Of a stretch of DNA of 64,000 nucleotides, positions 1-64,000 are shown one piece after another. The notes below the pieces were generated by a model. The model made no database searches, had not been told where the DNA came from, and worked only from the letters and a program-made list of their open reading frames with translations. The DNA is from Actinomyces johnsonii (lineage in GTDB: Bacteria > Actinomycetota > Actinomycetes > Actinomycetales > Actinomycetaceae), in assembly GCF_006546835.1 (NCBI RefSeq), contig NZ_VICB01000003.1:434001-498000 (forward strand). Reading direction: 5' to 3'. The number at the start of each line of letters is the position of its first letter. Positions within the stretch are counted from its first letter, which is position 1. The position numbers and the translations under genes were made by a program.

Positions 1-1
1 T

Positions 2-1786
2 CCGAGCGAGTCCCCGAGCCGGGCCGGTGACGAGGACCTTTCGCAGGCCTACGGAGCAGACGCCTCCCAGTCCGAACCCGTCCTGCCCGGGACCGCCCAG
101 GCCGCAGACGCGGAGAATGCGGAGTACACCCGGCCGTTGCCCGCGGACCAGCCCACCTCGCAAATGCCCGCGGACCAGCCCACCTCGCAGATGCCCGCGG
201 ACCAGCCCACCTCGCTCTACGCGCAGTCCGCGCAGGGCTCCTCCCCGTCTTACGAGGAACAGCAAGGGCAGTACCAGCCGGCACAGGGGCAGTACCAGCC
301 CCAGCAGCAGCTCTACCAGCAGTCCTATCAGCAGTCCTACCAACAGGGCCAACCGGACCAGTACCCCGCCATCTCCCAGGGACAGCCCGCCACTTCGTAC
401 AGCCAGTCCTCTGCTGCCCAGCAGCCCTACCAGGCGCACCTCGGCTCGCCCTATACGAGCGTTCCGACGACGTCCGGTGGCTACGACTTCCCCCGGACCG
501 AGGACCACGGCGGTGGCGGGCCCGTCGGAGGCTCGCAGGCCGGTCCCAGCAGCTACGCGCCCGTCGGCGCCGCGGGGGAGTCCTTCTACGCCGCCTCGAA
601 CGCCTCCAGTGGTGAGAGCGGGAAGAAGCGGCGCCGGGGGCCGGGCTGGGTCGCCCTGGTCGCCTCCGTTGTGGTCGCCTCATTGCTGGGAGCCGGCGGC
701 GCTGTCGGAGTGGTCAAGTATCTGGACGTCCGCGACGGGACGCTGTCATCGCGCTCCTCGGCCGCTCCCACCGCGATCGCCACCGGCGACACGACCAAGA
801 CTGTCAACAGCTCCGGCCAGGCCCCCGACTGGGAGGCCGTGTCGGCCGCAGTGTCCAATGCGGTCGTGTCCATCGCCATCGCAACGGAAAGGGGGACCGC
901 CCTGGGTTCCGGGGTCATCTACGACAAGGATGGGCACATCATCACCAACAACCACGTGGTGGCGGGAGCCGCGAAGATCCAGGTGACCCTGGCCGACGGC
1001 CGCGTCTACGACGCCGATACCACCGGTACCGACCCCGCTACGGATCTGGCGGTCATCCAGCTCAAGGACGCCCCCGACAACCTCACCGTCGCCCAGCTCG
1101 GCGACTCCGACAAGCTGACCACGGGCCAGGACGTCATGGCCATCGGCAACCCGCTGGGACTGTCCTCCACCGTCACCACCGGCATCATCTCGGCCCTGGA
1201 CCGCCCCGTCGTCAACGCCCAGGGAGAAGACGGGGAGGGAGGCTCGGACAGCGGTTCGTCGTCCTCGACGGTCTACACCAACGCCATCCAGATTGATGCC
1301 GCCATCAACCCCGGAAACTCCGGCGGCCCCCTGTTCGATGAGAAGGGACGGGTCATCGGCATCACCAGCTCGATCGCCACGATGGGGCGCTCCAGCTCCG
1401 GTGAAGGGGGCTCGGGCAGTATCGGCATCGGGTTCGCCATTCCCGTCAAGCTGGCAGAGAAGGTCGCCAAGCAGCTCATCGAGTCGGGAACGGCCACCCA
1501 CGCCTACCTGGGCGTCACTCTGGAGACCGGGTCCGCCGAGTCCGACGGCGCCAAGCGCGCCGGCGCCAAGATCGCCTCGGTCGAGGGTGACTCGCCCGCC
1601 GACAAGGCCGGCTTGAAGAAGGACGACGTCGTCATCGCCATCGACGGCAAAACCACCTCTCAAGGCTCGGCACTGACCGGCTATGTGCGCCAGTACTCCG
1701 CCAACGACAAAGTCAAGCTCACCGTCATCCGCGACTCCAAGAAGAAGGACATCGAGGTGACCTTGGCCGAGCGCAAGGATTCCTGA
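2..1786 (+). CDS. HtrA/DegP-type membrane-anchored serine protease with PDZ domain (5' partial)
   Basis: The frame is open to the left edge, so the true start lies outside the window. The protein has a long Q/Y/P/S-rich cytoplasmic-type N-terminus, a basic KKRRR stop-transfer followed by one membrane segment (about residues 216-238 counted from the first visible codon), a trypsin-like domain and a C-terminal PDZ domain (about 501-595). The catalytic triad is visible: His318 in TNNHVV, Asp348 in ATDLAV and Ser440 in PGNSGGPL. This is the usual layout of actinobacterial HtrA/PepD proteases, which degrade or refold damaged envelope proteins outside the membrane. It is convergent with menF, whose 3' end is only 13 bp away. 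The family assignment is secure; the exact paralogue is not. Confidence 0.93.
   Translation, partial: PSESPSRAGDEDLSQAYGADASQSEPVLPGTAQAADAENAEYTRPLPADQPTSQMPADQPTSQMPADQPTSLYAQSAQGSSPSYEEQQGQYQPAQGQYQPQQQLYQQSYQQSYQQGQPDQYPAISQGQPATSYSQSSAAQQPYQAHLGSPYTSVPTTSGGYDFPRTEDHGGGGPVGGSQAGPSSYAPVGAAGESFYAASNASSGESGKKRRRGPGWVALVASVVVASLLGAGGAVGVVKYLDVRDGTLSSRSSAAPTAIATGDTTKTVNSSGQAPDWEAVSAAVSNAVVSIAIATERGTALGSGVIYDKDGHIITNNHVVAGAAKIQVTLADGRVYDADTTGTDPATDLAVIQLKDAPDNLTVAQLGDSDKLTTGQDVMAIGNPLGLSSTVTTGIISALDRPVVNAQGEDGEGGSDSGSSSSTVYTNAIQIDAAINPGNSGGPLFDEKGRVIGITSSIATMGRSSSGEGGSGSIGIGFAIPVKLAEKVAKQLIESGTATHAYLGVTLETGSAESDGAKRAGAKIASVEGDSPADKAGLKKDDVVIAIDGKTTSQGSALTGYVRQYSANDKVKLTVIRDSKKKDIEVTLAERKDS
137..217 (+). 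repeat. Three tandem 27-bp units inside the htrA-like gene
   Basis: Three consecutive 27-bp units encode [L/M]PADQPTS[Q/L], differing only at a few bases. They lie in the disordered region ahead of the membrane segment. Copy-number change would be in frame and would only alter linker length. Confidence 0.85.
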
Positions 1787-1799
1787 AGGAGAGCCCGGA

Positions 1800-3152
1800 T
1801 CAGGGACTCACGCCCAGCGCGCCCAGCACGGGACGCATCTTGGCGGTTGTCTCCGCTAACTCGTCGGCCGGCTCGGAGTCCGGCATGATGCCGCCGCCCC
1901 CGAAGACCCGCGCGGGGGAGTGCGGGCCGGGTCCGCCGGCCGGCAGCTGGGCGCTGCGCAGTGCAATGCACCACTCGCCCTCGCCGTGCCAGTCCACCCA
2001 GCCCACGGGGCCGGCGTAACGACCCCGGTCCATGGACTCGGCCTCCTCGATGAGACGGGCAGCCGCCGGGGTCGGCGTCCCGCACACGGCCGCCGTCGGG
2101 TGCAGGGCGTCCACGAGTGCCAGGGCGCCGGTGTCCCCGGCAACGACTCCGGTCACGTCGCTGGCCAGGTGCAGCACGTTCGGTAGGCTCAGGACGAAGC
2201 GCGCCGGGGCATTGACCACCGAGCACAACGGCTCCAGCGCCGTGATCGCCGAAGCCCTGGCCAGTTCGTGCTCCCGGTTGTTCTTCTCCGAGCCCTCCAG
2301 CCAGGCCGCCAGGCGGGCGGTGGCCGGCGCATCCTCACCGGCGCGTCGGCGGGCCGTGCCGGCCAGGACCCGGCTGGTAAGGCGCCGATCGCGCAGGCGC
2401 AGCAACAGCTCGGGGCTGGCCCCCACCATCTGGTCGACGGCGAAGGTCCAGGTGGACGGGTAGTCGGAGGCCAGCCGTCGCAGCACTGTGCCGGTGGCCA
2501 GTGGCGCCGTCGGGCGAGCCAGGACATCGCGTGCCAGGACTACTTTGCGGGCCTGCCCCGAGCGCATCCGCTCCTGCGTGCGGGCCACCGTCCGGCACCA
2601 CTGCTCCTCACTGAGCGCCCCGGCCTCGACGGCGGTGGCGCCCGCATCCCCGTCCTCATGTTCCCGGCCGATCGCTGTACGGGCCTCGGTGACGAGCGCC
2701 TTGATCAGCGCCTCGGGGTCCGGGTGTTCCGGCTCCACCCCGCCCGTGGCCGCGGAAACCGCGGTGGTCAACCAGGCCCCGTCGTCGTCGAGCCCGATGA
2801 GGACCTCGGGGACCATCAGCACCGAGGACTGCTCGGAGGCGGGGGAGAAGGTGATCGCCCCCAGGGCCACCGGTCCGGTTCCGGGGCGCACCAGCGCGTC
2901 GCGCCACCAGGCCGTGCCGATAACGGACCGCCATGCCGCCCGCAGCGCCTCGATGCGTTCGTCGCCGTGGGCTTCGATCGTCAGGGCGCGCCTCAGACCG
3001 ATGAGCCCGCGTCCCTCGTGGACCCACGAGACGACTTCCTCGCGGCCCGCCAGCAGGTCAATGAGCGCGACCCCCTCCAACGACCCCTCGGGCAGCTCGT
3101 GAGTGCGGAAGGACAGACGCGGCGGTGCAGCCAGGCAGTGATCGGCCCTCAC
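1800..3152 (-). CDS. menF: Isochorismate synthase (MenF/EntC type)
   Basis: This 450-residue chorismate-binding enzyme converts chorismate to isochorismate, the entry step of menaquinone synthesis. Family motifs are clear: KVVLARDVLA, SPELLLRLRDRRLTSRVLAGT, then LHPTAAVCGTPTPAA, a run of conserved residues around MDRGRYAGPVGW, and a C-terminal FGGGGIMPDSEPADEL with the conserved glutamate. It lies 15 bp downstream of menG on the same strand, so the two probably form one leftward transcript. Anthranilate or salicylate synthase is less likely given the menG neighbour. The ATG start gives a full-length protein. Confidence 0.9.
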   Translation of the reverse strand: MRADHCLAAPPRLSFRTHELPEGSLEGVALIDLLAGREEVVSWVHEGRGLIGLRRALTIEAHGDERIEALRAAWRSVIGTAWWRDALVRPGTGPVALGAITFSPASEQSSVLMVPEVLIGLDDDGAWLTTAVSAATGGVEPEHPDPEALIKALVTEARTAIGREHEDGDAGATAVEAGALSEEQWCRTVARTQERMRSGQARKVVLARDVLARPTAPLATGTVLRRLASDYPSTWTFAVDQMVGASPELLLRLRDRRLTSRVLAGTARRRAGEDAPATARLAAWLEGSEKNNREHELARASAITALEPLCSVVNAPARFVLSLPNVLHLASDVTGVVAGDTGALALVDALHPTAAVCGTPTPAAARLIEEAESMDRGRYAGPVGWVDWHGEGEWCIALRSAQLPAGGPGPHSPARVFGGGGIMPDSEPADELAETTAKMRPVLGALGVSP

Positions 3153-3167
3153 GACTCGGCTCGCCTC

Positions 3168-3893
3168 TCAGCGCTCGACCGCGGGGCGCGCGGTACGCGT
3201 GGCCCGGTGGACGGCGACGATCCCGCCGGAGAGGTTCTTGTAGCCCACGCCCCGCCAGCCGGCCTCGTGCATGAGGTCGGCCAGCCCCCTCTGGTCCGGC
3301 CAGGCCAGGATCGACTCGCCCAGATAGTCGTAAGCCTGCGTGTTCGATGAGACCAGGCGCGCCGCTGCCGGCAGGGCACTGCCCAGATAGAAGCGGTAGA
3401 GGCGACGGAACAGGGGCGAGACCGGGGTGGAAAACTCCGCGATGACGATTCGCCCGCCCGGGACTGTCACGCGGTGCATCTCTGCCAGCGCCCGCGCCGT
3501 GTCCTGGACGTTGCGCAGCCCGTAGGAGATAGTGACGACGTCGAAGGTCTCGTCGGCGAAGGGAAGAGCTGTGGCGTCCCCGGCCACGAAGGCGATCTCG
3601 GGGTGGCGGCGCTTGCCCTCGGCGACCATGCCGGTGGAGAAGTCGCAGGCCACGACCTCGGCGCCGTCGGCGGCGTACTCCACCGAGGAGGTGCCGGTTC
3701 CGGCAGCCAGATCCAGCACCCGCATCCCCGGACCGGCGGCTACGGCCGCGCGTGTTACCGACCGCCACATGTGGACCTGGAACAGGCTCATCACGTCATT
3801 GGACAGGTCGTAGCGGCGCGCGACGGCGTCGAACATCCCGGCGACCTCTCGCGGGTCCTTGGCGAGGGTGGCTCGAAAAGGCGATCGGCTCAT
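3168..3893 (-). CDS. menG: Demethylmenaquinone methyltransferase (MenG/UbiE)
   Basis: SAM-dependent methyltransferase for the last ring methylation of menaquinone. It shows the UbiE N-terminal signature ([18 protein letters not shown]), the SAM-binding motif [16 protein letters not shown] and [22 protein letters not shown] chose the ATG at 3893 (241 residues) because the next upstream in-frame codons add only a non-conserved leader; ATGs at 3902 and 3905 are alternatives. It is the first gene of the menG-menF unit and diverges from the reductase gene at 4260. Confidence 0.92.
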
Positions 3894-4259
3894 GGGGAGC
3901 ATCATCGCAAATCCCGGCCGCGGCACCGTGCCGACAGCGCAGCGGGCGGGGTCTCGGGAGCCCTTAGTGACGGCCTAGGACCTAGGCCCCATCCAACGAC
4001 GTTGAAATTCGTCACTCACTTGCAGCGTAATTCTGGAATCGCGCAGCCGCCGGTATCCGCGTAACTCCGCTCCAGTAATGCCGTCACAGCAACGAAAACC
4101 CCTGGTTGTCGCCTCCACCGGTAGCCTCGTCCAAGAGGCGTCCGCCCCCTGAGTACAGTCGGCACAGGCTCCGACCAGCGCGGGGCCTGCATTACCGTGC
4201 CAACTGTGATGCCTACGACAACACCTGCCGTACCAGATGCACCGAGGAGGGGAGCCCGA
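3894..4259. promoter_or_regulatory. Divergent intergenic region between menG and the reductase gene
   Basis: This 366-bp non-coding stretch must hold the promoters for the leftward menG-menF unit and probably the rightward reductase-nuo transcript. The only structured element I see is the inverted repeat at 3972-3988. No convincing -35/-10 pair was found by eye. A purine-rich ribosome binding site (GAGGAGGGGAG) ends just before the GTG at 4260. Confidence 0.5.
3972..3988. promoter_or_regulatory. Perfect 8-bp inverted repeat, candidate operator
   Basis: GGCCTAGG and CCTAGGCC flank a single A, giving a 17-bp perfect dyad in the divergent menG/reductase region. The spacer is too short for an unstrained hairpin, so a dimeric regulator site is as plausible as a terminator. 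The regulator is unknown. Confidence 0.4.
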
Positions 4260-5561
4260 GTGACTCAGGCAGCTGCCCAGTCCAGCGCCTCCGCCACAGC
4301 CGACGTCATCGTCGTCGGCGCCGGCCCGGCGGGCTCCTCGGCGGCCTTCCACATGGCTACCCTCGGTCTCGACGTCATTCTCCTGGAGAAGCAGGAGCTC
4401 GGCCGAGACAAGGTCTGTGGCGACGGCCTGACCCCCTCGGCCGTGCGCGAGCTCGTCTCCATGGGTGTGGACACCTCCGGCTGGCAGCGCAACCGCGGCC
4501 TGCGCGTCATCGGCGGCGGCCACCTGCTCCACTTCCCCTGGCCTGAGCAGGCCTCCTTCCCCTCCTACGGGATGGCCCGCCCGCGCGCCCTGCTCGATCG
4601 GGACCTGGCGGAGCATGCCGCGGCGGCCGGCGCCCGGCTACTGACTGGCGTGACCGTCACCGGCCCCGTTACCTCGCCCACCGGTCGCGTCACCGGCGTC
4701 GAGGCCCGCCCCACCAACCGGGTTGCCTACCCCGGCATCGAGGGCCCCACCACCTTCACCGCCCCGCTGGTCGTCGACGCCGGAGGGGTTTCGGCTCGTC
4801 TGGCTACCGCCGTCGGGCGCACGAAGAACGAGCGCCGCCCCATGGGCGTGGCCGTGCGCGCCTACTTCCGTTCCCCGCGCGCCAAGGACGCCTGGATGGA
4901 GTCGCGCCTCGAGCTGTGGGACGGCAAGCCCGGCAAGTCCGATCTCCTGCCCGGTTACGGGTGGATCTGGTCGGTGGGGGAGGGACTGGTCAACGTCGGT
5001 CTCGGCTCGGTCTCCTCGCGAGCCTCGGCCACCGCCATCGACTATCGCGCCGTGTTCAACCGCTGGATGGACAACGTTCCGGCCTCCTGGGGCTTCACCA
5101 AGGAGAACCAGGTCGGCGGCCTGGTCAGTGCCGCCCTGCCCATGGCTTTCAACCGCAAGCCCCACTACGCCGACGGCCTCATGCTGCTCGGTGACGCCGG
5201 CGGCATGGTCTCGCCCTTCAACGGCGAGGGCATCGCCCAGGCCCTCCTGTCCGGCCGCCTGGCCGCCCAGGCCGCCGCGCAGGCCGCCGCTCGTTCCACG
5301 ACGTCGGGCCGCGAGCAGGTCCTGGCCCAGTACCCCAAGGCCCTCAGGGCCGAGATGGGCGGCTACTACACGCTCGGGCGCGTCTTCGTCGCCCTCATCG
5401 AGCACCCCGAGGTCATGCGTCTGTGTACCCGCTACGGGCTGCCGCGCAAGCGCCTCATGAAGCTCGTCACCAAGCTCCTGTCCGACGGGTGGGAGCGGCG
5501 CGGCGGCGACGGAATCGACCACTTCATCCAGCTCCTGACAAGGATGGTGCCGGAAGCATGA
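4260..5561 (+). CDS. Geranylgeranyl-reductase-family FAD oxidoreductase (MenJ-like)
   Basis: This flavoprotein has an N-terminal FAD Rossmann motif (VIVVGAGPAGSSAAF), the family motif KVCGDGLTPSAV, and the second FAD motif LLGDAGGMVSPFNGEGI. Family members saturate isoprenoid double bonds; in mycobacteria MenJ reduces one unit of the menaquinone tail. The setting (menF, menG, nuo, polyprenyl synthase) favours menaquinone tail reduction, which is inference. I chose the GTG at 4260 (433 residues) because GAGGAGGGGAG sits just upstream; a GTG at 4197 adds 21 non-conserved residues without a site. Its stop overlaps nuoA by 4 bp (ATGA). Confidence 0.85.
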   Translation: MTQAAAQSSASATADVIVVGAGPAGSSAAFHMATLGLDVILLEKQELGRDKVCGDGLTPSAVRELVSMGVDTSGWQRNRGLRVIGGGHLLHFPWPEQASFPSYGMARPRALLDRDLAEHAAAAGARLLTGVTVTGPVTSPTGRVTGVEARPTNRVAYPGIEGPTTFTAPLVVDAGGVSARLATAVGRTKNERRPMGVAVRAYFRSPRAKDAWMESRLELWDGKPGKSDLLPGYGWIWSVGEGLVNVGLGSVSSRASATAIDYRAVFNRWMDNVPASWGFTKENQVGGLVSAALPMAFNRKPHYADGLMLLGDAGGMVSPFNGEGIAQALLSGRLAAQAAAQAAARSTTSGREQVLAQYPKALRAEMGGYYTLGRVFVALIEHPEVMRLCTRYGLPRKRLMKLVTKLLSDGWERRGGDGIDHFIQLLTRMVPEA

Positions 5562-5917
5562 ACCCCTACGCCTCCCTGCTCATCATGGCCGCCGTGGCCC
5601 TCGTGGTCGCGATCGGCGGACTGGCCCTGAGCGCCATCGTCAGCCCCGCTCGGCGCAACCGGGTCAAGGTCGCCAACTACGAGTGCGGTATCGACCCCAC
5701 CCCCGCCAATACCGAGCACGGGCGTTTCCCGGTCTCCTTCTACCTGGTGGGCATGACCTTCATCATCTTCGACGTCGAGGTGGTCTTCCTCTACCCCTGG
5801 GCCACCGCTTTCGGGCGCCTGGGGTTCTTCGGGCTGGGCGCCGCCGTCCTGTTCATCGGCCTGATCACCGTGCCCTACATCCTGGAGTGGCGCCGCGGCG
5901 GACTGGACTGGGACTGA
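5558..5917 (+). CDS. nuoA: NADH-quinone oxidoreductase subunit A
   Basis: A 119-residue membrane subunit of complex I with three predicted helices and the conserved [23 protein letters not shown] loop, whose cysteine-containing segment lies near the quinone site. It starts inside the stop of the reductase gene (ATGA), implying translational coupling. It is the first gene of the complete nuoA-N set. Confidence 0.96.
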
Positions 5918-5999
5918 GACAGGCGGATCGAGTGCGAGGCACCGACGACAGGACCCGCGGGCGCCACACGGCCCTGACGACCTCAAGGAGTACACAGCA

Positions 6000-6623
6000 G
6001 TGAAGAGCATGAAAAAGCACAACGCCTTCATGGCGTCCATCCCCTCCAAGCGCAACGACCCCTACGCGGCCGCTGCCGCCGAGGTGGACAGCCCCGGCTT
6101 CCTGCTGACCACCGTCGAGAAGCTCGCAGGCCTGGCCCAGGCCCGCTCCATGTGGCCGGTCACCATGGGGCTGGCCTGCTGCGCCATCGAGATGATGGCC
6201 GCCGGCACCCCCCGCTTCGACATGGCCCGCTTCGGCTGGGAGGTCTTCCGCGCCTCCCCGCGCCACGCCGACGTCATGATCGTCTCGGGCCGCGTCTCCC
6301 ACAAGATGGCTCCGATCGTGCGCAACGTCTACGACTCCATGCCCGAGCCCAAGTGGGTCATCTCCATGGGGGCCTGCGCCTCCTCGGGCGGCATCTTCAA
6401 CAACTACGCCGTCGTCCAGGGTTGCGACCACATCGTCCCGGTGGACATCTACCTGCCGGGCTGCCCGCCCCGCCCCGAGATGCTCCTGGGCGCCATGCTC
6501 GAGCTCACCCGCCAGATCGAGAAGAAGCCGCTGTTCAAGCACCGCGAGGAGATCGCCCGCGCCGTCGAGGCCGCCGCCCTGTCCGCCACCCCCACCCATG
6601 AGATGAAGGGCCTGCTGGCATGA
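6000..6623 (+). CDS. nuoB: NADH-quinone oxidoreductase subunit B
   Basis: Peripheral-arm subunit carrying iron-sulfur cluster N2, the last electron carrier before quinone. The ligands are visible: adjacent cysteines in LACCAIEMM, a cysteine in [10 protein letters not shown] and one in LPGCPPRPE. The GTG at 6000 is preferred over the ATG at 6009 because AAGGAG lies about 8 nt before it. The 82-bp gap after nuoA holds only this site. The 3' end overlaps nuoC (ATGA). Confidence 0.96.
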
Positions 6624-7399
6624 GTGAGAAGAACGCCCCGGTGAACGGCTCCGACGTCTCGCCCGAGATCCCCGAGGTCTCGGCGGTGCCCGCTGTCCCC
6701 GAGGTCGCCGGCACCCCCGTGCGTCCCGAGCTGCGTCTGGAGGTCATCGCCGTCCCCACCGGCCAGTTCGGCGCCTCCGACGCCGGCGATACCACCGGTT
6801 ACGGCGAGCACCGCAGCGCTGTCACCCTCGCCCCCGCCGCCGTGCGCCCCTACGGCGGCTGGTTCGACGGCGTCGTCGACGCCCTCATCGAGGACCTCCA
6901 GGACGCCGGCGTCGACCCGGCCGCCGCCATCGAGAAGGTCGTCATCGAACACGACGAGCTCACCCTGTTCATCGCCCGCGAGCACCTGCTCGACGTCGTG
7001 CGCCCCCTGCGCGACGACCAAGACTTGCGCTTCGAGCTGTGCTTGGGCGTCAGTGGCGTCCACTACCCCCAGCTGACCGGCCGCGAGCTGCACGCCTGCA
7101 TCGAGCTCATGAGCCTGACCCACGGCGGACGCCAGCTGCGGCTCCAGGTCGCCTGCCCCGACTCCGACCCGCATGTGCCCTCCATCATCTCGGTCTACCC
7201 CGGTAACGACTGGCACGAGCGGGAGACCTGGGACCTCATGGGCATCGTCTTCGACGGCCACCCCCACCTGACCCGCACCGCCATGCCCGACGACTGGGTG
7301 GGCCACCCCCAGCGCAAGGACTACCCGCTGGGCGGCATCCCCGTCGAGTACAAGGGTGCCCAGACCCCGCCCGCCGACACCCGGAGGTCCTACCGCTGA
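6620..7399 (+). CDS. nuoC: NADH-quinone oxidoreductase subunit C
   Basis: 259-residue 30-kDa-type subunit of the peripheral arm. The C-terminal half carries the signature [20 protein letters not shown] and DYPLGG; the first 35 or so residues are a variable Val/Pro/Glu-rich extension. It overlaps nuoB by 4 bp and shares its last base with nuoD's ATG (TGATG), typical of one coupled operon. Confidence 0.96.
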
Positions 7400-8787
7400 T
7401 GAGCACCACGAGCACCTTCCGCGCCTCCGGCCCCGCCACGGACGACCTGTCCGCCGGCGCCGAGCAGTTCACCGTCAGCGGCGGGGACTGGGACGACGTC
7501 GTCGCCCAGATCGCCGAACGCGACGAGGCCGACCGCCTGCGCAACGACCGGATCGTCCTCAACATGGGCCCGGTCCACCCCTCCACCCACGGCGTGCTGC
7601 GCCTGGTCCTGGAGGCCGACGGCGAGGTCGTCACCGAGGTCCGCGTCGGCACCGGCTACCTGCACACCGGTATCGAGAAGAACATGGAGTACCGCACCTG
7701 GGTCCAGGGCGAGACCTTCGTGACCCGCATGGACTACGTGGCCCCCTTCTTCCAGGAGGTCGGCTACGCGCTCGCCGTCGAGAAGCTCCTGGGCATCACT
7801 GACGACGTCCCCGAGAAGGCCACCGTCACCCGGGTGCTGCTCATGGAGCTCAACCGCATCGCCTCTCACGCCGTGGCTGTGGGCAGTGGCGGTAACGAGA
7901 TGGGCGGCACCACGCTCATGACCATCGCCTTCCGCTGCCGGGAGAACATCCTCAAGGCCTTCGAGATGGTCTCCGGGCTGCGCATGAACCACGCCTACGT
8001 CCGCCCCGGCGGCCTGGCCCAGGACCTCCCCGAGGGCTTCACTGACTTCGTGCGCTCGGTCATGCCCGACATCAAGCACGACGTCCACGAGCTCGAGCTC
8101 CTCCTCATGGAGAACCCGATCCTCAAATCTCGTTTCATCGGCGTGGGCGAGATCAGCCTGGCCGGCGCTCTTGCCCTGGGACTAACTGGACCCTGCCTGC
8201 GCGCGGCCGGCTACCCCTTGGACATCCGGCGTACCAAGCCCTACTGCGGCTACGAGACCTACGACTTCCGAGTGCCTACCTACAAGGTATCCGATTGCTA
8301 CAACCGGCTGCGGCTCCGGATGGACGAGTGCTATGAGTCGCTCAAGATCGTCTCCCAGTGCCTGGACCGCCTCGACGAGATCAGCGCCCGCGGCGACGAC
8401 CCCTCCAATACCACGATGGTGGCCGACCCGACCATCGCCTGGCCCGCCCGCATGGCCATCGCCACCGACGGCCAGGGCCAGTCCCTGGAGCACGTGCGTG
8501 AGATCATGGGCTCATCCATGGAGTCCCTCATCCACCACTTCAAGCTGGTGACTCAGGGCTTCCGGGTCCCAGCCGGCCAGGTCTACCAGACCGTCGAGCA
8601 CGCCAAGGGGGTCCTGGGTATCCATGCCGTCTCCGACGGCGGCACCCGTCCCTACCGGGTCCACTTCCGCGACCCCTCATTCTCCAATCTGCAGTCGCTG
8701 GCCCTGATGGGCGAGGGCGGCATGATCGCCGACCTCGTGCCCACCCTGGCCTCCATCGACCCCGTCCTGGGAGGCGTGGACCGCTGA
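7399..8787 (+). CDS. nuoD: NADH-quinone oxidoreductase subunit D
   Basis: 462-residue 49-kDa subunit that, with NuoB, forms the quinone-binding pocket. Hallmarks include [15 protein letters not shown] near residue 55, the TGIEKN segment and the C-terminal [15 protein letters not shown]. It begins with an extra 45-residue leader compared with short homologues. Start and stop are shared with nuoC and nuoE by 1-bp overlaps. Confidence 0.96.
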
Positions 8788-9583
8788 TGAGCACCACCGA
8801 GAACGCAGTCAATCCGGCCGGCTCGGCCGCCCCGCCCATCAACCCCGCCGTGGAGACCATCGCCACCGTCAGCGCGGTGGGCCCGGCGGGCACCGTCGCG
8901 GCCGCCGCCGTCGCCGCCGGCTACAGCCCCGAGGTCGCCCAGGGCCTCCAAGTCGACATCGAGCGGATCATCGCCCGCTACCCGGCGGGCAAGGAGCGCA
9001 GCGCCCTCATCCCGATGCTCCACCTCATCCAGTCCGTGGACGGATATGTCTCACCGGCCGGCATCGCCCTGTGCGCTGCCCGGCTGGGCCTGGACCGCGC
9101 CGAGGTCAGCGCCGTGGCCACCTTCTACAGCCAGTTCCGCCGCCACCCGATCGGCACCTATCACGTGGGCGTGTGCACCAACGCCCTGTGCGCCGTCATG
9201 GGCGGCGACGAGATCTGGTCGGCCGTCACCGAGCACACGGGTCTGGGCGCCGAGGAGACCAGCGAGGACGGCACCATCAGCCTCGAGCGCATCGAGTGCA
9301 ACGCCGCCTGCGACTACGCCCCCGTCGTCATGGTCAACTGGGAGTTCTTCGACAACCAGACCCCTGACTCCGCCGTCGCCATGATCGAGGCCCTCGAGCG
9401 CGGCGAGGACGTGGCCCCCACCCGCGGCCCCGAGACCGTGCCCACCTTCCGCGAGAACGAGCGCCTGCTCGCCGGATTCGAGGACGGCCGTTCCGATGAA
9501 GGCCGCGGCCCCGGCGAGCCGACCCTGCGGGGCCTGCGCATCGCCCGCGAGCAGGGTTGGACCGCGCCGAAGGAGGAGTCCAA

Positions 9584-9587
<4 letters not shown>
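8787..9587 (+). CDS. nuoE: NADH-quinone oxidoreductase subunit E
   Basis: 24-kDa-type thioredoxin-like subunit binding cluster N1a. The cysteines are CTNALC (about residues 130-135) and CNAAC (about 171-175). It is longer than usual (266 residues), with an Ala-rich N-terminal extension and a charged C-terminal tail beyond the ferredoxin fold. It overlaps nuoF by 4 bp (GTGA). Confidence 0.95.
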
Positions 9588-10915
<1,328 letters not shown>

Positions 10916-10918
10916 GCC

Positions 10919-13675
10919 ATGACTGCTGAGACGACCGCCAAGAGCTCCGCACCGGCTGCGCCGCCAGCTCCCGAGATGGTCCGCATGACTATCGACGGGT
11001 TTCCCGTCGAGGTGCCCAAGGGCACCCTCCTCATCCGCGCCGCCGAGCAGGTCGGCGTACGCATCCCGCGCTTCTGCGACCATCCGCTGCTCGCACCGTC
11101 GGCCAACTGCCGCCAGTGCCTGGTGGAGGTGGCCATGCCCGGGCGCGACGGCGTCGTGCGGCCCATGCCCAAGCCCCAGCCCTCCTGCGCCATGACTGCC
11201 ATGGAGGGCATGGAGATCTCCACCCAGGCCACCAGCGAGGTCGCCGCCAAGGCCCAGGCCGGCACCATGGAGTTCCTCCTCATCAACCACCCGCTGGACT
11301 GCCCCGTGTGCGACAAGGGTGGCGAGTGCCCCCTGCAGAACCAGGCCCTGGAGCTCATGGCCTCCGGCGCCCAGTCCGCCACCCGCTTCACCGACGTCAA
11401 ACGCACCTTCCCCAAGCCGCTGCGCCTGACCAGCAACATCCTGCTGGACCGCGACCGCTGCATCCTGTGCCAGCGTTGCGTGCGCTTCGCCGACCAGATT
11501 CCCGGTGACCCCTTCATCGCCCTCCAGGGACGCGGCGGCGGCCACCCCTCCTGCGACATGGACGGAAACCCCGAGCACACAGGAGGCCTCTACTCCGAGC
11601 AGATCGGACGCTTCGACGCCCGTGTCCTGGACTTCTCCACCGGCTCGGCCGAGCAGGCCGAGCGGTCCATAGACGCCGACCTCCAGACGATCCGCGGCGT
11701 GCCGTCCCTAAGCGCCCTGGGCGACCTGACCGGCCCCGGCGGCGAGCCCGGCGTCTCCGATGGCACCGACTACGGCCCCGACCTGGGCACGGGCCGCGAA
11801 GACCTGGACGCCTCAGGGCGGCCCTTCGCCTCCTACTTCTCCGGCAACATCATCCAGATCTGCCCCGTGGGCGCCCTGACCTCCGCGAGGTACCGCTTCC
11901 GGGCCCGCCCCATGGACCTGGTCTCCACCGACTCCGTCACCGAGCAGGACGCCTCCGGTTCGGCCATCCGCATCGATATGCGCCGCGGCGTCGTTCTGCG
12001 CCATCTGGCCGGCAACGACCCCGAGGTCAACGAGGAATGGATCACCGACAAGGACCGCTTCGCCTTCACCTGGTCCGCGCAGCCCGACCGCCTCACTGTG
12101 CCGCTCGTGCGCGACGAGGAGACCGGCGAGCTCGTCACCACCTCCTGGTCCGACGCTCTGGACGTGGCCGCACGGGGGCTTTCCCGCGCCGCCTCCGACG
12201 GGGGAGTGGGTCTCCTACCCGGCGGCCGCCTCACCCTGGAGGACGCCTGGGCCTGGTCCCGCTTCGCCCGCACTGTCCTGGGCACTAACGACATCGACCA
12301 ACGCGTGCGCTCCCACAGCTTGGAGGAGGACACCTTCCTGGCCGCCCGGGTGGCCGGCACCGGCCTGGGCGCCGTCACCTACCGCCACCTGGAGAAGGCC
12401 GGCCAGGTCCTGCTCCTGGGCCTGGAGCCCGAGGATGAATGCGGCTCCCTGTTCCTGCGCCTGCGCAAGGGTGTGCGCGCCGGCGGCGTCAATGTGGCCA
12501 CCGTGACCACCTGCCTGACTGCCGCCAGCCGCAAGCTCTCCGCCCAGGCCATCCTCACCCCGCCCGGCGAGGAGGCCCGCGTCGTCGCCCACCTCAGCCA
12601 GACCCACCCCGCCCTCATCGATGCCCTGCGGGCCGACGGCGCCACCATCCTCGTTGGTGAGCGCGCCGCCCGCGTTCCCGGCCTGCTCAGCGTCGCCGAC
12701 GCCCTGGCCACAGCCACCGGCGCCCTGCTGGCCTGGGTCCCGCGCCGCAGCGGCGAGCGCGGCGGCATCGAGGCAGGCCTGCTGCCCGGTCTGCTGCCTG
12801 GCGGGCGCCCCGTGGCCGACCCCGAAGCCCGTGCCCAAGTCGAGCGGGCCTGGAACATGGGTGCCGAGCGCTCCCTACCCACCGCCCTGGGGCGCGACAC
12901 CACCGGGATCCTCTCGGCCCTCCTGGACGGCACCCTGGGCGGCGCCGTCGTCGGCGGCATCGACCTGCGCGACTTCCCCGACCCGGGCCTGGCCCGCGCG
13001 GCCCTGACCGCCAGCAGCTTCACCGTCCAGCTCGAGGTGCGCCGCAGCGAGGTCAGCGAGCACGCCGATGTCGTCCTGCCCGTGGCTCCGGCTGTGGAGA
13101 AGAACGGCACCTTCGTCAACTGGGAGGGGCGCGTGCGCCCCTTCGGCCAGGCCCACGTCTCTCGCGCCCGCACCGACCGCCAGGTCCTGGGGATGCTCGC
13201 CGACGAGATGGGCGTCGACCTGCAGGTCGACGACCTGGTGACGCTGCACGAGCAGCTCGCCGCCCTGGGCCTGTGGCGCGGACAGCGCATGCCGGTGGCC
13301 TTCGGCCGCGCCCCGATGGCCGGCGCCGAGACGGCGATCGTCGTTGGCGGGGTGGAGGCGCGCCTGACCACCCATAAGCCCATGCTCGACGCCGGACGGC
13401 TCCAGGACGGCGAGCCGTTCCTGGCCGCTACCGCCCTGCGTCCCGTTGCCCGAGTGGGTGCCGATCTCGCCCGTCGCCTGTCACTGCGCGGCGGTGAGGA
13501 GGTGACCGTGTCGACCGCCACCGGATCGATCACCCTGCCGGCCGTCATCGGCGGCGTCAGCGACGGGACCGTGTGGCTGCCCGAGTGCTCGGCCGGATCC
13601 ACCGTCCACCAGACCCTGGGGGCAGGTCACGGCTCTCAGGTCACCCTGACTCATGCAGCGGAGGTACTGAGGTGA
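10919..13675 (+). CDS. nuoG: NADH-quinone oxidoreductase subunit G
   Basis: Large iron-sulfur subunit (918 residues) that moves electrons from NuoF towards NuoB. The N-terminal 2Fe-2S domain has CDHPLL and NCRQCLVEV; then come the HxxxC-type region HPLDCPVCDKGGECPLQ and the 4Fe-4S motif CILCQRCVRF. A molybdopterin-oxidoreductase-like domain follows, poorly conserved in its centre as in other NuoG proteins. It starts 3 bp after nuoF and overlaps nuoH (GTGA). Confidence 0.95.
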   Translation: MTAETTAKSSAPAAPPAPEMVRMTIDGFPVEVPKGTLLIRAAEQVGVRIPRFCDHPLLAPSANCRQCLVEVAMPGRDGVVRPMPKPQPSCAMTAMEGMEISTQATSEVAAKAQAGTMEFLLINHPLDCPVCDKGGECPLQNQALELMASGAQSATRFTDVKRTFPKPLRLTSNILLDRDRCILCQRCVRFADQIPGDPFIALQGRGGGHPSCDMDGNPEHTGGLYSEQIGRFDARVLDFSTGSAEQAERSIDADLQTIRGVPSLSALGDLTGPGGEPGVSDGTDYGPDLGTGREDLDASGRPFASYFSGNIIQICPVGALTSARYRFRARPMDLVSTDSVTEQDASGSAIRIDMRRGVVLRHLAGNDPEVNEEWITDKDRFAFTWSAQPDRLTVPLVRDEETGELVTTSWSDALDVAARGLSRAASDGGVGLLPGGRLTLEDAWAWSRFARTVLGTNDIDQRVRSHSLEEDTFLAARVAGTGLGAVTYRHLEKAGQVLLLGLEPEDECGSLFLRLRKGVRAGGVNVATVTTCLTAASRKLSAQAILTPPGEEARVVAHLSQTHPALIDALRADGATILVGERAARVPGLLSVADALATATGALLAWVPRRSGERGGIEAGLLPGLLPGGRPVADPEARAQVERAWNMGAERSLPTALGRDTTGILSALLDGTLGGAVVGGIDLRDFPDPGLARAALTASSFTVQLEVRRSEVSEHADVVLPVAPAVEKNGTFVNWEGRVRPFGQAHVSRARTDRQVLGMLADEMGVDLQVDDLVTLHEQLAALGLWRGQRMPVAFGRAPMAGAETAIVVGGVEARLTTHKPMLDAGRLQDGEPFLAATALRPVARVGADLARRLSLRGGEEVTVSTATGSITLPAVIGGVSDGTVWLPECSAGSTVHQTLGAGHGSQVTLTHAAEVLR

Positions 13676-15327
13676 ATCCGATCTACGCGGCTCAGGCCGC
13701 TGCCACCGACGACGCCGTCTCCAACGGGGGTGTGGTCGCCGACTTCTCCGCCGAGACCTGGTGGCTGACCCTCATCAAGGCCGTCTTCATCGTCGCCTTC
13801 CTCATCGTCAGCGTCATCATGGCCCTGTGGGTGGAGCGGCGCGGCCTGGCCCGCATGCAGACCCGCCTGGGCCCCAACGTCAACGGTCCGCTCGGACTGC
13901 TCCAGGCGGTCGCCGACGCCGGCAAGCTCATCATGAAGGAGGACTTCTGGCTCAAAGGCGCCGAGAAGGTCATCTACCTCCTGGCCCCGCTTATCGCCGC
14001 CTTCAGTGCCTTCATGGTCTACGCGGTCATCCCCTTCGGGCCGCAGGTGAGCATCTTCGGCCACTCCACGCCCCTGCAGCTGACCGACTTCCCGGTGGCG
14101 GTCCTCTACATCCTGGCCATTACCGCCTTCGGCGTCTACGGCATCATCCTGGGCGGCTGGTCCACCCACTCCACTTACCCGCTCTTCGGTGCCGTGCGCA
14201 GCGCCGCACAGGTCATCTCCTACGAGCTGAGCATGAGTCTGTCCATCCTCACGGTGTTCCTGGCCTCGGGGACCATGTCCACCTCCGGGATCGTCGGCGC
14301 CCAGCAGCGGATCTGGTGGGCGGTGGCGATGCTGCCCAGCTTCATCATCTACGTCATCTCCATGGTCGGCGAGGTCAACCGCCTCCCCTTCGACTTGCCC
14401 GAGGCCGAGGGCGAGCTCGTCGCCGGCCACATGGTCGAGTACTCCTCGATGAAGTTCGCTTGGTACTTCCTGGCCGAGTACATCAACATGTTCAACGTCT
14501 CGGCCGTGTGCGTCACCCTGTTCCTGGGAGGCTGGCGCTCCACCATCCTCAGCCTGTTCTGGGAGGGGGCCAACTCCGGCTGGTGGCCGATGCTGTGGTT
14601 CATCGGCAAGGTCTGGGCCGTCATGTTCTTCATGATCTGGACTCGGGGCACCCTGGTGCGCATCCGCTACGACCATTTCATGAAGCTGGGCTGGAAGGTT
14701 CTCATCCCCGTCTCCCTGGTTTGGCTTGTGCTGGTCGCGGTGGTGCGCGCCTTCCGTACCTTCTCCGGCGCCTCTGTGCAGGCCCTGCTGCTGCCGATGG
14801 CCGTCGTCTTCTGCCTTATCATGCTCGTTCTCTTCCTCATCCCCGACAAGGGGGACGAGGAGGAGCTCTACGCCGAGTACGACGAGTACGACGGGGACGA
14901 CACTGAGGATGACGTCGAGATCATGAACGACGACGACCACGTCTCCTTCTTCGAAGGCTTCCCCGTTCCGCCGTTGCCGGGCCAGTCCCTGCCGCCCTCG
15001 CCGCGCGCCCGCCGAGCCGCCCTAGCCGTCGATCTGGAGGACGCCGAGGGCGGCGTTGCGACCGCCGTCGGCCTCCTGGACGACGTCGAGCTCGAGGACG
15101 ACGACGAGACGGCCGGCTTCGTCGACTCGGCCGACACGGCAGACACGGCCGACTCTGCAGACTCGGCGGACACGGCCGACCCTGACGAGGCGTCTGTTCC
15201 GCTCCGCTCCGGCACCGACGCAGCCACCGCCCTGCCCACGTTCACCCTTGACCTCAAGGCCGACACGGCCAGTGACAAGGCCGTAGACAAAGCCACTGAG
15301 GCACCCCAGGAGGGAAAAGATGACTGA
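13672..15327 (+). CDS. nuoH: NADH-quinone oxidoreductase subunit H with long acidic C-terminal tail
   Basis: Membrane subunit linking both arms and lining the quinone channel. The core has eight or so helices with [20 protein letters not shown] and [19 protein letters not shown]. The membrane part ends near residue 398 ([10 protein letters not shown]); about 150 further residues form a strongly acidic, low-complexity tail absent from typical NuoH. The GTG at 13672 overlaps the nuoG stop. No frameshift is evident: the tail keeps coding-type composition to the overlap with nuoI. Confidence 0.94.
15122..15183 (+). repeat. Degenerate Asp-Ser/Thr-Ala repeat in the NuoH tail
   Basis: Imperfect 9-bp units (GAC-[A/T]CG-GCN pattern) encode a run of [S/T]AD tripeptides. 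A related short [11 protein letters not shown] stretch occurs at the end of NuoJ, so the same kind of acidic tail appears twice in this operon. Confidence 0.7.
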
Positions 15328-16030
15328 TCGCCCCAACCGCTCTCGGGGCTCCCGGCACGACGACTGGCTGCGCGACGCTCCCTCCGCCCTGGCCCGGGCC
15401 TTCGCGCCCGTGGCCGGCTACGGGGTCACCATCTCCTCGATGTTCCGCCCGGTGGTCACCGAGCAGTACCCCTTCGAGCCCGCCCGGGTAATGCCCCGCT
15501 ACCATGGCCGCCACCGGCTCAACCGCTACGATGACGGTCTGGAGAAGTGCATCGGCTGCGAGCTGTGCGCCTGGGCCTGTCCCGCCGACGCGATCTACGT
15601 CGAGGCTGCCTCCAACGAGCCCGGCGCCCAGTACTCGCCCGGTGAGCGCTACGGGCGCGTTTACCAGATCAACTACCTGCGCTGCATCTTCTGTGGCATG
15701 TGCATCGAGGCCTGCCCCACCCGGGCGCTGACCATGTCCACCGACTTCGACGAGCTCGTTGGCCCCGGCCGTGAGGGCCTCATCTACGAGAAGGAGGACC
15801 TTCTGGCCCCTGTGCCCGACGGCGCCGTGGCCGCCCCCCACCCCATGGTCGAGGGCACCGAGGACGGCGACTACTACCGCGGCCAGGTCACCGGCTCCAC
15901 CCAGGCCCAGATCGACTGGGTGCGCGCCCACCGGCCCGACGACCCCAGCCTGGCCGATGCCCGCGCCAAGGCGGTCCCCACCGCTTCTGGCTGGGGCTCC
16001 GGGCAGACCGTGAAGGGAGCCGTGCGATGA
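15320..16030 (+). CDS. nuoI: NADH-quinone oxidoreductase subunit I
   Basis: Ferredoxin-like subunit with two 4Fe-4S clusters (N6a and N6b). Both CxxCxxCxxxCP motifs are intact: [12 protein letters not shown] from residue 77 and [12 protein letters not shown] from residue 122. The C-terminal 80 residues extend past the ferredoxin core. It overlaps nuoH by 8 bp and nuoJ by 4 bp. Confidence 0.96.
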
Positions 16031-17055
16031 GACCCCTCCTGCTACCCGGCGCCGTTTCCGCCTTCGCCCCCGCGCTTCCCACCGACCTGACCCAGGACGG
16101 CCATCTGGGGCTGGGCGAGGCGATCGTGTTCATGGTCGTCGCCCTGGTCACCGTGGCCTGCGGCATCGGCATCCTGATCGCCAAGCGGGCAGTGACCGCC
16201 GCCATCAACATGATCGGCATCATGATCTCGCTGGCCGTCCTCTATATCGTCAACGAGTCGCCCTTCATGGGGATCACCCAGGTCGTGGTCTACACCGGCG
16301 CCGTCATGACCCTCGTCCTGTTCGTCATCATGCTCGTGGGCGTCGGCGGCGATGAGCCGGTGGGTGCCGCCGGCTCGGTCATGAGACGTCCGCTCCTCAT
16401 CCTCCTGGGCCTCGGCCTGGCCGGCGTCCTGACCGCCGTCGTGTGGCGCACTGTCTTCCCGACGCCGGCCGGTCTCAAGGACAGCGCCAAGGCCGCCCCC
16501 GATCTCCTGGCCGTCACGCTCTACAACGACCACGTCGTCACCATGGAGCTGACCGCCATCCTGCTCATCGTCGCCGCCGTCGGCGCCTTGACACTTACCC
16601 ACCGCCAGCGCATCCGGGCCCGGCTCGACCAGCGCCACATGGCGGCGAACAAGATGCAGGCCTACGCCTCCAAGGGCGTCCACCCCGGACAGAAGCCGAT
16701 GCCCGGCGTCTACGCCTCCACCAACTCCGCCGCCGCCCCGGCCCTGGGCGCCGACGGCGAGGTGGTCGAGGGCTCTGTGCCCCGGGTCCTGCGGGCTCGC
16801 GGCCAGGGCCTGGAGCTGTCCGACGTCTCACCGGAGATGGGCCTGGCCCAGCGTTCCGGGAAGATCGTCTCCCGGCAGGGCGGAGCCGACGCCGTGGGCG
16901 GTACCGGACGTTCCGGGATGCCGGCCATGCCCGGCGCCGCAGCCCCCACCGTCAAGCAGCCCGTCCTCGGCGACGATGACTCCCACCCAACGGGCTCAGC
17001 AGACTCGGTGGACTCGGTGGACGCGGCCGCCCCTGAGCAGAAGGAGGAGAAATGA
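16027..17055 (+). CDS. nuoJ: NADH-quinone oxidoreductase subunit J with extended C-terminus
   Basis: Membrane subunit; five helices fill the first 190 residues or so, with [17 protein letters not shown] as the signature helix. The remaining 150 residues are hydrophilic and end in an acidic [12 protein letters not shown] stretch, making the protein (342 residues) much longer than enterobacterial NuoJ. Actinobacterial NuoJ proteins commonly have extensions; this one resembles the NuoH tail in composition. Overlaps nuoI and nuoK. Confidence 0.94.
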
Positions 17056-17360
17056 GCCTCCCCGTCATCGCTGTCTACATCATCCTGGCCGGGGTCCTGT
17101 TCACCCTGGGGGCGCTCACGGTGCTGCTGCGCCGCAACGCCATCATCGAACTCATGGGGGTTGAGCTCATGCTCAACGCCGTCAACCTCGTTCTGGTGAC
17201 TTTCTCCCGGATCCACGGCAACCTCACCGGCCAGGTCTTCGCCTTCTTCGTCATGGTGGTGGCCGCCGCCGAGGTCGTGGTGGGGCTGAGCATCGTCGTA
17301 TCCATCTTCCGCACCCGCAGGTCCACGTCGGTCGACGACGAGAACCTGCTCAAGAACTGA
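17052..17360 (+). CDS. nuoK: NADH-quinone oxidoreductase subunit K
   Basis: 102-residue, three-helix antiporter-like subunit. The conserved membrane glutamates are present in [15 protein letters not shown], part of the proton pathway. ATGA overlap with nuoJ; 17 bp to nuoL with a GAGGGGAGA site. Confidence 0.96.
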
Positions 17361-17377
17361 GGGGAGAGACCACCGAC

Positions 17378-19372
17378 ATGCTTCCCGCTCCTGTCACTGC
17401 CGTCGTGACGCCCCTGACCGAGGCCACCGGCCCGGCCTCCTGGGCGTGGCTGCTCATCGCCGTGCCCGCCGCCTCGGCCGCCCTCCTGCTACTGGCCGGG
17501 CGCCGTTCCAACGCCTGGGGCCACTGGCTGGGCCTGGCCGCATCCTTCGCGGCCGCCTGCCTGGGCGTGGGCGTCCTGCTCCAGGTCCTGGGCCTGCCCG
17601 TCGAGGAACGCGTCATCGGCCTGCCTCTCTACCACTGGTTCAGCGCCGGCAATTTGAGTATCGACGTCGGACTGCGCCTGGACCCGCTGTCGCTGACCTT
17701 CGTGACCCTGGTGACCTGCGTCGGCTTCCTCATCCACCTGTACTCGGTGGCCTACATGGCCCATGACCGCGACCGGCGCCGATTCTTCGCCTACCTCAAC
17801 CTCTTCATCGCTGCGATGCTCACCCTGGTGCTGGGCGACTCCTACATCGTGCTCTTCGTCGGGTGGGAGGGCGTGGGCCTGGCCTCCTACCTGCTCATCG
17901 GCTTCTGGAACACGGCCGACGCCGATGCCCCCCAGGGCGAGCAGGTCACCAGCCGCGAGAACGCCGCTGCGGCCAAAAAGGCCTTCGTCATGAACCGTGT
18001 GGGCGACGTCGGTCTGCTGCTGGCCATGATGACGATGGTCGGCCAGGTCGGCTCGGTCTCCTTCGACGCCGTCTCCGCTGCCGCCCTCGACGGCTCGGTG
18101 GCCACCGGCTGGCTCACCGCCACCGGCTTCTTCCTACTCCTGGCGGCCTGCGGCAAGTCCGCCCAGTTCCCGCTCCAGGCCTGGCTGGGCGACGCCATGG
18201 CCGGCCCCACGCCGGTTTCCGCCCTCATCCACGCCGCCACCATGGTGACTGCTGGCGTCTACCTTATGGTCCGCTCCGCCGCCGTCTTCGAGGGTGCCCC
18301 GGATGCCCAGATGGCCGTCGCCGTCGTCGGCGCCATCACCCTTCTGCTGGGGGCCGTCATCGGAAGCGCTAAGGACGACATGAAGAAGGTCCTGGCCGCC
18401 TCCACCATGAGCCAGATCGGCTACATGATGCTGGGTGCCGGGCTCGGCCCGATCGGCTACGCCTTCGCCATCTTCCACCTGCTCACCCACGGCTTCTTCA
18501 AGGCTCAGCTCTTCCTAGGAGCCGGCTCAGTCATGCACGCCATGGGCGACCAGGTCGATATGCGCCGCTTCGGCGGTCTGCGCAGCGCCATGACGATCAC
18601 CTGGGCCACCATGGGCATCGGCTGGCTCGCCATCCTGGGGGTGCCCCCCTTCTCCGGATTCTGGTCCAAGGACCGGCTCATCGAGGCCGCCTTCGTCGGC
18701 GAGGGCGTCAAGCCCTGGATCCTGGGAACCATCGCCCTGCTGGGCGCGGGCCTGACCGCCTTCTACATGTCCCGCCTGTTCTTCATGATCTTCCACGGCC
18801 AGCGGCGCTGGACCACGGATAAGGACCTGGTGGGCGAGGTCCACCCCCACGAGTCCGGCTGGCTCATGACGCTTCCCCTGATCATCCTGTCCGTGTTCTC
18901 CGCGGGCCTGGGCGGTCTGCTGACCTACAACAACCTGTTCGTCACCTGGCTGGAGCCGGTCACCGGCCACGTCGAGCACGGCGAGCCGGTCCTGCCCGCC
19001 GCCGTCATCATGAGTGCCACCCTCTCCCTGGTCATCATCGGGGTCGCCGTGGCCTGGTGGATGTACGTCAGCCGCCCGGTGCCTGTTGTCCTGCAGCCGG
19101 CCAATCCCCTGGTGGAGGCCGCCCGCAAGGACATGTACCAGGACGCCGTCAACGAGGCCCTGGCCATGCGCACCGGCCAGGGACTGGTCCTGGCCACCGA
19201 CGCCGTCGAGCGCTACGTCGTCGATGGCGCCGTCGAGGGAGCCGCTGCCGGAACGGGCGCCGTGGGGCGCCTGACCCGCCGCACCGAGTCCGGGTACGTG
19301 CGCTCCTACGCCGGCTACATGCTGGCCGGAACGGTCCTCGTACTCATCGCCGTCCTGGCCGCCAGGTTCTGA
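17378..19372 (+). CDS. nuoL: NADH-quinone oxidoreductase subunit L
   Basis: 664-residue antiporter-like proton-pumping subunit with about 15 helices plus the long lateral C-terminal helix. Conserved motifs include FVGWEGVGLASYLLIGFW, KSAQFPLQAWLGDAMAGPTPVSALIHAATMV and LTHGFFKAQLFL. Its neighbours nuoM and nuoN complete the three antiporter-like subunits. Confidence 0.96.
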   Translation: MLPAPVTAVVTPLTEATGPASWAWLLIAVPAASAALLLLAGRRSNAWGHWLGLAASFAAACLGVGVLLQVLGLPVEERVIGLPLYHWFSAGNLSIDVGLRLDPLSLTFVTLVTCVGFLIHLYSVAYMAHDRDRRRFFAYLNLFIAAMLTLVLGDSYIVLFVGWEGVGLASYLLIGFWNTADADAPQGEQVTSRENAAAAKKAFVMNRVGDVGLLLAMMTMVGQVGSVSFDAVSAAALDGSVATGWLTATGFFLLLAACGKSAQFPLQAWLGDAMAGPTPVSALIHAATMVTAGVYLMVRSAAVFEGAPDAQMAVAVVGAITLLLGAVIGSAKDDMKKVLAASTMSQIGYMMLGAGLGPIGYAFAIFHLLTHGFFKAQLFLGAGSVMHAMGDQVDMRRFGGLRSAMTITWATMGIGWLAILGVPPFSGFWSKDRLIEAAFVGEGVKPWILGTIALLGAGLTAFYMSRLFFMIFHGQRRWTTDKDLVGEVHPHESGWLMTLPLIILSVFSAGLGGLLTYNNLFVTWLEPVTGHVEHGEPVLPAAVIMSATLSLVIIGVAVAWWMYVSRPVPVVLQPANPLVEAARKDMYQDAVNEALAMRTGQGLVLATDAVERYVVDGAVEGAAAGTGAVGRLTRRTESGYVRSYAGYMLAGTVLVLIAVLAARF

Positions 19373-19387
19373 GAGGACACGAGACAC

Positions 19388-20992
19388 ATGCCGACTCTTC
19401 CCGCATCGCTGCCCGTCCTGACCGTCATGGCGATCGTGCCACTGGCCGGGGCGCTCCTGCTGTGGCTGGTCCCGCCGCTGCGCCGGCTCCACGCCCGCGC
19501 CGTGGGTCTGGTGTTCTCCCTGGCAGTCCTCGCCCTGGGCCTGTCGGCCCTGAGCGCCTTCGACCCCGGCAGCGCCGGTACCGTCCAACTAGTCCACACC
19601 CACCCCTGGATCCCCGCCATCGGCGCCTCCTGGGCCCTGGGCGTCAACGGGCTGGGACTGGCCATGGTGCTCCTTGCGGCCTTCATCACTCCGCTGGTTC
19701 TGCTCGCCTCCTGGGGCGAGGTGCCCGCCGACCGTCAGGGCCTGTTCACCGGGCTCGTCCTGGCCCTGGAGTTCTTCGTCGTCGTCATCTTTTCGGCCCG
19801 CGACCTGCTGCTGTTCTACCTTTGCTTCGAGGCGATGCTCATTCCGGTGTACTTCCTCATCGGCTGCTTCGGAGGTCAGGGGCGCCAGCGCGCGGCTCTG
19901 AAGTTCCTCCTGTACTCGCTGGCCGGCGGGCTCATCATGCTCATCGGCGTCATCGCGGTCTACCTGCACTCCGCCAAGGACGGCGCCCCCAGCTTCCTCA
20001 TCGACTCGGTGGCCGCCAACCTGCACGTGTCCACTTCCGCCGGGCACTGGATCTTCCTGACCTTCTTCACCGCCTTCGCCATCAAGGCGCCCCTGGTGCC
20101 GGTCCACACCTGGCTGCCCGACACCGCCGAGCAGGCCACGCCCGGCACCTCGGTGCTGCTCATCGGCATCCTGGACAAGATCGGCACTTTCGGGATGATC
20201 ACCCTGGTCATTCCGCTCTTCCCCGAGGCCTCGCGCTGGGCCGCCCCGGTGGTCCTGGTTCTGGCGGTCGTCTCCATCATCTATGGGGGCCTGGTCGCCA
20301 TCGCTCAGGACAACCTCTACCGGCTCATCTCCTACACCTCCGTGAGCCACTTCGGTTTCATGGTCCTGGGGATCTTCATCGGTAATCAGGTCGCCGCCAA
20401 CGGCGCCATGGTCTACATGGTGGCCCACGGGTTGTCCATCGCCGGCCTCTACCTGGTCACCGGTTTCATGGCCCGGCGCACCGGGACGGTCGTCATCAGC
20501 GAGCTCGGCGGTATCGCCCGGGTCATGCCGCTGGTGGCCGGTACGTTCCTCGTATGCGGTCTGGCCTCCATCGCCCTGCCGGGCTTGAGCGGATTCGTGC
20601 CCGAGTGGATGGTGCTCACCGGCACCTTCTCGGTCTCGCTGGCCCTGGGCGGCGCCGCCGTCGCCGGCGTCGTTATCGCCGCCGTTTACATGCTGCTGCC
20701 CTACCAGCGGGTCTTCACCGGGGCGCCGGCGCCCGAACGCGTGGGCAGCCCCGATCTCGACGGGCGCGAGCGGCTCGTCGTCGCCCCCATCATCGCCGCG
20801 ATGCTCGCGCTCGGGCTGGCCCCGGCCATCCTCACCCACGCGCTCGACGATGTCGCCAGGCAGGTCACGCTCACGGTGAGTCAGGAACCGGAGGCCGCGG
20901 CCTCCGGAGTCGTCTCCAGCGGCGACTCAGGTGCCGATAGCGCAACCGAAGCGCCCGCCGTCTCCACCGCTACGGAAGGGAACACCAAGTGA
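19388..20992 (+). CDS. nuoM: NADH-quinone oxidoreductase subunit M
   Basis: 534-residue antiporter-like subunit with about 14 helices. Motifs include FYLCFEAMLIPVYFLIG, AFAIKAPLVPVHTWLPDTAEQATPG and HGLSIAGLYLVTG. The last 40 residues form a hydrophilic Ser/Ala/Glu tail. It follows nuoL by 15 bp and overlaps nuoN by 4 bp (GTGA). Confidence 0.96.
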   Translation: MPTLPASLPVLTVMAIVPLAGALLLWLVPPLRRLHARAVGLVFSLAVLALGLSALSAFDPGSAGTVQLVHTHPWIPAIGASWALGVNGLGLAMVLLAAFITPLVLLASWGEVPADRQGLFTGLVLALEFFVVVIFSARDLLLFYLCFEAMLIPVYFLIGCFGGQGRQRAALKFLLYSLAGGLIMLIGVIAVYLHSAKDGAPSFLIDSVAANLHVSTSAGHWIFLTFFTAFAIKAPLVPVHTWLPDTAEQATPGTSVLLIGILDKIGTFGMITLVIPLFPEASRWAAPVVLVLAVVSIIYGGLVAIAQDNLYRLISYTSVSHFGFMVLGIFIGNQVAANGAMVYMVAHGLSIAGLYLVTGFMARRTGTVVISELGGIARVMPLVAGTFLVCGLASIALPGLSGFVPEWMVLTGTFSVSLALGGAAVAGVVIAAVYMLLPYQRVFTGAPAPERVGSPDLDGRERLVVAPIIAAMLALGLAPAILTHALDDVARQVTLTVSQEPEAAASGVVSSGDSGADSATEAPAVSTATEGNTK

Positions 20993-22602
20993 GCCCCTCA
21001 GCCACTGCCCCGATCGTCAACTGGGACGCCCTGACACCGGTGCTCTTCATCCTGGGCGCCGGCGTCCTGGGCGTCCTCGTGGAGGCCTTCATCGCCCGCC
21101 CCGCCCGCCTGGTCATCCAGACCGGGCTGAGTTTCCTGGCCATCCTGGCCTCAGGGGTCTCGCTCTTCCTGCGCTGGGGCGAGGTCAAGGCCGCCGGGGC
21201 CGCTGCCGCGGCCGAGCCCCAGTTCCAGCTGCCCGAGGGTTTCCTCCCGGGCGCTCGCATGTCGGCGGGCTTGACCGAGGACCCCTTCTCCATTGCCGCC
21301 CAGGGCATCCTCCTGGTCATCGGCCTGCTGGCCGTCCTGGTCATGGCCGACCGCACCGCGGTCAACGATGGCGCCTTCGCGGCCCAGGCCGCCGATCGGC
21401 CCGGCAGCGCCGAGGAGACCGAGTCCCTCCTGGCGGGGTGGACCACCACCGAGGTCTTCCCCCTGACCATGTTCTCCCTGGGGGGCATGATGCTCTTCGG
21501 AGCCAGCAGTGATCTCATCACGCTGTTCGTCGTCCTGGAGATGATCTCGCTGCCGTTGTACATTCTGGCGGCCACCGCCCGCCACCGCCGGCTGCTCAGC
21601 CAGGAGGCGGCACTGAAGTACTTCGTACTGGGCGCCTTCGCCTCCGCTTTCCTCCTCATGGGATCGGCCCTGCTCTACGGGGTGGCCGGTGCCGTTGACT
21701 ACCGGAGCATCGGCACTGCCGTGCGCACCGTACAGGGCCAGGACTGGCTCATTCTTGCCGGCCTCATACTGGTGATCGTCGGCCTGCTGTTCAAGGTCGC
21801 GGCCGTGCCCTTCCACGCCTGGAGCCCGGACGTCTACCAGGGCGCCCCCACCCCGGTCACCGGCTTCATGGCCGCCGGGGTCAAGGCCGCGGCCTTCCTG
21901 GCCCTCGTGCGCTTCTACTACGTCATCGCCGGGGCCTTGGGCTGGGACCTGGCACCGGCCCTGTGGGCGGTGGCGGCTCTGACCATGCTCGTGGGCACCG
22001 TCGTCGGCGTGGTGCAGCGCGATGTCAAGCGCATGCTCGCCTACTCCGCCATCGCCCACGCCGGCTTCATGCTCATCGGGATCCTGGCCTACTCCAAGGA
22101 GGCGATCTCCGCGCTTAGCTTCTACGCCCTGACCTACGGGGTTGCCACCGTGGGCGCCTTCGGCATCATCGCTCTGGTGCGTTCTAACCGGGGCGGCTCC
22201 GTGGGCGGGGAGGATGGCGACCTGGATGCCTTCAAGGGCCTGGGGCGACGCAGCCCCTGGGCCGCCGGTGCTATGACCGTCTTCCTGCTGTCCTTTGCGG
22301 GCGTGCCCCTGACGGCCGGCTTCATGGCCAAGTTCCGGCTTTTCGCCACCGGACTGAGCGGCAACGGGGTGCCCTTCGTGATCCTGGCGGTCGTCTGCTC
22401 GGCCGTGACCGCCTTCTTCTACATGCGGCTCATCGTCCTCATGTTCTTCCATGAGCCCGACGGCGAGCGCTCGGTGGTCGTGGCCAGCAACGGGCCGATC
22501 GCCCTGGCGGTCGGCGTTGCGGTCATGGCCACAATCGGCCTGGGGATTCTGCCGCAGGCTGCCTTCGACCTGTTCGACCGTACGGCTATGCTCCTTCCGT
22601 GA
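20989..22602 (+). CDS. nuoN: NADH-quinone oxidoreductase subunit N
   Basis: 537-residue antiporter-like subunit, 14 helices. Signature segments are FVVLEMISLPLYILAA, FKVAAVPFHAWSPDVYQGAPTPVTGFMA and FAGVPLTAGFMAKF. It closes the complex I set, and its stop overlaps the GTG of the polyprenyl synthase gene, so quinone-tail synthesis is co-translated with complex I. Confidence 0.96.
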   Translation: MSPSATAPIVNWDALTPVLFILGAGVLGVLVEAFIARPARLVIQTGLSFLAILASGVSLFLRWGEVKAAGAAAAAEPQFQLPEGFLPGARMSAGLTEDPFSIAAQGILLVIGLLAVLVMADRTAVNDGAFAAQAADRPGSAEETESLLAGWTTTEVFPLTMFSLGGMMLFGASSDLITLFVVLEMISLPLYILAATARHRRLLSQEAALKYFVLGAFASAFLLMGSALLYGVAGAVDYRSIGTAVRTVQGQDWLILAGLILVIVGLLFKVAAVPFHAWSPDVYQGAPTPVTGFMAAGVKAAAFLALVRFYYVIAGALGWDLAPALWAVAALTMLVGTVVGVVQRDVKRMLAYSAIAHAGFMLIGILAYSKEAISALSFYALTYGVATVGAFGIIALVRSNRGGSVGGEDGDLDAFKGLGRRSPWAAGAMTVFLLSFAGVPLTAGFMAKFRLFATGLSGNGVPFVILAVVCSAVTAFFYMRLIVLMFFHEPDGERSVVVASNGPIALAVGVAVMATIGLGILPQAAFDLFDRTAMLLP

Positions 22603-23705
22603 TCGGATCACTGCCGCTGAGCGCCCCCCAGCTGGAGACGCGCATCGTCCCCGCCCTCCAGGCCATCGAGGACCGCCTCATGGAGGTGGTTACCAGTGCC
22701 GACGAGACCATCAACCCGCCGACTTCGCACTTGGCCGAGGCCGGGGGCAAGCGCCTGCGCCCGGTCCTGGCCCTGCTGACCGCCCAGCTCGGAGAACCGT
22801 CCCTGGCGACGGGGGATCAGATCCGCGACGCGGGCGTGGCCGTGGAGCTGACCCACATCGCCACGCTCTACCACGACGACGTCATGGACGAGGCCCCGCT
22901 GCGCCGAGGCGCCCCGAGTGCCCAGACCGTGTGGGGCAACTCCGCCGCCATTCTCACCGGAGACGTCCTAGTCGCCCGCGCCTCCCAACTCGTAGCGGCC
23001 CTGGGACCCGAGGCCGTCATGGCCCACGCCAAGACCTTCGAGCGCCTGTGCATGGGCCAGCTCCACGAGACCCTGCCACGCCCGGCGGGCACCGACCCGG
23101 TGGACCACTACATCCAGGTCCTGGCCGACAAGACTGGCTCCCTCATCGCGGTGTCCGCCCGCTACGGGGCGATGCTCACCAATGCCGGGGCACGAACAGA
23201 ACAGATCGTGGAGGAGTTCGGAGAGAAGATCGGCGTAGCCTTCCAGCTCGCCGACGACGTCATTGACCTCATGAGCGACTCCGCCACCACCGGTAAAACC
23301 CCAGGAACCGATCTGCGCGAGGGCGTGGACACCATGCCGGTCCTGCTCCTGCGCAAGGCCCTAGCGGCCGGGGAGCTCGACGCCGCCGGCCAGGCCATTC
23401 TCTCGCGCCTGTCCAGCGGCGACCTGTCCGATGACGCCTTCCTGGCCGACGTCGTCACCCGCCTACGAGAGCATCCCGTCCTGGCCCGCACCCGCGAGAT
23501 GGCCATGGCGTGGGCCGCTGAAGCGATTGAGGGCCTGGGGGACCTGGAGGAGGCTGTCCTTGACGGCACCCGGCACCGCCTGGCCGAGGCCGGGATCGAG
23601 GGTGAGGCCGCCGCTGCGGCGCTGGCCGACGCGGGCGAGCGGGTGGTGCAGGTGCGTGCCGCCATGGAGGACTTCGCCCGCATCCTCGTGGACCGGGCCG
23701 CCTGA
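22599..23705 (+). CDS. Long-chain trans-polyprenyl diphosphate synthase
   Basis: 368-residue prenyltransferase building the menaquinone side chain from IPP and an allylic primer. Both aspartate-rich motifs are intact: DDVMD at 93-97 (first) and DDVID at 219-223 (second), with GGKRLRP and a GKTPGTDLREG segment between or after them. Product length (hepta- to decaprenyl) cannot be read from sequence by eye. It overlaps nuoN by 4 bp and is followed by an 8-bp stem hairpin, marking the end of the operon. Confidence 0.92.
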   Translation: MIGSLPLSAPQLETRIVPALQAIEDRLMEVVTSADETINPPTSHLAEAGGKRLRPVLALLTAQLGEPSLATGDQIRDAGVAVELTHIATLYHDDVMDEAPLRRGAPSAQTVWGNSAAILTGDVLVARASQLVAALGPEAVMAHAKTFERLCMGQLHETLPRPAGTDPVDHYIQVLADKTGSLIAVSARYGAMLTNAGARTEQIVEEFGEKIGVAFQLADDVIDLMSDSATTGKTPGTDLREGVDTMPVLLLRKALAAGELDAAGQAILSRLSSGDLSDDAFLADVVTRLREHPVLARTREMAMAWAAEAIEGLGDLEEAVLDGTRHRLAEAGIEGEAAAAALADAGERVVQVRAAMEDFARILVDRAA

Positions 23706-23744
23706 AGGGCCGGTCTGAGGACTGAAGAGGTCTCGCAACTACCC

Positions 23745-23774
23745 ACGGCTCCCCACGGAACGACGAGGAGCCGT
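23745..23774 (+). terminator. Hairpin after the nuo-polyprenyl synthase operon
   Basis: ACGGCTCC pairs perfectly with GGAGCCGT across a 14-nt loop, 40 bp after the synthase stop. There is no T-tract, so it is either a GC-type terminator or a transcript-stabilising hairpin. Confidence 0.5.
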
Positions 23775-23867
23775 TGGGGAGAGACGGATAGCTCCCCTGC
23801 GTGAGCGGTGGACCGCAGTGCATAGCGCGCCAGGCACGTGTTCCCGATGCGCCGAAAGGTCCCCGAC

Positions 23868-24145
23868 ATGCCGTCCTCTACGCCGCTGTCGACTAATGCC
23901 TGTGCCCGACTGACCCGTCGCAGTGTGCTGGCCCTGCCTGCACTGACCGGTGCAGGGGTGGTCCTGGCGAGTTGTGGTGTGCTGAAGAAGGGTGGCTCCG
24001 TCTCCTCTGATCGCCGTACTCGCCGATTCCGCCGCAGTCTCCAACGTGCCCACCCGCATGGGCGTCTGGCCGGAGAATATCGGCTGAAGAGAAAGACAGG
24101 GCCAAGGAGCTCCGCTCATATGGTTCCAAGCTCATGATCCTGTAG
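23868..24145 (+). pseudogene. Truncated, frameshifted Tat lipoprotein, inverted relative to the adjacent array
   Basis: From the ATG at 23868 the frame encodes a Tat/lipoprotein signal (LTRRSVLALPALTGAG then LASC as lipobox) and runs into unrelated sequence. A second frame then gives IAVLADSAAV...PTRMGVWPENIG, and a third EEKDRAKELRSYGSKLMIL before a stop. The middle piece ends in the same WP-x-N/G region found just after the linker of the four neighbouring leftward lipoproteins. I read this as the decayed 5' end of a fifth family member on the opposite strand, fused tail-first to the array; the last bases overlap the 3' end of the next gene. A short genuine lipoprotein is the alternative. 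Confidence 0.55.
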
Positions 24146-25655
24146 CGGTTGCTGTAGGTGTATCGGAGGGCGAAGCCGACTGAGAAGGGTATCCGATCCA
24201 TGCATCCGCAGGATAAAAAAGGTGATCAAGTGCGATTCCCCAGGATGATACGGCTATAGAACGGCATATAGTTGCAAGTGAGTAGCTGCCTATATCCTGA
24301 CCAGATGAAAGGGAGGACAACTGAAGAGTATCAGGAATCTTGTCGCCTTTACCTCCTTGCAGTAGTGATGTCGCCATATAAACGACGTCCCCAAAAGTGC
24401 AGGATGCGCCCGGGATCGATCGTTCGTCGGAGCTCCAGGATAAAAATGCAACAGGTGAACCGGGAGGACGTACAGAGAATACAGGCTCTTTGTAGTCGCC
24501 ATATAGAATTATATCATGCTGATCAACATAAATGAGATCCGACATTCCATAGTTTTCAGTTCTCTGCGAACCGCTGCTGATGATGACATCCTCGCCGGTG
24601 ACGATATTCTTTGCATGAAAAACACTCTGCTCGGAATCCTGAGTATTCCTATGGGAGTAAGATATGTCGTGATAATAGAGCCAGTTGTCCTTAACTAGTG
24701 CAGCGAGTTGATCATTATGAGACTCTGTTGTCCCGGTTGCGAGGTATACTATAGCCCTGTTCTCATCTGCATCTTCTGTGGTCAGTGCCTCCCCTATTGT
24801 GGTCATAGTTTGGTATCCGCCGGTGAGTGCCGTGCTCGCATCGAACTGAATGGAAAGATCTGCGGCGCTCAGACGGAATCCGAATCCTCTTGCGTCTGCG
24901 AAATCGCTGTTCTTGTTGCCGGCAATGAGTAGAGAGCTGTGGTCGGCGTTGAATGTGAGAGTGACCCGAAATGAAATGCCAGCGAGATAATCATTGTTAA
25001 CTCTTGTCGAGGCGACAATTGTATGATCGGAAAGCGAAACCTTGATGACGTCGATAGCGCAAACATTGGGAGAGAAGTCCTGCGAATCTCTCCGCTCTTC
25101 CCCCGACTTTCGGTCATGGTAAACGCCGGCCGTCAAATACGCGTAAGACTCGTCGAGAACTGCAGGGCCAACAATAATGCTGAGTTCTGGAACAGTCGCT
25201 GCCGCGGTTGTGGAGGAACTGCTGTCCGCTTTAGGAGTCGTCGAAGGAGCTGGCGAGGAAGCCACTGAACTGATATTCCAGTTCCCCTTGCTATCGGGTG
25301 TGAGCGCCCAAGTCGACGGACCGTTGAGATCGACGACGACGGGGCACCATCCATCTGCGACCGTGTCCACCAACTCGGAGACTTCGAGACCCCCACACAG
25401 ATGCCATTTATGTAGCGCGGTAATTGTCACTCGAGCATTACCCGTGTTGGGCCACAATGCTATATCGGAGAAGGAGGAAGGAGCGGCAGTGTCGTTCGGA
25501 GGCAATGGCCTAGGAATCGGTCCTGGAGTTGGCATCCGTGCGATCGACGGTGTCGGTCCGGGTTTCGGCTTCTTCTCGCAGGAACAGATAAACCCCCCTA
25601 AGGTGACGGCCGCAGAACTAACAAGAAAAGTGCGACGATGCATGCTGAAGTCCAT
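24132..25655 (-). CDS. Tat-type lipoprotein of unknown function, array copy A
   Basis: About 507 residues. The N-terminus MHRRTFLVSSAAVTLGGFICSC has a twin-arginine motif and a lipobox ending at cysteine, so export by Tat and lipid anchoring are predicted. A Pro/Thr linker follows, then a body with CPVVVDL, LDESYAYLTAGVYH, VIKVSLSDH, GFRLSAADLSIQFDA and a closing SSWGIALDHLFYPADAW. No domain of known function was recognised; evenly spaced beta-strand-like segments suggest a propeller-type fold, which is only a guess. It is closest to copy C (shared KPKPGP-x-PSIA linker, TWAL, VIKVSLSD). The alternative start at 25643 lies directly at the twin-arginine motif. Lower GC than flanks. Confidence 0.75.
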   Translation of the reverse strand: MDFSMHRRTFLVSSAAVTLGGFICSCEKKPKPGPTPSIARMPTPGPIPRPLPPNDTAAPSSFSDIALWPNTGNARVTITALHKWHLCGGLEVSELVDTVADGWCPVVVDLNGPSTWALTPDSKGNWNISSVASSPAPSTTPKADSSSSTTAAATVPELSIIVGPAVLDESYAYLTAGVYHDRKSGEERRDSQDFSPNVCAIDVIKVSLSDHTIVASTRVNNDYLAGISFRVTLTFNADHSSLLIAGNKNSDFADARGFGFRLSAADLSIQFDASTALTGGYQTMTTIGEALTTEDADENRAIVYLATGTTESHNDQLAALVKDNWLYYHDISYSHRNTQDSEQSVFHAKNIVTGEDVIISSGSQRTENYGMSDLIYVDQHDIILYGDYKEPVFSVRPPGSPVAFLSWSSDERSIPGASCTFGDVVYMATSLLQGGKGDKIPDTLQLSSLSSGQDIGSYSLATICRSIAVSSWGIALDHLFYPADAWIGYPSQSASPSDTPTATATGS

Positions 25656-25672
25656 TCTATAGGAGTTACCGC

Positions 25673-27118
25673 TTAGGAGGTGGGTGTCGGGCTGCTCGGG
25701 TTTGAAGGGGCTGTCGAAGTAGGAGCGGACGAGGCATCTTCAAGCCAGCTGGTAGCGGAATAAAAATAGTCAGCGACAACGAGCCCCCATGGTGTGATTG
25801 CCCCGTTATCGCCAGAATATGCCGTACCTTGCCGAGCATCAAAGATTGTTTTCCCGGAACTGATGGAAGTGATATCGAACCCACGACTCGACGTGCTACT
25901 AGAAGCGTTTGCTCCGTAAAAGGAGTAAAGAACATCTCCAAAGGTACACGCACCTTTGGGAACTTCATGATTAGTTCCATCCCATCTCAATGCAGCGCTC
26001 GCAGTTCCAGGCGTGCGTACCGCAATAACAGGTGAGTCATGCTGATCTTGCCATGTGATATTCGTCTGTTGTCCTGAGAAGATCCTGGGCCAACCTTTGA
26101 CTTCGTTCTCCCAATCTCCCTCTAAGGAAATCTCCTGCCCTGAGATGACATGTCTAGCTGTTCCGACTAAAGATTCCGAGGAGTTCTTGTAATAGTACCA
26201 GTCGTCCCTCACTATGATTGGCTGGATATCATCCGTACGCTCGTACTTGTTGTTGGTCAAGAATATGATGGCATTGTTTGTCTCCAAAGGCAAGGGGAAG
26301 GTCAAGGCCTGGCCGCAGGGAATGACGACGGAAATGTTCTGTTTGTCGAGAATCGAATGTGCGTCGAACTGGATCGACAGGTCTTCAGTGCTCAGACGAA
26401 GTGCTATGTAATCGGCTGCGGAATTTGTAGAATTATAAGTTGCGCTGCTGTCGCCTGTAAGGATGATGGAGGCCTGATTGTTGGTGAAAGAGAGTTTCAG
26501 GTCCGACATGCTATTCACCTGATAGTGTTCGCTAACCGTTTGAGAATTTTGAATCGACCCGTCCGACAGGCGAATTTTGAGGATGACGATTGGACAAGCG
26601 GTACTGTCAGAATAACTGTTGTTAATAGTGTCCTGTGTGCTGGGCGACGATAGCGTTAAGGCTCCGAGCGTGAGATAGGCGTATTCACTATCGAGAAGAG
26701 CTGGACCGACGAATATAGTAGTCAACGCAACCTTCGGGTCGTCGTCCGTATCGTCGCGGGCAACCATTTCCACTTTTCGGGTGATCCATACACCTTTCTG
26801 GTCCAGAAGAACTGCGTAGGTGGTGAGATTGCTGACGTCAACGACAACGGGACACCTGCCGTTGGTGAAGAGGGTGAGCGCTTCTTTGATCTCCGCTTCG
26901 GCGCACAGGTAGTGATCATGAACGGCCGTGATCGTTGTTCTGGCGTTTATTGTTGGCCAGGTGGGCGTATCTGTGAAGGCAGTTGGAATGGCGTCAGGCG
27001 TTGGGGGCGGCGTGGGTGTGGGGGTAGCGGACGTGTTGGGGCGGCTGTGTTGGCAAGCTACTGCGGTGGGTAGCAAGGTGACTGTTGCTGTGGCGGCTAT
27101 GAAAGTGCGGCGGCGCAT
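25673..27118 (-). CDS. Tat-type lipoprotein of unknown function, array copy B
   Basis: 481 residues from the ATG at 27118, chosen because AGAGGAGC lies 7 nt upstream and the protein then begins at MRRRTFIAATATVTLL with lipobox AVAC. Upstream in-frame codons to 27406 overlap the next gene and look untranslated. The body shares the array motifs: CPVVVDV, TTYAVLLD, VGPALLDSEYAYL, LKIRLSD, LRLSTEDLSIQFDAHS, CTFGDVLYSF and a terminal TPWGLVVADYFYSATSWLED. It is closest to copy D. A Thr/Pro/Ser-rich tail ends the protein. Copy A starts 17 bp after its stop. Function unknown. Confidence 0.75.
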   Translation of the reverse strand: MRRRTFIAATATVTLLPTAVACQHSRPNTSATPTPTPPPTPDAIPTAFTDTPTWPTINARTTITAVHDHYLCAEAEIKEALTLFTNGRCPVVVDVSNLTTYAVLLDQKGVWITRKVEMVARDDTDDDPKVALTTIFVGPALLDSEYAYLTLGALTLSSPSTQDTINNSYSDSTACPIVILKIRLSDGSIQNSQTVSEHYQVNSMSDLKLSFTNNQASIILTGDSSATYNSTNSAADYIALRLSTEDLSIQFDAHSILDKQNISVVIPCGQALTFPLPLETNNAIIFLTNNKYERTDDIQPIIVRDDWYYYKNSSESLVGTARHVISGQEISLEGDWENEVKGWPRIFSGQQTNITWQDQHDSPVIAVRTPGTASAALRWDGTNHEVPKGACTFGDVLYSFYGANASSSTSSRGFDITSISSGKTIFDARQGTAYSGDNGAITPWGLVVADYFYSATSWLEDASSAPTSTAPSNPSSPTPTS

Positions 27119-27165
27119 GGCTGCTCCTCTGCTGCGCTGGAACGGGAACCGGCTGCTGTCTATGG
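27119..27165 (-). repeat. Duplicated 5' leader of lipoprotein copy B
   Basis: The roughly 45 bp before the start of copy B, on the minus strand, match the leader of copy D (30125-30171), with an exact core AGCAGCCGGTTCCCGTTCC and the following CAGCGCAGCA. Both include the ribosome binding site. The 121-bp gap 27119-27239 also contains CCCATT-TCGG similarity further upstream, so promoter and leader were duplicated with the gene. Confidence 0.8.
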
Positions 27166-27239
27166 ATGTCGCCCGATAATGGGAATGGCAATGGGTAATG
27201 CTCCTCAAGGGAGTCTTCAGGCCTGGGGCTGAGCGTTGA

Positions 27240-28688
27240 CTACGAGGGGTGGCCGAACCATGCGTCCGCCGGGAAGAAGAAACCGTCGATAGCAATTCCC
27301 CAGGATGAGACCCCCATAGCGCTGCCCCACGTAGTGATAGGAATGTTGGCCACATCTTGGCCAGACGAAAGAGAAGAAACTTGAAGGTTGCCGACACTTT
27401 TACCATCCGGCGTGTTCGGTGGCGCCATGTAGATGAAGTTGCTGAAGGTGCATGCGGCGCCGGGAATTGTGTGCTCGTTAGAAGTCCAAGACAGAATAGG
27501 AGTGGCTGATCCCGGTTGACTGACAGTAAAGGCGGGCTGCTCTGACATGCCGTAGTAAATTATTTCATGCTGGCCGGTGTAGAGTGGATAAAAAACGTAT
27601 GCAGGGAGAATCTCTTGAGGGTGCTCATTAAGGAGAATGCTGTCCCCGGTGGTCGCATTCAGAACATGAAAAGTTCCTAACTTGGTAGCTTGTGGATTCT
27701 TGTAGGGGTGAGTCTTTTCGTTGTAGTACACCCAATTGTCTTCAACTAGCTCGACCTCAATATCTTGCCGAGTTTCGACTGTACCGTTCCTGAGATAGAC
27801 GATGGTCACGCTCCCGTCATCCTTTTCTGCGACCAATGCTTCTCCTTTTGCGTCAACGCTCTGGTAGGCTTCGGTAAGAATCGTGTTCGCGTCGAACTGA
27901 GTAGAGAGATCGTCTGAGCTTAGGCGAAGCCCGAAACCCTTTGCGCTGGAATCTCGAGGATTCTTGCTTCCTGCGACAAGCAAAGCGTTATGCTCGTCAT
28001 TGAAGGAGAAGGAAATGCTTTCGAAGAACAGGCTGCCGGTCACGTAGTTGTCGGTGATGCGCGCTGATGTGACAATGGCATGGTCAGAGAGTGAGACCTT
28101 GATGACGTCGACAGTGAAAATAGCGGAGCCTGATATAGAGTCCGCTGAAGGGTGACTGTTGTGGTAAACACCGACGACAAAATAGGCGTAGGACTCGTCA
28201 AGAATCGCAGGACCAACAAGAACATCGAGATCCGAGCTGGGAGGTGCGGTGGTAGCCGTTGAGGTGTTGCTGGCTTTTGGCTCCGGTGTTGAACTTGCTG
28301 AAAGATCAACGGCCACAATATTCCAATGTCGTTGATCGTCAGGGATAAGGGCCCATGTTGTTGGACCATGTAGATCAACGATGACCGGGCATGTGCCGCT
28401 GACGACGGTAGCCTGCATTTTTGGCATTCTGACACTGCCACATAAGTGCTGTTTGCGTAGTGCGGTAATCCTCGTACGTAGACCATTGACTCCGGGCCAT
28501 AGTGAAAGCTCTGAGAATGAAGAAGGTGCAGTAGAATCGTTTGGGGGTGATGGTCTTGGTATTGATCCTGGAGTCGGCATCGGTGCAATCGAAGGACTTG
28601 GTCCAGGTTTTGGTTTATCTGAGCAGGCGCTGATTACGCCCGTCATGCCGATGGTTGCTGTAGTGATTAAGAAAGAACGACGTTGCAT
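27240..28688 (-). CDS. Tat-type lipoprotein of unknown function, array copy C
   Basis: 482 residues from the ATG at 28688 (MQRRSFLITTATIGMTGVISAC: twin arginine and lipobox). A GTG at 28724 overlapping the stop of copy D would add 12 residues ahead of the same signal. The body has CPVIVDLHGPTTWALIPD, LVGPAILDESYAYFVVGVYH, VIKVSLSDHAIV, GFGLRLSSDDLSTQFDA, CTFSNFIYMA and SSWGIAIDGFFFPADAW. It pairs with copy A as the second gene of a two-gene unit. It ends without the Thr/Pro tail seen in A and B. Function unknown; predicted surface lipoprotein. Confidence 0.75.
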   Translation of the reverse strand: MQRRSFLITTATIGMTGVISACSDKPKPGPSPSIAPMPTPGSIPRPSPPNDSTAPSSFSELSLWPGVNGLRTRITALRKQHLCGSVRMPKMQATVVSGTCPVIVDLHGPTTWALIPDDQRHWNIVAVDLSASSTPEPKASNTSTATTAPPSSDLDVLVGPAILDESYAYFVVGVYHNSHPSADSISGSAIFTVDVIKVSLSDHAIVTSARITDNYVTGSLFFESISFSFNDEHNALLVAGSKNPRDSSAKGFGLRLSSDDLSTQFDANTILTEAYQSVDAKGEALVAEKDDGSVTIVYLRNGTVETRQDIEVELVEDNWVYYNEKTHPYKNPQATKLGTFHVLNATTGDSILLNEHPQEILPAYVFYPLYTGQHEIIYYGMSEQPAFTVSQPGSATPILSWTSNEHTIPGAACTFSNFIYMAPPNTPDGKSVGNLQVSSLSSGQDVANIPITTWGSAMGVSSWGIAIDGFFFPADAWFGHPS

Positions 28689-28720
28689 GGCGCGGCCTCG
28701 TCTTAATGTGTGCCGACTGT

Positions 28721-30124
28721 TCACGAGCTCGTTGGTGCGGCGGACTTAGAATCTGTCATCCACTCGGTCGTTGGATAGAAGAAACGACCGGTGCTGATTC
28801 CGTACGGTGTTACGAAACTGACGCATGCTTGTTGGAAGGGGGTGAACTGACGGTTATCGAGCTCTTCCCCGGTGTGTAGGTCGACGAGAGTGATCCTCCC
28901 GGACATGTAGCATGCATAGAGGACGTCTCCGTACACCTGGCCCGAGTTTGGAACCGCTCGCTCCGCCGAGTTCCAAGTGAGTGTCGGAGAGGTCGACCCC
29001 GGTGTGCGCACATCGATCTGATTATTCGTGCAGGTGATGATGTAGTCTCCGCTGGTTGCTGTATGTTGCATGTCACTGAGTTCATAAGGGAATCCGGTGA
29101 GAGTGAACTCCTCCCCGGTGTCAACATTGATCATGACAACTGTGCTTCCGGCGGTCGTATATCTTCTTGCATAGAGCCATTTTCTGCATACGTATTTGGG
29201 CGAGTCAGAGACCGTGTGTGAGGCTCCGTCAGTCAGGGTGACAACCGTTCCCGGTTCTGTTGAGCTGCTGTATTTGCTGGTGCATACGGCTTCCCCTCCT
29301 AAGTCGTTGAGATAGGCATACGTGAGTACGGAATGAGCGTCGAACTGAATGGACAGATCTGTTGCGGACAACCGCAAAGCCAGATAAGGGTCGCTGCCGG
29401 TCGTCAACATAAGAGCCGTCCCGTCCGCGGTAAAAAGGAGCCGTCCACTTGGGCTGTCCTGCAGAGCGAATGCACTCGTGGGGAAGCTGCTTGACAGTTG
29501 TACGCTGGCAGTCGCCTTGTAATCGGACAGTTGGATCTTGAGAAGAGACAACGGCATGTTTTCGTCTGACATATTGCTCGAACCGGTTACCCCATCTGTT
29601 TTGCCGACGACGATGTAGGCATGATTGTCGTCAAGAGTAGAAGGTCCGGTGGCCAGGTGGGCGACTGCTCCTACTTTGCTCGTTTCTGTGGCGTTGTTAG
29701 CCGGTGCCGTAGGCTTCACTTCGGCTGCGTGATATCCCCCGGAGACGCCGTCGGGCAGTATTGCGTAGGTTGTGGGACCGGTGAGGTCGACGATGACCGG
29801 GCACATACCGGTCACGTCAGTTTGGCCCGGTAGATAGTGGGCTCCGATCGCACCGATGAGATAACGACCGTGGACATGTAGGATCTGACATCCTTCGCCC
29901 AAGGTTTGATCCTGGTCGCTGATGACTCCCGGTGGGGGCCACAGCGGTTCCGCCCCGAAGACGATGGGGGTGGCTGTGGGGGTCGGTGGAGTGGGAGAAG
30001 CGGGAGCAGCGGCACTCGGGCTCGTGCTATTGGAGACGGTGCTCTTCGGATGTTTGGCTGAACAGCCGTAGAGCCCCGCGCCTGCGGCGGCGCCAAGGGT
30101 GGTGAGGAATGTGCGACGGCGCAT
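28721..30124 (-). CDS. Tat-type lipoprotein of unknown function, array copy D
   Basis: 467 residues from the ATG at 30124, with CAGGAGC upstream and MRRRTFLTTLGAAAGAGLYGC as Tat signal and lipobox. A Ser/Pro/Thr linker leads to LWPPPG, CPVIVDLTGPTTYAILPDG, LLKIQLSD, LRLSATDLSIQFDAHS, VYGDVLYACY and YGISTGRFFYPTTEWM. It is the most diverged copy: the first conserved cysteine lies in GEGCQILHVHG rather than in the LC motif of A-C. It is probably the first gene of the leftward unit. Function unknown. Confidence 0.75.
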   Translation of the reverse strand: MRRRTFLTTLGAAAGAGLYGCSAKHPKSTVSNSTSPSAAAPASPTPPTPTATPIVFGAEPLWPPPGVISDQDQTLGEGCQILHVHGRYLIGAIGAHYLPGQTDVTGMCPVIVDLTGPTTYAILPDGVSGGYHAAEVKPTAPANNATETSKVGAVAHLATGPSTLDDNHAYIVVGKTDGVTGSSNMSDENMPLSLLKIQLSDYKATASVQLSSSFPTSAFALQDSPSGRLLFTADGTALMLTTGSDPYLALRLSATDLSIQFDAHSVLTYAYLNDLGGEAVCTSKYSSSTEPGTVVTLTDGASHTVSDSPKYVCRKWLYARRYTTAGSTVVMINVDTGEEFTLTGFPYELSDMQHTATSGDYIITCTNNQIDVRTPGSTSPTLTWNSAERAVPNSGQVYGDVLYACYMSGRITLVDLHTGEELDNRQFTPFQQACVSFVTPYGISTGRFFYPTTEWMTDSKSAAPTSS

Positions 30125-30171
30125 AGGTGCTCCTGTGCTGCGCTGGAACGGGAACCGGCTGCTTTCGATGG
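30125..30171 (-). repeat. Duplicated 5' leader of lipoprotein copy D
   Basis: This matches the leader of copy B (27119-27165): an identical AGCAGCCGGTTCCCGTTCC core, CAGCGCAGCA and a GGAGC ribosome binding site before an MRRRTF start. It is direct evidence that copies B and D descend from one duplicated unit. Confidence 0.8.
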
Positions 30172-30426
30172 TGGGCTGCGCACCATGCGCCGACAATGGG
30201 GAGTTGTTCCGGATGGGGCGTCTACACCACCTGCACCGCTACTGATGCGCCGGGACGTGACGCGGCTCAAAGCGCTGATGTTGCCCGCGCCCTGGGTGAG
30301 TCCTCCCTGTCGTCCATAGACTGTGCCGCGGTGCCCCGTCGTCGTCCCAAGACCGGACCAACCGGCCGTGATGGCTGCGAGCGCGCGGCACCACGTCCAC
30401 GTCCCCTGAATCAGGAACTAAGAACA
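30172..30426. other. Divergent intergenic region, lipoprotein array / fprA
   Basis: Non-coding stretch between the leftward lipoprotein unit and the rightward reductase gene. A TAGACT hexamer at 30317-30322 could be a -10 for the reductase with a leader of about 100 nt; no -35 match was recognised. GC rises back to chromosomal level across this stretch, so the island boundary is here. Confidence 0.4.
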
Positions 30427-31914
30427 GTGAACGCACGTCCTCTCAATGTCGCCGTCATCGGAGCAGGCCCCGCAGGCATCTACGCCTCGGACATCCTCTC
30501 GAAGTCGGGCATGGAGGTCTGTATCGACCTGTTCGAGCGGCTTCCTGCGCCCTACGGCTTGGTGCGCTACGGCGTCGCCCCCGACCACCCGCGCATTAAA
30601 CAGATCATCGTGGCCCTCTACAAGATCCTCCAGCGCGGGGACATCCGGCTCATCGGCAACGTTGAGGTCGGCCGTGACATCTCGGTGGCCGAGCTCCACG
30701 AGCACTACGACGCCATCGTCTTCTCCACCGGCGCTGACACTGACGCCCCCCTGGACATCCCCGGCGTCGACGCCCCCGAGTGCCACGGCGGCGCCGACTT
30801 CGTCTCCTGGTACGACGGCCACCCCGATCACCCGCGCACCTGGGACCTGAGTGCCAAGGAGGTCGCCGTCATCGGCGTCGGCAACGTGGCCCTGGACATC
30901 GCCCGCGTCCTGGCCAAGCACGCCGACGACCTCATGACCACTGAGATCCCGGCCAACGTCGCCGCCACCCTCCAGCAGTCCCCGGTCACCGACGTGCACG
31001 TCTTCGGGCGCCGCGGCCCCGCCCAGGTGAAGTTCACCCCGCTGGAGCTGCGCGAGCTCGGCAAGCAAGCCGACGTGGACGTCATCGTCGACGAGGAGGA
31101 CTTCGAGTACGACGAGGGCTCGCAGGCGGCCCTGGCCTCCTCCAACCAGCAGCGCCAGGTGGTCAAGGCCCTCGAGGGCTACGCGATGCAGGAACCGGAG
31201 GACCTCACCGCCTCCCACCGCATCCACATCCACCTCTTCTCCGCTCCCCACGAGGTCCTCACCGACGACGACGGCCACGTCGTGGGCCTGCGCACCGAGC
31301 GCACCCGCTTGACCGGCGACGGCAACGTCACCGGTACCGGCGAGTACCGCGACTGGCCCGTCCAGGCGATCTACCGAGCCGTCGGATACGCCTCCAGCGC
31401 CATCGAGGGCCTGCCCTTCGACGCCGAGCGGCACGTCGTCCCCAACGAGGGCGGCCGCGTCCTCGGCGAGGACGGCAAGCCGCTGACCGGCCTGTACGCC
31501 ACCGGATGGATCCGCCGCGGCCCCGTAGGCCTCATCGGCTCCACCAAGTCCGACGCGCAGGAGACCATCACGAACCTCGTGGCCGACGCGAATGCCGGTC
31601 TCCTGCACGCCGAGACCGACGACGAGACCCAGGTCGGCCACGACGCCCTCATCGCCCTGCTGGAGTCCCGCGGCATCCCCTTCACCAACTGGGAGGGCTG
31701 GGAGCTGCTGGACGCCTACGAGCGCGAGCTCGGCGAGGACTACGGTGAGGTTGTCGTCACCGGAGGCGACGCTAAGCCGCGCGAGCGCGTCAAGGTCGTC
31801 TCGCGCGATGCCATGACCGCGATCTCCCGTTCCACCGAGGTTCCCGAGGACCTCATCGGCCAGCCCGAGGCGGACCGCGTCCCCGAGCGGGTCGCCCACC
31901 GCTTGGCTGACTGA
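30427..31914 (+). CDS. Ferredoxin/adrenodoxin-type NADP+ reductase
   Basis: 495-residue FAD- and NADP(H)-dependent reductase of the adrenodoxin-reductase/FprA type. It transfers electrons between NADPH and ferredoxin. Visible: FAD motif VAVIGAGPAGIYASDIL at the N-terminus, PYGLVRYGVAPDHPRIK, NADP motif VAVIGVGNVALDIARVL near residue 150, and the family's GWIRRGPVGLIGSTKSDA near the end. I chose the GTG at 30427 because it begins the conserved domain with AGGAAC upstream; the frame is open further up without homology. A strong hairpin follows. Confidence 0.9.
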   Translation: MNARPLNVAVIGAGPAGIYASDILSKSGMEVCIDLFERLPAPYGLVRYGVAPDHPRIKQIIVALYKILQRGDIRLIGNVEVGRDISVAELHEHYDAIVFSTGADTDAPLDIPGVDAPECHGGADFVSWYDGHPDHPRTWDLSAKEVAVIGVGNVALDIARVLAKHADDLMTTEIPANVAATLQQSPVTDVHVFGRRGPAQVKFTPLELRELGKQADVDVIVDEEDFEYDEGSQAALASSNQQRQVVKALEGYAMQEPEDLTASHRIHIHLFSAPHEVLTDDDGHVVGLRTERTRLTGDGNVTGTGEYRDWPVQAIYRAVGYASSAIEGLPFDAERHVVPNEGGRVLGEDGKPLTGLYATGWIRRGPVGLIGSTKSDAQETITNLVADANAGLLHAETDDETQVGHDALIALLESRGIPFTNWEGWELLDAYERELGEDYGEVVVTGGDAKPRERVKVVSRDAMTAISRSTEVPEDLIGQPEADRVPERVAHRLAD

Positions 31915-31924
31915 ACTGACTGAG

Positions 31925-31955
31925 CCGGGACCGGCGGTTCCGCCGCCGGTCCCGG
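31925..31955 (+). terminator. Strong 13-bp hairpin after the ferredoxin reductase gene
   Basis: CCGGGACCGGCGG and its exact complement flank a 5-nt loop (TTCCG), 10 bp after the stop. No T-tract follows, as is common for GC-rich actinobacterial terminators. Confidence 0.75.
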
Positions 31956-32006
31956 TCGGCACACGTCAACCCGTTCCCTCACGACGACCATTTCGAAGGT
32001 AGAACC

Positions 32007-33122
32007 ATGCGAATCGGCGTTCCCACCGAGATCAAGGACAACGAGTTCCGCGTCGCCATTACGCCGGCCGGTGTTCACGCACTCACCCGGCGCGGGCACA
32101 CCGTGACTGTTCAGACGGGCGCCGGCCAGGGGGCCTCGATCCCCGATGCGGAGTACACCGCCGCCGGCGCCGCCCTGACCGACGACGTCCCGGCCCTGTG
32201 GGCCGACTCCGAGCTCGTCCTCAAGGTCAAGGAGCCGGTTGCCCGGGAGTACCAGTACCTGCGCCCGGACCTGCTGCTGTTCACCTACCTCCACCTGGCC
32301 GCGGACCGGGCCCTGACCGAGGAGCTGCTCGCCAAGCAGGTCACCGCCATCGCCTACGAGACCGTCGAGACCGACGCCGGCGCCCTGCCCCTCCTGGCGC
32401 CTATGTCGGAGATCGCCGGCCGCCTGGCCGCCCAGGTCGGCGCGGACGCCCTGCTGCGCCCCCACGGCGGGGCGGGCGTCCTGCTGGGCGGTGCCGCCGG
32501 GGTGCGGCGCGGGAACGTCGTCGTCCTGGGCGGCGGCACCGCCGGCCTGAGCGCCGCGCGTCTCGCCGCCGGCATGGGCGCGGACGTCACCGTCTTCGAC
32601 GTCGACCCCCTGCGCATGCGCCACATTGAGGAGATCGACGGCGGTGCCATCCGCACCCGCTTCTCCACCGAGCTCGACGTGGCCCGCGCCTGCGCCGGGG
32701 CGGACCTGGTCATCGGCGCCGTCCTCGTGCCCGGGGCCCGCACCCCCAGCCTCGTCACGCGCGCCACGGTGGAAACCATGCGACCCGGCAGCGTGCTGGT
32801 CGATATCGCCATCGATCAGGGCGGCTGCTTTGAGGACTCTCGCCCCACCACGCACTCGGAGCCCACCTTCGAGGTGGACGGCAAGATCTTCTACTGCGTG
32901 GCCAACATGCCTGGCGCCGTCCCGCACACCTCCACCTACGCGCTGACCAACGCCACCCTGCCCTACGCCCTCGCCCTGGCCGATGAGGGCTGGCGCGACG
33001 CCATCGCTGCGCGCCCCGATCTCGCGCGCGGCCTGAGCACGCACGCCGGGACGCTCTACACCGCCGGGGTCGGCGAGGCTCTGGACATCCCCACGGCCGA
33101 CGTCGTCGATCTGCTGAGCTGA
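32007..33122 (+). CDS. ald: Alanine dehydrogenase
   Basis: 371-residue NAD-dependent enzyme interconverting L-alanine with pyruvate and ammonia. Family features: N-terminal IGVPTEIKDNEFRVAITP, the pyruvate-site region KVKEPVAREYQYL and TYLHLA with catalytic lysine and histidine, the NAD motif VVLGGGTAGLSAARLAAGMGA, and NMPGAVPHTSTYALTNATLPY. The ATG at 32007 has GAAGGTAGAA upstream. It probably has its own promoter, because a terminator precedes it. Confidence 0.95.
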   Translation: MRIGVPTEIKDNEFRVAITPAGVHALTRRGHTVTVQTGAGQGASIPDAEYTAAGAALTDDVPALWADSELVLKVKEPVAREYQYLRPDLLLFTYLHLAADRALTEELLAKQVTAIAYETVETDAGALPLLAPMSEIAGRLAAQVGADALLRPHGGAGVLLGGAAGVRRGNVVVLGGGTAGLSAARLAAGMGADVTVFDVDPLRMRHIEEIDGGAIRTRFSTELDVARACAGADLVIGAVLVPGARTPSLVTRATVETMRPGSVLVDIAIDQGGCFEDSRPTTHSEPTFEVDGKIFYCVANMPGAVPHTSTYALTNATLPYALALADEGWRDAIAARPDLARGLSTHAGTLYTAGVGEALDIPTADVVDLLS

Positions 33123-33125
33123 GCG

Positions 33126-33710
33126 GTGAGAACCCGTCGCATCCGCGTCGCCAGCGGCACGGACCGCTGGGCGCACGACCTCTACCTGCGCGCCTTCCCC
33201 GAGGATGAGCGCCTGCCCTGGGCACTCATCCACCTGCTCAGCCTGCGGCGCGGCATCGACCTCGTCGCCTGGTGGGACCGGCCCGCCGGACCGACCCGTG
33301 CGGCCTCGCCGGATCCCGTCGCCCTGACCTGGACCGTGCGCCGCCCCGGCTCCCGGCTGCTCTACCTCTTCTACCTCGCCGTCGACGACGTCGCCCGCGG
33401 CCGCGGTGTGGGCACCCGCCTCCTGGCCGAGGTCGAGCGCCGTCACCCCGGCTGCAGCATCGTCCTGGACATCGAGCCCGTCATCGCCGAGGCCGACAAC
33501 GCCGAGCAGCGACGTCGCCGGCTCGCCTTCTACGAGCGCGCCGGCTTCCGCGACACTGGGTACGCGGTCCTCGACTCGACGGAGAAATACTGGACCCTCG
33601 TGCGCGAGGCGCCGGGAACCACCTTCGACCCCGACGACTTCCGCGATGCCCTGCGCTGCCTGGATTGCGGCCTCATCACCGCGCGAGTGGTCCCGCGCCA
33701 GCAGACATAG
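33126..33710 (+). CDS. GNAT-family N-acetyltransferase
   Basis: 194-residue acetyltransferase of unknown substrate. The acetyl-CoA motif A is visible as VARGRGVGTRLLAEVE, followed by LAFYERAGF, which is typical motif B. The GTG start lies 3 bp after the ald stop, so it is likely co-transcribed with ald. The protein ends with two cysteines (ALRCLDCG) that are unusual for the family but not diagnostic. Confidence 0.8.
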   Translation: MRTRRIRVASGTDRWAHDLYLRAFPEDERLPWALIHLLSLRRGIDLVAWWDRPAGPTRAASPDPVALTWTVRRPGSRLLYLFYLAVDDVARGRGVGTRLLAEVERRHPGCSIVLDIEPVIAEADNAEQRRRRLAFYERAGFRDTGYAVLDSTEKYWTLVREAPGTTFDPDDFRDALRCLDCGLITARVVPRQQT

Positions 33711-33731
33711 GTGGGACACAGGTTCATCCCA

Positions 33732-33743
33732 TAGTCTCCACCC
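33732..33743 (+). promoter_or_regulatory. Leaderless-type -10 (TAGTCT) before htpX
   Basis: TAGTCT at 33732-33737 is followed by exactly 6 nt and the ATG at 33744. No ribosome binding site lies between, so the transcript would start at the A of ATG. Confidence 0.6.
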
Positions 33744-34613
33744 ATGACAAGGACTCACCACTACAACGGTCTCAAGACCGCCGTCCTCCTGGGCGGCATG
33801 TGGAGCCTGCTTCTCCTTCTCGGCTACGCACTGACCCGGGGCACGGGCTCATCCATTTGGCTGTTCATCGTGCCGATCATCGGCGTCGCCCAGACCGCCT
33901 TCGCCTTCTGGAACTCCGACAAGATCGCGGTGCGCTCCATGGGCGCCATCGAGGTCACCGAGGACCAGCATCCCCAGATGTACGCCATTGTGCGCGAGCT
34001 CTCCGCCGCTGCCGGCCAGCCCATGCCGCGCCTCTACGTGGCCCCCACGATGAGCCCCAACGCCTTCGCCACTGGCCGCAACCCCTCGCACGCCGCTGTG
34101 TGCTGCACCCAGGGCATCCTTCAGCTCCTCAATGAGCGCGAGCTGCGCGGCGTCCTGGGCCATGAGCTCTCCCACGTCTACAACCGCGACATCCTCACCT
34201 CCTCGGTGGCTGCGGGCATCGCCGGCATCATCTCCTCAGTGGCCACCATGGCCCTGTGGTTCGGCGGCGGCAACCGGCGTGACCGGGACGGCGGCAACAT
34301 CATCGCCGTTCTGCTGCTCTCCCTCCTGGCGCCACTGGCCGCCACCATCACCCAGTTCGCCATCTCCCGGACCCGCGAGTACGACGCCGACCATGACGGC
34401 GCCGAGCTCACTCAGGACCCGCTCGCCTTGGCCAGCGCGCTCAGCAAGCTCGAGTCGGGCATCTCGCGCGTGCCCATGGGACAGGACCCGCGCCTCGAGC
34501 CGGTCTCCTCGATGATGATCGCCAACCCGTTCGGGAGCCTGCGCAACCTCTTCTCCACCCACCCTCCCATGGACAAGCGCATCGCCCGCCTCGAGCAGAT
34601 GGCCGGGTACTGA
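33744..34613 (+). CDS. htpX: HtpX-type M48 membrane metalloprotease
   Basis: 289-residue zinc protease with four hydrophobic segments, two at the N-terminus and two after the active site. The zinc motif HELSH is at residues 140-144, with the downstream glutamate in REYDADHDGAEL. HtpX enzymes clear misfolded membrane proteins. It is expected to be stress-linked and preceded by a leaderless-type promoter. The next gene starts 2 bp after its stop. Confidence 0.93.
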   Translation: MTRTHHYNGLKTAVLLGGMWSLLLLLGYALTRGTGSSIWLFIVPIIGVAQTAFAFWNSDKIAVRSMGAIEVTEDQHPQMYAIVRELSAAAGQPMPRLYVAPTMSPNAFATGRNPSHAAVCCTQGILQLLNERELRGVLGHELSHVYNRDILTSSVAAGIAGIISSVATMALWFGGGNRRDRDGGNIIAVLLLSLLAPLAATITQFAISRTREYDADHDGAELTQDPLALASALSKLESGISRVPMGQDPRLEPVSSMMIANPFGSLRNLFSTHPPMDKRIARLEQMAGY

Positions 34614-34615
34614 CG

Positions 34616-35158
34616 GTGACCCTGACCGTCGTCGGCGGACTGCCGGCAGTCGGCAAGACCGCCGTGTGCCGGGAGGTCCTGCGCCTGCGTGCCGAGGGAC
34701 AGGCGCAGAGCCAACCGCCGACCTGGCTGCGCATCGACTCCATCGAGCAGGCTCTGCGGGACAGTGGCGAGATGCTTCCCGGCATGCCCGGAGGGGCTGG
34801 CTACTACGTGGCTGCCGCCGTCGCCCGGGACGTCCTGGCCGCGGGCGGTGAGGTCCTGGTCGAATGCGTCAACCCGCTGCCCATCACCCGCCGTCTGTGG
34901 GAGGAAACCGCCTCGGCCCAGGGATGCTGGTTCCTCGCCGTCGAGCTCACCTGCTCCGATGCGGCCGAGCACCGCCGCCGTGCCCGGCAGCGGGTCGGCG
35001 ATATCGAGGGCCTCAAGCTGCCGGACTGGAAGGAGATCACCCGCCGTGACTACGCCCCCTGGCCCGAGGCCGACCTCCGCCTGGATACCGCCCGGCTCAC
35101 TGCCGTCGAGGCGGCCCGGGCCATTGTCGATCTCGGCCTCGCGGGCAGAGCCAGGTGA
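34616..35158 (+). CDS. P-loop kinase/ATPase of unknown substrate
   Basis: 180-residue protein beginning with a Walker A motif GGLPAVGKT at residues 7-15. The size and the later arginine-rich segment (RRRARQRVGDIEG) resemble small zeta-toxin/gluconate-kinase-like phosphotransferases. Substrate unknown. It is translationally coupled to the next gene (GTGA overlap), which encodes another phosphotransferase, and follows htpX by 2 bp. Confidence 0.65.
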   Translation: MTLTVVGGLPAVGKTAVCREVLRLRAEGQAQSQPPTWLRIDSIEQALRDSGEMLPGMPGGAGYYVAAAVARDVLAAGGEVLVECVNPLPITRRLWEETASAQGCWFLAVELTCSDAAEHRRRARQRVGDIEGLKLPDWKEITRRDYAPWPEADLRLDTARLTAVEAARAIVDLGLAGRAR

Positions 35159-36213
35159 TGATGGATAGGGGAGTGGGCAGCCCACCCCCAACCGAAACCG
35201 ACGATGATCTCGCCCGACGTATCCAGGGGGCCGTCGGCGGCGGTGAGCTGCGCGGCGCGACGTCCGGACCGGTTGAGCGGCTAGGAGCCGGAGAGAGCTA
35301 CGTTGCCTGGCGAATCGGCTCCGGTGACCAGGCACGGGTCCTGCGTGTTCCCCGGCGCTCGCCCCATGAGATGCCCCGCTCGATGACGGCCGAGTTCGAG
35401 ACCCTCAGACGTGTCCCGTCCGAGCTCGGAACCAGTGCCATCGCTTTGGAGACCGGAGTCGACAACCCGCTCGGCACCCCCTACATGGTGACCACCCACG
35501 TTCCCGGCCGGGCTCTGCGCGCCACCGACTGGAACCGGCAGCTCGCGACCGCCCTCGCCCACCAGATCGCCCGCCTGCACGAGGCGCTTGCGGTCCCGGC
35601 TACCCCGACCGATGCGGCCGGCGAGGCCAGCCCTGCGCCGTTGGCCGCCCGGGTGCCGGGCGCTGGCGAGCAGGGGGAGGAGATGCTCGCCTGGTGGGGT
35701 GATCGCCACCCGGTCACTCTCACCGACCCTCGCGTCACCGCGCTTCTGCCCGCCTGGCGCCATGAGCTCGCCCGACTCGACCCCGCCTTCGAGACCGTCC
35801 CCACCCACCCGCTTATCCACGGCGACGTCGTCGCTCCGAACGTCATCCTCGGTTCCGACGGTGTTCCGCGGTTCATCGACTTCGAGTGGTCAGGCCCCGG
35901 CGATACTGCCAAGGATCTGGCCCTCATCGGCGGCTGGGTGACCGGCGGGCCCTGGTACCTGCCTATGACGCCCGACGACGTCGCCGCCTTCGTCACTGAG
36001 TACTCTCGGTACTTGCGCCACCTGTTGCGCTCGCGGCTCTCGCAGGACACCGATGCCATCGACCCGCGGCAGCTGCTGGCCCGTCGAGACGCCTACGAGC
36101 TCCTCGATCGCCTGGGCAACCTCCTGTACTGCCTGAGCCGCCCCGGCGAGGCTCGCTATGGGAGATGGGCCGACGAGATCGCCCACAGCCTGGTCACCCG
36201 ACTCGCAGACTGA
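35155..36213 (+). CDS. Aminoglycoside-phosphotransferase-like small-molecule kinase
   Basis: 352-residue APH/choline-kinase fold protein. The Brenner motif HGDVVAPN is at residues 222-229 and the metal-binding DFE in FIDFEWSGPGD follows. The true substrate may be a sugar, an antibiotic or a metabolite; the family name alone does not imply resistance. Start codons GTG 35155, ATG 35158 and ATG 35161 are nearly equivalent. It is coupled to the P-loop kinase gene, and the pair may act together. Confidence 0.75.
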   Translation: MMMDRGVGSPPPTETDDDLARRIQGAVGGGELRGATSGPVERLGAGESYVAWRIGSGDQARVLRVPRRSPHEMPRSMTAEFETLRRVPSELGTSAIALETGVDNPLGTPYMVTTHVPGRALRATDWNRQLATALAHQIARLHEALAVPATPTDAAGEASPAPLAARVPGAGEQGEEMLAWWGDRHPVTLTDPRVTALLPAWRHELARLDPAFETVPTHPLIHGDVVAPNVILGSDGVPRFIDFEWSGPGDTAKDLALIGGWVTGGPWYLPMTPDDVAAFVTEYSRYLRHLLRSRLSQDTDAIDPRQLLARRDAYELLDRLGNLLYCLSRPGEARYGRWADEIAHSLVTRLAD

Positions 36214-36291
36214 CATGTCGGGCTAGCCCCACCAAAGCCTCGCCAGGTGACAGGATTGGGCATGATTCCAGGCCTGAGGAGGATATGGGGC

Positions 36292-37551
36292 ATGAACCGA
36301 TCAACATGGGCCGCGCGCTACCGTCGACTCGGCAGGGACGCCGCCTTCCTCCTCCTGAGCTGGCCACTGAGCCTGCTCGCCTTCTGCCTCGTGCTTCCGC
36401 TGACGGTTGCCGGCACCGGTACCGTCATCATCGGGGTCGGTCTCCTCCTCCTGGTCCTGGCCCTGAGCATCGCCGGGGGCTTCGCCAACCTGGCCCGCCT
36501 CGGCGTGGCGCGCCTGGACGAGCGTGAGCCCAGGCCGGGCGGCTATCTGCCTCCTGTTCCGGAGGCCTCCGCGCGCCGTCGGCTCTTGCGACGCCTGCGC
36601 GACCCCCAGCGCTGGGTGGACCTGCTGTGGGTCATCGTCTACTTCCCGGTGTCCCTCATCACCTGGATCCTCACCGTCGTGTGGCTGGCCCTGGCCGTGG
36701 GTGGCTTCCTCGCCCCTATCGCCGATGTCATTACCGAATCAATCCTTGGAGACCAACGCCAGGGGCTATCCGATCTTCTGGGCCTGTATCCGCCCCTGCT
36801 CTGGGACGTCGTCATCGATCTCGCCTGCGGCATCATCTTCTCCCTGACCGCCCCCTTCATCCTACGGGGCCTGGCCGCCATGCAGACGGGATTCATCCGC
36901 GGCATGCTCTCCTGGCGCAGCGAGGTCAGCCGCCTGCAAACCTCCCGGGCCGCTGTCCAACGGGCCGAGGCCGACACCCGCCGCCGCCTGGAGCGCGACA
37001 TCCACGACGGCCCCCAACAGCGCCTCGTACGCCTGCGCATGGACCTGGCCCGGGCCCAGCGTCAGGCCGAGAAGGACCCGGTGGCAGCCTCCGCGATCAT
37101 CCAGGGCGCCATGGACCAGACCCAGCAGACCCTCGATGAGCTGCGCCAGCTCTCCCGCGGCATCGCCCCGCCCGTCCTCGTCGACCGCGGCCTGGCCGCC
37201 GCCATCACCGAGGCCGCCACCCGCTCCTCCGTCCCGGTCACTGTGAGCACCGAGCTGTCCCAGGACCTTCCCGACCACGTCTCCCAAGCCGCCTACTTCG
37301 TTGTCAGCGAGTCCCTGGCCAACCTCAACAAGCACTCCGGGGCCACGGCCGCCGGCGTCGAGGCCCGCGTCGTCGACGGCGCCCTGCAGGTGAGGATCAG
37401 CGACAACGGCATCGGTGGGGCATCGACCGCCAAGGGCCACGGCCTGGCCGGCCTGGTCGAGCGCCTAAGCGGCGTCGACGGTAGGCTCACGCTCACATCC
37501 CCGACCGGCGGGCCGACCACAGTGGAGGCGATGATCCCGTGCGCGTTCTGA
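36292..37551 (+). CDS. NarL-type sensor histidine kinase
   Basis: 419 residues from the ATG at 36292, which has AGGAGG 9 nt upstream; codons at 36247 and 36262 extend it without such a site. The N-terminal half holds four or so membrane helices. A HisKA_3-type dimerisation domain has the phospho-acceptor His238 in ERDIHDGPQQRL, and a C-terminal HATPase domain carries VRISDNGIGGAS and GHGLAGLVERL. The signal is unknown. It overlaps the cognate regulator gene by 13 bp. Confidence 0.9.
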   Translation: MNRSTWAARYRRLGRDAAFLLLSWPLSLLAFCLVLPLTVAGTGTVIIGVGLLLLVLALSIAGGFANLARLGVARLDEREPRPGGYLPPVPEASARRRLLRRLRDPQRWVDLLWVIVYFPVSLITWILTVVWLALAVGGFLAPIADVITESILGDQRQGLSDLLGLYPPLLWDVVIDLACGIIFSLTAPFILRGLAAMQTGFIRGMLSWRSEVSRLQTSRAAVQRAEADTRRRLERDIHDGPQQRLVRLRMDLARAQRQAEKDPVAASAIIQGAMDQTQQTLDELRQLSRGIAPPVLVDRGLAAAITEAATRSSVPVTVSTELSQDLPDHVSQAAYFVVSESLANLNKHSGATAAGVEARVVDGALQVRISDNGIGGASTAKGHGLAGLVERLSGVDGRLTLTSPTGGPTTVEAMIPCAF

Positions 37552-38183
37552 TCGCTGATGACTCCGTCCTCCTGCGCGAGGGACTGGCACTCATCCTGAC
37601 CGACGGCGGGCACGAGGTCGTCGGGGGAGTGGGGGACGGCGAGGCTCTCGTGAGCGAGGCGCTGCGGCTGCGGCCCGACGTCGTCGTCGCCGACATCCGC
37701 ATGCCTCCGTCCCACACCGACGAGGGCCTGCGCGCCACGACCCGCATCCGCGACCAGTGGCCGGGCGCCCCCATCCTGCTGCTGAGCCAGTACGTCGTCG
37801 CAGGCTACCTGCCTGATCTCCTGGCTGACGGCGGAGGCGCCCTGGGCTACCTCCTCAAGGACCGGGTCGGCGACATCGACGCCTTCCTCAGCGCGGTCGA
37901 GCGGGTGGCGCGCGGTGAGCTCGTCCTGGATCCCGACGTCGTCTCCCAGGTTCTCCAGCGCGGACGGCGCGACGACCCGCTCGCCGAGCTCACGCCCCGT
38001 GAGCGCGAGGTGCTGGCGCTTATGGCCGAGGGCCGCACCAACGCCGGCATCGCCGAGATCATGGTGGTCACCGAGGGCGCCGTGGAGAAGCACACCCAGC
38101 GGATCTTCGCCAAGCTCGGCCTGCTGCCCGACGCTGCCGTCCACCGCCGCGTCAAGGCCGTCCTGGCACTTCTGTCAGCCTAG
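37539..38183 (+). CDS. NarL/LuxR-family response regulator
   Basis: 214-residue regulator with a receiver domain (phospho-acceptor Asp52 in VVVADIRMPP, acidic pair ADD at 6-8, Lys in LLKDR) and a C-terminal LuxR helix-turn-helix (LTPREREVLALMAEGRTNAGIA). It is the partner of the overlapping histidine kinase. Targets are unknown. Confidence 0.93.
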   Translation: MRVLIADDSVLLREGLALILTDGGHEVVGGVGDGEALVSEALRLRPDVVVADIRMPPSHTDEGLRATTRIRDQWPGAPILLLSQYVVAGYLPDLLADGGGALGYLLKDRVGDIDAFLSAVERVARGELVLDPDVVSQVLQRGRRDDPLAELTPREREVLALMAEGRTNAGIAEIMVVTEGAVEKHTQRIFAKLGLLPDAAVHRRVKAVLALLSA

Positions 38184-38213
38184 CGCGGTGCTTCGACCGC
38201 AGTTCTATCGGTT

Positions 38214-38711
38214 CTATCGGTAGTTGACGAACTGGAGGGCGGCGTCGACGTCGAGGTTCTTCAGCAGGGCGATGACCGTCTGGAGGTCGTCACGGGACTT
38301 GGAGGTCACACGCACCTCATCGCCCTGGATCGTGGCCTTGACGCTCTTGGGACCCTCGTCGCGGATCGCCTTGGTGATCTTCTTGGCGACCTCCTGGGCG
38401 AGTCCCTCGCGCAGGGGACAGGCCAGACGATAGATCTTGCCCGAGGGACGCGGCTCCTTGTCCCCCAGGTCCAGGGCCTTGAGGGAGACGCCGCGGCGGA
38501 AGAGCTTGGACTCCAGGACGTCCAGGATCGCCAGGACCCGTTCGGCCGTGTTGGCCTCCAGGGTGATGGTGTCACCGGACAGACTCACGGAGGCGTCGAC
38601 GCCGCGGAAGTCGTAGCGCTGGGAGATCTCCTTGGCGCACTGGTTGACGGCGTTGTCCACCTCCTGGCGGTCGAGGCGGGAGACGACGTCGAAGGAGGAG
38701 TCGTTGGCCAT
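38214..38711 (-). CDS. YajQ-family nucleotide-binding protein
   Basis: 165-residue UPF0234/YajQ protein: [20 protein letters not shown] at the start and [14 protein letters not shown] with a final FVNYR motif, complete length. Some family members bind cyclic di-GMP and act with transcription factors; this is not shown here. GGAAAGGAC precedes the ATG. It is convergent with the response regulator gene, with a 9-bp direct repeat (TTCTATCGG twice) at the junction. Confidence 0.93.
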
Positions 38712-38756
38712 GGCGGCAGTCCTTTCCGGGGTGGGACTTCAGTCGACCCGAGTCTA
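38712..38756 (-). promoter_or_regulatory. Putative yajQ promoter and leader
   Basis: On the minus strand TAGACT (38751-38756) lies about 40 nt before the ATG and fits the TANNNT -10 pattern used elsewhere in the window. GGAAAGGAC serves as ribosome binding site. No -35 match was recognised. Confidence 0.35.
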
Positions 38757-38870
38757 GGCGGGTTGTTCTGTGAGGAGGGTCCTACGGGGGCGATTGGCGC
38801 TGTGCGCCGCTGCCTTGCTATTCTTCCACGGCGCCAAGCGATGGCCGGGAGGCCTGAGTGCGGAGCCAAA

Positions 38871-38952
38871 GGCGGGTTGCCCGAGCGGCCAATGGGAGCT
38901 GACTGTAAATCAGCCGCGTAATGCTACGGGGGTTCGAATCCCTCACCCGCCA
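38871..38952 (+). tRNA. tRNA-Tyr (anticodon GTA)
   Basis: 82-nt class II tRNA with long variable arm. The acceptor pairs GGCGGGT with ACCCGCC, the anticodon loop reads CTGTAAA (GTA), and the T-arm GGGGG-TTCGAAT-CCCTC is near canonical. CCA is not encoded. Confidence 0.93.
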
Positions 38953-38974
38953 CGCCGATCACTCGTTGATCGCA

Positions 38975-38993
38975 CCTCACCCTTGCGGTGAGG
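38975..38993 (+). terminator. Hairpin after tRNA-Tyr
   Basis: CCTCACC pairs with GGTGAGG across a 5-nt loop (CTTGC). There is no T-tract. Confidence 0.5.
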
Positions 38994-39064
38994 GCCGCAG
39001 TGAGCGAAGCCACGGCGGGCCGAATTGCCAGAGCAGTTCGGATCTGCCTAGGATTCGGCTCGTT

Positions 39065-39137
39065 GCCCCGATAGCTCAGTCGGCAGAGCGTCTCCATGGT
39101 AAGGAGAAGGTCAAGGGTTCGATTCCCTTTCGGGGCT
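39065..39137 (+). tRNA. tRNA-Thr (anticodon GGT)
   Basis: 73-nt cloverleaf with acceptor GCCCCGA/TCGGGGC, anticodon stem TCTCC/GGAGA and loop ATGGTAA (GGT), T-loop TTCGATT. CCA is not encoded. It lies in the tRNA-Thr, tRNA-Met, rpmG order common in actinobacteria. Confidence 0.93.
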
Positions 39138-39145
39138 CTCGCAGC

Positions 39146-39162
39146 GGGGGCCATTGGCCCCC
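39146..39162 (+). terminator. Hairpin after tRNA-Thr
   Basis: GGGGGCC pairs with GGCCCCC across a 3-nt loop, 9 nt after the tRNA. It could separate tRNA-Thr from tRNA-Met or act in processing. Confidence 0.55.
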
Positions 39163-39175
39163 ATTGTGGTCATAT

Positions 39176-39249
39176 GGCGAGGTAGCTCAGCTGGTTAGAG
39201 CGCACGACTCATAATCGTGAGGTCGAGGGTTCGAGTCCCTCCCCCGCTA
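39176..39249 (+). tRNA. tRNA-Met (anticodon CAT), with an acceptor-stem mismatch
   Basis: 74-nt cloverleaf, anticodon loop CTCATAA, stem CACGA/TCGTG, T-loop TTCGAGT. The acceptor 5' strand GGCGAGG faces CCCCGCT, leaving an A5-C68 mismatch and a G1-T72 wobble. Related elongator tRNAs usually read GGCGGGG here. This is the elongator rather than initiator type. Confidence 0.9.
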
Positions 39250-39310
39250 CGCAAGTTTTCGAGTACAGCGCACCCGTCGCATGCTCGAGGATCGACACGA
39301 GGAGACAAAC

Positions 39311-39481
39311 GTGGCCAGCAAGTCCGCCGACGTTCGCCCCAAGATCACTCTGGCCTGCTCGGAGTGCAAGGAGCGCAACTACATCACCAAGAAGAACCGT
39401 CGGAACACCCCCGACCGTCTCAGCATCTCCAAGTTCTGCGCTCGCTGCGGTAAGCACACCGAGCACCGCGAGACACGCTGA
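39311..39481 (+). CDS. rpmG: 50S ribosomal protein L33
   Basis: 56-residue ribosomal protein of the zinc-binding (C+) type: CSEC and CARC pairs, with [17 protein letters not shown]. The GTG at 39311 has GAGGAG 6 nt upstream and removes a 10-residue extension. It follows tRNA-Met by 61 bp. Confidence 0.96.
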
Positions 39482-39583
39482 GCAGCGCGTTCCGGCCCTG
39501 GTCGCGGTCACCTGCGGCCTCAGGATCGAGCCCCGTTGACATGTTGTCGGCGGGGCATCGTCGTCTCTGAAGCGGATGCCGCC

Positions 39584-39596
39584 TAGCATCGGTGAC
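39584..39596 (+). promoter_or_regulatory. Leaderless-type -10 (TAGCAT) before the hotdog gene
   Basis: TAGCAT at 39584-39589 stands 7 nt before the GTG at 39597, without a ribosome binding site. It lies downstream of the in-frame ATG at 39576, so it decides the start in favour of the GTG. Confidence 0.5.
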
Positions 39597-40394
39597 GTGA
39601 ACGGCCTCAGCCCTTGGGACGACGTCGAGCGGCTCGCAGCGGTCCTCGCCGCGGTTCTTGAGACGGGATCATCCGGGCTGTCTCAGACGCAGCTCCGCCG
39701 TCTTGCGCTGAGGGGCGCCGCACTGTCGCTTCCTCCTGTCCTGGTCATGCAGCGGTTGCAGGGGCGTCTGCGGGCCCAGGACGGGACCGCCGCCTGGAAT
39801 GGTCTGCTGCACCGTCGCTGTCTCATGAGTCCGAGCGGTGCAGGTGACGGGGCTCCGGGGATCTCCCGGTGCCCTGAGGGGATGTCGGTCCAGCGAACCG
39901 TCCGCGCGGGCTGGGAGCTCATCCGGGTAACCGCCGAAGTACAGAGCGTCGGACGGCGCTGGAGGGTCACCCACGAGCTCGCCCGCCGCGGCCCGGCCGA
40001 TCAACCTGCGGCGACGAGGAAACTCACGGAGTCTGAGGCCGGATTTGATCCGCCATCCGGTGACGGGATCTACCGGCTCGCCTATGACGACGTCGTCGCC
40101 TGGGCGGAGGCGACCGGGGACCGCAACGCGATCCATCTCCTGCCCGGCAGGGCTGCTGAGCTCGGTCTGGAAGCTGGTCCCAATGACGTCGTGGCGCACG
40201 GCCTCCTGCTTGGTGCGCTCAGCCTCGCGGTTGCCCGGCCTTCGCCCCACCAGCAGATTCGCCTGAGATTCATTGGTGCTGCCGATGTACCTGCGCACTG
40301 TCTGGATGGAGGAGAGGCGTGGACGACGCTCGTTGTCGATCCCGGTAGCGGTGACATCGCCCGGTGTGGGCGCCTCGTCCTGCAGCGCCGGTGA
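39597..40394 (+). CDS. Hotdog-fold MaoC-like dehydratase
   Basis: 265 residues. The C-terminal half has the MaoC/hydratase-2 motif WAEATGDRNAIHL with catalytic Asp175 and His180, followed by VAHGLLLGALSLAV. The N-terminal half resembles a degenerate second hotdog domain. In many actinobacteria the rpmG locus continues with hadA and hadB; this single protein occupies that place. A fatty-acid or polyketide 3-hydroxyacyl dehydratase role is likely but the substrate is unknown. I took the GTG at 39597 because of the leaderless-type promoter; an ATG at 39576 is possible. Confidence 0.75.
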   Translation: MNGLSPWDDVERLAAVLAAVLETGSSGLSQTQLRRLALRGAALSLPPVLVMQRLQGRLRAQDGTAAWNGLLHRRCLMSPSGAGDGAPGISRCPEGMSVQRTVRAGWELIRVTAEVQSVGRRWRVTHELARRGPADQPAATRKLTESEAGFDPPSGDGIYRLAYDDVVAWAEATGDRNAIHLLPGRAAELGLEAGPNDVVAHGLLLGALSLAVARPSPHQQIRLRFIGAADVPAHCLDGGEAWTTLVVDPGSGDIARCGRLVLQRR

Positions 40395-40897
40395 CGGAGC
40401 CCTCCCGGCACTGGATGCCGGAGTGGCCGCAGGCGCTGATCGATGCCCTATCGCCCCGTGAGGGAAAAATGATTACCTGCTGGAGGAAATTCTGACGGCG
40501 ATTCACTGTTGTCTTGGTGGCGACGAGATGAGAAGGTGGAGGCGAATTGTTAACCTCCTTCGATCATCGGTCAGTGGGGATGATGACGTGACAAAGGTAG
40601 GTAATTCGAATGTCAATCTGATGGATGTCAGGGTGACATGAAGACAGTGTTCGAATTCCTTTCCGAAGTGGACGGAGCTCAGCTCGATCCGCGTCGTTTC
40701 AAGCAAAGATCAGTGTTGTGGATGGTGTTCTCGTGGTTGTTGGATGATCTGAGTGACTGTACTGAAGTGCTGACGGTCTGACCGGGTGTGATAAAAAAGA
40801 AGTGGAGTTGCACTTGTGTGAAAGCCAAAGGCAGATGGCAAGTGAGCGCTAAAGGGTTCTCGACCCGTCCGGGTCGGTGCTGAGAGGAGTCGATAAG
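40395..40897. other. 503-bp low-GC intergenic region
   Basis: It has markedly lower GC than its surroundings and contains no long frame. It holds a possible 47-codon ORF (40638-40781), a GTTAAC palindrome near 40555, an A-run (ATAAAAAAG) near 40790, and a CGACCC/GGGTCG hairpin at 40861-40876 just before the MarR-gene ribosome binding site. The MarR promoter must lie here, and autoregulation at the hairpin is conceivable. Confidence 0.4.
40638..40781 (+). CDS. Possible small protein (47 residues)
   Basis: ATG to TGA frame encoding MKTVFEFLSEVDG, then a basic DPRRFKQRS patch and a hydrophobic VLWMVFSWLL helix before an acidic end. It has a weak CAGGGTG site upstream. No homology was recognised; it may be chance or a small membrane-associated peptide. 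Confidence 0.25.
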   Translation: MKTVFEFLSEVDGAQLDPRRFKQRSVLWMVFSWLLDDLSDCTEVLTV

Positions 40898-41578
40898 GTG
40901 ATTACCGCAGAACGGACGATGGTGAAGCCGACGGCCTACACCGAGGACGTCGAGATGAAGTGGACTCAGAGCGACCAGGAGGCTGTCGAAGCCACCTACA
41001 GTCAGGAGTTTGCCGGGGCGGCAGACCGGGCCGGGCTCGGCCAGATGTCAGCCGGCACCTGCGGTCAGGAAGAGTTCTTGGAGCAGAAGGAGGGCTTCCA
41101 CCGGCTCGATGAGATCGAGATGGATGCCTGGCGCTCCTTCCTGGCAGCATCCACCTCCGTCACCGCCCGCCTCAACCGCGAGCTCGAAGCGGGCTGCGGC
41201 ATCTCCATGCACGAGTACGAAATCCTAGTGCGCCTGTCCGAGGCGCCCGATCAGACCCTGCGCATGTCGACCCTCGCCGAGCACGTCTCCCACTCCCGCT
41301 CCCGCCTGACCCACACCGTTCGACGCCTGGAGAACGTGGGATACGTCGAGCGCGCGTCCTGCGACTCGGACCGCCGCGGCGTCAACTGCATGCTGACCCG
41401 GGCCGGGGTCGACTTCCTGCGCGAGGCCGCGCCGGTGCACCTCGACGGCGTGCGCCGCCACGTCATCGACCGTCTCAGCCGCGAACAGCAAGTCGCCATG
41501 GCCGAGCTCATGAAGGTTATCGCGCAGGCTCCGGACTCCGCTGCGCCCTCAGCGTCGTCGACTTCCTCGGCGTCCTGA
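40898..41578 (+). CDS. MarR-family transcriptional regulator
   Basis: 226-residue winged-helix regulator. The MarR core spans residues 70-210: LNRELEAGCGISMHEYEILVRL, MSTLAEHVSHSRSRLTHTVRRLE as recognition helix, and the wing YVERASCDSDRRGVNCMLT. It has an unusually long N-terminal extension of about 65 residues. The GTG at 40898 is chosen for the GAGGAG site 8 nt upstream; the frame extends to 40877. Regulated genes are unknown, and the low-GC upstream region is the natural first target. Confidence 0.88.
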   Translation: MITAERTMVKPTAYTEDVEMKWTQSDQEAVEATYSQEFAGAADRAGLGQMSAGTCGQEEFLEQKEGFHRLDEIEMDAWRSFLAASTSVTARLNRELEAGCGISMHEYEILVRLSEAPDQTLRMSTLAEHVSHSRSRLTHTVRRLENVGYVERASCDSDRRGVNCMLTRAGVDFLREAAPVHLDGVRRHVIDRLSREQQVAMAELMKVIAQAPDSAAPSASSTSSAS

Positions 41579-41616
41579 CGCTCCTCACTGACTGTCCTGC
41601 GATCCGGTGGGCGTCG

Positions 41617-42270
41617 TCAGTCGGTTTCTCGACCGGCCGGCGGCGCCCACAGGTCTGTCCAGCGCACTCCCAGATCGGCCAGGAGTCGGCGCAGCAGCGG
41701 CAGGGAGATGCCGACGACCCCGTGCGGATCGCCGTCGATCCCCTCGATGAAGGCGCCCCCCAGGCCATCGATGGTGAAGGCGCCCGCGCACCACAGCGGT
41801 TCGCCGCTGGCGATGTATGCCTCGATCTCGGTCCGAGAGGGAGAGCCGAAGTGGACAGTGGCCGAGCTGACCCCCTCGGCGATGGCCTCATCGGTGGTGC
41901 GTACCAGGAAGTGCCCCGTGTATAGGGTGCCGGTGCTCCCGCTCATCACTCGCCAGCGCTCGCGGGCGTCCTTAGCATCGGTGGGCTTGCCGACGACCCG
42001 GCCGTCGATCTCCAGCATGGAGTCGCAGCCCACGACCACCTCGGCCTCCTGCGGGTCGATGTCTGCCGCTACGTCGAGTGCCTTCGCCCGGGCCAGGGCC
42101 TGCACCTGCTCGGCGGCGCTCGGAGCGGGCAGACCCGTCGCCCGGCGTCGATTAGCCAGCTCGTGGAGCACGGCTTCCTCATCGACTGAGGAGGCTCGCA
42201 CCAGCGGCTCGACACCGGCGGCCCTCAGGGTGGACAAGCGGCCGGAGGATCGTGAAGCCAGGAGAATCAC
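41617..42270 (-). CDS. Maf-family nucleoside triphosphate pyrophosphatase
   Basis: 217-residue Maf protein that hydrolyses non-canonical or specific NTPs. Motifs: N-terminal LLASRSSGRLSTLRAAG (the usual proline of the SPGRL motif is serine here), the catalytic VVGCDSMLEIDGRVVGKP and the C-terminal GAFTIDGLGGAFIEGIDGDPHGVVG. The GTG start has a leaderless-type promoter. It is divergent from birA across 39 bp. Confidence 0.9.
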   Translation of the reverse strand: MILLASRSSGRLSTLRAAGVEPLVRASSVDEEAVLHELANRRRATGLPAPSAAEQVQALARAKALDVAADIDPQEAEVVVGCDSMLEIDGRVVGKPTDAKDARERWRVMSGSTGTLYTGHFLVRTTDEAIAEGVSSATVHFGSPSRTEIEAYIASGEPLWCAGAFTIDGLGGAFIEGIDGDPHGVVGISLPLLRRLLADLGVRWTDLWAPPAGRETD

Positions 42271-42309
42271 GTTGTCACCCTATACGGTTTCGGCGATTAG
42301 GCTCGTTTC
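42271..42309. promoter_or_regulatory. Overlapping divergent leaderless promoters, maf / birA
   Basis: In 39 bp two -10-like hexamers face outward. Minus strand: TAGGGT (42277-42282), 6 nt, then GTG of maf at 42270. Plus strand: TAGGCT (42298-42303), 6 nt, then ATG of birA at 42310. Neither gene has a ribosome binding site. Each -35 zone would overlap the other promoter, so the two should interfere. Confidence 0.65.
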
Positions 42310-43209
42310 ATGAGTTCAGGTAACAGCCCTTTCGAGCGTCTTGTCACCGTCCCCGTCACCGGTTCCACCCAGGATGATCTGCGCGATGCCTTGACGGGGC
42401 CCGAAGCGAGTTCCTGGCCGCACCTGTCCGCCCTGCGCGCACTGCGCCAGACCGCCGGCAGGGGGCGATCCGGCCATTCTTGGATCACTCCGGACGACGG
42501 CGCGCTCCTGGTCTCCGTGGTCCTGCGTCCCCTCGTTCCGGCCGAGCGCCTGGCCTGGCTGCCGCTGTTGGCCGGGTTGGCGGTCCGAGACGCCCTGGCG
42601 CCCTTCCTTGAGGAGCTCGAGTGGCGGCTGGGCACCAAGTGGCCCAACGATGTCGTTGCCGAGCCCAAGGATCCGTCGACCGTTGACGTGATACCCGGCT
42701 GGGCCGGATCCCGCAAGATCGCCGGAGTTCTCAGTGAGCTCATCACCCAGGATCCCTCCGAGGCCCCTGCCGCTCGGCGACCGGCATCCGAGGAGGTTCC
42801 CGCCTCCCGCGATCAGGCGCCCGTAGTCGTCCTCGGCATCGGCGTCAACATCGCTCAGGAGGCCGATGACCTGCCGGTGGCATGGGCGGGCTCCTTGCGC
42901 ACACTCGGTGCGTTTGATGCGGACGCCGATGCCGCAGAGGCCATTCTCGAGGTGATCGGCCATCAGCTGGTCAGGCGCCTGGAGCAGTGGGAGGCGGTGG
43001 ACGGCGATGTCGACGCCGGGGAGGGAGTCCTCGGGGGCGAGTTGCGCGCAGCCCTGACCACCCTGGGGCAGCGGGTCAGCGTCCAGGCGCCCGGAGGCGA
43101 GCTCGACGGGCTGGCCGTCGACGTCACCCCAGCCCTGGTGCTGCGCGACCAGGGCGGTGATATCGAGGTCCGCGCCGGTGACGTGACCCTGGTGCGCGTC
43201 GAGGAATGA
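42310..43209 (+). CDS. birA: Biotin-[acetyl-CoA-carboxylase] ligase
   Basis: 299-residue biotin protein ligase that activates biotin with ATP and attaches it to carboxylase carrier domains. The core has TAGRGRSGHSW (biotinyl-AMP loop), LGTKWPNDV and KIAGVLSE, and ends with a small C-terminal domain. It lacks an N-terminal DNA-binding domain, so it is a class I enzyme without repressor function. A roughly 20-residue insertion follows KIAGVLSELI. Confidence 0.93.
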   Translation: MSSGNSPFERLVTVPVTGSTQDDLRDALTGPEASSWPHLSALRALRQTAGRGRSGHSWITPDDGALLVSVVLRPLVPAERLAWLPLLAGLAVRDALAPFLEELEWRLGTKWPNDVVAEPKDPSTVDVIPGWAGSRKIAGVLSELITQDPSEAPAARRPASEEVPASRDQAPVVVLGIGVNIAQEADDLPVAWAGSLRTLGAFDADADAAEAILEVIGHQLVRRLEQWEAVDGDVDAGEGVLGGELRAALTTLGQRVSVQAPGGELDGLAVDVTPALVLRDQGGDIEVRAGDVTLVRVEE

Positions 43210-43281
43210 CCCCGATGGGTCGTGGACACGTGCTGTCCCGGGCAATGAATCTCTCGATGAGCATCCTCGTGTGATCTGCGC

Positions 43282-43293
43282 TACTCTGGCTGG
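43282..43293 (+). promoter_or_regulatory. Leaderless-type -10 (TACTCT) before the adenylate cyclase gene
   Basis: TACTCT at 43282-43287, 6-nt gap, then the GTG at 43294. No ribosome binding site is present. Confidence 0.6.
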
Positions 43294-44448
43294 GTGATAT
43301 TAGACAGCCAAGCGAGCAAGGGGCGCATCTCGGACCCGCAGGAGGTTCGGGGAGGCGCCCAGCATGAGGCTCACGGGGGTTCCCGACGTGTGAAGGACAG
43401 GGCCGCCGTCGGGGCCGACCCCAAGGGGCGGGACACCCTGGCGGGGCATGAGCACCTGCTGCTGGGGGAGGTCCCCAGCCTCACCCTGAGCGAGGTGGCC
43501 CAGCGGGCCGGAACCAGCCTGGAGATGGCGCAGAAGTTCTGGCGGGCCATGGGGTTCGCCGATGTCGAGCCGGATGCGGTCCACTTCACTCAGCAGGATG
43601 TTGATGCGCTGCGGGATACTGCGACGCTGCTCGGTGAGACCTGCGACTCCGCACTGGCCTCGGCCAGTGTGCTCGAGCTTCTGAGGGCCCAGTCCTACAC
43701 GATGGACCGTCTGGTCCTGTGGGAGTTGGAGACCTTCGTCACCGATCTCGGTGAGCGTCTCGACCTGGATGACACCTCGGCGCGGCTGGTCGCCCTGGAT
43801 CGTATCGACGGCCTGGTGGACCTCCTGTCCCGGCAACTGACCTATGTATGGCGCCGTCATATGGCCTCCATCCTGGGACGTACCGATGCGGAAGTCTCCG
43901 CCCGGGGGCGCGAGGACACCGGCCCCGACCTCTATCCGCTCATCCGATCTCTGGGATTCGTCGACATCGTCTCCTTCACCCAGCGGGCCCAGGGTATGAG
44001 CAAGGCGGCCCTGACCCACATGCTCGAGGGCTTCGAGAACACGGCCCGCGACGTCATCACCTCGCGGGGTGCGCGTGTGGTCAAGACGATCGGCGATGCC
44101 GTCATGTACATCTCCGACGACCTGCTGATCGCCGCCGACGTCGTTACCGCCCTGGTCGAAGAGCTCCAGAAGGGGCCCGACGCCATCCGGGTCCGGGCCA
44201 GCCTCGTCGAGGGGCGGGTCATCTCCCGCTCCGGGGACGTATTCGGGCCCACCGTCAATCTGGCGTCACGGCTCGTGGACACGGCCGAGCCCGGCGGTAT
44301 CCGCCTGGATGAGGCGACCGCTATGGCCATTCTCCATTCGCCGCAGGCCGGCAGGTACCGGGTGGGGCAGTGCCATGAGGTCGTGGCCAAAGGGCTCGGG
44401 CAGATCATCCCCTGGTCCCTGGAAAGGATCTCACCGACCCGGTCCTGA
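43294..44448 (+). CDS. Class III adenylate cyclase with N-terminal regulatory domain
   Basis: 384 residues. The C-terminal catalytic domain has a full set of residues: metal Asp224 (FVDIVSF) and Asp268 (KTIGDAV), adenine-selecting Lys264 and Asp315, and transition-state Asn322 and Arg326 (VNLASR). It should therefore make cAMP as a homodimer. The N-terminal half (LTLSEVAQRAGTSLEMAQKFWRAMGF onwards) resembles the regulatory domain of mycobacterial Rv1264, whose cyclase responds to pH. pH control here is an inference. No membrane segment is present. Confidence 0.9.
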   Translation: MILDSQASKGRISDPQEVRGGAQHEAHGGSRRVKDRAAVGADPKGRDTLAGHEHLLLGEVPSLTLSEVAQRAGTSLEMAQKFWRAMGFADVEPDAVHFTQQDVDALRDTATLLGETCDSALASASVLELLRAQSYTMDRLVLWELETFVTDLGERLDLDDTSARLVALDRIDGLVDLLSRQLTYVWRRHMASILGRTDAEVSARGREDTGPDLYPLIRSLGFVDIVSFTQRAQGMSKAALTHMLEGFENTARDVITSRGARVVKTIGDAVMYISDDLLIAADVVTALVEELQKGPDAIRVRASLVEGRVISRSGDVFGPTVNLASRLVDTAEPGGIRLDEATAMAILHSPQAGRYRVGQCHEVVAKGLGQIIPWSLERISPTRS

Positions 44449-44661
44449 GACGAGCCGAGTGGCCCGAAGCCTCCGTTATCATCTCGTTATCCAGTGATCG
44501 CCCATCTGTTGAGGGGTCACGCTCGGATCGCGGTTTGCCGCTGTATCTCCTGAGAAACCCGTTCTGCTCGTCGAGGAGCGGCAGGTCCGCCGCCTCGGTG
44601 CTGGTCACGTCCCGGTATCTTCTCCGCCCCTGGGACGATGGCGGGCGGGTGCATCGTCGCC

Positions 44662-44674
44662 TAACATCGCGGAT
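44662..44674 (+). promoter_or_regulatory. Leaderless-type -10 (TAACAT) before the OmpR-type regulator gene
   Basis: TAACAT at 44662-44667 lies 7 nt before the GTG at 44675, with no ribosome binding site. The 226-bp gap from 44449 otherwise shows only a 14-nt direct repeat (44561-44574, matching 44684-44697). Confidence 0.55.
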
Positions 44675-45346
44675 GTGACAACTGTTCTGCTCGTCGAAGA
44701 CGACCCTGCCATCTCCGAGCCCCTTGCCCGCGCCTTCGGGCGCGAGGGCTATGAGGTTCTCACTCACGGCACTGGTAAAGGTGCCCTCGAGGAGGTTTCG
44801 GCCGCCGACATCATCGTCCTGGACCTCGGCCTGCCAGATATCGACGGTCTGGACGTGGCCCGTCAGGTGCGCGCTCAGGGCCTGACTATCCCGATCCTCA
44901 TGCTCACCGCACGCAGCGAGGACTCCGACCTCGTCGTCGGTCTGGATGCCGGAGCCGACGACTATGTCACCAAGCCGTTCCGTCTGGCCGAGCTGCTGGC
45001 CAGGGTGCGGGCGCAGGTGCGTCGCGCCTCGGGTGAGGCCACGGAGGACGAGTTGAGCTTCGGGGAGATTCGGGTCGACGTCGCCGCCCACAGGGCCTTC
45101 GTCGGCTCACGGGAGCTGCAGCTGACGACTCGCGAGTTCGAGCTGCTGCGCGTCCTGGTGCGCGCCGGGGGAGACGTCGCCTCCGGGGAGGACATCCTCA
45201 AGGAGGTCTGGGGCGAGGATCCCACCGGGAGCCCCCAGACCCTTCAGATGCACGCCACCTGGCTGCGCCGCAAGCTCGGCGACGACGAGGAGCGGCCCGC
45301 GCTTCTGCTGGCCCAGGAGGACGGCTACCACCTGGCTGCCGGCTGA
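44675..45346 (+). CDS. OmpR/PhoB-family response regulator
   Basis: 223-residue regulator: receiver domain with acidic pair at 9-10, phospho-acceptor Asp50 (IIVLDLGLPD) and Lys in YVTKPFR, then a winged-helix DNA-binding domain with LQLTTREFELLRVLVRAGG and TLQMHATWLRRKL. Its partner kinase starts 94 bp downstream. The signal and targets are unknown. Confidence 0.93.
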   Translation: MTTVLLVEDDPAISEPLARAFGREGYEVLTHGTGKGALEEVSAADIIVLDLGLPDIDGLDVARQVRAQGLTIPILMLTARSEDSDLVVGLDAGADDYVTKPFRLAELLARVRAQVRRASGEATEDELSFGEIRVDVAAHRAFVGSRELQLTTREFELLRVLVRAGGDVASGEDILKEVWGEDPTGSPQTLQMHATWLRRKLGDDEERPALLLAQEDGYHLAAG

Positions 45347-45440
45347 GCCGCTGATGAGCCATTGACCGGGGCGGAATCCCGGATGCCGCCGAACAAGGGA
45401 GCCGCCCCGGATACCTGATTGTGTCTGAAGGAGGACAGCC

Positions 45441-46517
45441 ATGCGCCGCTACGCCATGACGATGACGATGGCAGCGGTGTCAGTGGCCATCCTCCTGCTG
45501 GGACTGCCACTGGGGGGCGCCTGGATCGCTAGCGCGCTGCGCACCGCCGGGGGCGAGAACCGGGTCACCATCATCGGCACCGTCATCCTCACGGTCCTGG
45601 TGCTCACCGGAACCGCGCTCACGGCGGCCTCCGTCGTGGCCTCCCGGGCGGCCAGGCGTATCTCTGCGCCCCTCATCTACCTGGCCGCCGAGGCCGAGCA
45701 GCTCGGCAGCGGTCAGGTCCGCCCGCGGCTGCGCTCCTCGGGGATCGAGGAGATCGACCTGGTCCAGGCCGAGCTCGTACGCTCGGCCGAGCGCGTGGCC
45801 GGGCGGATTGCCGCCGAGCGCCAGTTCGCCTCCGATGCCTCGCACCAGCTGCGCACGCCATTGACCAGCCTGTCCCTGCGTCTGGAGGAGATCGGGCTGC
45901 TCGCCAGTGAGGATGAGGTGAGAGCTGAGGCCCACGCCTGCCTGGAGCAGGTCGAGCGGCTCACCGGCGTCGTCGAGGACCTGCTCAAGGTCTCACGCCG
46001 GACCGGTGGCGGAACGACCGAGGCCCTTCACCTTAAGGACATCTTCGCCCAGCAGCGCGAAGAGTGGGAGCCTGCCTTCGAGCAGGCCGGACGCACCATC
46101 ACCTTCCGCGACGAGATCAGCCACCCGGTCCTGGCCACACCCGGCTCCCTGGCCCAGGTGCTGGCCACCGTCGTCGAGAACTCCCTGCGTTACGGGGCCG
46201 GGACGACCTCGGTGAGCGTGCGCAGCGCCAACGGCGGTCACGCCGTCTTCATCGATATCGCCGACGAGGGCGAGGGCGTGGCGGAGGACATCGCCCCGCA
46301 TGTTTTCGAGCGGCACGTCTCCGGCTACGGTTCCACCGGCGTGGGCCTGGCGCTGGCCAAGGACCTCGTCGAGGCCGACGGCGGCCGCATCGAGTTGTCC
46401 CAGCGCAGTCCGGCCGTCTTCTCCATCCTGCTCAACGCCGTCCCCAAGTCCCTGGACCCCAACAACGTCCTGCCGCAAGGGGCGCTGGTCTCCGTGGGCC
46501 GACGCCGTCGGTTCTGA
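45441..46517 (+). CDS. HisKA-type sensor histidine kinase
   Basis: 358 residues with two membrane helices at the N-terminus (a very short external loop), a HAMP-like segment, phospho-acceptor His135 in SDASHQLRTPLTSL, and an ATPase domain with VVENSLRYGAG, DEGEGVAEDI and GVGLALAKDLVEADGG. The small extracytoplasmic part suggests membrane-derived or internal signals. GAAGGAGG precedes the ATG. It forms a pair with the preceding regulator. Confidence 0.92.
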   Translation: MRRYAMTMTMAAVSVAILLLGLPLGGAWIASALRTAGGENRVTIIGTVILTVLVLTGTALTAASVVASRAARRISAPLIYLAAEAEQLGSGQVRPRLRSSGIEEIDLVQAELVRSAERVAGRIAAERQFASDASHQLRTPLTSLSLRLEEIGLLASEDEVRAEAHACLEQVERLTGVVEDLLKVSRRTGGGTTEALHLKDIFAQQREEWEPAFEQAGRTITFRDEISHPVLATPGSLAQVLATVVENSLRYGAGTTSVSVRSANGGHAVFIDIADEGEGVAEDIAPHVFERHVSGYGSTGVGLALAKDLVEADGGRIELSQRSPAVFSILLNAVPKSLDPNNVLPQGALVSVGRRRRF

Positions 46518-46531
46518 CCGCTCGCGCAATG

Positions 46532-46598
46532 CGCGGACGCGCCATAGTCCTCGAAGACTGGCCTTGCGGGACAGTCTGCGGCCTAAGGCGCGTCCGCG
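46532..46598. terminator. Long hairpin between convergent kinase and DedA genes
   Basis: A perfect 12-bp stem, CGCGGACGCGCC with its complement at 46587-46598, encloses 43 nt that themselves contain AGTC/GACT. It starts 15 bp after the kinase stop and ends 29 bp before the DedA 3' end, so it can act for both directions. Confidence 0.6.
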
Positions 46599-46627
46599 AT
46601 GGAGGGGATGGGAGGAGGCGGGGTGCG

Positions 46628-47329
46628 TCAGGACTTCTGACGACGGGACCTGATGAACTTTGAGATGGCGGAAGCGAGCATCGGCGCGACCGAGATGAAG
46701 ACGATCACCAGGATCATGGCGTCGATGTTCTCCTGGATCCACTGGAAGGAACCCAGGAAGTAGCCCAGCCAGGTGATGCCGAAGGCCCAGAAGGCGGCGC
46801 CCAGGACGTTGAAGGTGATGAAGTGGCGGTAGTGCATCTTGCCCACGCCGGCGATGACGGGCGTGAAGGTGCGCACGATCGGCACGAACTGGGCGAGGGT
46901 GACGGCCTTGCCGCCGTGGCGCTCGAAAAAGGCCGAGGTTCGGTCCACATACTCCTGCTTAAACAAGCGCGAGTCGGGCTTGTTGAAGATCGCGGGTCCC
47001 ACCTTGCGGCCAATGAGGTAGCCGGTCTGGTTGCCGGCGATGGCGGCCAGAAACACGAGGGGCGCCGCCACCCAGATGTGGACGCCGACGGCTCCGGTGC
47101 CCACGAACATCCCCAGGGTGAAGAGCAGGGAGTCGCCGGGCAGGAAGAAGCCGATGAGCAGACCGGTTTCGGCGAAGATGACGAGCATGACGCCGACGAT
47201 GGCCCAGGGGCCGAACCATTTGACGATCGTTGTGATGAGGTTCGCGGCGTCGAGCCATTCGGGGCCGAGCATCGGGACGTGGGCGGCGGGCAGGTTCAGT
47301 GCCGGGGCCAAGACGGTCAGGGCAGTCAC
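46628..47329 (-). CDS. DedA/VTT-family membrane protein
   Basis: 233-residue integral membrane protein of the DedA family. Typical pieces are ETGLLIGFFLPGDSLLFTLGMFV, GNQTGYLIGRKVGP, FERHGGKAVTLAQFVPIVRTFTPVIAGVGKM and a basic C-terminus (FIRSRRQKS). Some DedA proteins translocate lipid carriers such as undecaprenyl phosphate, which would fit the nearby envelope genes, but that is inference. The GTG at 47329 has a leaderless-type promoter. Confidence 0.9.
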   Translation of the reverse strand: MTALTVLAPALNLPAAHVPMLGPEWLDAANLITTIVKWFGPWAIVGVMLVIFAETGLLIGFFLPGDSLLFTLGMFVGTGAVGVHIWVAAPLVFLAAIAGNQTGYLIGRKVGPAIFNKPDSRLFKQEYVDRTSAFFERHGGKAVTLAQFVPIVRTFTPVIAGVGKMHYRHFITFNVLGAAFWAFGITWLGYFLGSFQWIQENIDAMILVIVFISVAPMLASAISKFIRSRRQKS

Positions 47330-47341
47330 CGTGCAAGGCTA
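47330..47341 (-). promoter_or_regulatory. Leaderless-type -10 (TAGCCT) before the DedA gene
   Basis: On the minus strand TAGCCT (47336-47341) is followed by 6 nt and the GTG at 47329. No ribosome binding site. Confidence 0.6.
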
Positions 47342-47443
47342 AGCGGCGTTCCGGCAACCTGCCGTGAGAGTGGTCCCCTCCGGGCTGTGGAATCGGGCAC
47401 TCCGCTGCCGATGCGCCTCGGCGCGCCCACTCGCCCCCGTGCT

Positions 47444-48013
47444 TCAGGGACGGGCTGCGGCCGGGAGTTGGGATTCGATGTCGTCACCGGCAGGGTCGTC
47501 ACCGCCGGTGCCGGTACTGCCGCCAGGACGACCGATGCCGTCGGCGTCGTCGTCGCGGTCCTTATGACCGGTGAAAACGATGTAGTGGTAGAAGACGAAC
47601 CGGAAGGCGGTCCCCAGTCCGAAACCGACGACGTAGGCTGCGATATTGTCCGCCAAAGGTGAGGTAAGTCCCAGCACATGGTGGGTGAAGAGCAGGCAGA
47701 ACTGGGAGATGACGATTCCGCCCAGGTTGGCCAGGCCGAACAGGGTGGCCTCACGGGCGACGTTCTTCCGGGTGCGGCCCCGGTAGGTCCAGTAGCGGTT
47801 TGCCAGCCAGGAGAAGACGGTCGCGGTCGAGGAGGCCAGGAGCTGAGCGGAGTTCGGATGCCCGGCGAGGAAGCCTGTGGGTCCGTGCTGGAACAGGTTG
47901 AACAGGCTGGCATCGATCACGTAGGCCGCAGCGCCCACCATGCCGAACTGCATGAACTCCTTGATGAGGGCGATGAGCCGCTGCGTCAAGGAAATGCTGG
48001 GGGAGCGCGTCAT
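47444..48013 (-). CDS. GtrA-family membrane protein
   Basis: 189-residue protein with four helices, starting with FGMVGAAAYVIDASLFNLF and containing WLANRYWTYRGRTRKNV, both typical of GtrA. GtrA proteins are proposed to flip polyprenyl-linked sugars. A hydrophilic Gly/Asp tail ends it. I chose the ATG at 48013 rather than 48022 because a -10 hexamer overlaps the latter. It follows a mannosyltransferase gene on the same strand, consistent with a shared glycosylation role. Confidence 0.88.
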   Translation of the reverse strand: MTRSPSISLTQRLIALIKEFMQFGMVGAAAYVIDASLFNLFQHGPTGFLAGHPNSAQLLASSTATVFSWLANRYWTYRGRTRKNVAREATLFGLANLGGIVISQFCLLFTHHVLGLTSPLADNIAAYVVGFGLGTAFRFVFYHYIVFTGHKDRDDDADGIGRPGGSTGTGGDDPAGDDIESQLPAAARP

Positions 48014-48026
48014 GATCGGCATCCTA
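48014..48026 (-). promoter_or_regulatory. Leaderless-type -10 (TAGGAT) before the GtrA gene
   Basis: Minus-strand TAGGAT (48021-48026), 7 nt, then the ATG at 48013. The upstream ATG at 48022 lies inside the hexamer, so it would not be in the transcript. Confidence 0.5.
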
Positions 48027-48062
48027 TGTCGGTCTCAGTTACGTCACGCAAGCTGAAACCGG

Positions 48063-49319
48063 TCACGGAACCCAGTGAACGCTGACGCTGCCGAAGTCCC
48101 ACACCCAGGAGACCCACACCAGCTGGCCGACGACGCAGACCGCCAGCAGCGCCAGTCGGCGTCGGGTGGTTCCGGCCGCGGCGGCCAGCGCCCAGCCCGC
48201 CGGGGCCAGGGGCAGTAGCAGGCGCAGCACCGACGTCGTCGGATCGAAGAAGGCCAGCAAGTAAAGGAGGTAGCCCAGGCACCAGAACCAGACGGCGGGC
48301 CCCAGGGCATGGAGGCCGGGGGCGCTCAACAGCAGAGCCACGGCCACCAGGACGACGACGAGCAGGATCGGCCCCAGGTGGGGGCCCACCCAGTCGCCCA
48401 TTCGGGTCAGCCATGGTGTGAAGAGGATCAGGTTATTGCCGCGCCAGGAGGTCTCGGTGGCCGTGTAGGCGTCCTGGCGGCCCGTGGTCATCCAGGCGAT
48501 AGCCGGCCAGGCCAGGGCAGCCGCGCAGGTGATCAGTGCCAGGGTCAGGAGGCGCCAGCGCCCGCTCGGGTTCTGGGGCGCGTGCCCCGGCAGGAGTTTG
48601 GGGAACCGGGCCGGTGGGAGCCAGCCCCTGGCGCAGGCCACCTCCCATGCCCACCACAGCCCCAGTGCCGCCCCCAGTGGGACGCCGACGGGCCGGGCGA
48701 AGCAGGCGGCCACCGCGAAGGGGATCGCCGCGAGCGCCTGCCCACGGCTCGCCTGCCACAGCGTCAGCCCCACCAGCCCCAATCCCAGGGACTCGGCGTA
48801 GGGGACCTGGAGGACAGCGGCGCACGGCGAGGACCACACTAGGGCCACTGCCCACAAGGAGGTCTGTCGCCCCGTCACCGGTGAGAGCCAGTGGTCCATC
48901 GCGACCGCCGCGCCCGCCGAGGCCAGGATCGATACGATCGCGGCGCGCGTGTAGAAGGACCATCCGGTCCAAGCCAGTAGGGAGGCCAGGCCGCTCAGCA
49001 GTGGCATGAAGGCCCAGGTGTTTTGCGTGACCCGTCCGTCGGCACTGACGGGCAGCCGGGCGGGGTATCCCTCCTCGATGATTCGGTTGTACCAGCCGGC
49101 GTCCCAGAAGCGCATGTGTTCCTCCCAGGACGGTGCGGCCCCGCCCCAGGGGGTGGCCGGTGTGTCTTGGGCGCCCAGGCGCAGGATGAGGAAGGTCAGG
49201 ATGCTCGCCGCCGCCCAAACGGATAGGACCTGGAGGGGGCGGGGCAGGCGGGACAATGGGCCGTGCGAGGTTTGCGGTACCTGCTGGATGGTGGAGGAGT
49301 CTGCGGCGGGTGGCGTCAC
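48063..49319 (-). CDS. PIG-V-like membrane mannosyltransferase
   Basis: 418-residue polytopic protein, about 10 helices. WDAGWYNRIIEEGYP just after the first helix is the acidic luminal-loop motif of GT-C mannosyltransferases, and NTWAFMPLLSGL matches the PIG-V/DUF family. It likely transfers mannose from a polyprenyl-phosphate donor to an envelope glycan or protein. The dolichol-phosphate-mannose-synthase-like gene at 58060 could supply the donor. The GTG at 49319 has a leaderless-type promoter. Confidence 0.82.
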   Translation of the reverse strand: MTPPAADSSTIQQVPQTSHGPLSRLPRPLQVLSVWAAASILTFLILRLGAQDTPATPWGGAAPSWEEHMRFWDAGWYNRIIEEGYPARLPVSADGRVTQNTWAFMPLLSGLASLLAWTGWSFYTRAAIVSILASAGAAVAMDHWLSPVTGRQTSLWAVALVWSSPCAAVLQVPYAESLGLGLVGLTLWQASRGQALAAIPFAVAACFARPVGVPLGAALGLWWAWEVACARGWLPPARFPKLLPGHAPQNPSGRWRLLTLALITCAAALAWPAIAWMTTGRQDAYTATETSWRGNNLILFTPWLTRMGDWVGPHLGPILLVVVLVAVALLLSAPGLHALGPAVWFWCLGYLLYLLAFFDPTTSVLRLLLPLAPAGWALAAAAGTTRRRLALLAVCVVGQLVWVSWVWDFGSVSVHWVP

Positions 49320-49386
49320 GGCCCCACCCTACGGTCTGGCGGTCCGCCTGCGGTGTGGTCTCGCCGTGGGCGGGTAGCCTTGGGGT
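49320..49386. promoter_or_regulatory. Divergent leaderless promoters, mannosyltransferase / purK
   Basis: Minus strand: TAGGGT (49326-49331), 6 nt, GTG at 49319. Plus strand: TAGCCT (49375-49380), 6 nt, GTG at 49387. Both genes lack ribosome binding sites. The 67-bp region shows no other structure. Confidence 0.65.
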
Positions 49387-50682
49387 GTGAGCGCACCCAT
49401 TGTTGCCGTGATCGGGGGCGGGCAGTTGGCCCGCATGATGCAGGAGGAGGCTAGCGCCCTGGGCATTCACCTGAGGGCACTGATAGAGGCCGCTGATGGT
49501 TCCACCGGCCAGGTGACTCCGGATGCGCCTGTCGGTGCGGCCGACGACGAGGCGGCCGTGCGCGCCGTTGTCGCCGGGGACGGTACTCAGGGGCTCGGAG
49601 GGGAGCCGGCCGCGGTCCTCACCTTCGAGCACGAGCATCAGGACTCGGCTCTCCTGGAGCGTCTCCAGTCCGAGGGCATCAGCGTCCAGCCCACTCCGCA
49701 GGCCTTGATGTTGGCCCGCGACAAGCTGGCCATGCGCCGGGCCATGGGCGAGGCCGGGCTTCCGCAGCCCGCTTGGGCCGAGGTCGGCGGACCTCAGCAG
49801 GAGACCGCCGAGCAGATGACCGAGGCCGTGGAGACCTTCGCCGGTGAGCACGGTTGGCCCGTGGTACTCAAGACGCCACGCGGCGGCTACGACGGCCATG
49901 GCGTCCTGCTGGTACGCAGCGCCGAGTCCCTGCGCGAGGGGGAGGCGGCCGAGTGGATCGCCTCGGTGGCCCTCGCCCGCGCCGGTCAGAGCGACGGCCA
50001 GGGGGCTGGTGGGGGAGGCAGCCTCGGCGGGGTCGCGGTGACCAGTCTTGTGGTGGAGCAGGCGATCCCCTTCACCCGCGAACTGGCGGTTCTGCTGGCT
50101 CGCAGCCCCAGCGGGAAGGTGGCCGTGTGGCCGGTGGCCCAGACGGTTCAGGAGAACGGTATGTGCGCCGAGGTGCTGGCGCCGGCACCTGGTCTCGACT
50201 CGGCCGCCGTTGAGGAGGCCGAGCTCATCGGTCGGGCGGTGGCGGAGAGCGCCGAGGTCACCGGGGTGCTCGCCGTCGAGCTCTTCGCTGTCGAGACCTT
50301 CGGGGAACCCACGCGCCTGTACGTCAACGAGCTGGCGATGAGGCCCCACAACTCCGGTCACTGGACCCAGGACGGGGCCGTCACCAGCCAGTTCGCCCAG
50401 CATCTTCGCGCGGTTCTCGACCTGCCGCTGGGAGCCACCGATGCAACGGCGCCCACTACCATCATGGTCAACCTCATCGGCGGCCAGCACGAGCCGGGGG
50501 CCGACGCCCTGGCCCGGGCCATGGCCCTCCAGCCCGACGCCCGAATCCACCTCTACGGCAAGCAGTGGCGCCCGGGGCGCAAGCTCGGGCACGTCAATAT
50601 GACAGTCGGGCCGGATCAGGATGTCGCCGAGGTCGTCGAGCAGGCGCGCGGCGTTGTCGCCATTCTGCGCGGGGACGCCTGA
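49387..50682 (+). CDS. purK: 5-(carboxyamino)imidazole ribonucleotide synthase
   Basis: 431-residue ATP-grasp enzyme of purine synthesis that makes N5-CAIR from AIR, bicarbonate and ATP. Recognisable are [48 protein letters not shown] and [18 protein letters not shown] small Gly-rich insertion ([12 protein letters not shown]) lies mid-protein. PurE follows 73 bp downstream and uses its product. Confidence 0.95.
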
Positions 50683-50755
50683 GCTGGGAACACCGCGCCA
50701 CGGCTCGCAGCACACGGCGCACAGAGAACAGTGCACAGAGACAGGGAGTCAGCAT

Positions 50756-51298
50756 ATGAGTGAAGTCAGCGGAACGAAGGCGAGCAGGGGGCGGCCGGTG
50801 GTCGGCATCGTCATGGGCTCGGACTCGGACTGGCCGGTTATGGGGGCGGCCGCCGAGGTCCTCGACGAATTCGGTGTGGCCTACGAGGCCGACGTCGTCT
50901 CCGCCCACCGCATGCCTACCGAGATGATCGACTACGGCCGTGCCGCCGCCGGGCGGGGACTGAAAGTCATCATCGCCGGTGCCGGGGGAGCGGCCCACCT
51001 GCCCGGGATGCTGGCGGCCGTCACCGAGCTGCCGGTCATCGGGGTGCCTGTGCCGCTGAAGTACCTCGACGGCATGGACTCCCTGTTGTCCATCGTCCAG
51101 ATGCCGGCCGGGGTCCCAGTGGCCACTGTCTCCATCGGCGGGGCCCGCAACGCCGGGCTGCTGGCGGTGCGCATCCTTGCGTCCGGTCAGGGGCAGGAGG
51201 CCGACCGCCTGGGCGCCGCCATGCGGGCCTTCCAGAGGGACCTGGGCGAGGTCGCCCACGCTAAGGGCGCCGCCCTGCGCGAGCGGCTGCAGGATTGA
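50756..51298 (+). CDS. purE: N5-carboxyaminoimidazole ribonucleotide mutase
   Basis: 180-residue enzyme converting N5-CAIR to CAIR. The class I signature is complete: [21 protein letters not shown] and [14 protein letters not shown], then LPVIGVPVP and GIRNAGLLA-like [13 protein letters not shown]. The ATG at 50756 has AGGGAG upstream; the frame is open further left inside purK. Ends 43 bp before the convergent Abi gene. Confidence 0.96.
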
Positions 51299-51301
51299 TG
51301 A

Positions 51302-51336
51302 TCAACCGACCGTGCGAAGTGTGCGAAGGTCGTTGA
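51302..51336. terminator. Hairpin between convergent purE and Abi genes
   Basis: TCAAC(C)GACC at 51302-51311 pairs with GGTCGTTGA at 51328-51336: nine pairs with one bulged C, 16-nt loop. No T-tract. Confidence 0.5.
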
Positions 51337-51341
51337 CCATG

Positions 51342-52346
51342 TCACGAGCCGGCCTCGAAAGCTTCTTGCCAGAACCCGTCGGAGTCCCAGTTGGCTTTCA
51401 TTCCCAGGGCATTCAGTGGGATGCGCTGGTACTTCCCTAAAAGACTGTGCAGTCTCAGAGCCCACGTTGAGTGCGGGCTGATGGTGAACAAGATCGACTG
51501 AAGAGAGACGAGAACAGGGTAGAGCCTCTTTCGTTCCAAGGCTCTTGGGTTGCTGGTATCGAAGACACTGCGTTCGTTGAGCCAGCGGACTGTTCTGCTT
51601 TTTGGGATTACTGGATATACGCCAAGGAATCTGTTCCAGAGGCGTCCGTGATGGGCACAGATGTTGCGCACCCTCACGTAGGTCTTGAGCCAAGATTGCA
51701 GTACCTGGTCAGGGAGATTGAGCTCTCGCGCAATTGTTTTGCGATACTTGGGGGCCAAGCTGGCGTAAAGATGTTGAAGCTCGCCAGCGGTGAGTAGTTC
51801 GATGACTAGCCAGGATGGTGGTGTCGCTGGAGAAGAGTAGGTGTCAAGGTAGTGTGCGAGCGCATCGGGATAGTGGAGGCGATCCACCTGTTCACCGCGA
51901 TCTGAGGGAATGCGCTGCCGTTCGCGTTCTGTGAGGTCTTCGATGCGTTTAATTGTTGTGGAGTATCCTCTGCAATTCTGGTAATTCGAGGTGTTTCGGT
52001 ACCAGAAGGCTTCGCCTTCGCCGTGTGTTGACATTGTGTTGGACAGTGCGGCGCGCACAGCGACCTCGACGCGCTCAAGGGCGTCGATTGTCAGGAGGCG
52101 CAGTTGTCGATCAAATACATAGACGTTGAGAATGTCATCGAAGGTGGTTCCTGGACTGAAGGAGTGGGTGGTTCGATCGGTCTGGAAGGGGATTGTGTAG
52201 GGGGAGAGCCGATAGTATCCGATATGTCGGAGGTATCTGGCGGTGCGGTTCCGGTCCGTGATGGTGAGGCCACGTTCAATGTAGCGCTCAATGAGATCGT
52301 TCTCGTTGAGTGCCGGTTTATCGTAATGTTGGGCCGGAGGGATCAT
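51342..52346 (-). CDS. Abi_2/AbiD-AbiF-type HEPN abortive-infection protein
   Basis: 334 residues. It starts with the family's KPALNENDLIERYIERGL, has LRHIGYYRLSPYTIPF and VFDRQLRLLTIDALERVEVAVRAAL, and near residue 227 the HEPN ribonuclease motif RNICAH (Arg227, His232) in RNICAHHGRLWNR. Family members are phage-defence or growth-arrest ribonucleases; Cas13 nucleases are thought to share ancestry with this group. The gene has visibly lower GC than purE and galE, so it is probably acquired. TACAAT lies 6 nt before the ATG. Directly upstream is a structured, terminator-like element that may be an RNA partner. An in-frame TAA just before the ATG fixes the start. Confidence 0.88.
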   Translation of the reverse strand: MIPPAQHYDKPALNENDLIERYIERGLTITDRNRTARYLRHIGYYRLSPYTIPFQTDRTTHSFSPGTTFDDILNVYVFDRQLRLLTIDALERVEVAVRAALSNTMSTHGEGEAFWYRNTSNYQNCRGYSTTIKRIEDLTERERQRIPSDRGEQVDRLHYPDALAHYLDTYSSPATPPSWLVIELLTAGELQHLYASLAPKYRKTIARELNLPDQVLQSWLKTYVRVRNICAHHGRLWNRFLGVYPVIPKSRTVRWLNERSVFDTSNPRALERKRLYPVLVSLQSILFTISPHSTWALRLHSLLGKYQRIPLNALGMKANWDSDGFWQEAFEAGS

Positions 52347-52358
52347 CCTTTAATTGTA
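52347..52358 (-). promoter_or_regulatory. Leaderless-type -10 (TACAAT) before the Abi gene
   Basis: Minus-strand TACAAT (52353-52358), 6 nt (TAAAGG), then ATG. The AAAGG touches the ATG, too close to work as a ribosome binding site, so leaderless translation is likelier. Confidence 0.6.
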
Positions 52359-52372
52359 GGGTGTTGGTATGT

Positions 52373-52470
52373 AAAAACCCCCCGATTTGGGCGTACTCTG
52401 GTGAGCAAGAGGCCTGGGGGGTGTTGTGGTGCCAGTGTACATGGGCATACGGGGATGCGGGAGCCTGGAC
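52373..52470 (-). ncRNA. Candidate structured RNA upstream of the HEPN Abi gene
   Basis: Read on the minus strand, CCCCCC (52421-52416) and GGGGGG (52383-52378) enclose 32 nt and are followed by TTTTT, like an intrinsic terminator with an oversized loop. The loop has its own CTCT/AGAG stem. Further 5' lie two alternative small stems (TGCC/GGCA at 52430-52447 and GCAT/ATGC at 52445-52458). The element ends 14 nt before the Abi -10, so it would be a separate short transcript just ahead of the nuclease gene, as in RNA-partnered toxin systems. The 5' end is not defined. It may simply be a terminator. Confidence 0.35.
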
Positions 52471-52531
52471 GAGGAACCCACTGACACGTTGATCTCACGT
52501 TCGTTTCTGTTCGTTTCTGGGCGAGTGTGTG

Positions 52532-52543
52532 TAGACTGAGGGT
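52532..52543 (+). promoter_or_regulatory. Leaderless-type -10 (TAGACT) before galE
   Basis: TAGACT at 52532-52537, 6 nt, ATG at 52544. Upstream is a 10-bp direct repeat (GTTCGTTTCT twice, 52499-52518) that spans the -35 zone. Confidence 0.6.
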
Positions 52544-53533
52544 ATGAGCATTCTCGTTGCTGGAGGCGCCGGCTACATCGGCGCGCATGTGGTCCGACTT
52601 CTCCTTGAGCGCGGGGAGGAGGTCGTCGTCGTCGATGACCTGTCTTACGGGACGCCGGAGCGAGTCAAGGGTGCCGCCCTCGTCGAGCTCGACGTCGCCA
52701 GCGGCCAGGCCCCGGAGACTCTCGCCGAGGTCATGGACTCGCGCGGCGTCACCGCCATCATCCACTTCGCGGCGCGCAAGCAGGTGGGCGAGTCGGTCGA
52801 GCGCCCCGCCTGGTACTACCAGCAGAACGTGGGCGGCCTGGCGAACATGCTGCTGGCCATGGAGAAAGCCGGCGTCAACCAGATGATCTTCTCCTCCTCG
52901 GCGGCCGTCTATGGCATGCCCCCGGTGGAGGTCGTGCCCGAGGACATCGACTGCCGCCCCATCAACCCCTACGGCGAGACCAAGCTCATCGGCGAGTGGA
53001 TGATGGCCGACGCAGAGAAGGCCTGGGGGCTGCGCTGGGCTGGTCTGCGCTACTTCAACGTTGCCGGTGCCGGCTGGGATGACCTGGGAGACATGGCCAC
53101 CCTCAACCTCATCCCCATGGTCCTCGACCGCCTCTCCAAGGGCGAGACCCCCAAGATCTTCGGTACCGACTACCCGACCCCCGACGGCACCTGCGTGCGC
53201 GACTACATCCACGTCAAAGACCTGGCGGTGGCCCACATCGCCGCCTTGGACTATCTGGCCGGCGGCCAGGACATGGCCGAGCACGTCTTCAACGTCGGCA
53301 CCGGCCAGGGCGCATCGGTGCGCGAGGTCGTCTCTAAGGTCATCGCCTCCACGGGCTTGGACCTGGAACCGGAGGAGCTCGCTCGCCGCGCCGGAGACCC
53401 GCCCCAGCTCATCGGCAACGCCACCCGCATCGGTGAGGTTCTGGGCTGGAAGGCCGAGCACGACCTGGATGACATCGTCGCCTCCTCCTACACCTCCTGG
53501 CAGGCGGACCCCAACCGGCCCCACTTCGGCTGA
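52544..53533 (+). CDS. galE: UDP-glucose 4-epimerase
   Basis: 329-residue short-chain dehydrogenase-type epimerase interconverting UDP-glucose and UDP-galactose. It has the NAD motif GGAGYIG (7-13), SSSAAVYG, the catalytic Tyr143-x3-Lys147 (YGETK) and RYFNVAGA, with a C-terminal GTDYPTPDGTCVRDYIHVKDLA. It supplies galactose units for surface polysaccharide and opens the envelope cluster. A strong hairpin follows its stop. Confidence 0.94.
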   Translation: MSILVAGGAGYIGAHVVRLLLERGEEVVVVDDLSYGTPERVKGAALVELDVASGQAPETLAEVMDSRGVTAIIHFAARKQVGESVERPAWYYQQNVGGLANMLLAMEKAGVNQMIFSSSAAVYGMPPVEVVPEDIDCRPINPYGETKLIGEWMMADAEKAWGLRWAGLRYFNVAGAGWDDLGDMATLNLIPMVLDRLSKGETPKIFGTDYPTPDGTCVRDYIHVKDLAVAHIAALDYLAGGQDMAEHVFNVGTGQGASVREVVSKVIASTGLDLEPEELARRAGDPPQLIGNATRIGEVLGWKAEHDLDDIVASSYTSWQADPNRPHFG

Positions 53534-53551
53534 GCGGTCCCGAAACCACTG

Positions 53552-53593
53552 TGTGCGGGCCGGTTCCCCCGGGAAAGGGAACCGGCCCGCACA
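53552..53593. terminator. Perfect 17-bp hairpin between convergent galE and lcp genes
   Basis: Arms 53552-53568 and 53577-53593 are exact complements (core GTGCGGGCCGGTTCCC) with an 8-nt loop. It sits 19 bp after galE and 22 bp before the end of the leftward LCP gene, a bidirectional terminator. Confidence 0.85.
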
Positions 53594-53614
53594 TCTTTGC
53601 ATTCGATGTATTCG

Positions 53615-55141
53615 TCAGGACTGGTTGAAGTCGGCCGCCGTCAGCTTTCCGTCGCGCAGCTTGGAGAAGAAGTCGGGAGCGGTCGTGTCCTGCAGCAGCA
53701 CCGTCTCGCCGATGTCGGCGTCGTCGGGGCTGTAAGCCGTGTCCTCGATGGGCGGGGCGCCGGTTAGACCGCCACCGGAGGCCGAGCGGAAGGCCAGTAC
53801 CATTTTCGCGATGCTCATGGTACCGGCGTTCTTATCCACAGTGAGGGCGTTCGTGCCGGCGTCGACCAGCGCGTTCTGGCGGGAGAAGGAGATGGCTGTC
53901 GTCGGCGAGGCCGCCTTGGACACCACCGCGGAAATCACGGCGCGCTGGCGCAGGCCACGGCCGACGTCGCCGGTCGGGTCCGACTTGCGCATCCGGGAGT
54001 AGGCCAGCGCCTTCGTCCCATCCACCGTCTGACACTGGCCCTGGGAGGTGTCCCAGACCAGTCCCGAGTCCTCGTCGGCGACGTTGTAGTCCAGGCAGAC
54101 ATCGACCCCGCCGACGGCGTCGACCATCTGCGACACACCGGTCATGCCGACCTCCACGTAGTGGTCCACCGTCAGACCGGAGAGCTTCTCGACGGTCTGG
54201 ACCAGCAGCTTGGGGCCGCCGAAGGAGTAGGCCGCGTTGATCTTGTTCTCCCCGTACTCGGGGATGTCCACGAAGGTATCGCGCGGCAGGGAGGTCAGGC
54301 TCGTCTGCCCGTTGGCTGCCTGGTGCAGCAGCATGACGGAGTCGGCGCGGGCTCCTTCGGTGTCGTCCTGGATGACGCCGCCTCGCGCGTCCGACCCGAC
54401 GATGAGCCAGGTCTCGCCCGGCGTGTCCGTCGCCCCGGAGAGGGCATCGATGCGGTGGAGCTGGGAGGAGACGTCATTCCACAGCCAGGCGACCCGGGCG
54501 GCGATGAGCGCCAGGACGACGACGATGACGATGATCGTCCAGCGCAGGATCCGGCGCCAGCGCGGCCGGGGGCGTTTCGCCTTACGGGGTGGCTCGGGCT
54601 CGGACATTGGCCTGCCCGGAACCGGCTCCTCCTGGGACTGAAGGTCCTGAACGCCTACAGGATAGGCACCGCGTTGAGTGGGCATCGCCCGGGTGCGCTC
54701 GGGCTCGGCCGTGGCGCTCCGCCCGTCGGCCCCCGGTTCCAGGGGCACCGCGCTCGACCCGGCCCGAGCGTGACTGCCGTTTCGGGGCGCACCCGCCTGG
54801 CGCGGCTGAACGGAGGGAGGCTGCTGAGAGGCCGCCTGAGCCGACTGGGACGCGGACCTCTGGTCAGACCGTGATGAGGCGTCCGCGGTGCTGTCCCGGT
54901 GCTCCAGAATCGAGTGGCGCTGCGGCTGGCGAGCTGGGGCCGATGACGGCCCGGACGTCGGTGGAGACGGGCGGCGCGGGGAGCCGCCGGCGGGGTCGGT
55001 GCCTGCCTCGCTAGAGGGTGCCTCTCTGTGTTCGCGGCTGCGCTGGTTGACTGCGTCGATGGGACGCTGCCGACGTAGAGGCCTTCCCCGACCGGATCCG
55101 GGGGTGATCGAGGGCGGGAGCGAGTCGTCTGTCGGAGTCAC
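53615..55141 (-). CDS. LytR-CpsA-Psr family glycopolymer ligase, copy 1
   Basis: 508 residues: a long cytoplasmic Ser/Arg/Pro-rich N-terminus (about 195 residues), one membrane helix (IIVIVVVLALIAARVAWLW, ending near 221), then an external LCP domain with LIVGSDARGG, RADSVMLLH, SLPRDTFVDIPEYGENKINAAY, GVDVCLDYNVAD and KALAYSRMRKSDPTGDVGRGLRQR. LCP proteins attach polyprenyl-linked glycans to peptidoglycan, or in Actinomyces to proteins. It is 15 bp downstream of a second LCP gene, probably one transcript. Confidence 0.9.
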   Translation of the reverse strand: MTPTDDSLPPSITPGSGRGRPLRRQRPIDAVNQRSREHREAPSSEAGTDPAGGSPRRPSPPTSGPSSAPARQPQRHSILEHRDSTADASSRSDQRSASQSAQAASQQPPSVQPRQAGAPRNGSHARAGSSAVPLEPGADGRSATAEPERTRAMPTQRGAYPVGVQDLQSQEEPVPGRPMSEPEPPRKAKRPRPRWRRILRWTIIVIVVVLALIAARVAWLWNDVSSQLHRIDALSGATDTPGETWLIVGSDARGGVIQDDTEGARADSVMLLHQAANGQTSLTSLPRDTFVDIPEYGENKINAAYSFGGPKLLVQTVEKLSGLTVDHYVEVGMTGVSQMVDAVGGVDVCLDYNVADEDSGLVWDTSQGQCQTVDGTKALAYSRMRKSDPTGDVGRGLRQRAVISAVVSKAASPTTAISFSRQNALVDAGTNALTVDKNAGTMSIAKMVLAFRSASGGGLTGAPPIEDTAYSPDDADIGETVLLQDTTAPDFFSKLRDGKLTAADFNQS

Positions 55142-55156
55142 GCCTACGATCCTGCC

Positions 55157-56422
55157 TCAGGCGGGGCACGCCTGGGCGCTTGGTTTCGCGGTGGGCTGCT
55201 GAGAGGAGGTGCCCGTCTGCGGGGCCTGTGTCTGCGGGGCCTGCGTCGTAGCCGCGTCGGCCTCCGAGGACTCGGTGGGCCCTTCCTCCGAGGCGGCCTG
55301 GTCGCCCGCGGTGGCGCCCGCATCCGTCGCCGCCGGTGCCGCGGCCTCTGCCGGAATGGGCTTATCCTCCTTGATCGCCTTCCAGACCTTCTTGGCGTTC
55401 TCGCTGGGAACGACGCGGTTCTCGTCGGCTGCCTGCTCGTTCGGCATGGTGATGAAGTTGATCTTGTCCATGCCCACGCCCTGGACGGAGTAGGCCAGGC
55501 CCGACAAGTTGCCGATCTGGCCGATGTGCTCCGAGGTAGTGAGGGTCTCCAGGGTGCTGGTCAGGAAGCCGGACTGGGTGAGCAGGTTGCTGGACAGAGC
55601 CTTGGACGCCATGGCGTTCATGAGCTTCTGCTGACGGGAGATACGGGAGATGTCCGAGCCGTCGCCGACGCCGTGACGGACACGGGCGTACTGCAGGGCG
55701 GTCTGTCCGTCGAGCTTCTGGCAGCCCTCGTCGAGCTTCATGCCGGTGTAGTCGGGATCATCGATCGCCTCGTCAACCTGTACGTGCACTCCTCCCAAGG
55801 AGTCGACCACCTTGGACAGTCCGTTGAAGTCGACGACGACGAAGTCGTCGATGCGGATGTCCGTCATCTTCTCCACGGTCTTAAGGGTGCAGGCGGCTCC
55901 GGATGCGACAGCCTTCTTGTCATTACCGGTGCTGGCTCCGTTGGCGAAGGCGGAGTTGAACTGGCCGTCCTCCTCAGCGCCGGCGGTCTCGCCGTCAAGG
56001 TTCTTGCACTCAGGGATGTCCACCAGCGTGTCGCGGGGAATGGAGACGGCGTCGACGCGCTTGCGGTCGGCTGATATGTGCATGACCAGCGCCGTGTCGG
56101 AGCGTGCCACGGAGACCTCGTCACTGCCTTCGGAACCGTCCACGTTGTTGTCCCCGGAGCGAGAGTCGGTGCCCAGCACCAGAAGATTGACGGCGCGGCC
56201 GTCATAGCTGTCCGGCGGCTTGGTGCCGGGTCGCTCCTCCTCGGTGAGGAGCCCTTCGATCTTGAAAGAGGTGATCCGCGACTGGATGTTGTGCCATGCG
56301 AAGCCCGCGCCGGAGACGACGAAGAGCAACACCGCCAGGACGCTGAGCCCTAGCCGGCGGGCCAGGCGGCGTCCGAGTTCTTTGGAGGAGTGCCGCGCGC
56401 GCGGCTTACTGAGCTGAGGCAC
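55157..56422 (-). CDS. LytR-CpsA-Psr family glycopolymer ligase, copy 2
   Basis: 421 residues with a short basic N-terminus, one membrane helix near 24-46 and an LCP domain: LLVLGTDSRSGD, RSDTALVMHI, SIPRDTLVDIPEC, VVVDFNGLSKVVDSLGGVHVQVDEAI and ALQYARVRHGVGDGSDISRISRQQ. A Thr/Ala/Gln/Pro-rich tail follows. The domain keeps two extra cysteines (PECKN and AACTLKT) and a late one in LDEGCQKL. The GTG at 56422 is preceded by TATCAT 7 nt upstream. It faces a glycosyltransferase gene across a region with a large dyad. Confidence 0.9.
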   Translation of the reverse strand: MPQLSKPRARHSSKELGRRLARRLGLSVLAVLLFVVSGAGFAWHNIQSRITSFKIEGLLTEEERPGTKPPDSYDGRAVNLLVLGTDSRSGDNNVDGSEGSDEVSVARSDTALVMHISADRKRVDAVSIPRDTLVDIPECKNLDGETAGAEEDGQFNSAFANGASTGNDKKAVASGAACTLKTVEKMTDIRIDDFVVVDFNGLSKVVDSLGGVHVQVDEAIDDPDYTGMKLDEGCQKLDGQTALQYARVRHGVGDGSDISRISRQQKLMNAMASKALSSNLLTQSGFLTSTLETLTTSEHIGQIGNLSGLAYSVQGVGMDKINFITMPNEQAADENRVVPSENAKKVWKAIKEDKPIPAEAAAPAATDAGATAGDQAASEEGPTESSEADAATTQAPQTQAPQTGTSSQQPTAKPSAQACPA

Positions 56423-56540
56423 GGAAGCGATGATAGGGAATCATTGGGGAGATCCATATGGGTCTCCCTACACCTGGTGCATGAGATTCGCCTGAGAGGA
56501 GTGAGGCCTCTCACGTGGGTCACGGCGCTAGGCTCTCTCC
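56423..56540. promoter_or_regulatory. Divergent promoter region, lcp / glycosyltransferase
   Basis: Minus strand: TATCAT (56430-56435), 7 nt, GTG of lcp at 56422. Plus strand: TAGGCT (56529-56534), 6 nt, GTG at 56541. Both look leaderless. The 22-bp dyad at 56447-56468 covers the expected lcp -35 zone. Confidence 0.6.
56447..56468. promoter_or_regulatory. 22-bp near-perfect palindrome, candidate operator
   Basis: GGGAGA and TCTCCC flank a central CCATATGG, with a single unpaired T/G on either side. Its position over the expected -35 of the leftward lcp gene suits a repressor or activator site for a dimeric regulator. Confidence 0.5.
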
Positions 56541-57584
56541 GTGACCAATGTTGTGGAACCCACGCCCATCAGCGCTTCGAGCGCGTCCCTCGGCTCTCCG
56601 AATACGATAGGGGAGCCCTCCGCTCCTCAGTCGGACGCCCGGGTCGAGGGGAGGGAGGCTGGCTGCGCGGTTGGTGAAATCAGCCAATCGGACGGCCGGG
56701 CGGAACCGGGATCCGCCGGCGTCCCGGCTCCCGACGCGCAGAGCGTGCGAGTCGTCACAGTGGCCTTCAACCCGGGTGAGGAGCTCGATCGTTTTCTGGC
56801 CTCCCTGGCCGCGGCCACGGCGCGCAGGCTCACCGTCGTCATCGCGGACAACGGGACCGAACACGACGTCGTCACCGCCGCCGCCCAGCGCCACGGGGCC
56901 CGCGTCGTCGGCGACGGAACCAACCTCGGCTACGGGGCCGGCGCCAACCTGGCGGCCGCCGATCTTCAGGAGGACTGGGTCGTGGTGGCCAACCCCGACC
57001 TCGTCTGGGAACCGGGCAGCCTCGACGTCCTCATCGACGCGGGTCTGGCGAATCCCACGGCCGGCTGCCTGGGGCCGCTCCTGCTCAACATCGACGGCAC
57101 CGTCTACCCCTCCGGGCGCGCCCTGCCTTCCCTGGTCAAGGGCGCAGGCCACGCCGTCCTGGGCAAGGTCTGGCCGACCAATCCCTTCTCCGCGGCCTAC
57201 CACACCGCCGAGCAGGGCTGCCCCGGCGGCATCCGGACGGTGGGCTGGCTCTCGGGGGCCTGCCTGCTGCTGCCGGCGGCCGCCTGGAGACGCCTGGGGG
57301 GATTCGACGACGGCTACTTCATGTTCTTCGAGGACGTGGACCTGGGGGAGCGGGTCGGACGGGCCGGATGGCTCAACGTGCAGGTCCGTGACTCCGTCGT
57401 CATCCACGAGCAGGGGGCCAGCTGGAAGGCCCGCCCCGAGAAGATGATCCGCGCCCACCACGCCTCTGCCCGCCACTACCTGTCCGGGGTCTACGACGCC
57501 CCGTGGCAGGCGCCTGTGCGCTGGGCGCTCTGCGGCGGGCTGCGCCTGCGCGAGGAGCTCGAGGTTCTCGCCTCCCGGCACTGA
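56541..57584 (+). CDS. GT2-family glycosyltransferase (rhamnosyltransferase-like)
   Basis: 347 residues. After a 65-residue low-complexity leader comes a GT-A domain: VRVVTVAFNPGEELDRFLASL, VIADNGTEHDV, GTNLGYGAGANLAA, VANPDLVWEPGSLD, then GWLSGACLLLPAAAWRRLGGFDDGYFMFFEDVDLGERV, typical of WbbL-like enzymes. It probably adds a sugar to a lipid-linked intermediate at the cytoplasmic face. The start codon GTG has a leaderless-type promoter. It is convergent with the DUF2304 gene 12 bp away. Confidence 0.88.
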   Translation: MTNVVEPTPISASSASLGSPNTIGEPSAPQSDARVEGREAGCAVGEISQSDGRAEPGSAGVPAPDAQSVRVVTVAFNPGEELDRFLASLAAATARRLTVVIADNGTEHDVVTAAAQRHGARVVGDGTNLGYGAGANLAAADLQEDWVVVANPDLVWEPGSLDVLIDAGLANPTAGCLGPLLLNIDGTVYPSGRALPSLVKGAGHAVLGKVWPTNPFSAAYHTAEQGCPGGIRTVGWLSGACLLLPAAAWRRLGGFDDGYFMFFEDVDLGERVGRAGWLNVQVRDSVVIHEQGASWKARPEKMIRAHHASARHYLSGVYDAPWQAPVRWALCGGLRLREELEVLASRH

Positions 57585-57596
57585 TCGAGCGGGGAC

Positions 57597-58022
57597 TTAC
57601 TTCCGGCGGGGCGCCGCGTGCTCGGGGGAGAGCTTGGCCTCGTCGGGCGGTTCGGGGGCGTTGTCGAGAGCGATGCGCCGGGCCAGGTGCGTGATCTGAC
57701 GCTCGCGTGCCCCGTTGCGGCGGAAGGAGGACAGAATCTGCGCTAGGAAGGCGATGACCATGGCGTACAGCAGCAGGTCCGTGCCTCGCCCGACTCCGAC
57801 TCGGTGCGCAATCGCGGTCATCACCGAGGGGAAGGCGATCGTGAAGATGGCGAAGGCCACGAAAGCCAGGGTCGCCAGCCGGCGGCCGGCCTGGTGGCGG
57901 GCGCCGCCGGGAGTGCGCAGCATCATCCAGCCCACGGCCGTCACCGCCAGGATGAGGGCGGCCTGAATGAAGAACTGACGGTTCGTGGTCGGGGCGATCT
58001 GGGTGACGATCTGATGAATCAT
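57597..58022 (-). CDS. DUF2304 membrane protein
   Basis: 141 residues with three helices (FFIQAALILAVTAVGWMML, LATLAFVAFAIFTIAFPSV and LLLYAMVIAFLAQIL) and a charged C-terminus. The ATG at 58022 is chosen for GGAAGG 8 nt upstream. DUF2304 genes are usually paired with a dolichol-phosphate-mannose-synthase-like GT2, exactly as here (37 bp upstream), suggesting a membrane partner or anchor for that enzyme. Confidence 0.85.
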   Translation of the reverse strand: MIHQIVTQIAPTTNRQFFIQAALILAVTAVGWMMLRTPGGARHQAGRRLATLAFVAFAIFTIAFPSVMTAIAHRVGVGRGTDLLLYAMVIAFLAQILSSFRRNGARERQITHLARRIALDNAPEPPDEAKLSPEHAAPRRK

Positions 58023-58059
58023 GGACTGTGCCTTCCGTACTGTGGCCAGGCGAGAGCGC

Positions 58060-58776
58060 TCAGGAGAAGAGCAGGTCGACCAGGATGTTGACCGAGTTCC
58101 ACAGGGACTGGCCCTTGGAGCGGGAGTAGTCCGTGTAGACGATGTGCACCGGGAACTCGCGCCAGGGCAGTCCGGAGGCGCCGATCTGGCGGATGATCTC
58201 GCTGGCGTGCGCCATGCGGTTCTGTTTGAGATCCAGGCGCGCCAGGACGTCGCGGCGGATGACTCGCAGGCCGTTGTGGGCATCGGTCAGCCGCATACCG
58301 GAGGTGCGCGAGCTGACCGCTGCCGCGGTGCGCAGGACGAGCCTCTTGAGCCAGCCCACCGGCGAGGGGCCTTCCAGGAAACGCGACCCGAGGACGACGG
58401 CGAGTCCTTCTTCGCGAGCCGCCGCGACCATGGCGGCGGCGTCGGTCGCGGAGTGCTGCCCATCGGCGTCGAAGGTGACGATGTAGTCGGCGTTCGTCTT
58501 CTCCAGGACGTAGGCGAAGCCCGTCTGCAGCGCCGCGCCCTGGCCGAGGTTGACCGGGTGACGTACGACGACGGCCCCCGCGGCGGCGGCCTCGCGAGCG
58601 GAGTCGTCCTTGGAGCCGTCGTCGACGGCGACCACGTAGGGGAAGATCTCGCGGGCCTGGGAGATGACCTCGCGCACGACGGTCGCCTCGTTGTACAGGG
58701 GGATGACGAGCCAGGTGTCGGTGACCCGGGGCACCGGGGCGGGGCCGTCGGCCCGTGTCGCGTTGGGGGTAGTCAC
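58060..58776 (-). CDS. Polyprenyl-phosphate glycosyltransferase, DPM1-like GT2
   Basis: 238 residues from the GTG at 58776, chosen because homology begins there (VTDTWLVIPLYNEATVV). GT2 core: VVAVDDGSKDDS, NLGQGAALQTGF, TFDADGQHSATDAAAM (DxD motif) and GSRFLEG, plus MRLTDAHNGLRVIRRDV. Enzymes of this type load mannose or glucose onto polyprenyl phosphate at the cytoplasmic face. It may feed the mannosyltransferase at 48063. No C-terminal membrane helices; the DUF2304 protein may supply the anchor. Confidence 0.88.
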   Translation of the reverse strand: MTTPNATRADGPAPVPRVTDTWLVIPLYNEATVVREVISQAREIFPYVVAVDDGSKDDSAREAAAAGAVVVRHPVNLGQGAALQTGFAYVLEKTNADYIVTFDADGQHSATDAAAMVAAAREEGLAVVLGSRFLEGPSPVGWLKRLVLRTAAAVSSRTSGMRLTDAHNGLRVIRRDVLARLDLKQNRMAHASEIIRQIGASGLPWREFPVHIVYTDYSRSKGQSLWNSVNILVDLLFS

Positions 58777-59029
58777 CGCTGCATTCTCGCACGCCAGTTC
58801 CGGATGCTGTCCGTCTTGCGGGGACCGGAGCCCCGCTCGCCGGTGGGGCAGGTCTCGTTTGAGCCACCTCCGGGCGTCGTCTGAGGCGGGTGCGTCCCCT
58901 AGGATGGGCCCGGTCGTGCAGTGTCCGCCGTCGCCTCGGCGACCGGAGTGGCACGGCCCCGGCAACCAGCAGGTTGACCGGTCTCACTCGATCGTCAGGG
59001 CGGCCCACGCCGTCCGTACAGGAGTCGCC

Positions 59030-59653
59030 GTGGCTACCCGAATCGCCCCGTCCGCCGACGTCTCCCAGGATGCCGCGCTCGGAGAGGGCACCAGCATCTG
59101 GCACCTCGCCCAGGTCCGTGAGCACGCAGTCCTTGGACGGGACTGCATCGTGGGGCGCGGCGCCTACATCGGCGAGGGCGTGGTCATGGGGGACAACTGC
59201 AAGGTGCAGAACTACGCCCTCGTCTACGAGCCGGCCCGCCTGGCCGACGGCGTCTTCATCGGCCCGGCCGTCACGCTGACCAACGACCACTTCCCCCGGG
59301 CCGTCAATCCCGACGGGACCCTCAAGTCCGCATCCGACTGGGAGCCGGTGGGGGTCACCATCGACGAGGGCGCCTCGATCGGGGCCCGCGCCGTGTGCGT
59401 GGCCCCGGTACGCGTGGGGGCCTGGGCCACAGTGGCTGCCGGCGCCGTCGTCACTAAGGACGTGCCCGCCCACGCCCTGGTCGCCGGAGTTCCCGCCCGC
59501 CGCATCGGCTGGGTGGGGCGGGCCGGCGAGCCGATGGTCCCGGCCGAGGCCGGCCCCGATGGCGCCCCGCGCTGGCGCTGCCCCGTCTCCGGGACCCTGT
59601 ACCAAGAAGCAGGCTCTGAGTCCGATACCACCATCCGAGAGGTCACCCACTGA
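59030..59653 (+). CDS. Left-handed beta-helix N-acetyltransferase (WbpD-like)
   Basis: 207 residues of hexapeptide repeats: SADVSQDAALGEGTSIWHLAQV, GDNCKVQNYALVYEP, TLTNDHFPRA and PAHALVAGVPARRIGWVGRAGE. It closely resembles WbpD, which acetylates the 3-amino group of UDP-GlcNAc(3NH2)A. The GTG at 59030 has AGGAG 6 nt upstream. It is directly coupled to a WbpE-like aminotransferase gene (1-bp overlap), which in turn is followed by a WbpB-like dehydrogenase gene. Confidence 0.87.
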   Translation: MATRIAPSADVSQDAALGEGTSIWHLAQVREHAVLGRDCIVGRGAYIGEGVVMGDNCKVQNYALVYEPARLADGVFIGPAVTLTNDHFPRAVNPDGTLKSASDWEPVGVTIDEGASIGARAVCVAPVRVGAWATVAAGAVVTKDVPAHALVAGVPARRIGWVGRAGEPMVPAEAGPDGAPRWRCPVSGTLYQEAGSESDTTIREVTH

Positions 59654-60786
59654 TGTCACGCGAGTTCATCCCAGCAGCCAAGCCGATCATCGGGCAGGAG
59701 GAGCGCGACGCCGTCGATGCCGTCCTGGCCTCCGGCATGGTGGTCCAGGGCCCCCAGGTCAAGGCCTTCGAGGAGGAGTTCTCCGCCCAGGTCGTCGACG
59801 GCGTCGAGTGCGTGGCCGTCAACTCCGGTACCTCGGCCCAGCACGTGGCCACCTTGGCCAGCCGGCTGGCAGAGCGCGCCGGGGGCGCCCCGGAGGTCAT
59901 CGTCCCCTCCTTCACCTTCGCCGCCACCGGCAACTCGGTGGCCATCAGCGGCGCCGTGCCGGTTTTCGCCGACATCGACCCGGTCACCTTCACCCTGGAT
60001 CCGGCCAGTGTCGAGGCATCCATCACCGAGCGCACGGCGGCCATCGAGGTGGTCCACCTCTACGGTCTGCCCGCCAACATGCCCGAGATCCTGGCCATCG
60101 CCGGGCGACACGGCCTGGCCGTCTTCGAGGACTGCGCTCAGGCGCACGGCGCCGCCATCGACGGCAAGCCCGTGGGCACCTTCGGCGCGTGGGGCTCCTT
60201 CTCCTTCTACCCCACCAAGAACATGACCAGCCTCGAGGGCGGCATGATCACCACGGCCGATGCCGAGCTGGCCCGCCGCAGCCGCCTCATCCGCAACCAG
60301 GGCATGGAGCAGCAGTACGCCAACGAGCTCGTGGGCCTCAACAACCGCATGACGGACGTGGCCGCCGCCGTCGGTCGCGTCCAGCTGACCAAGCTGGCCG
60401 GCTGGACCGCTGCGCGCCAGGCCAACGCCGCGCGCCTCAACGCCGAGCTGGCGGGCGTGGGCGGCGTCGTCACCCCCCATGTCCCCGAGGGCTACACGCA
60501 CGTCTACCACCAGTACACGATCCGTCTAGAGGGGGCCACGGCCGCCGAGCGCGACGCCGTCCAGACCGCCCTGAAAGAGGAGTGGCAGGTGGGCAGCGGC
60601 GTCTACTACCCGATCCCCAACCACCGCCTGGCCTCCCTGGCCCACTACGCCGAGGGCCTGGAACTGCCCGGAACCGAGCAGGCCGCCCGCGAGTGCCTGT
60701 CCCTGCCGGTCCACCCCTCCCTGGACGAGGCCGACCTGGAGCGCATCGGCCAGGCCGTGGTCGCCACCGTCAAGGCGGGTGCCTGA
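59653..60786 (+). CDS. DegT/DnrJ/EryC1-family sugar aminotransferase (WbpE-like)
   Basis: 377-residue PLP enzyme. SGTSAQHVA, FEDCAQAHGA and the PLP lysine Lys189 in SFYPTKNMTSLEGGMI are clear, with NNRMTDVAAAVGRVQL after it. In the WbpB/E/D route it transaminates the 3-keto sugar to a 3-amino sugar. Position between acetyltransferase and dehydrogenase genes supports this role; other amino-sugar pathways remain possible. Confidence 0.88.
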   Translation: MSREFIPAAKPIIGQEERDAVDAVLASGMVVQGPQVKAFEEEFSAQVVDGVECVAVNSGTSAQHVATLASRLAERAGGAPEVIVPSFTFAATGNSVAISGAVPVFADIDPVTFTLDPASVEASITERTAAIEVVHLYGLPANMPEILAIAGRHGLAVFEDCAQAHGAAIDGKPVGTFGAWGSFSFYPTKNMTSLEGGMITTADAELARRSRLIRNQGMEQQYANELVGLNNRMTDVAAAVGRVQLTKLAGWTAARQANAARLNAELAGVGGVVTPHVPEGYTHVYHQYTIRLEGATAAERDAVQTALKEEWQVGSGVYYPIPNHRLASLAHYAEGLELPGTEQAARECLSLPVHPSLDEADLERIGQAVVATVKAGA

Positions 60787-60787
60787 C

Positions 60788-61858
60788 ATGTGCGAGAACG
60801 TCGCCCTCGACGGCCTGGCCACGACGACCGGCCTTCCCGAAGCCCACCACCTGCCCGACAAGGGCACGGCCGACAACCCCCTGCGCGTGGGGCTCATCGG
60901 TCTGGGCTCCATGGGGCGCCACCACGCCCGGGTCATCCGCGCCACCGAGGGCATGCAGCTCGTGGCCGTGGCAGACCCCGGCGGCGACCGCTTTGGCGTG
61001 GCGGGTGAACTACCGGTCCTTCCCGACGTCCACGCCCTCATCGATGCCGGACTCGATGCCGCCATGGTGGCCGTGCCCACCGTTTACCACGAGGACGTCG
61101 CCCTGGCCCTGGCCGAGGCCGGTGTCCACACCATGGTGGAGAAGCCCATCGCCCACGCCGCCGCCGCCGGCCGCCGCGTGGCCGCCGCCTTCGCCGAGCG
61201 CGGGCTTGTGGGCGCCGTGGGCTATGTGGAGCGCTGCAACCCCGCCCTGCGGGCGCTTCGCGAGCGCCTCGATGCCGGTGAGCTTGGCGAGGTCTACCAG
61301 GTCCTCACCCGCCGCCAGGGGCCCTTCCCTGCCCGCATCAGCGACGTCGGTGTCGTCAAGGACCTGGCCACCCACGACATCGACCTGACCGCCTGGGTGG
61401 CCGGCGCCCGCTACACCTCCGTGGCCGCGCAGGTCACGCACCGCTCCGGCCGCCAGACCGAGGACATGATGGTGGCCACCGGCCTGTTGGAGGGCGGCAT
61501 CGTTGTCAGCCACCAGGTCAACTGGCTCACCCCCTTCAAGGAGCGCATCACGATCGTCACCGGGGAGAAGGGCGCCTTCGTGGCCGATACTCTCACCGGC
61601 GATCTCACCTTCCACGCCAACGGCACCGTGGCCTCCACCTGGGACCAGGTCGCCGTCTTCCGGGGGGTCAGCGAGGGCGACGTCATCCGCTACGCGATCC
61701 CCAAGCGCGAGCCGTTGGCCCTGGAGCAGGAGGGCTTCCGCGACGCCGTGCGCGGCGTGTCCCAGCGCCACGTCACCATGGCCGAGGGCGTGGCCACGCT
61801 CGACGTCGTCGAGGCGGTCCTGACCTCGGCGAGCGAGAACCGGACGGTCGAGCTCTGA
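60788..61858 (+). CDS. Gfo/Idh/MocA-family sugar-nucleotide oxidoreductase (WbpB-like)
   Basis: 356 residues. Rossmann motif GLGSMG near 38-43, then VPTVYHEDVALALAEAGVHTMVEKPIAH with the catalytic-region Glu-Lys-Pro, and GAVGYVERCNPALRAL. WbpB-like enzymes oxidise C3 of UDP-GlcNAc-uronate for the following transamination. The ATG at 60788 lies 2 bp after the aminotransferase stop with GGCGGG upstream; a GTG at 60779 is an alternative. It starts with a 30-residue leader before the NAD fold. Confidence 0.85.
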   Translation: MCENVALDGLATTTGLPEAHHLPDKGTADNPLRVGLIGLGSMGRHHARVIRATEGMQLVAVADPGGDRFGVAGELPVLPDVHALIDAGLDAAMVAVPTVYHEDVALALAEAGVHTMVEKPIAHAAAAGRRVAAAFAERGLVGAVGYVERCNPALRALRERLDAGELGEVYQVLTRRQGPFPARISDVGVVKDLATHDIDLTAWVAGARYTSVAAQVTHRSGRQTEDMMVATGLLEGGIVVSHQVNWLTPFKERITIVTGEKGAFVADTLTGDLTFHANGTVASTWDQVAVFRGVSEGDVIRYAIPKREPLALEQEGFRDAVRGVSQRHVTMAEGVATLDVVEAVLTSASENRTVEL

Positions 61859-61863
61859 ACCGC

Positions 61864-63270
61864 TTGGCCGCACCGGCGGGGCCCGTGGCGGGGCTGCTCG
61901 CCCGGGTCCGCTCGGTCATGGACTCCTCGCCGTTCCTGCGCCACGTCCTGACGCTGGTGACGGGCACGGCGGTGGCCCAGGGCGTCACCTTCCTCATGAA
62001 GATCGTCCTGGCCCGGGTCTACACTCCTCATGACATGGGGCTGTTGGGCACCTATATCTCGGTGGCCTCGATCCTGGTGGCGGTTGCTGCGCTGCGCTAC
62101 GACATGGCGATCATGCTGCCCAAGCGGGAGACCGAGGCGCTGAGCGTGGCCCGCCTGGGCATGGTGTGCCTGACCGTGGTCTCGCTGCTAGCCACGGCGG
62201 CCTCCTTCCCGCTCAACGGCGTCATCGCCCGGCAGTGGGGGCACGAGGTGGCCCTGTGGATGCCCCTGGTGGGGCTGACCACCTTCCTCATGTCCGGCGT
62301 GGAGCTGTTCAAGTACTGGTTCAACCGCAACAGCGACTACCGCACGATCGCGGTCAACCAGGCCGAGCAGCAGATCGGTCTGACCGGGGGCCAGTTCATC
62401 CTCGGCGTGGCGGGCCTGGGAGGGATGCCCGGGCTGGTGCTCGGGCACACGGCGGGCCAGCTCTTTGCCTTCGCCAACCTGGGACGCCAGGCCAGAGTTC
62501 TGTGGCGCCGACTCCCCGAGGACGCGCCCTCCCTGCGCTGGGCGGCCCGCCGCTACCGGCGCATGCCGCTGCTCAACGGACCTAACGCCCTGGGCGATGC
62601 GCTGCGGACCAACGGCATCGCCCTGCTCATCTCGGGCTACTCGGTCGCCTCCCTGGGACAGTTCCAGATGGCGTGGGGGGTGCTCGATGCCCCGCTCATT
62701 CTCATCAACGGCGCTGTGGCCAGGGTGTTCTTCCAGAAGCTCTCCACGATCGAGCCCGGGCAGATGCGCCCGCTGGTCCGGGTCACCATCAGACGTGCGG
62801 TGCTCATCGGGATCCTCCCCTTCGCGCTCATCTACGCACTTTCGCCGTGGTTCTTCCCGCTGCTGTTCGGAGCGCAGTGGGCCGAGTCCGGGAGCTTCGC
62901 CCGCGCGCTGACCCCCTGGCTGTTCATGATGCTCATCACCTCGCCGATTTCGAATCTCTTCATCGTCACCGAGCACCAGGACTGGATGCTGGGGTTCAAC
63001 GTCTTCTACACGGCGCTGCCCCTGGCCTGGCTGTACTGGTCCCCGCTGGACCTGCTGGCCACCTGCTACGTCCTGGGCGCAATGATGGCTGGACTGCTGG
63101 TGGCCAACACCGCTCTGGCGGACCACGCCGCCAAGCAGTTCGACGCCGGCGAGCGCGTGGGCGGCTTCCAGGAGTCCAAGAGCCGGGAGGAGCGCAAGAG
63201 TCGCCAGGACGGGCAGGAGGATGCCGCGTCGTCGGCCGCCTCCGGAGGCGCGGAAGGCGACGTGAGCTGA
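61864..63270 (+). CDS. Wzx-like polysaccharide flippase
   Basis: 468-residue polytopic protein (about 12 helices) of the MOP flippase superfamily, starting with LTLVTGTAVAQGVTFLMKIVLARVYTP. A charged, Lys/Arg/Glu-rich cytoplasmic tail ends it. It would move the lipid-linked repeat unit across the membrane. The start is uncertain: the TTG at 61864 and a GTG at 61885 are both in frame and neither has a good site. It follows the oxidoreductase by 5 bp. Confidence 0.85.
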   Translation: MAAPAGPVAGLLARVRSVMDSSPFLRHVLTLVTGTAVAQGVTFLMKIVLARVYTPHDMGLLGTYISVASILVAVAALRYDMAIMLPKRETEALSVARLGMVCLTVVSLLATAASFPLNGVIARQWGHEVALWMPLVGLTTFLMSGVELFKYWFNRNSDYRTIAVNQAEQQIGLTGGQFILGVAGLGGMPGLVLGHTAGQLFAFANLGRQARVLWRRLPEDAPSLRWAARRYRRMPLLNGPNALGDALRTNGIALLISGYSVASLGQFQMAWGVLDAPLILINGAVARVFFQKLSTIEPGQMRPLVRVTIRRAVLIGILPFALIYALSPWFFPLLFGAQWAESGSFARALTPWLFMMLITSPISNLFIVTEHQDWMLGFNVFYTALPLAWLYWSPLDLLATCYVLGAMMAGLLVANTALADHAAKQFDAGERVGGFQESKSREERKSRQDGQEDAASSAASGGAEGDVS

Positions 63271-63349
63271 AGACGCGTCGGGCACACTGGTATCGGGCGG
63301 CAGCGCCCGATCGTGACCGGAACCGCCGAACCGGAAGGAAACGCGAGAG

Positions 63350-64000
63350 ATGACGTCCACCACGCCCCGCAGATCCGGGACGGAGTCGACTGGTGCGTCC
63401 ACCGGTCGAAGCGGCCGACAGGGCCCGCGCAGTCTGCTGCTACTCACCGATTTCTACCCCTACGAGGTGGGGGAGGAATTCCTCGAGCAGGAGATCGAGA
63501 CGCTGTGCGCCGCCTACGACGAGGTCGTCGTCGTCCCGGTTCGCCTGAGCGAGGGGGCCCGTCAGACCCGCGCGCTGCCGGCCAACGCCCGCTGTGCCCT
63601 GCTGCCGGCCTCCCGGCTGCCCGACTGGCGCTTCCACGCGATTCTGCGCGCCCCGCAGATCCTGCTGGGACGGGAGCGGATGGTGGAGACGCCACCGTGG
63701 AAGAGCTTCGGGCGCTTCGGGATGGATGTGCGCTTCGCGGCGATCGCCCTGAGCGCCTACAGCCGGATGCGCCGGCTCCTGCCGGGCCTCGGCCTGGAGC
63801 GGGCCAGTCACCTGACCATCTACTCCTACTGGTTCTTCACCGGGGCGGCTCTGGGCGGGATGCTGCGGCGCCGTGAGCTGAGGGGGAGGCCGGTCAAGGT
63901 CGTCTCCCGGGCGCACGCCTACGACGTCGACGAGGCCGACGCACCGCGCGGCTACGTCCCCTCGCGCCGCTTCGTCATGCGGGCTGTGGACCGGGTCTAC
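63350..64000 (+). CDS. Glycosyltransferase, GT4-like (3' partial)
   Basis: The frame opens at the ATG at 63350 (GAAGGA upstream) and runs off the right edge: 217 codons visible. After a Thr/Ser/Arg leader comes SLLLLTDFYPYEVGEEFLEQEIETL, then VVVVPVRLSEGARQTRALP, and YSYWFFTGAALGGML with VVSRAHAYDVDEAD, the pattern of the N-terminal half of polysaccharide GT4 enzymes. It belongs to the envelope cluster; acceptor unknown. Confidence 0.78.
   Translation, partial: MTSTTPRRSGTESTGASTGRSGRQGPRSLLLLTDFYPYEVGEEFLEQEIETLCAAYDEVVVVPVRLSEGARQTRALPANARCALLPASRLPDWRFHAILRAPQILLGRERMVETPPWKSFGRFGMDVRFAAIALSAYSRMRRLLPGLGLERASHLTIYSYWFFTGAALGGMLRRRELRGRPVKVVSRAHAYDVDEADAPRGYVPSRRFVMRAVDRVY

Follow-up and report, generated by a model that had tools for sequence, protein, structure and literature searches.

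Why do four genes for paralogous, unnamed lipoproteins stand together in an AT-rich island of the Actinomyces johnsonii genome, what do their products look like, and do they work as pairs? The window, a stretch of 64,000 nucleotides, carries these genes on the minus strand, head to tail and in the transcription order D, C, B, A (Table 1), in a gap between a polyprenyl-diphosphate-synthase-like gene and an FprA-like flavoprotein gene. The arrangement described in a first-pass annotation of the sequence is borne out by the coordinates and by the identity of B (33%), C (48%) and D (30%) to A, which marks the four as paralogues. The GC content of the island (0.530) is, as first described, much below that of its surroundings (about 68%), where none of 230 overlapping window stretches of equal length, all outside the island, falls below 0.651. 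Low GC content as a family-wide trait was rejected, as it is confined to the six copies of this genome (GC3 of 0.50-0.63, compared to 0.72-0.96 among the remaining measured members and pieces). The leaders before D and B, earlier called near-identical, match at 85% over 74 bp; after the three strong copies in the genome, the next-best match reaches 29 bits. Promoter and terminator patterns in the island are no more than those in shuffled sequences.

Table 1. Positions in the window of the four lipoprotein genes, their leaders and the surrounding features.
Feature	Position	Strand	Description
Polyprenyl-diphosphate-synthase-like gene	22599-23705	+	Left wall of the gap; NCBIfam models of the enzyme class match under their cut-offs
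OmpA-domain Tat lipoprotein gene, 5' remnant	23838-24000	+	Complete gene in A. naeslundii (533 aa) and in A. gerencseriae (532 aa)
Block without A. naeslundii counterpart	24000-30253		Matching flanks 23637-23999 (84%) and 30254-30500 (90%)
A	24132-25643 (alternative ATG start 25655)	-	Predicted type-2 (gamma-lineage) Tat lipoprotein, propeller family
B	25673-27118	-	Predicted beta-lineage Tat lipoprotein; closest relative B2, second locus of the same genome
Leader element before B	27092-27165	-	Takes in the first codons; 85% over 74 bp to the leader before D
C	27240-28688	-	Predicted Tat lipoprotein of type 2 (gamma lineage); 32 nt separate it from D upstream; AlphaFold2 model almost all beta
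D	28721-30124	-	Predicted alpha-lineage Tat lipoprotein; A. gerencseriae gene 1 is its counterpart in this gap; all-beta AlphaFold2 model, matched to propellers by Foldseek
Leader element before D	30098-30171	-	One of three strong copies in the genome (the others precede B and B2)
FprA-like NAD(P)-binding flavoprotein gene	30436-31914	+	Bounds the gap on the right; "NAD(P)-binding protein" is the best NCBIfam match, under cut-off

Judged by their sequences, A-D are Tat-type lipoproteins, with the signal motifs present and export and lipidation predicted. All four start with M-x-R-R, and the cysteine stands at position 21 (D) or 22 (A, B and C) from the methionine of this motif; the twin-arginine signal and lipobox first read in each of them are thus found again, with an atypical lipobox (LYGC) in D. 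The M, R, R and Cys are invariant in all members of a 36-member alignment (36 of 41 members and pieces; L047, L084:6319-7215 and the three rows left out of the tree below were omitted), and besides these only columns of P, Y, G and W are invariant. A loose lipobox pattern was matched in 32 of the 36, with D outside the 32. Scores against Pfam TAT_signal and NCBIfam TIGR01409 were under the models' own cut-offs.

No known domain had been recognized in these proteins, which holds for the sequence libraries, where none of the Pfam or NCBIfam models scores A-D above its cut-off, but not for the fold, since the predicted structures point to a beta-propeller. The AlphaFold2 model of D (pLDDT 80.8, pTM 0.83) contains 31 strands and no helix of length 4 or more, and that of C (pLDDT 83.1, pTM 0.84) has a similar make-up with two short helices. 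A Foldseek search with D against the PDB gave 1028 matches at E <= 0.001, with BamB chains at the top (probability 1.00) and the designed propellers Ika8 and Tako8 below them (E 9e-9 to 2.3e-7). BamB is the closest by these fits, which are loose (TMq 0.19-0.42, rmsd 7.4-19.5 Å among the 50 matches listed). The family profile matched PDB sequences of designed "Cake" propellers weakly (Cake8, E 1.3e-4) and YncE at E 4.1. The body of the protein contains no invariant residue of cofactor type in the 36-member alignment. Several charged columns are almost invariant (in the numbering of C, Asp 105 in 34/36, Lys 197 in 32/36 and Asp 164 in 30/36; the Arg of column 390 in 30/36), so that the propeller body may contain a conserved site.

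The family has no curated name and was seen here only in Actinomyces. Among 213 genomes of Actinomycetaceae searched (49 Actinomyces and 164 others), strong matches were found in 24 of the 49 and none in the other 25; likewise there were none in the 164, or in 295 genomes across the phylum. Carriers were defined by a best match above 200 bits (lowest 209), and the other genomes among the 73 of 213 listed at E <= 0.001 have best matches of at most 26 bits, nearly all over the signal peptide. An earlier four-row profile found the family in 18 of 59 genomes. Copy numbers are lower bounds, with up to seven candidates scored per genome in the family set and up to five in the phylum set; in the genome of the window, all 20 candidates were scored and six are family copies. 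Among the titles and opening lines of abstracts retrieved in literature searches on Actinomyces lipoproteins, propellers and twin-arginine export, nothing on this family was found.

In 16 of the 24 carrier genomes, a family copy neighbours the FprA-like gene, within the gap that separates it from the prenyl-diphosphate-synthase gene; in the remaining eight, the family is found at two other sites, and one lineage follows an SPFH/flotillin-like gene in five genomes. The gap is a hot spot, filled by different species with different genes, many of them for surface proteins (OmpA-domain, LPXTG, AztD-like and DUF222/HNH genes). The family also diverges much faster than the flanking gene: dS was finite in 13 of 15 pairs, and dN/dS in these is 0.13-0.76, compared to 0.03-0.16 in eight pairs of fprA; for D and its A. 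gerencseriae counterpart, dS is 1.47, compared to 0.28 for the fprA genes of the same two genomes. Fast divergence is as expected for interaction surfaces or antigens, and relaxed constraint would also be a source of high dN/dS.

The reading we prefer, with a probability of roughly 55%, is that the predicted propellers are lipid-anchored, non-catalytic binding proteins that evolve fast at this hot spot. The propeller would stand outside the membrane on a Pro/Ser/Thr-rich tether and most likely act by binding (to a ligand, glycan or partner protein) rather than by catalysis. From the junctions and unoccupied sites, it appears that a cassette of the D-B-gamma type was gained or exchanged here, with loss of most of the OmpA-domain lipoprotein gene, and that a block of leader, B and A was also inserted at the 3' end of AlkZ; alternatively, there may have been loss in A. 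naeslundii and A. oris rather than gain in this genome.

The second locus, B2-A2, lies on a different contig of the same genome. The first-pass annotation proposed that one unit of leader, type 1 and type 2 had been duplicated as a block to give D-C and B-A, and grouped D with B and C with A by motifs. A tree was built from 38 of the 41 members and pieces, leaving out L091 and L092 (distant, 52-58 bits) and the piece L084:5801-6328 of a broken A. massiliensis gene. In this tree, gene 1 of A. gerencseriae is grouped with D (99/98), and a branch with 100/100 support, which recurs in the tree rebuilt without three rows, parts the D side from B, A and C. D as the sister of B is rejected by the rebuilt tree and by AU tests (p 1.8e-91 for D with B; p 4.9e-58 for the D lineage with the B lineage). 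A and C fall in one lineage (gamma), as their grouping had implied, so that the four genes, taken by themselves, divide into D,B and C,A. The motifs of D and B (TTYA, LKIxLSD and QFDAHS) are also present, whole or in part, in other lineages, and therefore look ancestral rather than marks of a D-B clade. Neither D with C nor B with A, the pairings named beforehand as contrary to the proposed history, was obtained. B groups with B2 (100/99), and A is nearer to A2 (95/77; 99/87 in the rebuilt tree) than to C. A block copy of leader, B and A exists, as B-A and B2-A2; D-C did not arise by simple copying of the B-A block, as D lies outside the B lineage.

These relationships bear on the proposal that type 1 and type 2 form an obligate heteromeric pair, with D-C and B-A as two block copies of one ancestral unit, which we consider improbable. 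All four known type-2 genes, each of them in the tree, follow a gene of D or B type at a distance of 27-32 nt, a spacing that suggests probable co-transcription with the upstream partner, and the seemingly genuine block copy, the leader common to D, B and B2, and the shared lineage of A and C are what such a unit would leave. Against it, besides the position of D, the members found in A. massiliensis include three genes of the B lineage but none of the gamma lineage, and the four pairs are not independent, as three are in one genome. Moreover, among the matches listed, 20 of the 24 carriers have a single strong member, which means that the family does not require a pair, and only two carry a gamma gene; many genomes with one type only were the other observation named beforehand as contrary to the proposal, and this one was obtained. 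A physical pair of type 1 and type 2 is possible, but the family does not need it.

It is doubtful that the genes form a mobile surface cassette, in which a leader and two propellers move as a unit, insert at gene ends with duplication of the end, overwrite resident surface-lipoprotein genes (the OmpA-domain remnant) and encode a two-propeller surface receptor with a specificity reshuffled between species. The insertion of B2-A2 at AlkZ, which belongs to the preferred reading, is backed by the 77-bp direct repeat (86%) of the AlkZ 3' end that flanks this pair and by three relatives (G023, G022 and G015) in which AlkZ adjoins an ABC gene without B2-A2. No integrase or transposase was seen among ten scanned neighbours of B2-A2, and no flanking repeats beyond chance were found round the island of the window (best 35 bp at 71%, E 0.29). 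A tblastn search with C alone gave no match in 72,556 records searched for plasmid carriage, no relative of C was found in viral contigs, and PADLOC gave no match for A-D.

A BamB-like envelope scaffold, which would dock or assemble cell-wall or membrane machinery through one conserved partner despite a species-specific sequence, is distinctly unlikely. The predicted lipid-anchored propeller with BamB as its closest fold would suit this role, as would the lineage behind the SPFH/flotillin-like gene; however, 25 of the 49 genomes of the genus are without a strong match, few columns are conserved beyond structural ones, contrary to a conserved partner site, and Actinomyces is Gram-positive, without an outer membrane. 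We think it very unlikely that the genes are largely dispensable, drifting, horizontally acquired sequences with no selected role in this strain: the AT-rich copies, the high dN/dS, the broken A. massiliensis copy and a G015 copy without the signal region in its frame would fit, but all six copies are full-length open frames in spite of deep divergence, and dN/dS is below 1 in 13 of 13 pairs yielding a value. A redox-linked (quinoprotein-like) role tied to the adjacent nuo, prenyl-synthase and FprA-like genes, with Tat export through a bound cofactor, is scarcely credible, as the FprA-like neighbour in 16 genomes, the Tat-type signal and a weak PQQ_2 similarity (4 of 27 members reach E 0.1, the best 0.026) are set against the OmpA-domain, LPXTG, AztD-like and DUF222/HNH genes in the same gap of other species, the eight genomes with the family elsewhere and a body devoid of invariant cofactor-type residues.

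The analysis provides a predicted fold, a range and a home for Actinomyces genes that are blank in the sequence libraries tried, and places beside the FprA-like gene a hot spot whose surface proteins differ by species. Actinomyces is described as a genus with a role in dental plaque (PMC10696680). Propellers that bound to saliva, to partner bacteria or to glycans of the host would be candidates for deciding where a given species adheres.

Four known systems resemble the family in part. The OmpA-domain Tat lipoproteins of Actinomyces share the gap, the Tat-type signal and the lipobox, and left the remnant in the window, but they are encoded on the opposite strand, contain an OmpA domain (E 1e-15) and score 12-17 bits with the family profile. 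The DUF6923 repeat family (PF21959) matches one stretch of D (E 0.015), although at 15.6 bits against a cut-off of 27, and is absent at E 0.1 from the other 26 members scanned. The zinc metallochaperone AztD (NCBIfam NF038015) is a propeller protein, and AztD-like lipoproteins, which score 365 and 370 bits and so stay under the cut-off of 400, fill this gap in two species, A. gaoshouyii and A. bowdenii. No match of A-D to NF038015 was listed up to E 10, and an origin of the propeller genes as drifted AztD genes found no support in hhalign of the family profile against these two proteins (probability 7% over 39 columns and 3.5% over 52). BamB (Pfam PF13360, PQQ_2) is unlike the family in its sequence (9-13% identity in the Foldseek matches, and no PQQ_2 match for A-D) and in the Gram-positive host, Tat-type signal, multiple copies and fast evolution of the latter; it is like the family as a lipoprotein with a beta-propeller, which supplies the top Foldseek matches of D.

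The four window genes D, C, B and A encode full-length paralogues; identity to A is 33% for B, 48% for C and 30% for D. Each N-terminus carries a twin-arginine motif followed by a cysteine at position 21 or 22, and none of the four is matched above cut-off by a Pfam or NCBIfam model. The GC fraction of the island that they form is 0.530, compared with at least 0.651 in all 230 other overlapping window stretches of the same length. The leader common to D and B is 85% identical over 74 bp, and a search of the same genome (G000) found only one additional strong copy, located before a further pair of relatives, B2-A2, on contig C1. The core observation of the first-pass annotation, namely four head-to-tail paralogues with a twin-arginine start, a repeated leader and low GC, was right. 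Elsewhere in the window, a second stretch of lower GC (51–53 kb, GC about 0.60) contains an Abi_2 gene (phage-abortive-infection-like; 51342-52346, minus strand) that adjoins purE/purK.

Locations of the family genes and of an adjacent gene remnant
Feature	Location	Strand	Remarks
OmpA-domain Tat lipoprotein gene, 5' remnant	window 23838-24000	+	first ~50 codons kept
A	window 24132-25643 (alternative start 25655)	minus	last of head-to-tail series
B	window 25673-27118	minus	third in series
C	window 27240-28688	minus	second in series, behind D
D	window 28721-30124	minus	first of series
B2-A2	L036:6044-11436 (contig C1)		between AlkZ-like and ABC transporter genes

The window genes fall in three lineages in a tree of 38 rows. 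D groups with A. gerencseriae gene 1 (support 99/98); B clusters with A. gerencseriae gene 2 and B2 (100/99), the next to join being three A. massiliensis genes (98/94 and 100/99); and A, C, A2 and A. gerencseriae gene 3 form the gamma lineage, or type 2 (100/100). D is separated from 15 rows containing both other window lineages by a branch with 100/100 support; the branch kept this support when three long or damaged rows were removed, the tie between D and A. gerencseriae gene 1 then being drawn open. The AU test rejected a D+B clade, the group named in the first-pass annotation (p 1.8e-91), and also a clade of the D and B lineages, a group chosen after the tree had been seen (p 4.9e-58). 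The motif-based grouping of D with B and C with A therefore stands as a split among the four window genes alone, but not as a D+B clade, and the proposed block duplication of one leader, type 1 and type 2 unit into D-C and B-A needs correction. Counted from the FprA-like gene, the A. gerencseriae order is D-B-gamma, which we take as the older layout; the window differs in having a second gamma gene, C, behind D. C may have arisen through copying of a [B+gamma] unit with later loss of the copied B, or through copying of gamma alone.

B-A and B2-A2 appear to be a true block copy. B2 pairs with B (100/99) and A2 with A (95/77; 99/87 without the three long or damaged rows). The final 77 bp of AlkZ appear again behind A2 with 86% identity (L036 10423-10499 and 7148-7224). 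In G023 (L149), the AlkZ and ABC genes are adjacent with a single copy of the AlkZ end, representing an unoccupied site; the AlkZ gene is itself interrupted there and matches in two pieces. The two genes are likewise adjacent in G022 and G015. No family gene lies within 1.5 kb of AlkZ in the other 16 relatives examined, although in them the ABC gene was likewise not observed near AlkZ.

Each of the four gamma genes included in the tree begins 27–32 nt downstream of a gene of D or B type (A being counted from 25643; the B-A spacing is 17 nt from the alternative start), a spacing that would suit co-transcription. Three of these four pairs lie in one genome, and the three A. massiliensis B-type genes, A. 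gerencseriae gene 1 and the one-gene genomes have no gamma gene directly behind. A putative type-1/type-2 heteromer is possible.

In a family-wide search, matches above 200 bits were found in 24 of 49 genomes of the genus, taken as Actinomyces (lowest best match 209 bits); the best match in the other 25, and in 164 genomes of other genera, was at most 26 bits, nearly always over the signal peptide. A phylum-wide draw of 296 genomes matched only in G000 itself at E <= 1e-8. G000 holds six copies, four in the window and the pair on C1 (107–110 kb). Copy numbers elsewhere are lower bounds: one strong gene each in 20 of the 24 carriers, three in A. gerencseriae (G028), three in A. glycerinitolerans (G014) and six, one of them broken, in A. 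massiliensis (G063). Two of the single-gene genomes, G069 and G004, each also hold a distant member (L091:4898-6007 and L092:7038-8147; 52–58 bits), the former aligning with the family at 99% probability in hhalign. With these members, the family extends beyond the strong matches counted here.

The gap between the FprA-like and prenyl-synthase genes is a clear hot spot. The FprA-like gene adjoins a family copy, on its prenyl-synthase side, in 16 of the 24 carriers; the gap there measures between less than 2 kb and about 9 kb, and in A. denticolens, A. timonensis and similar species it houses additional genes too. A set of 34 FprA-like loci from named contigs, 29 of which are titled as Actinomyces, includes nine with the family inside the gap. 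Elsewhere in this set the gap may be nearly empty (for example 232 bp in A. succiniciruminis) or contain an LPXTG protein, a DUF222/HNH gene, or lipoproteins of the OmpA-domain or AztD-like kind. Homology of A. naeslundii to the window ends at 23999 and restarts at 30254; the OmpA-domain Tat lipoprotein gene is full length in that species (L093:7119-8720) and in A. gerencseriae (L102:2509-4107). Two genes of this kind occur in A. sp. oral taxon 170 (L094), the first assigned from its signal region alone. AztD-like zinc-uptake genes occupy the same gap in A. gaoshouyii and A. bowdenii (L113:3446-6816, L115:4452-5954), with an AztC-like gene also in L113; both kinds of match, AztD and AztC, fall slightly short of the curated cut-offs.

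The site behind an SPFH/flotillin-like gene is a conserved second home, occupied in five genomes (L042:4578-7535, L043-L045, L089), and rimM/trmD adjoins a family copy in three. In G034 (L039:7448-9153), the neighbours of the family gene include a low-GC gene with an Ntox15 domain and a GAD-like/Tdi1 immunity-like gene; neither of the two sister loci, L040 and L041, showed the Ntox15 gene.

For 13 of 15 family pairs dN/dS was 0.13–0.76, the other two giving no finite dS; the range for fprA was 0.03–0.16 (8 pairs). Between D and its A. gerencseriae counterpart dS is 1.47, compared with 0.28 for fprA of the same two genomes. Either the cassette came from elsewhere, which the low GC of the copies in G000 would suit, or its rate of change is higher across all sites.

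The family is uncurated and apparently genus-specific, and its kind of protein is by prediction an ordinary one, a lipid-anchored propeller. Every one of the 36 aligned sequences keeps M, R, R and Cys, followed by P, Y, G and W; the best-kept charged columns are an Asp (34 of 36) and a Lys (32 of 36). From this pattern we infer that binding is favoured over catalysis. The AlphaFold2 model of D, built from a 27-row alignment, comprises 31 strands and lacks any helix as long as four residues (mean pLDDT 80.8, pTM 0.83). C, a type-2 protein, was modelled with equal confidence, and its model is almost wholly beta apart from two short helices. The strand count of D would give seven or eight blades; the fold fit is loose (TMq 0.19–0.42 over the 50 Foldseek matches listed). 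The top match of the D model in the PDB is BamB (3q7m, E 9.1e-9), followed by tetrathionate hydrolase, the designed propellers Ika8 and Tako8, and chains of larger assemblies.
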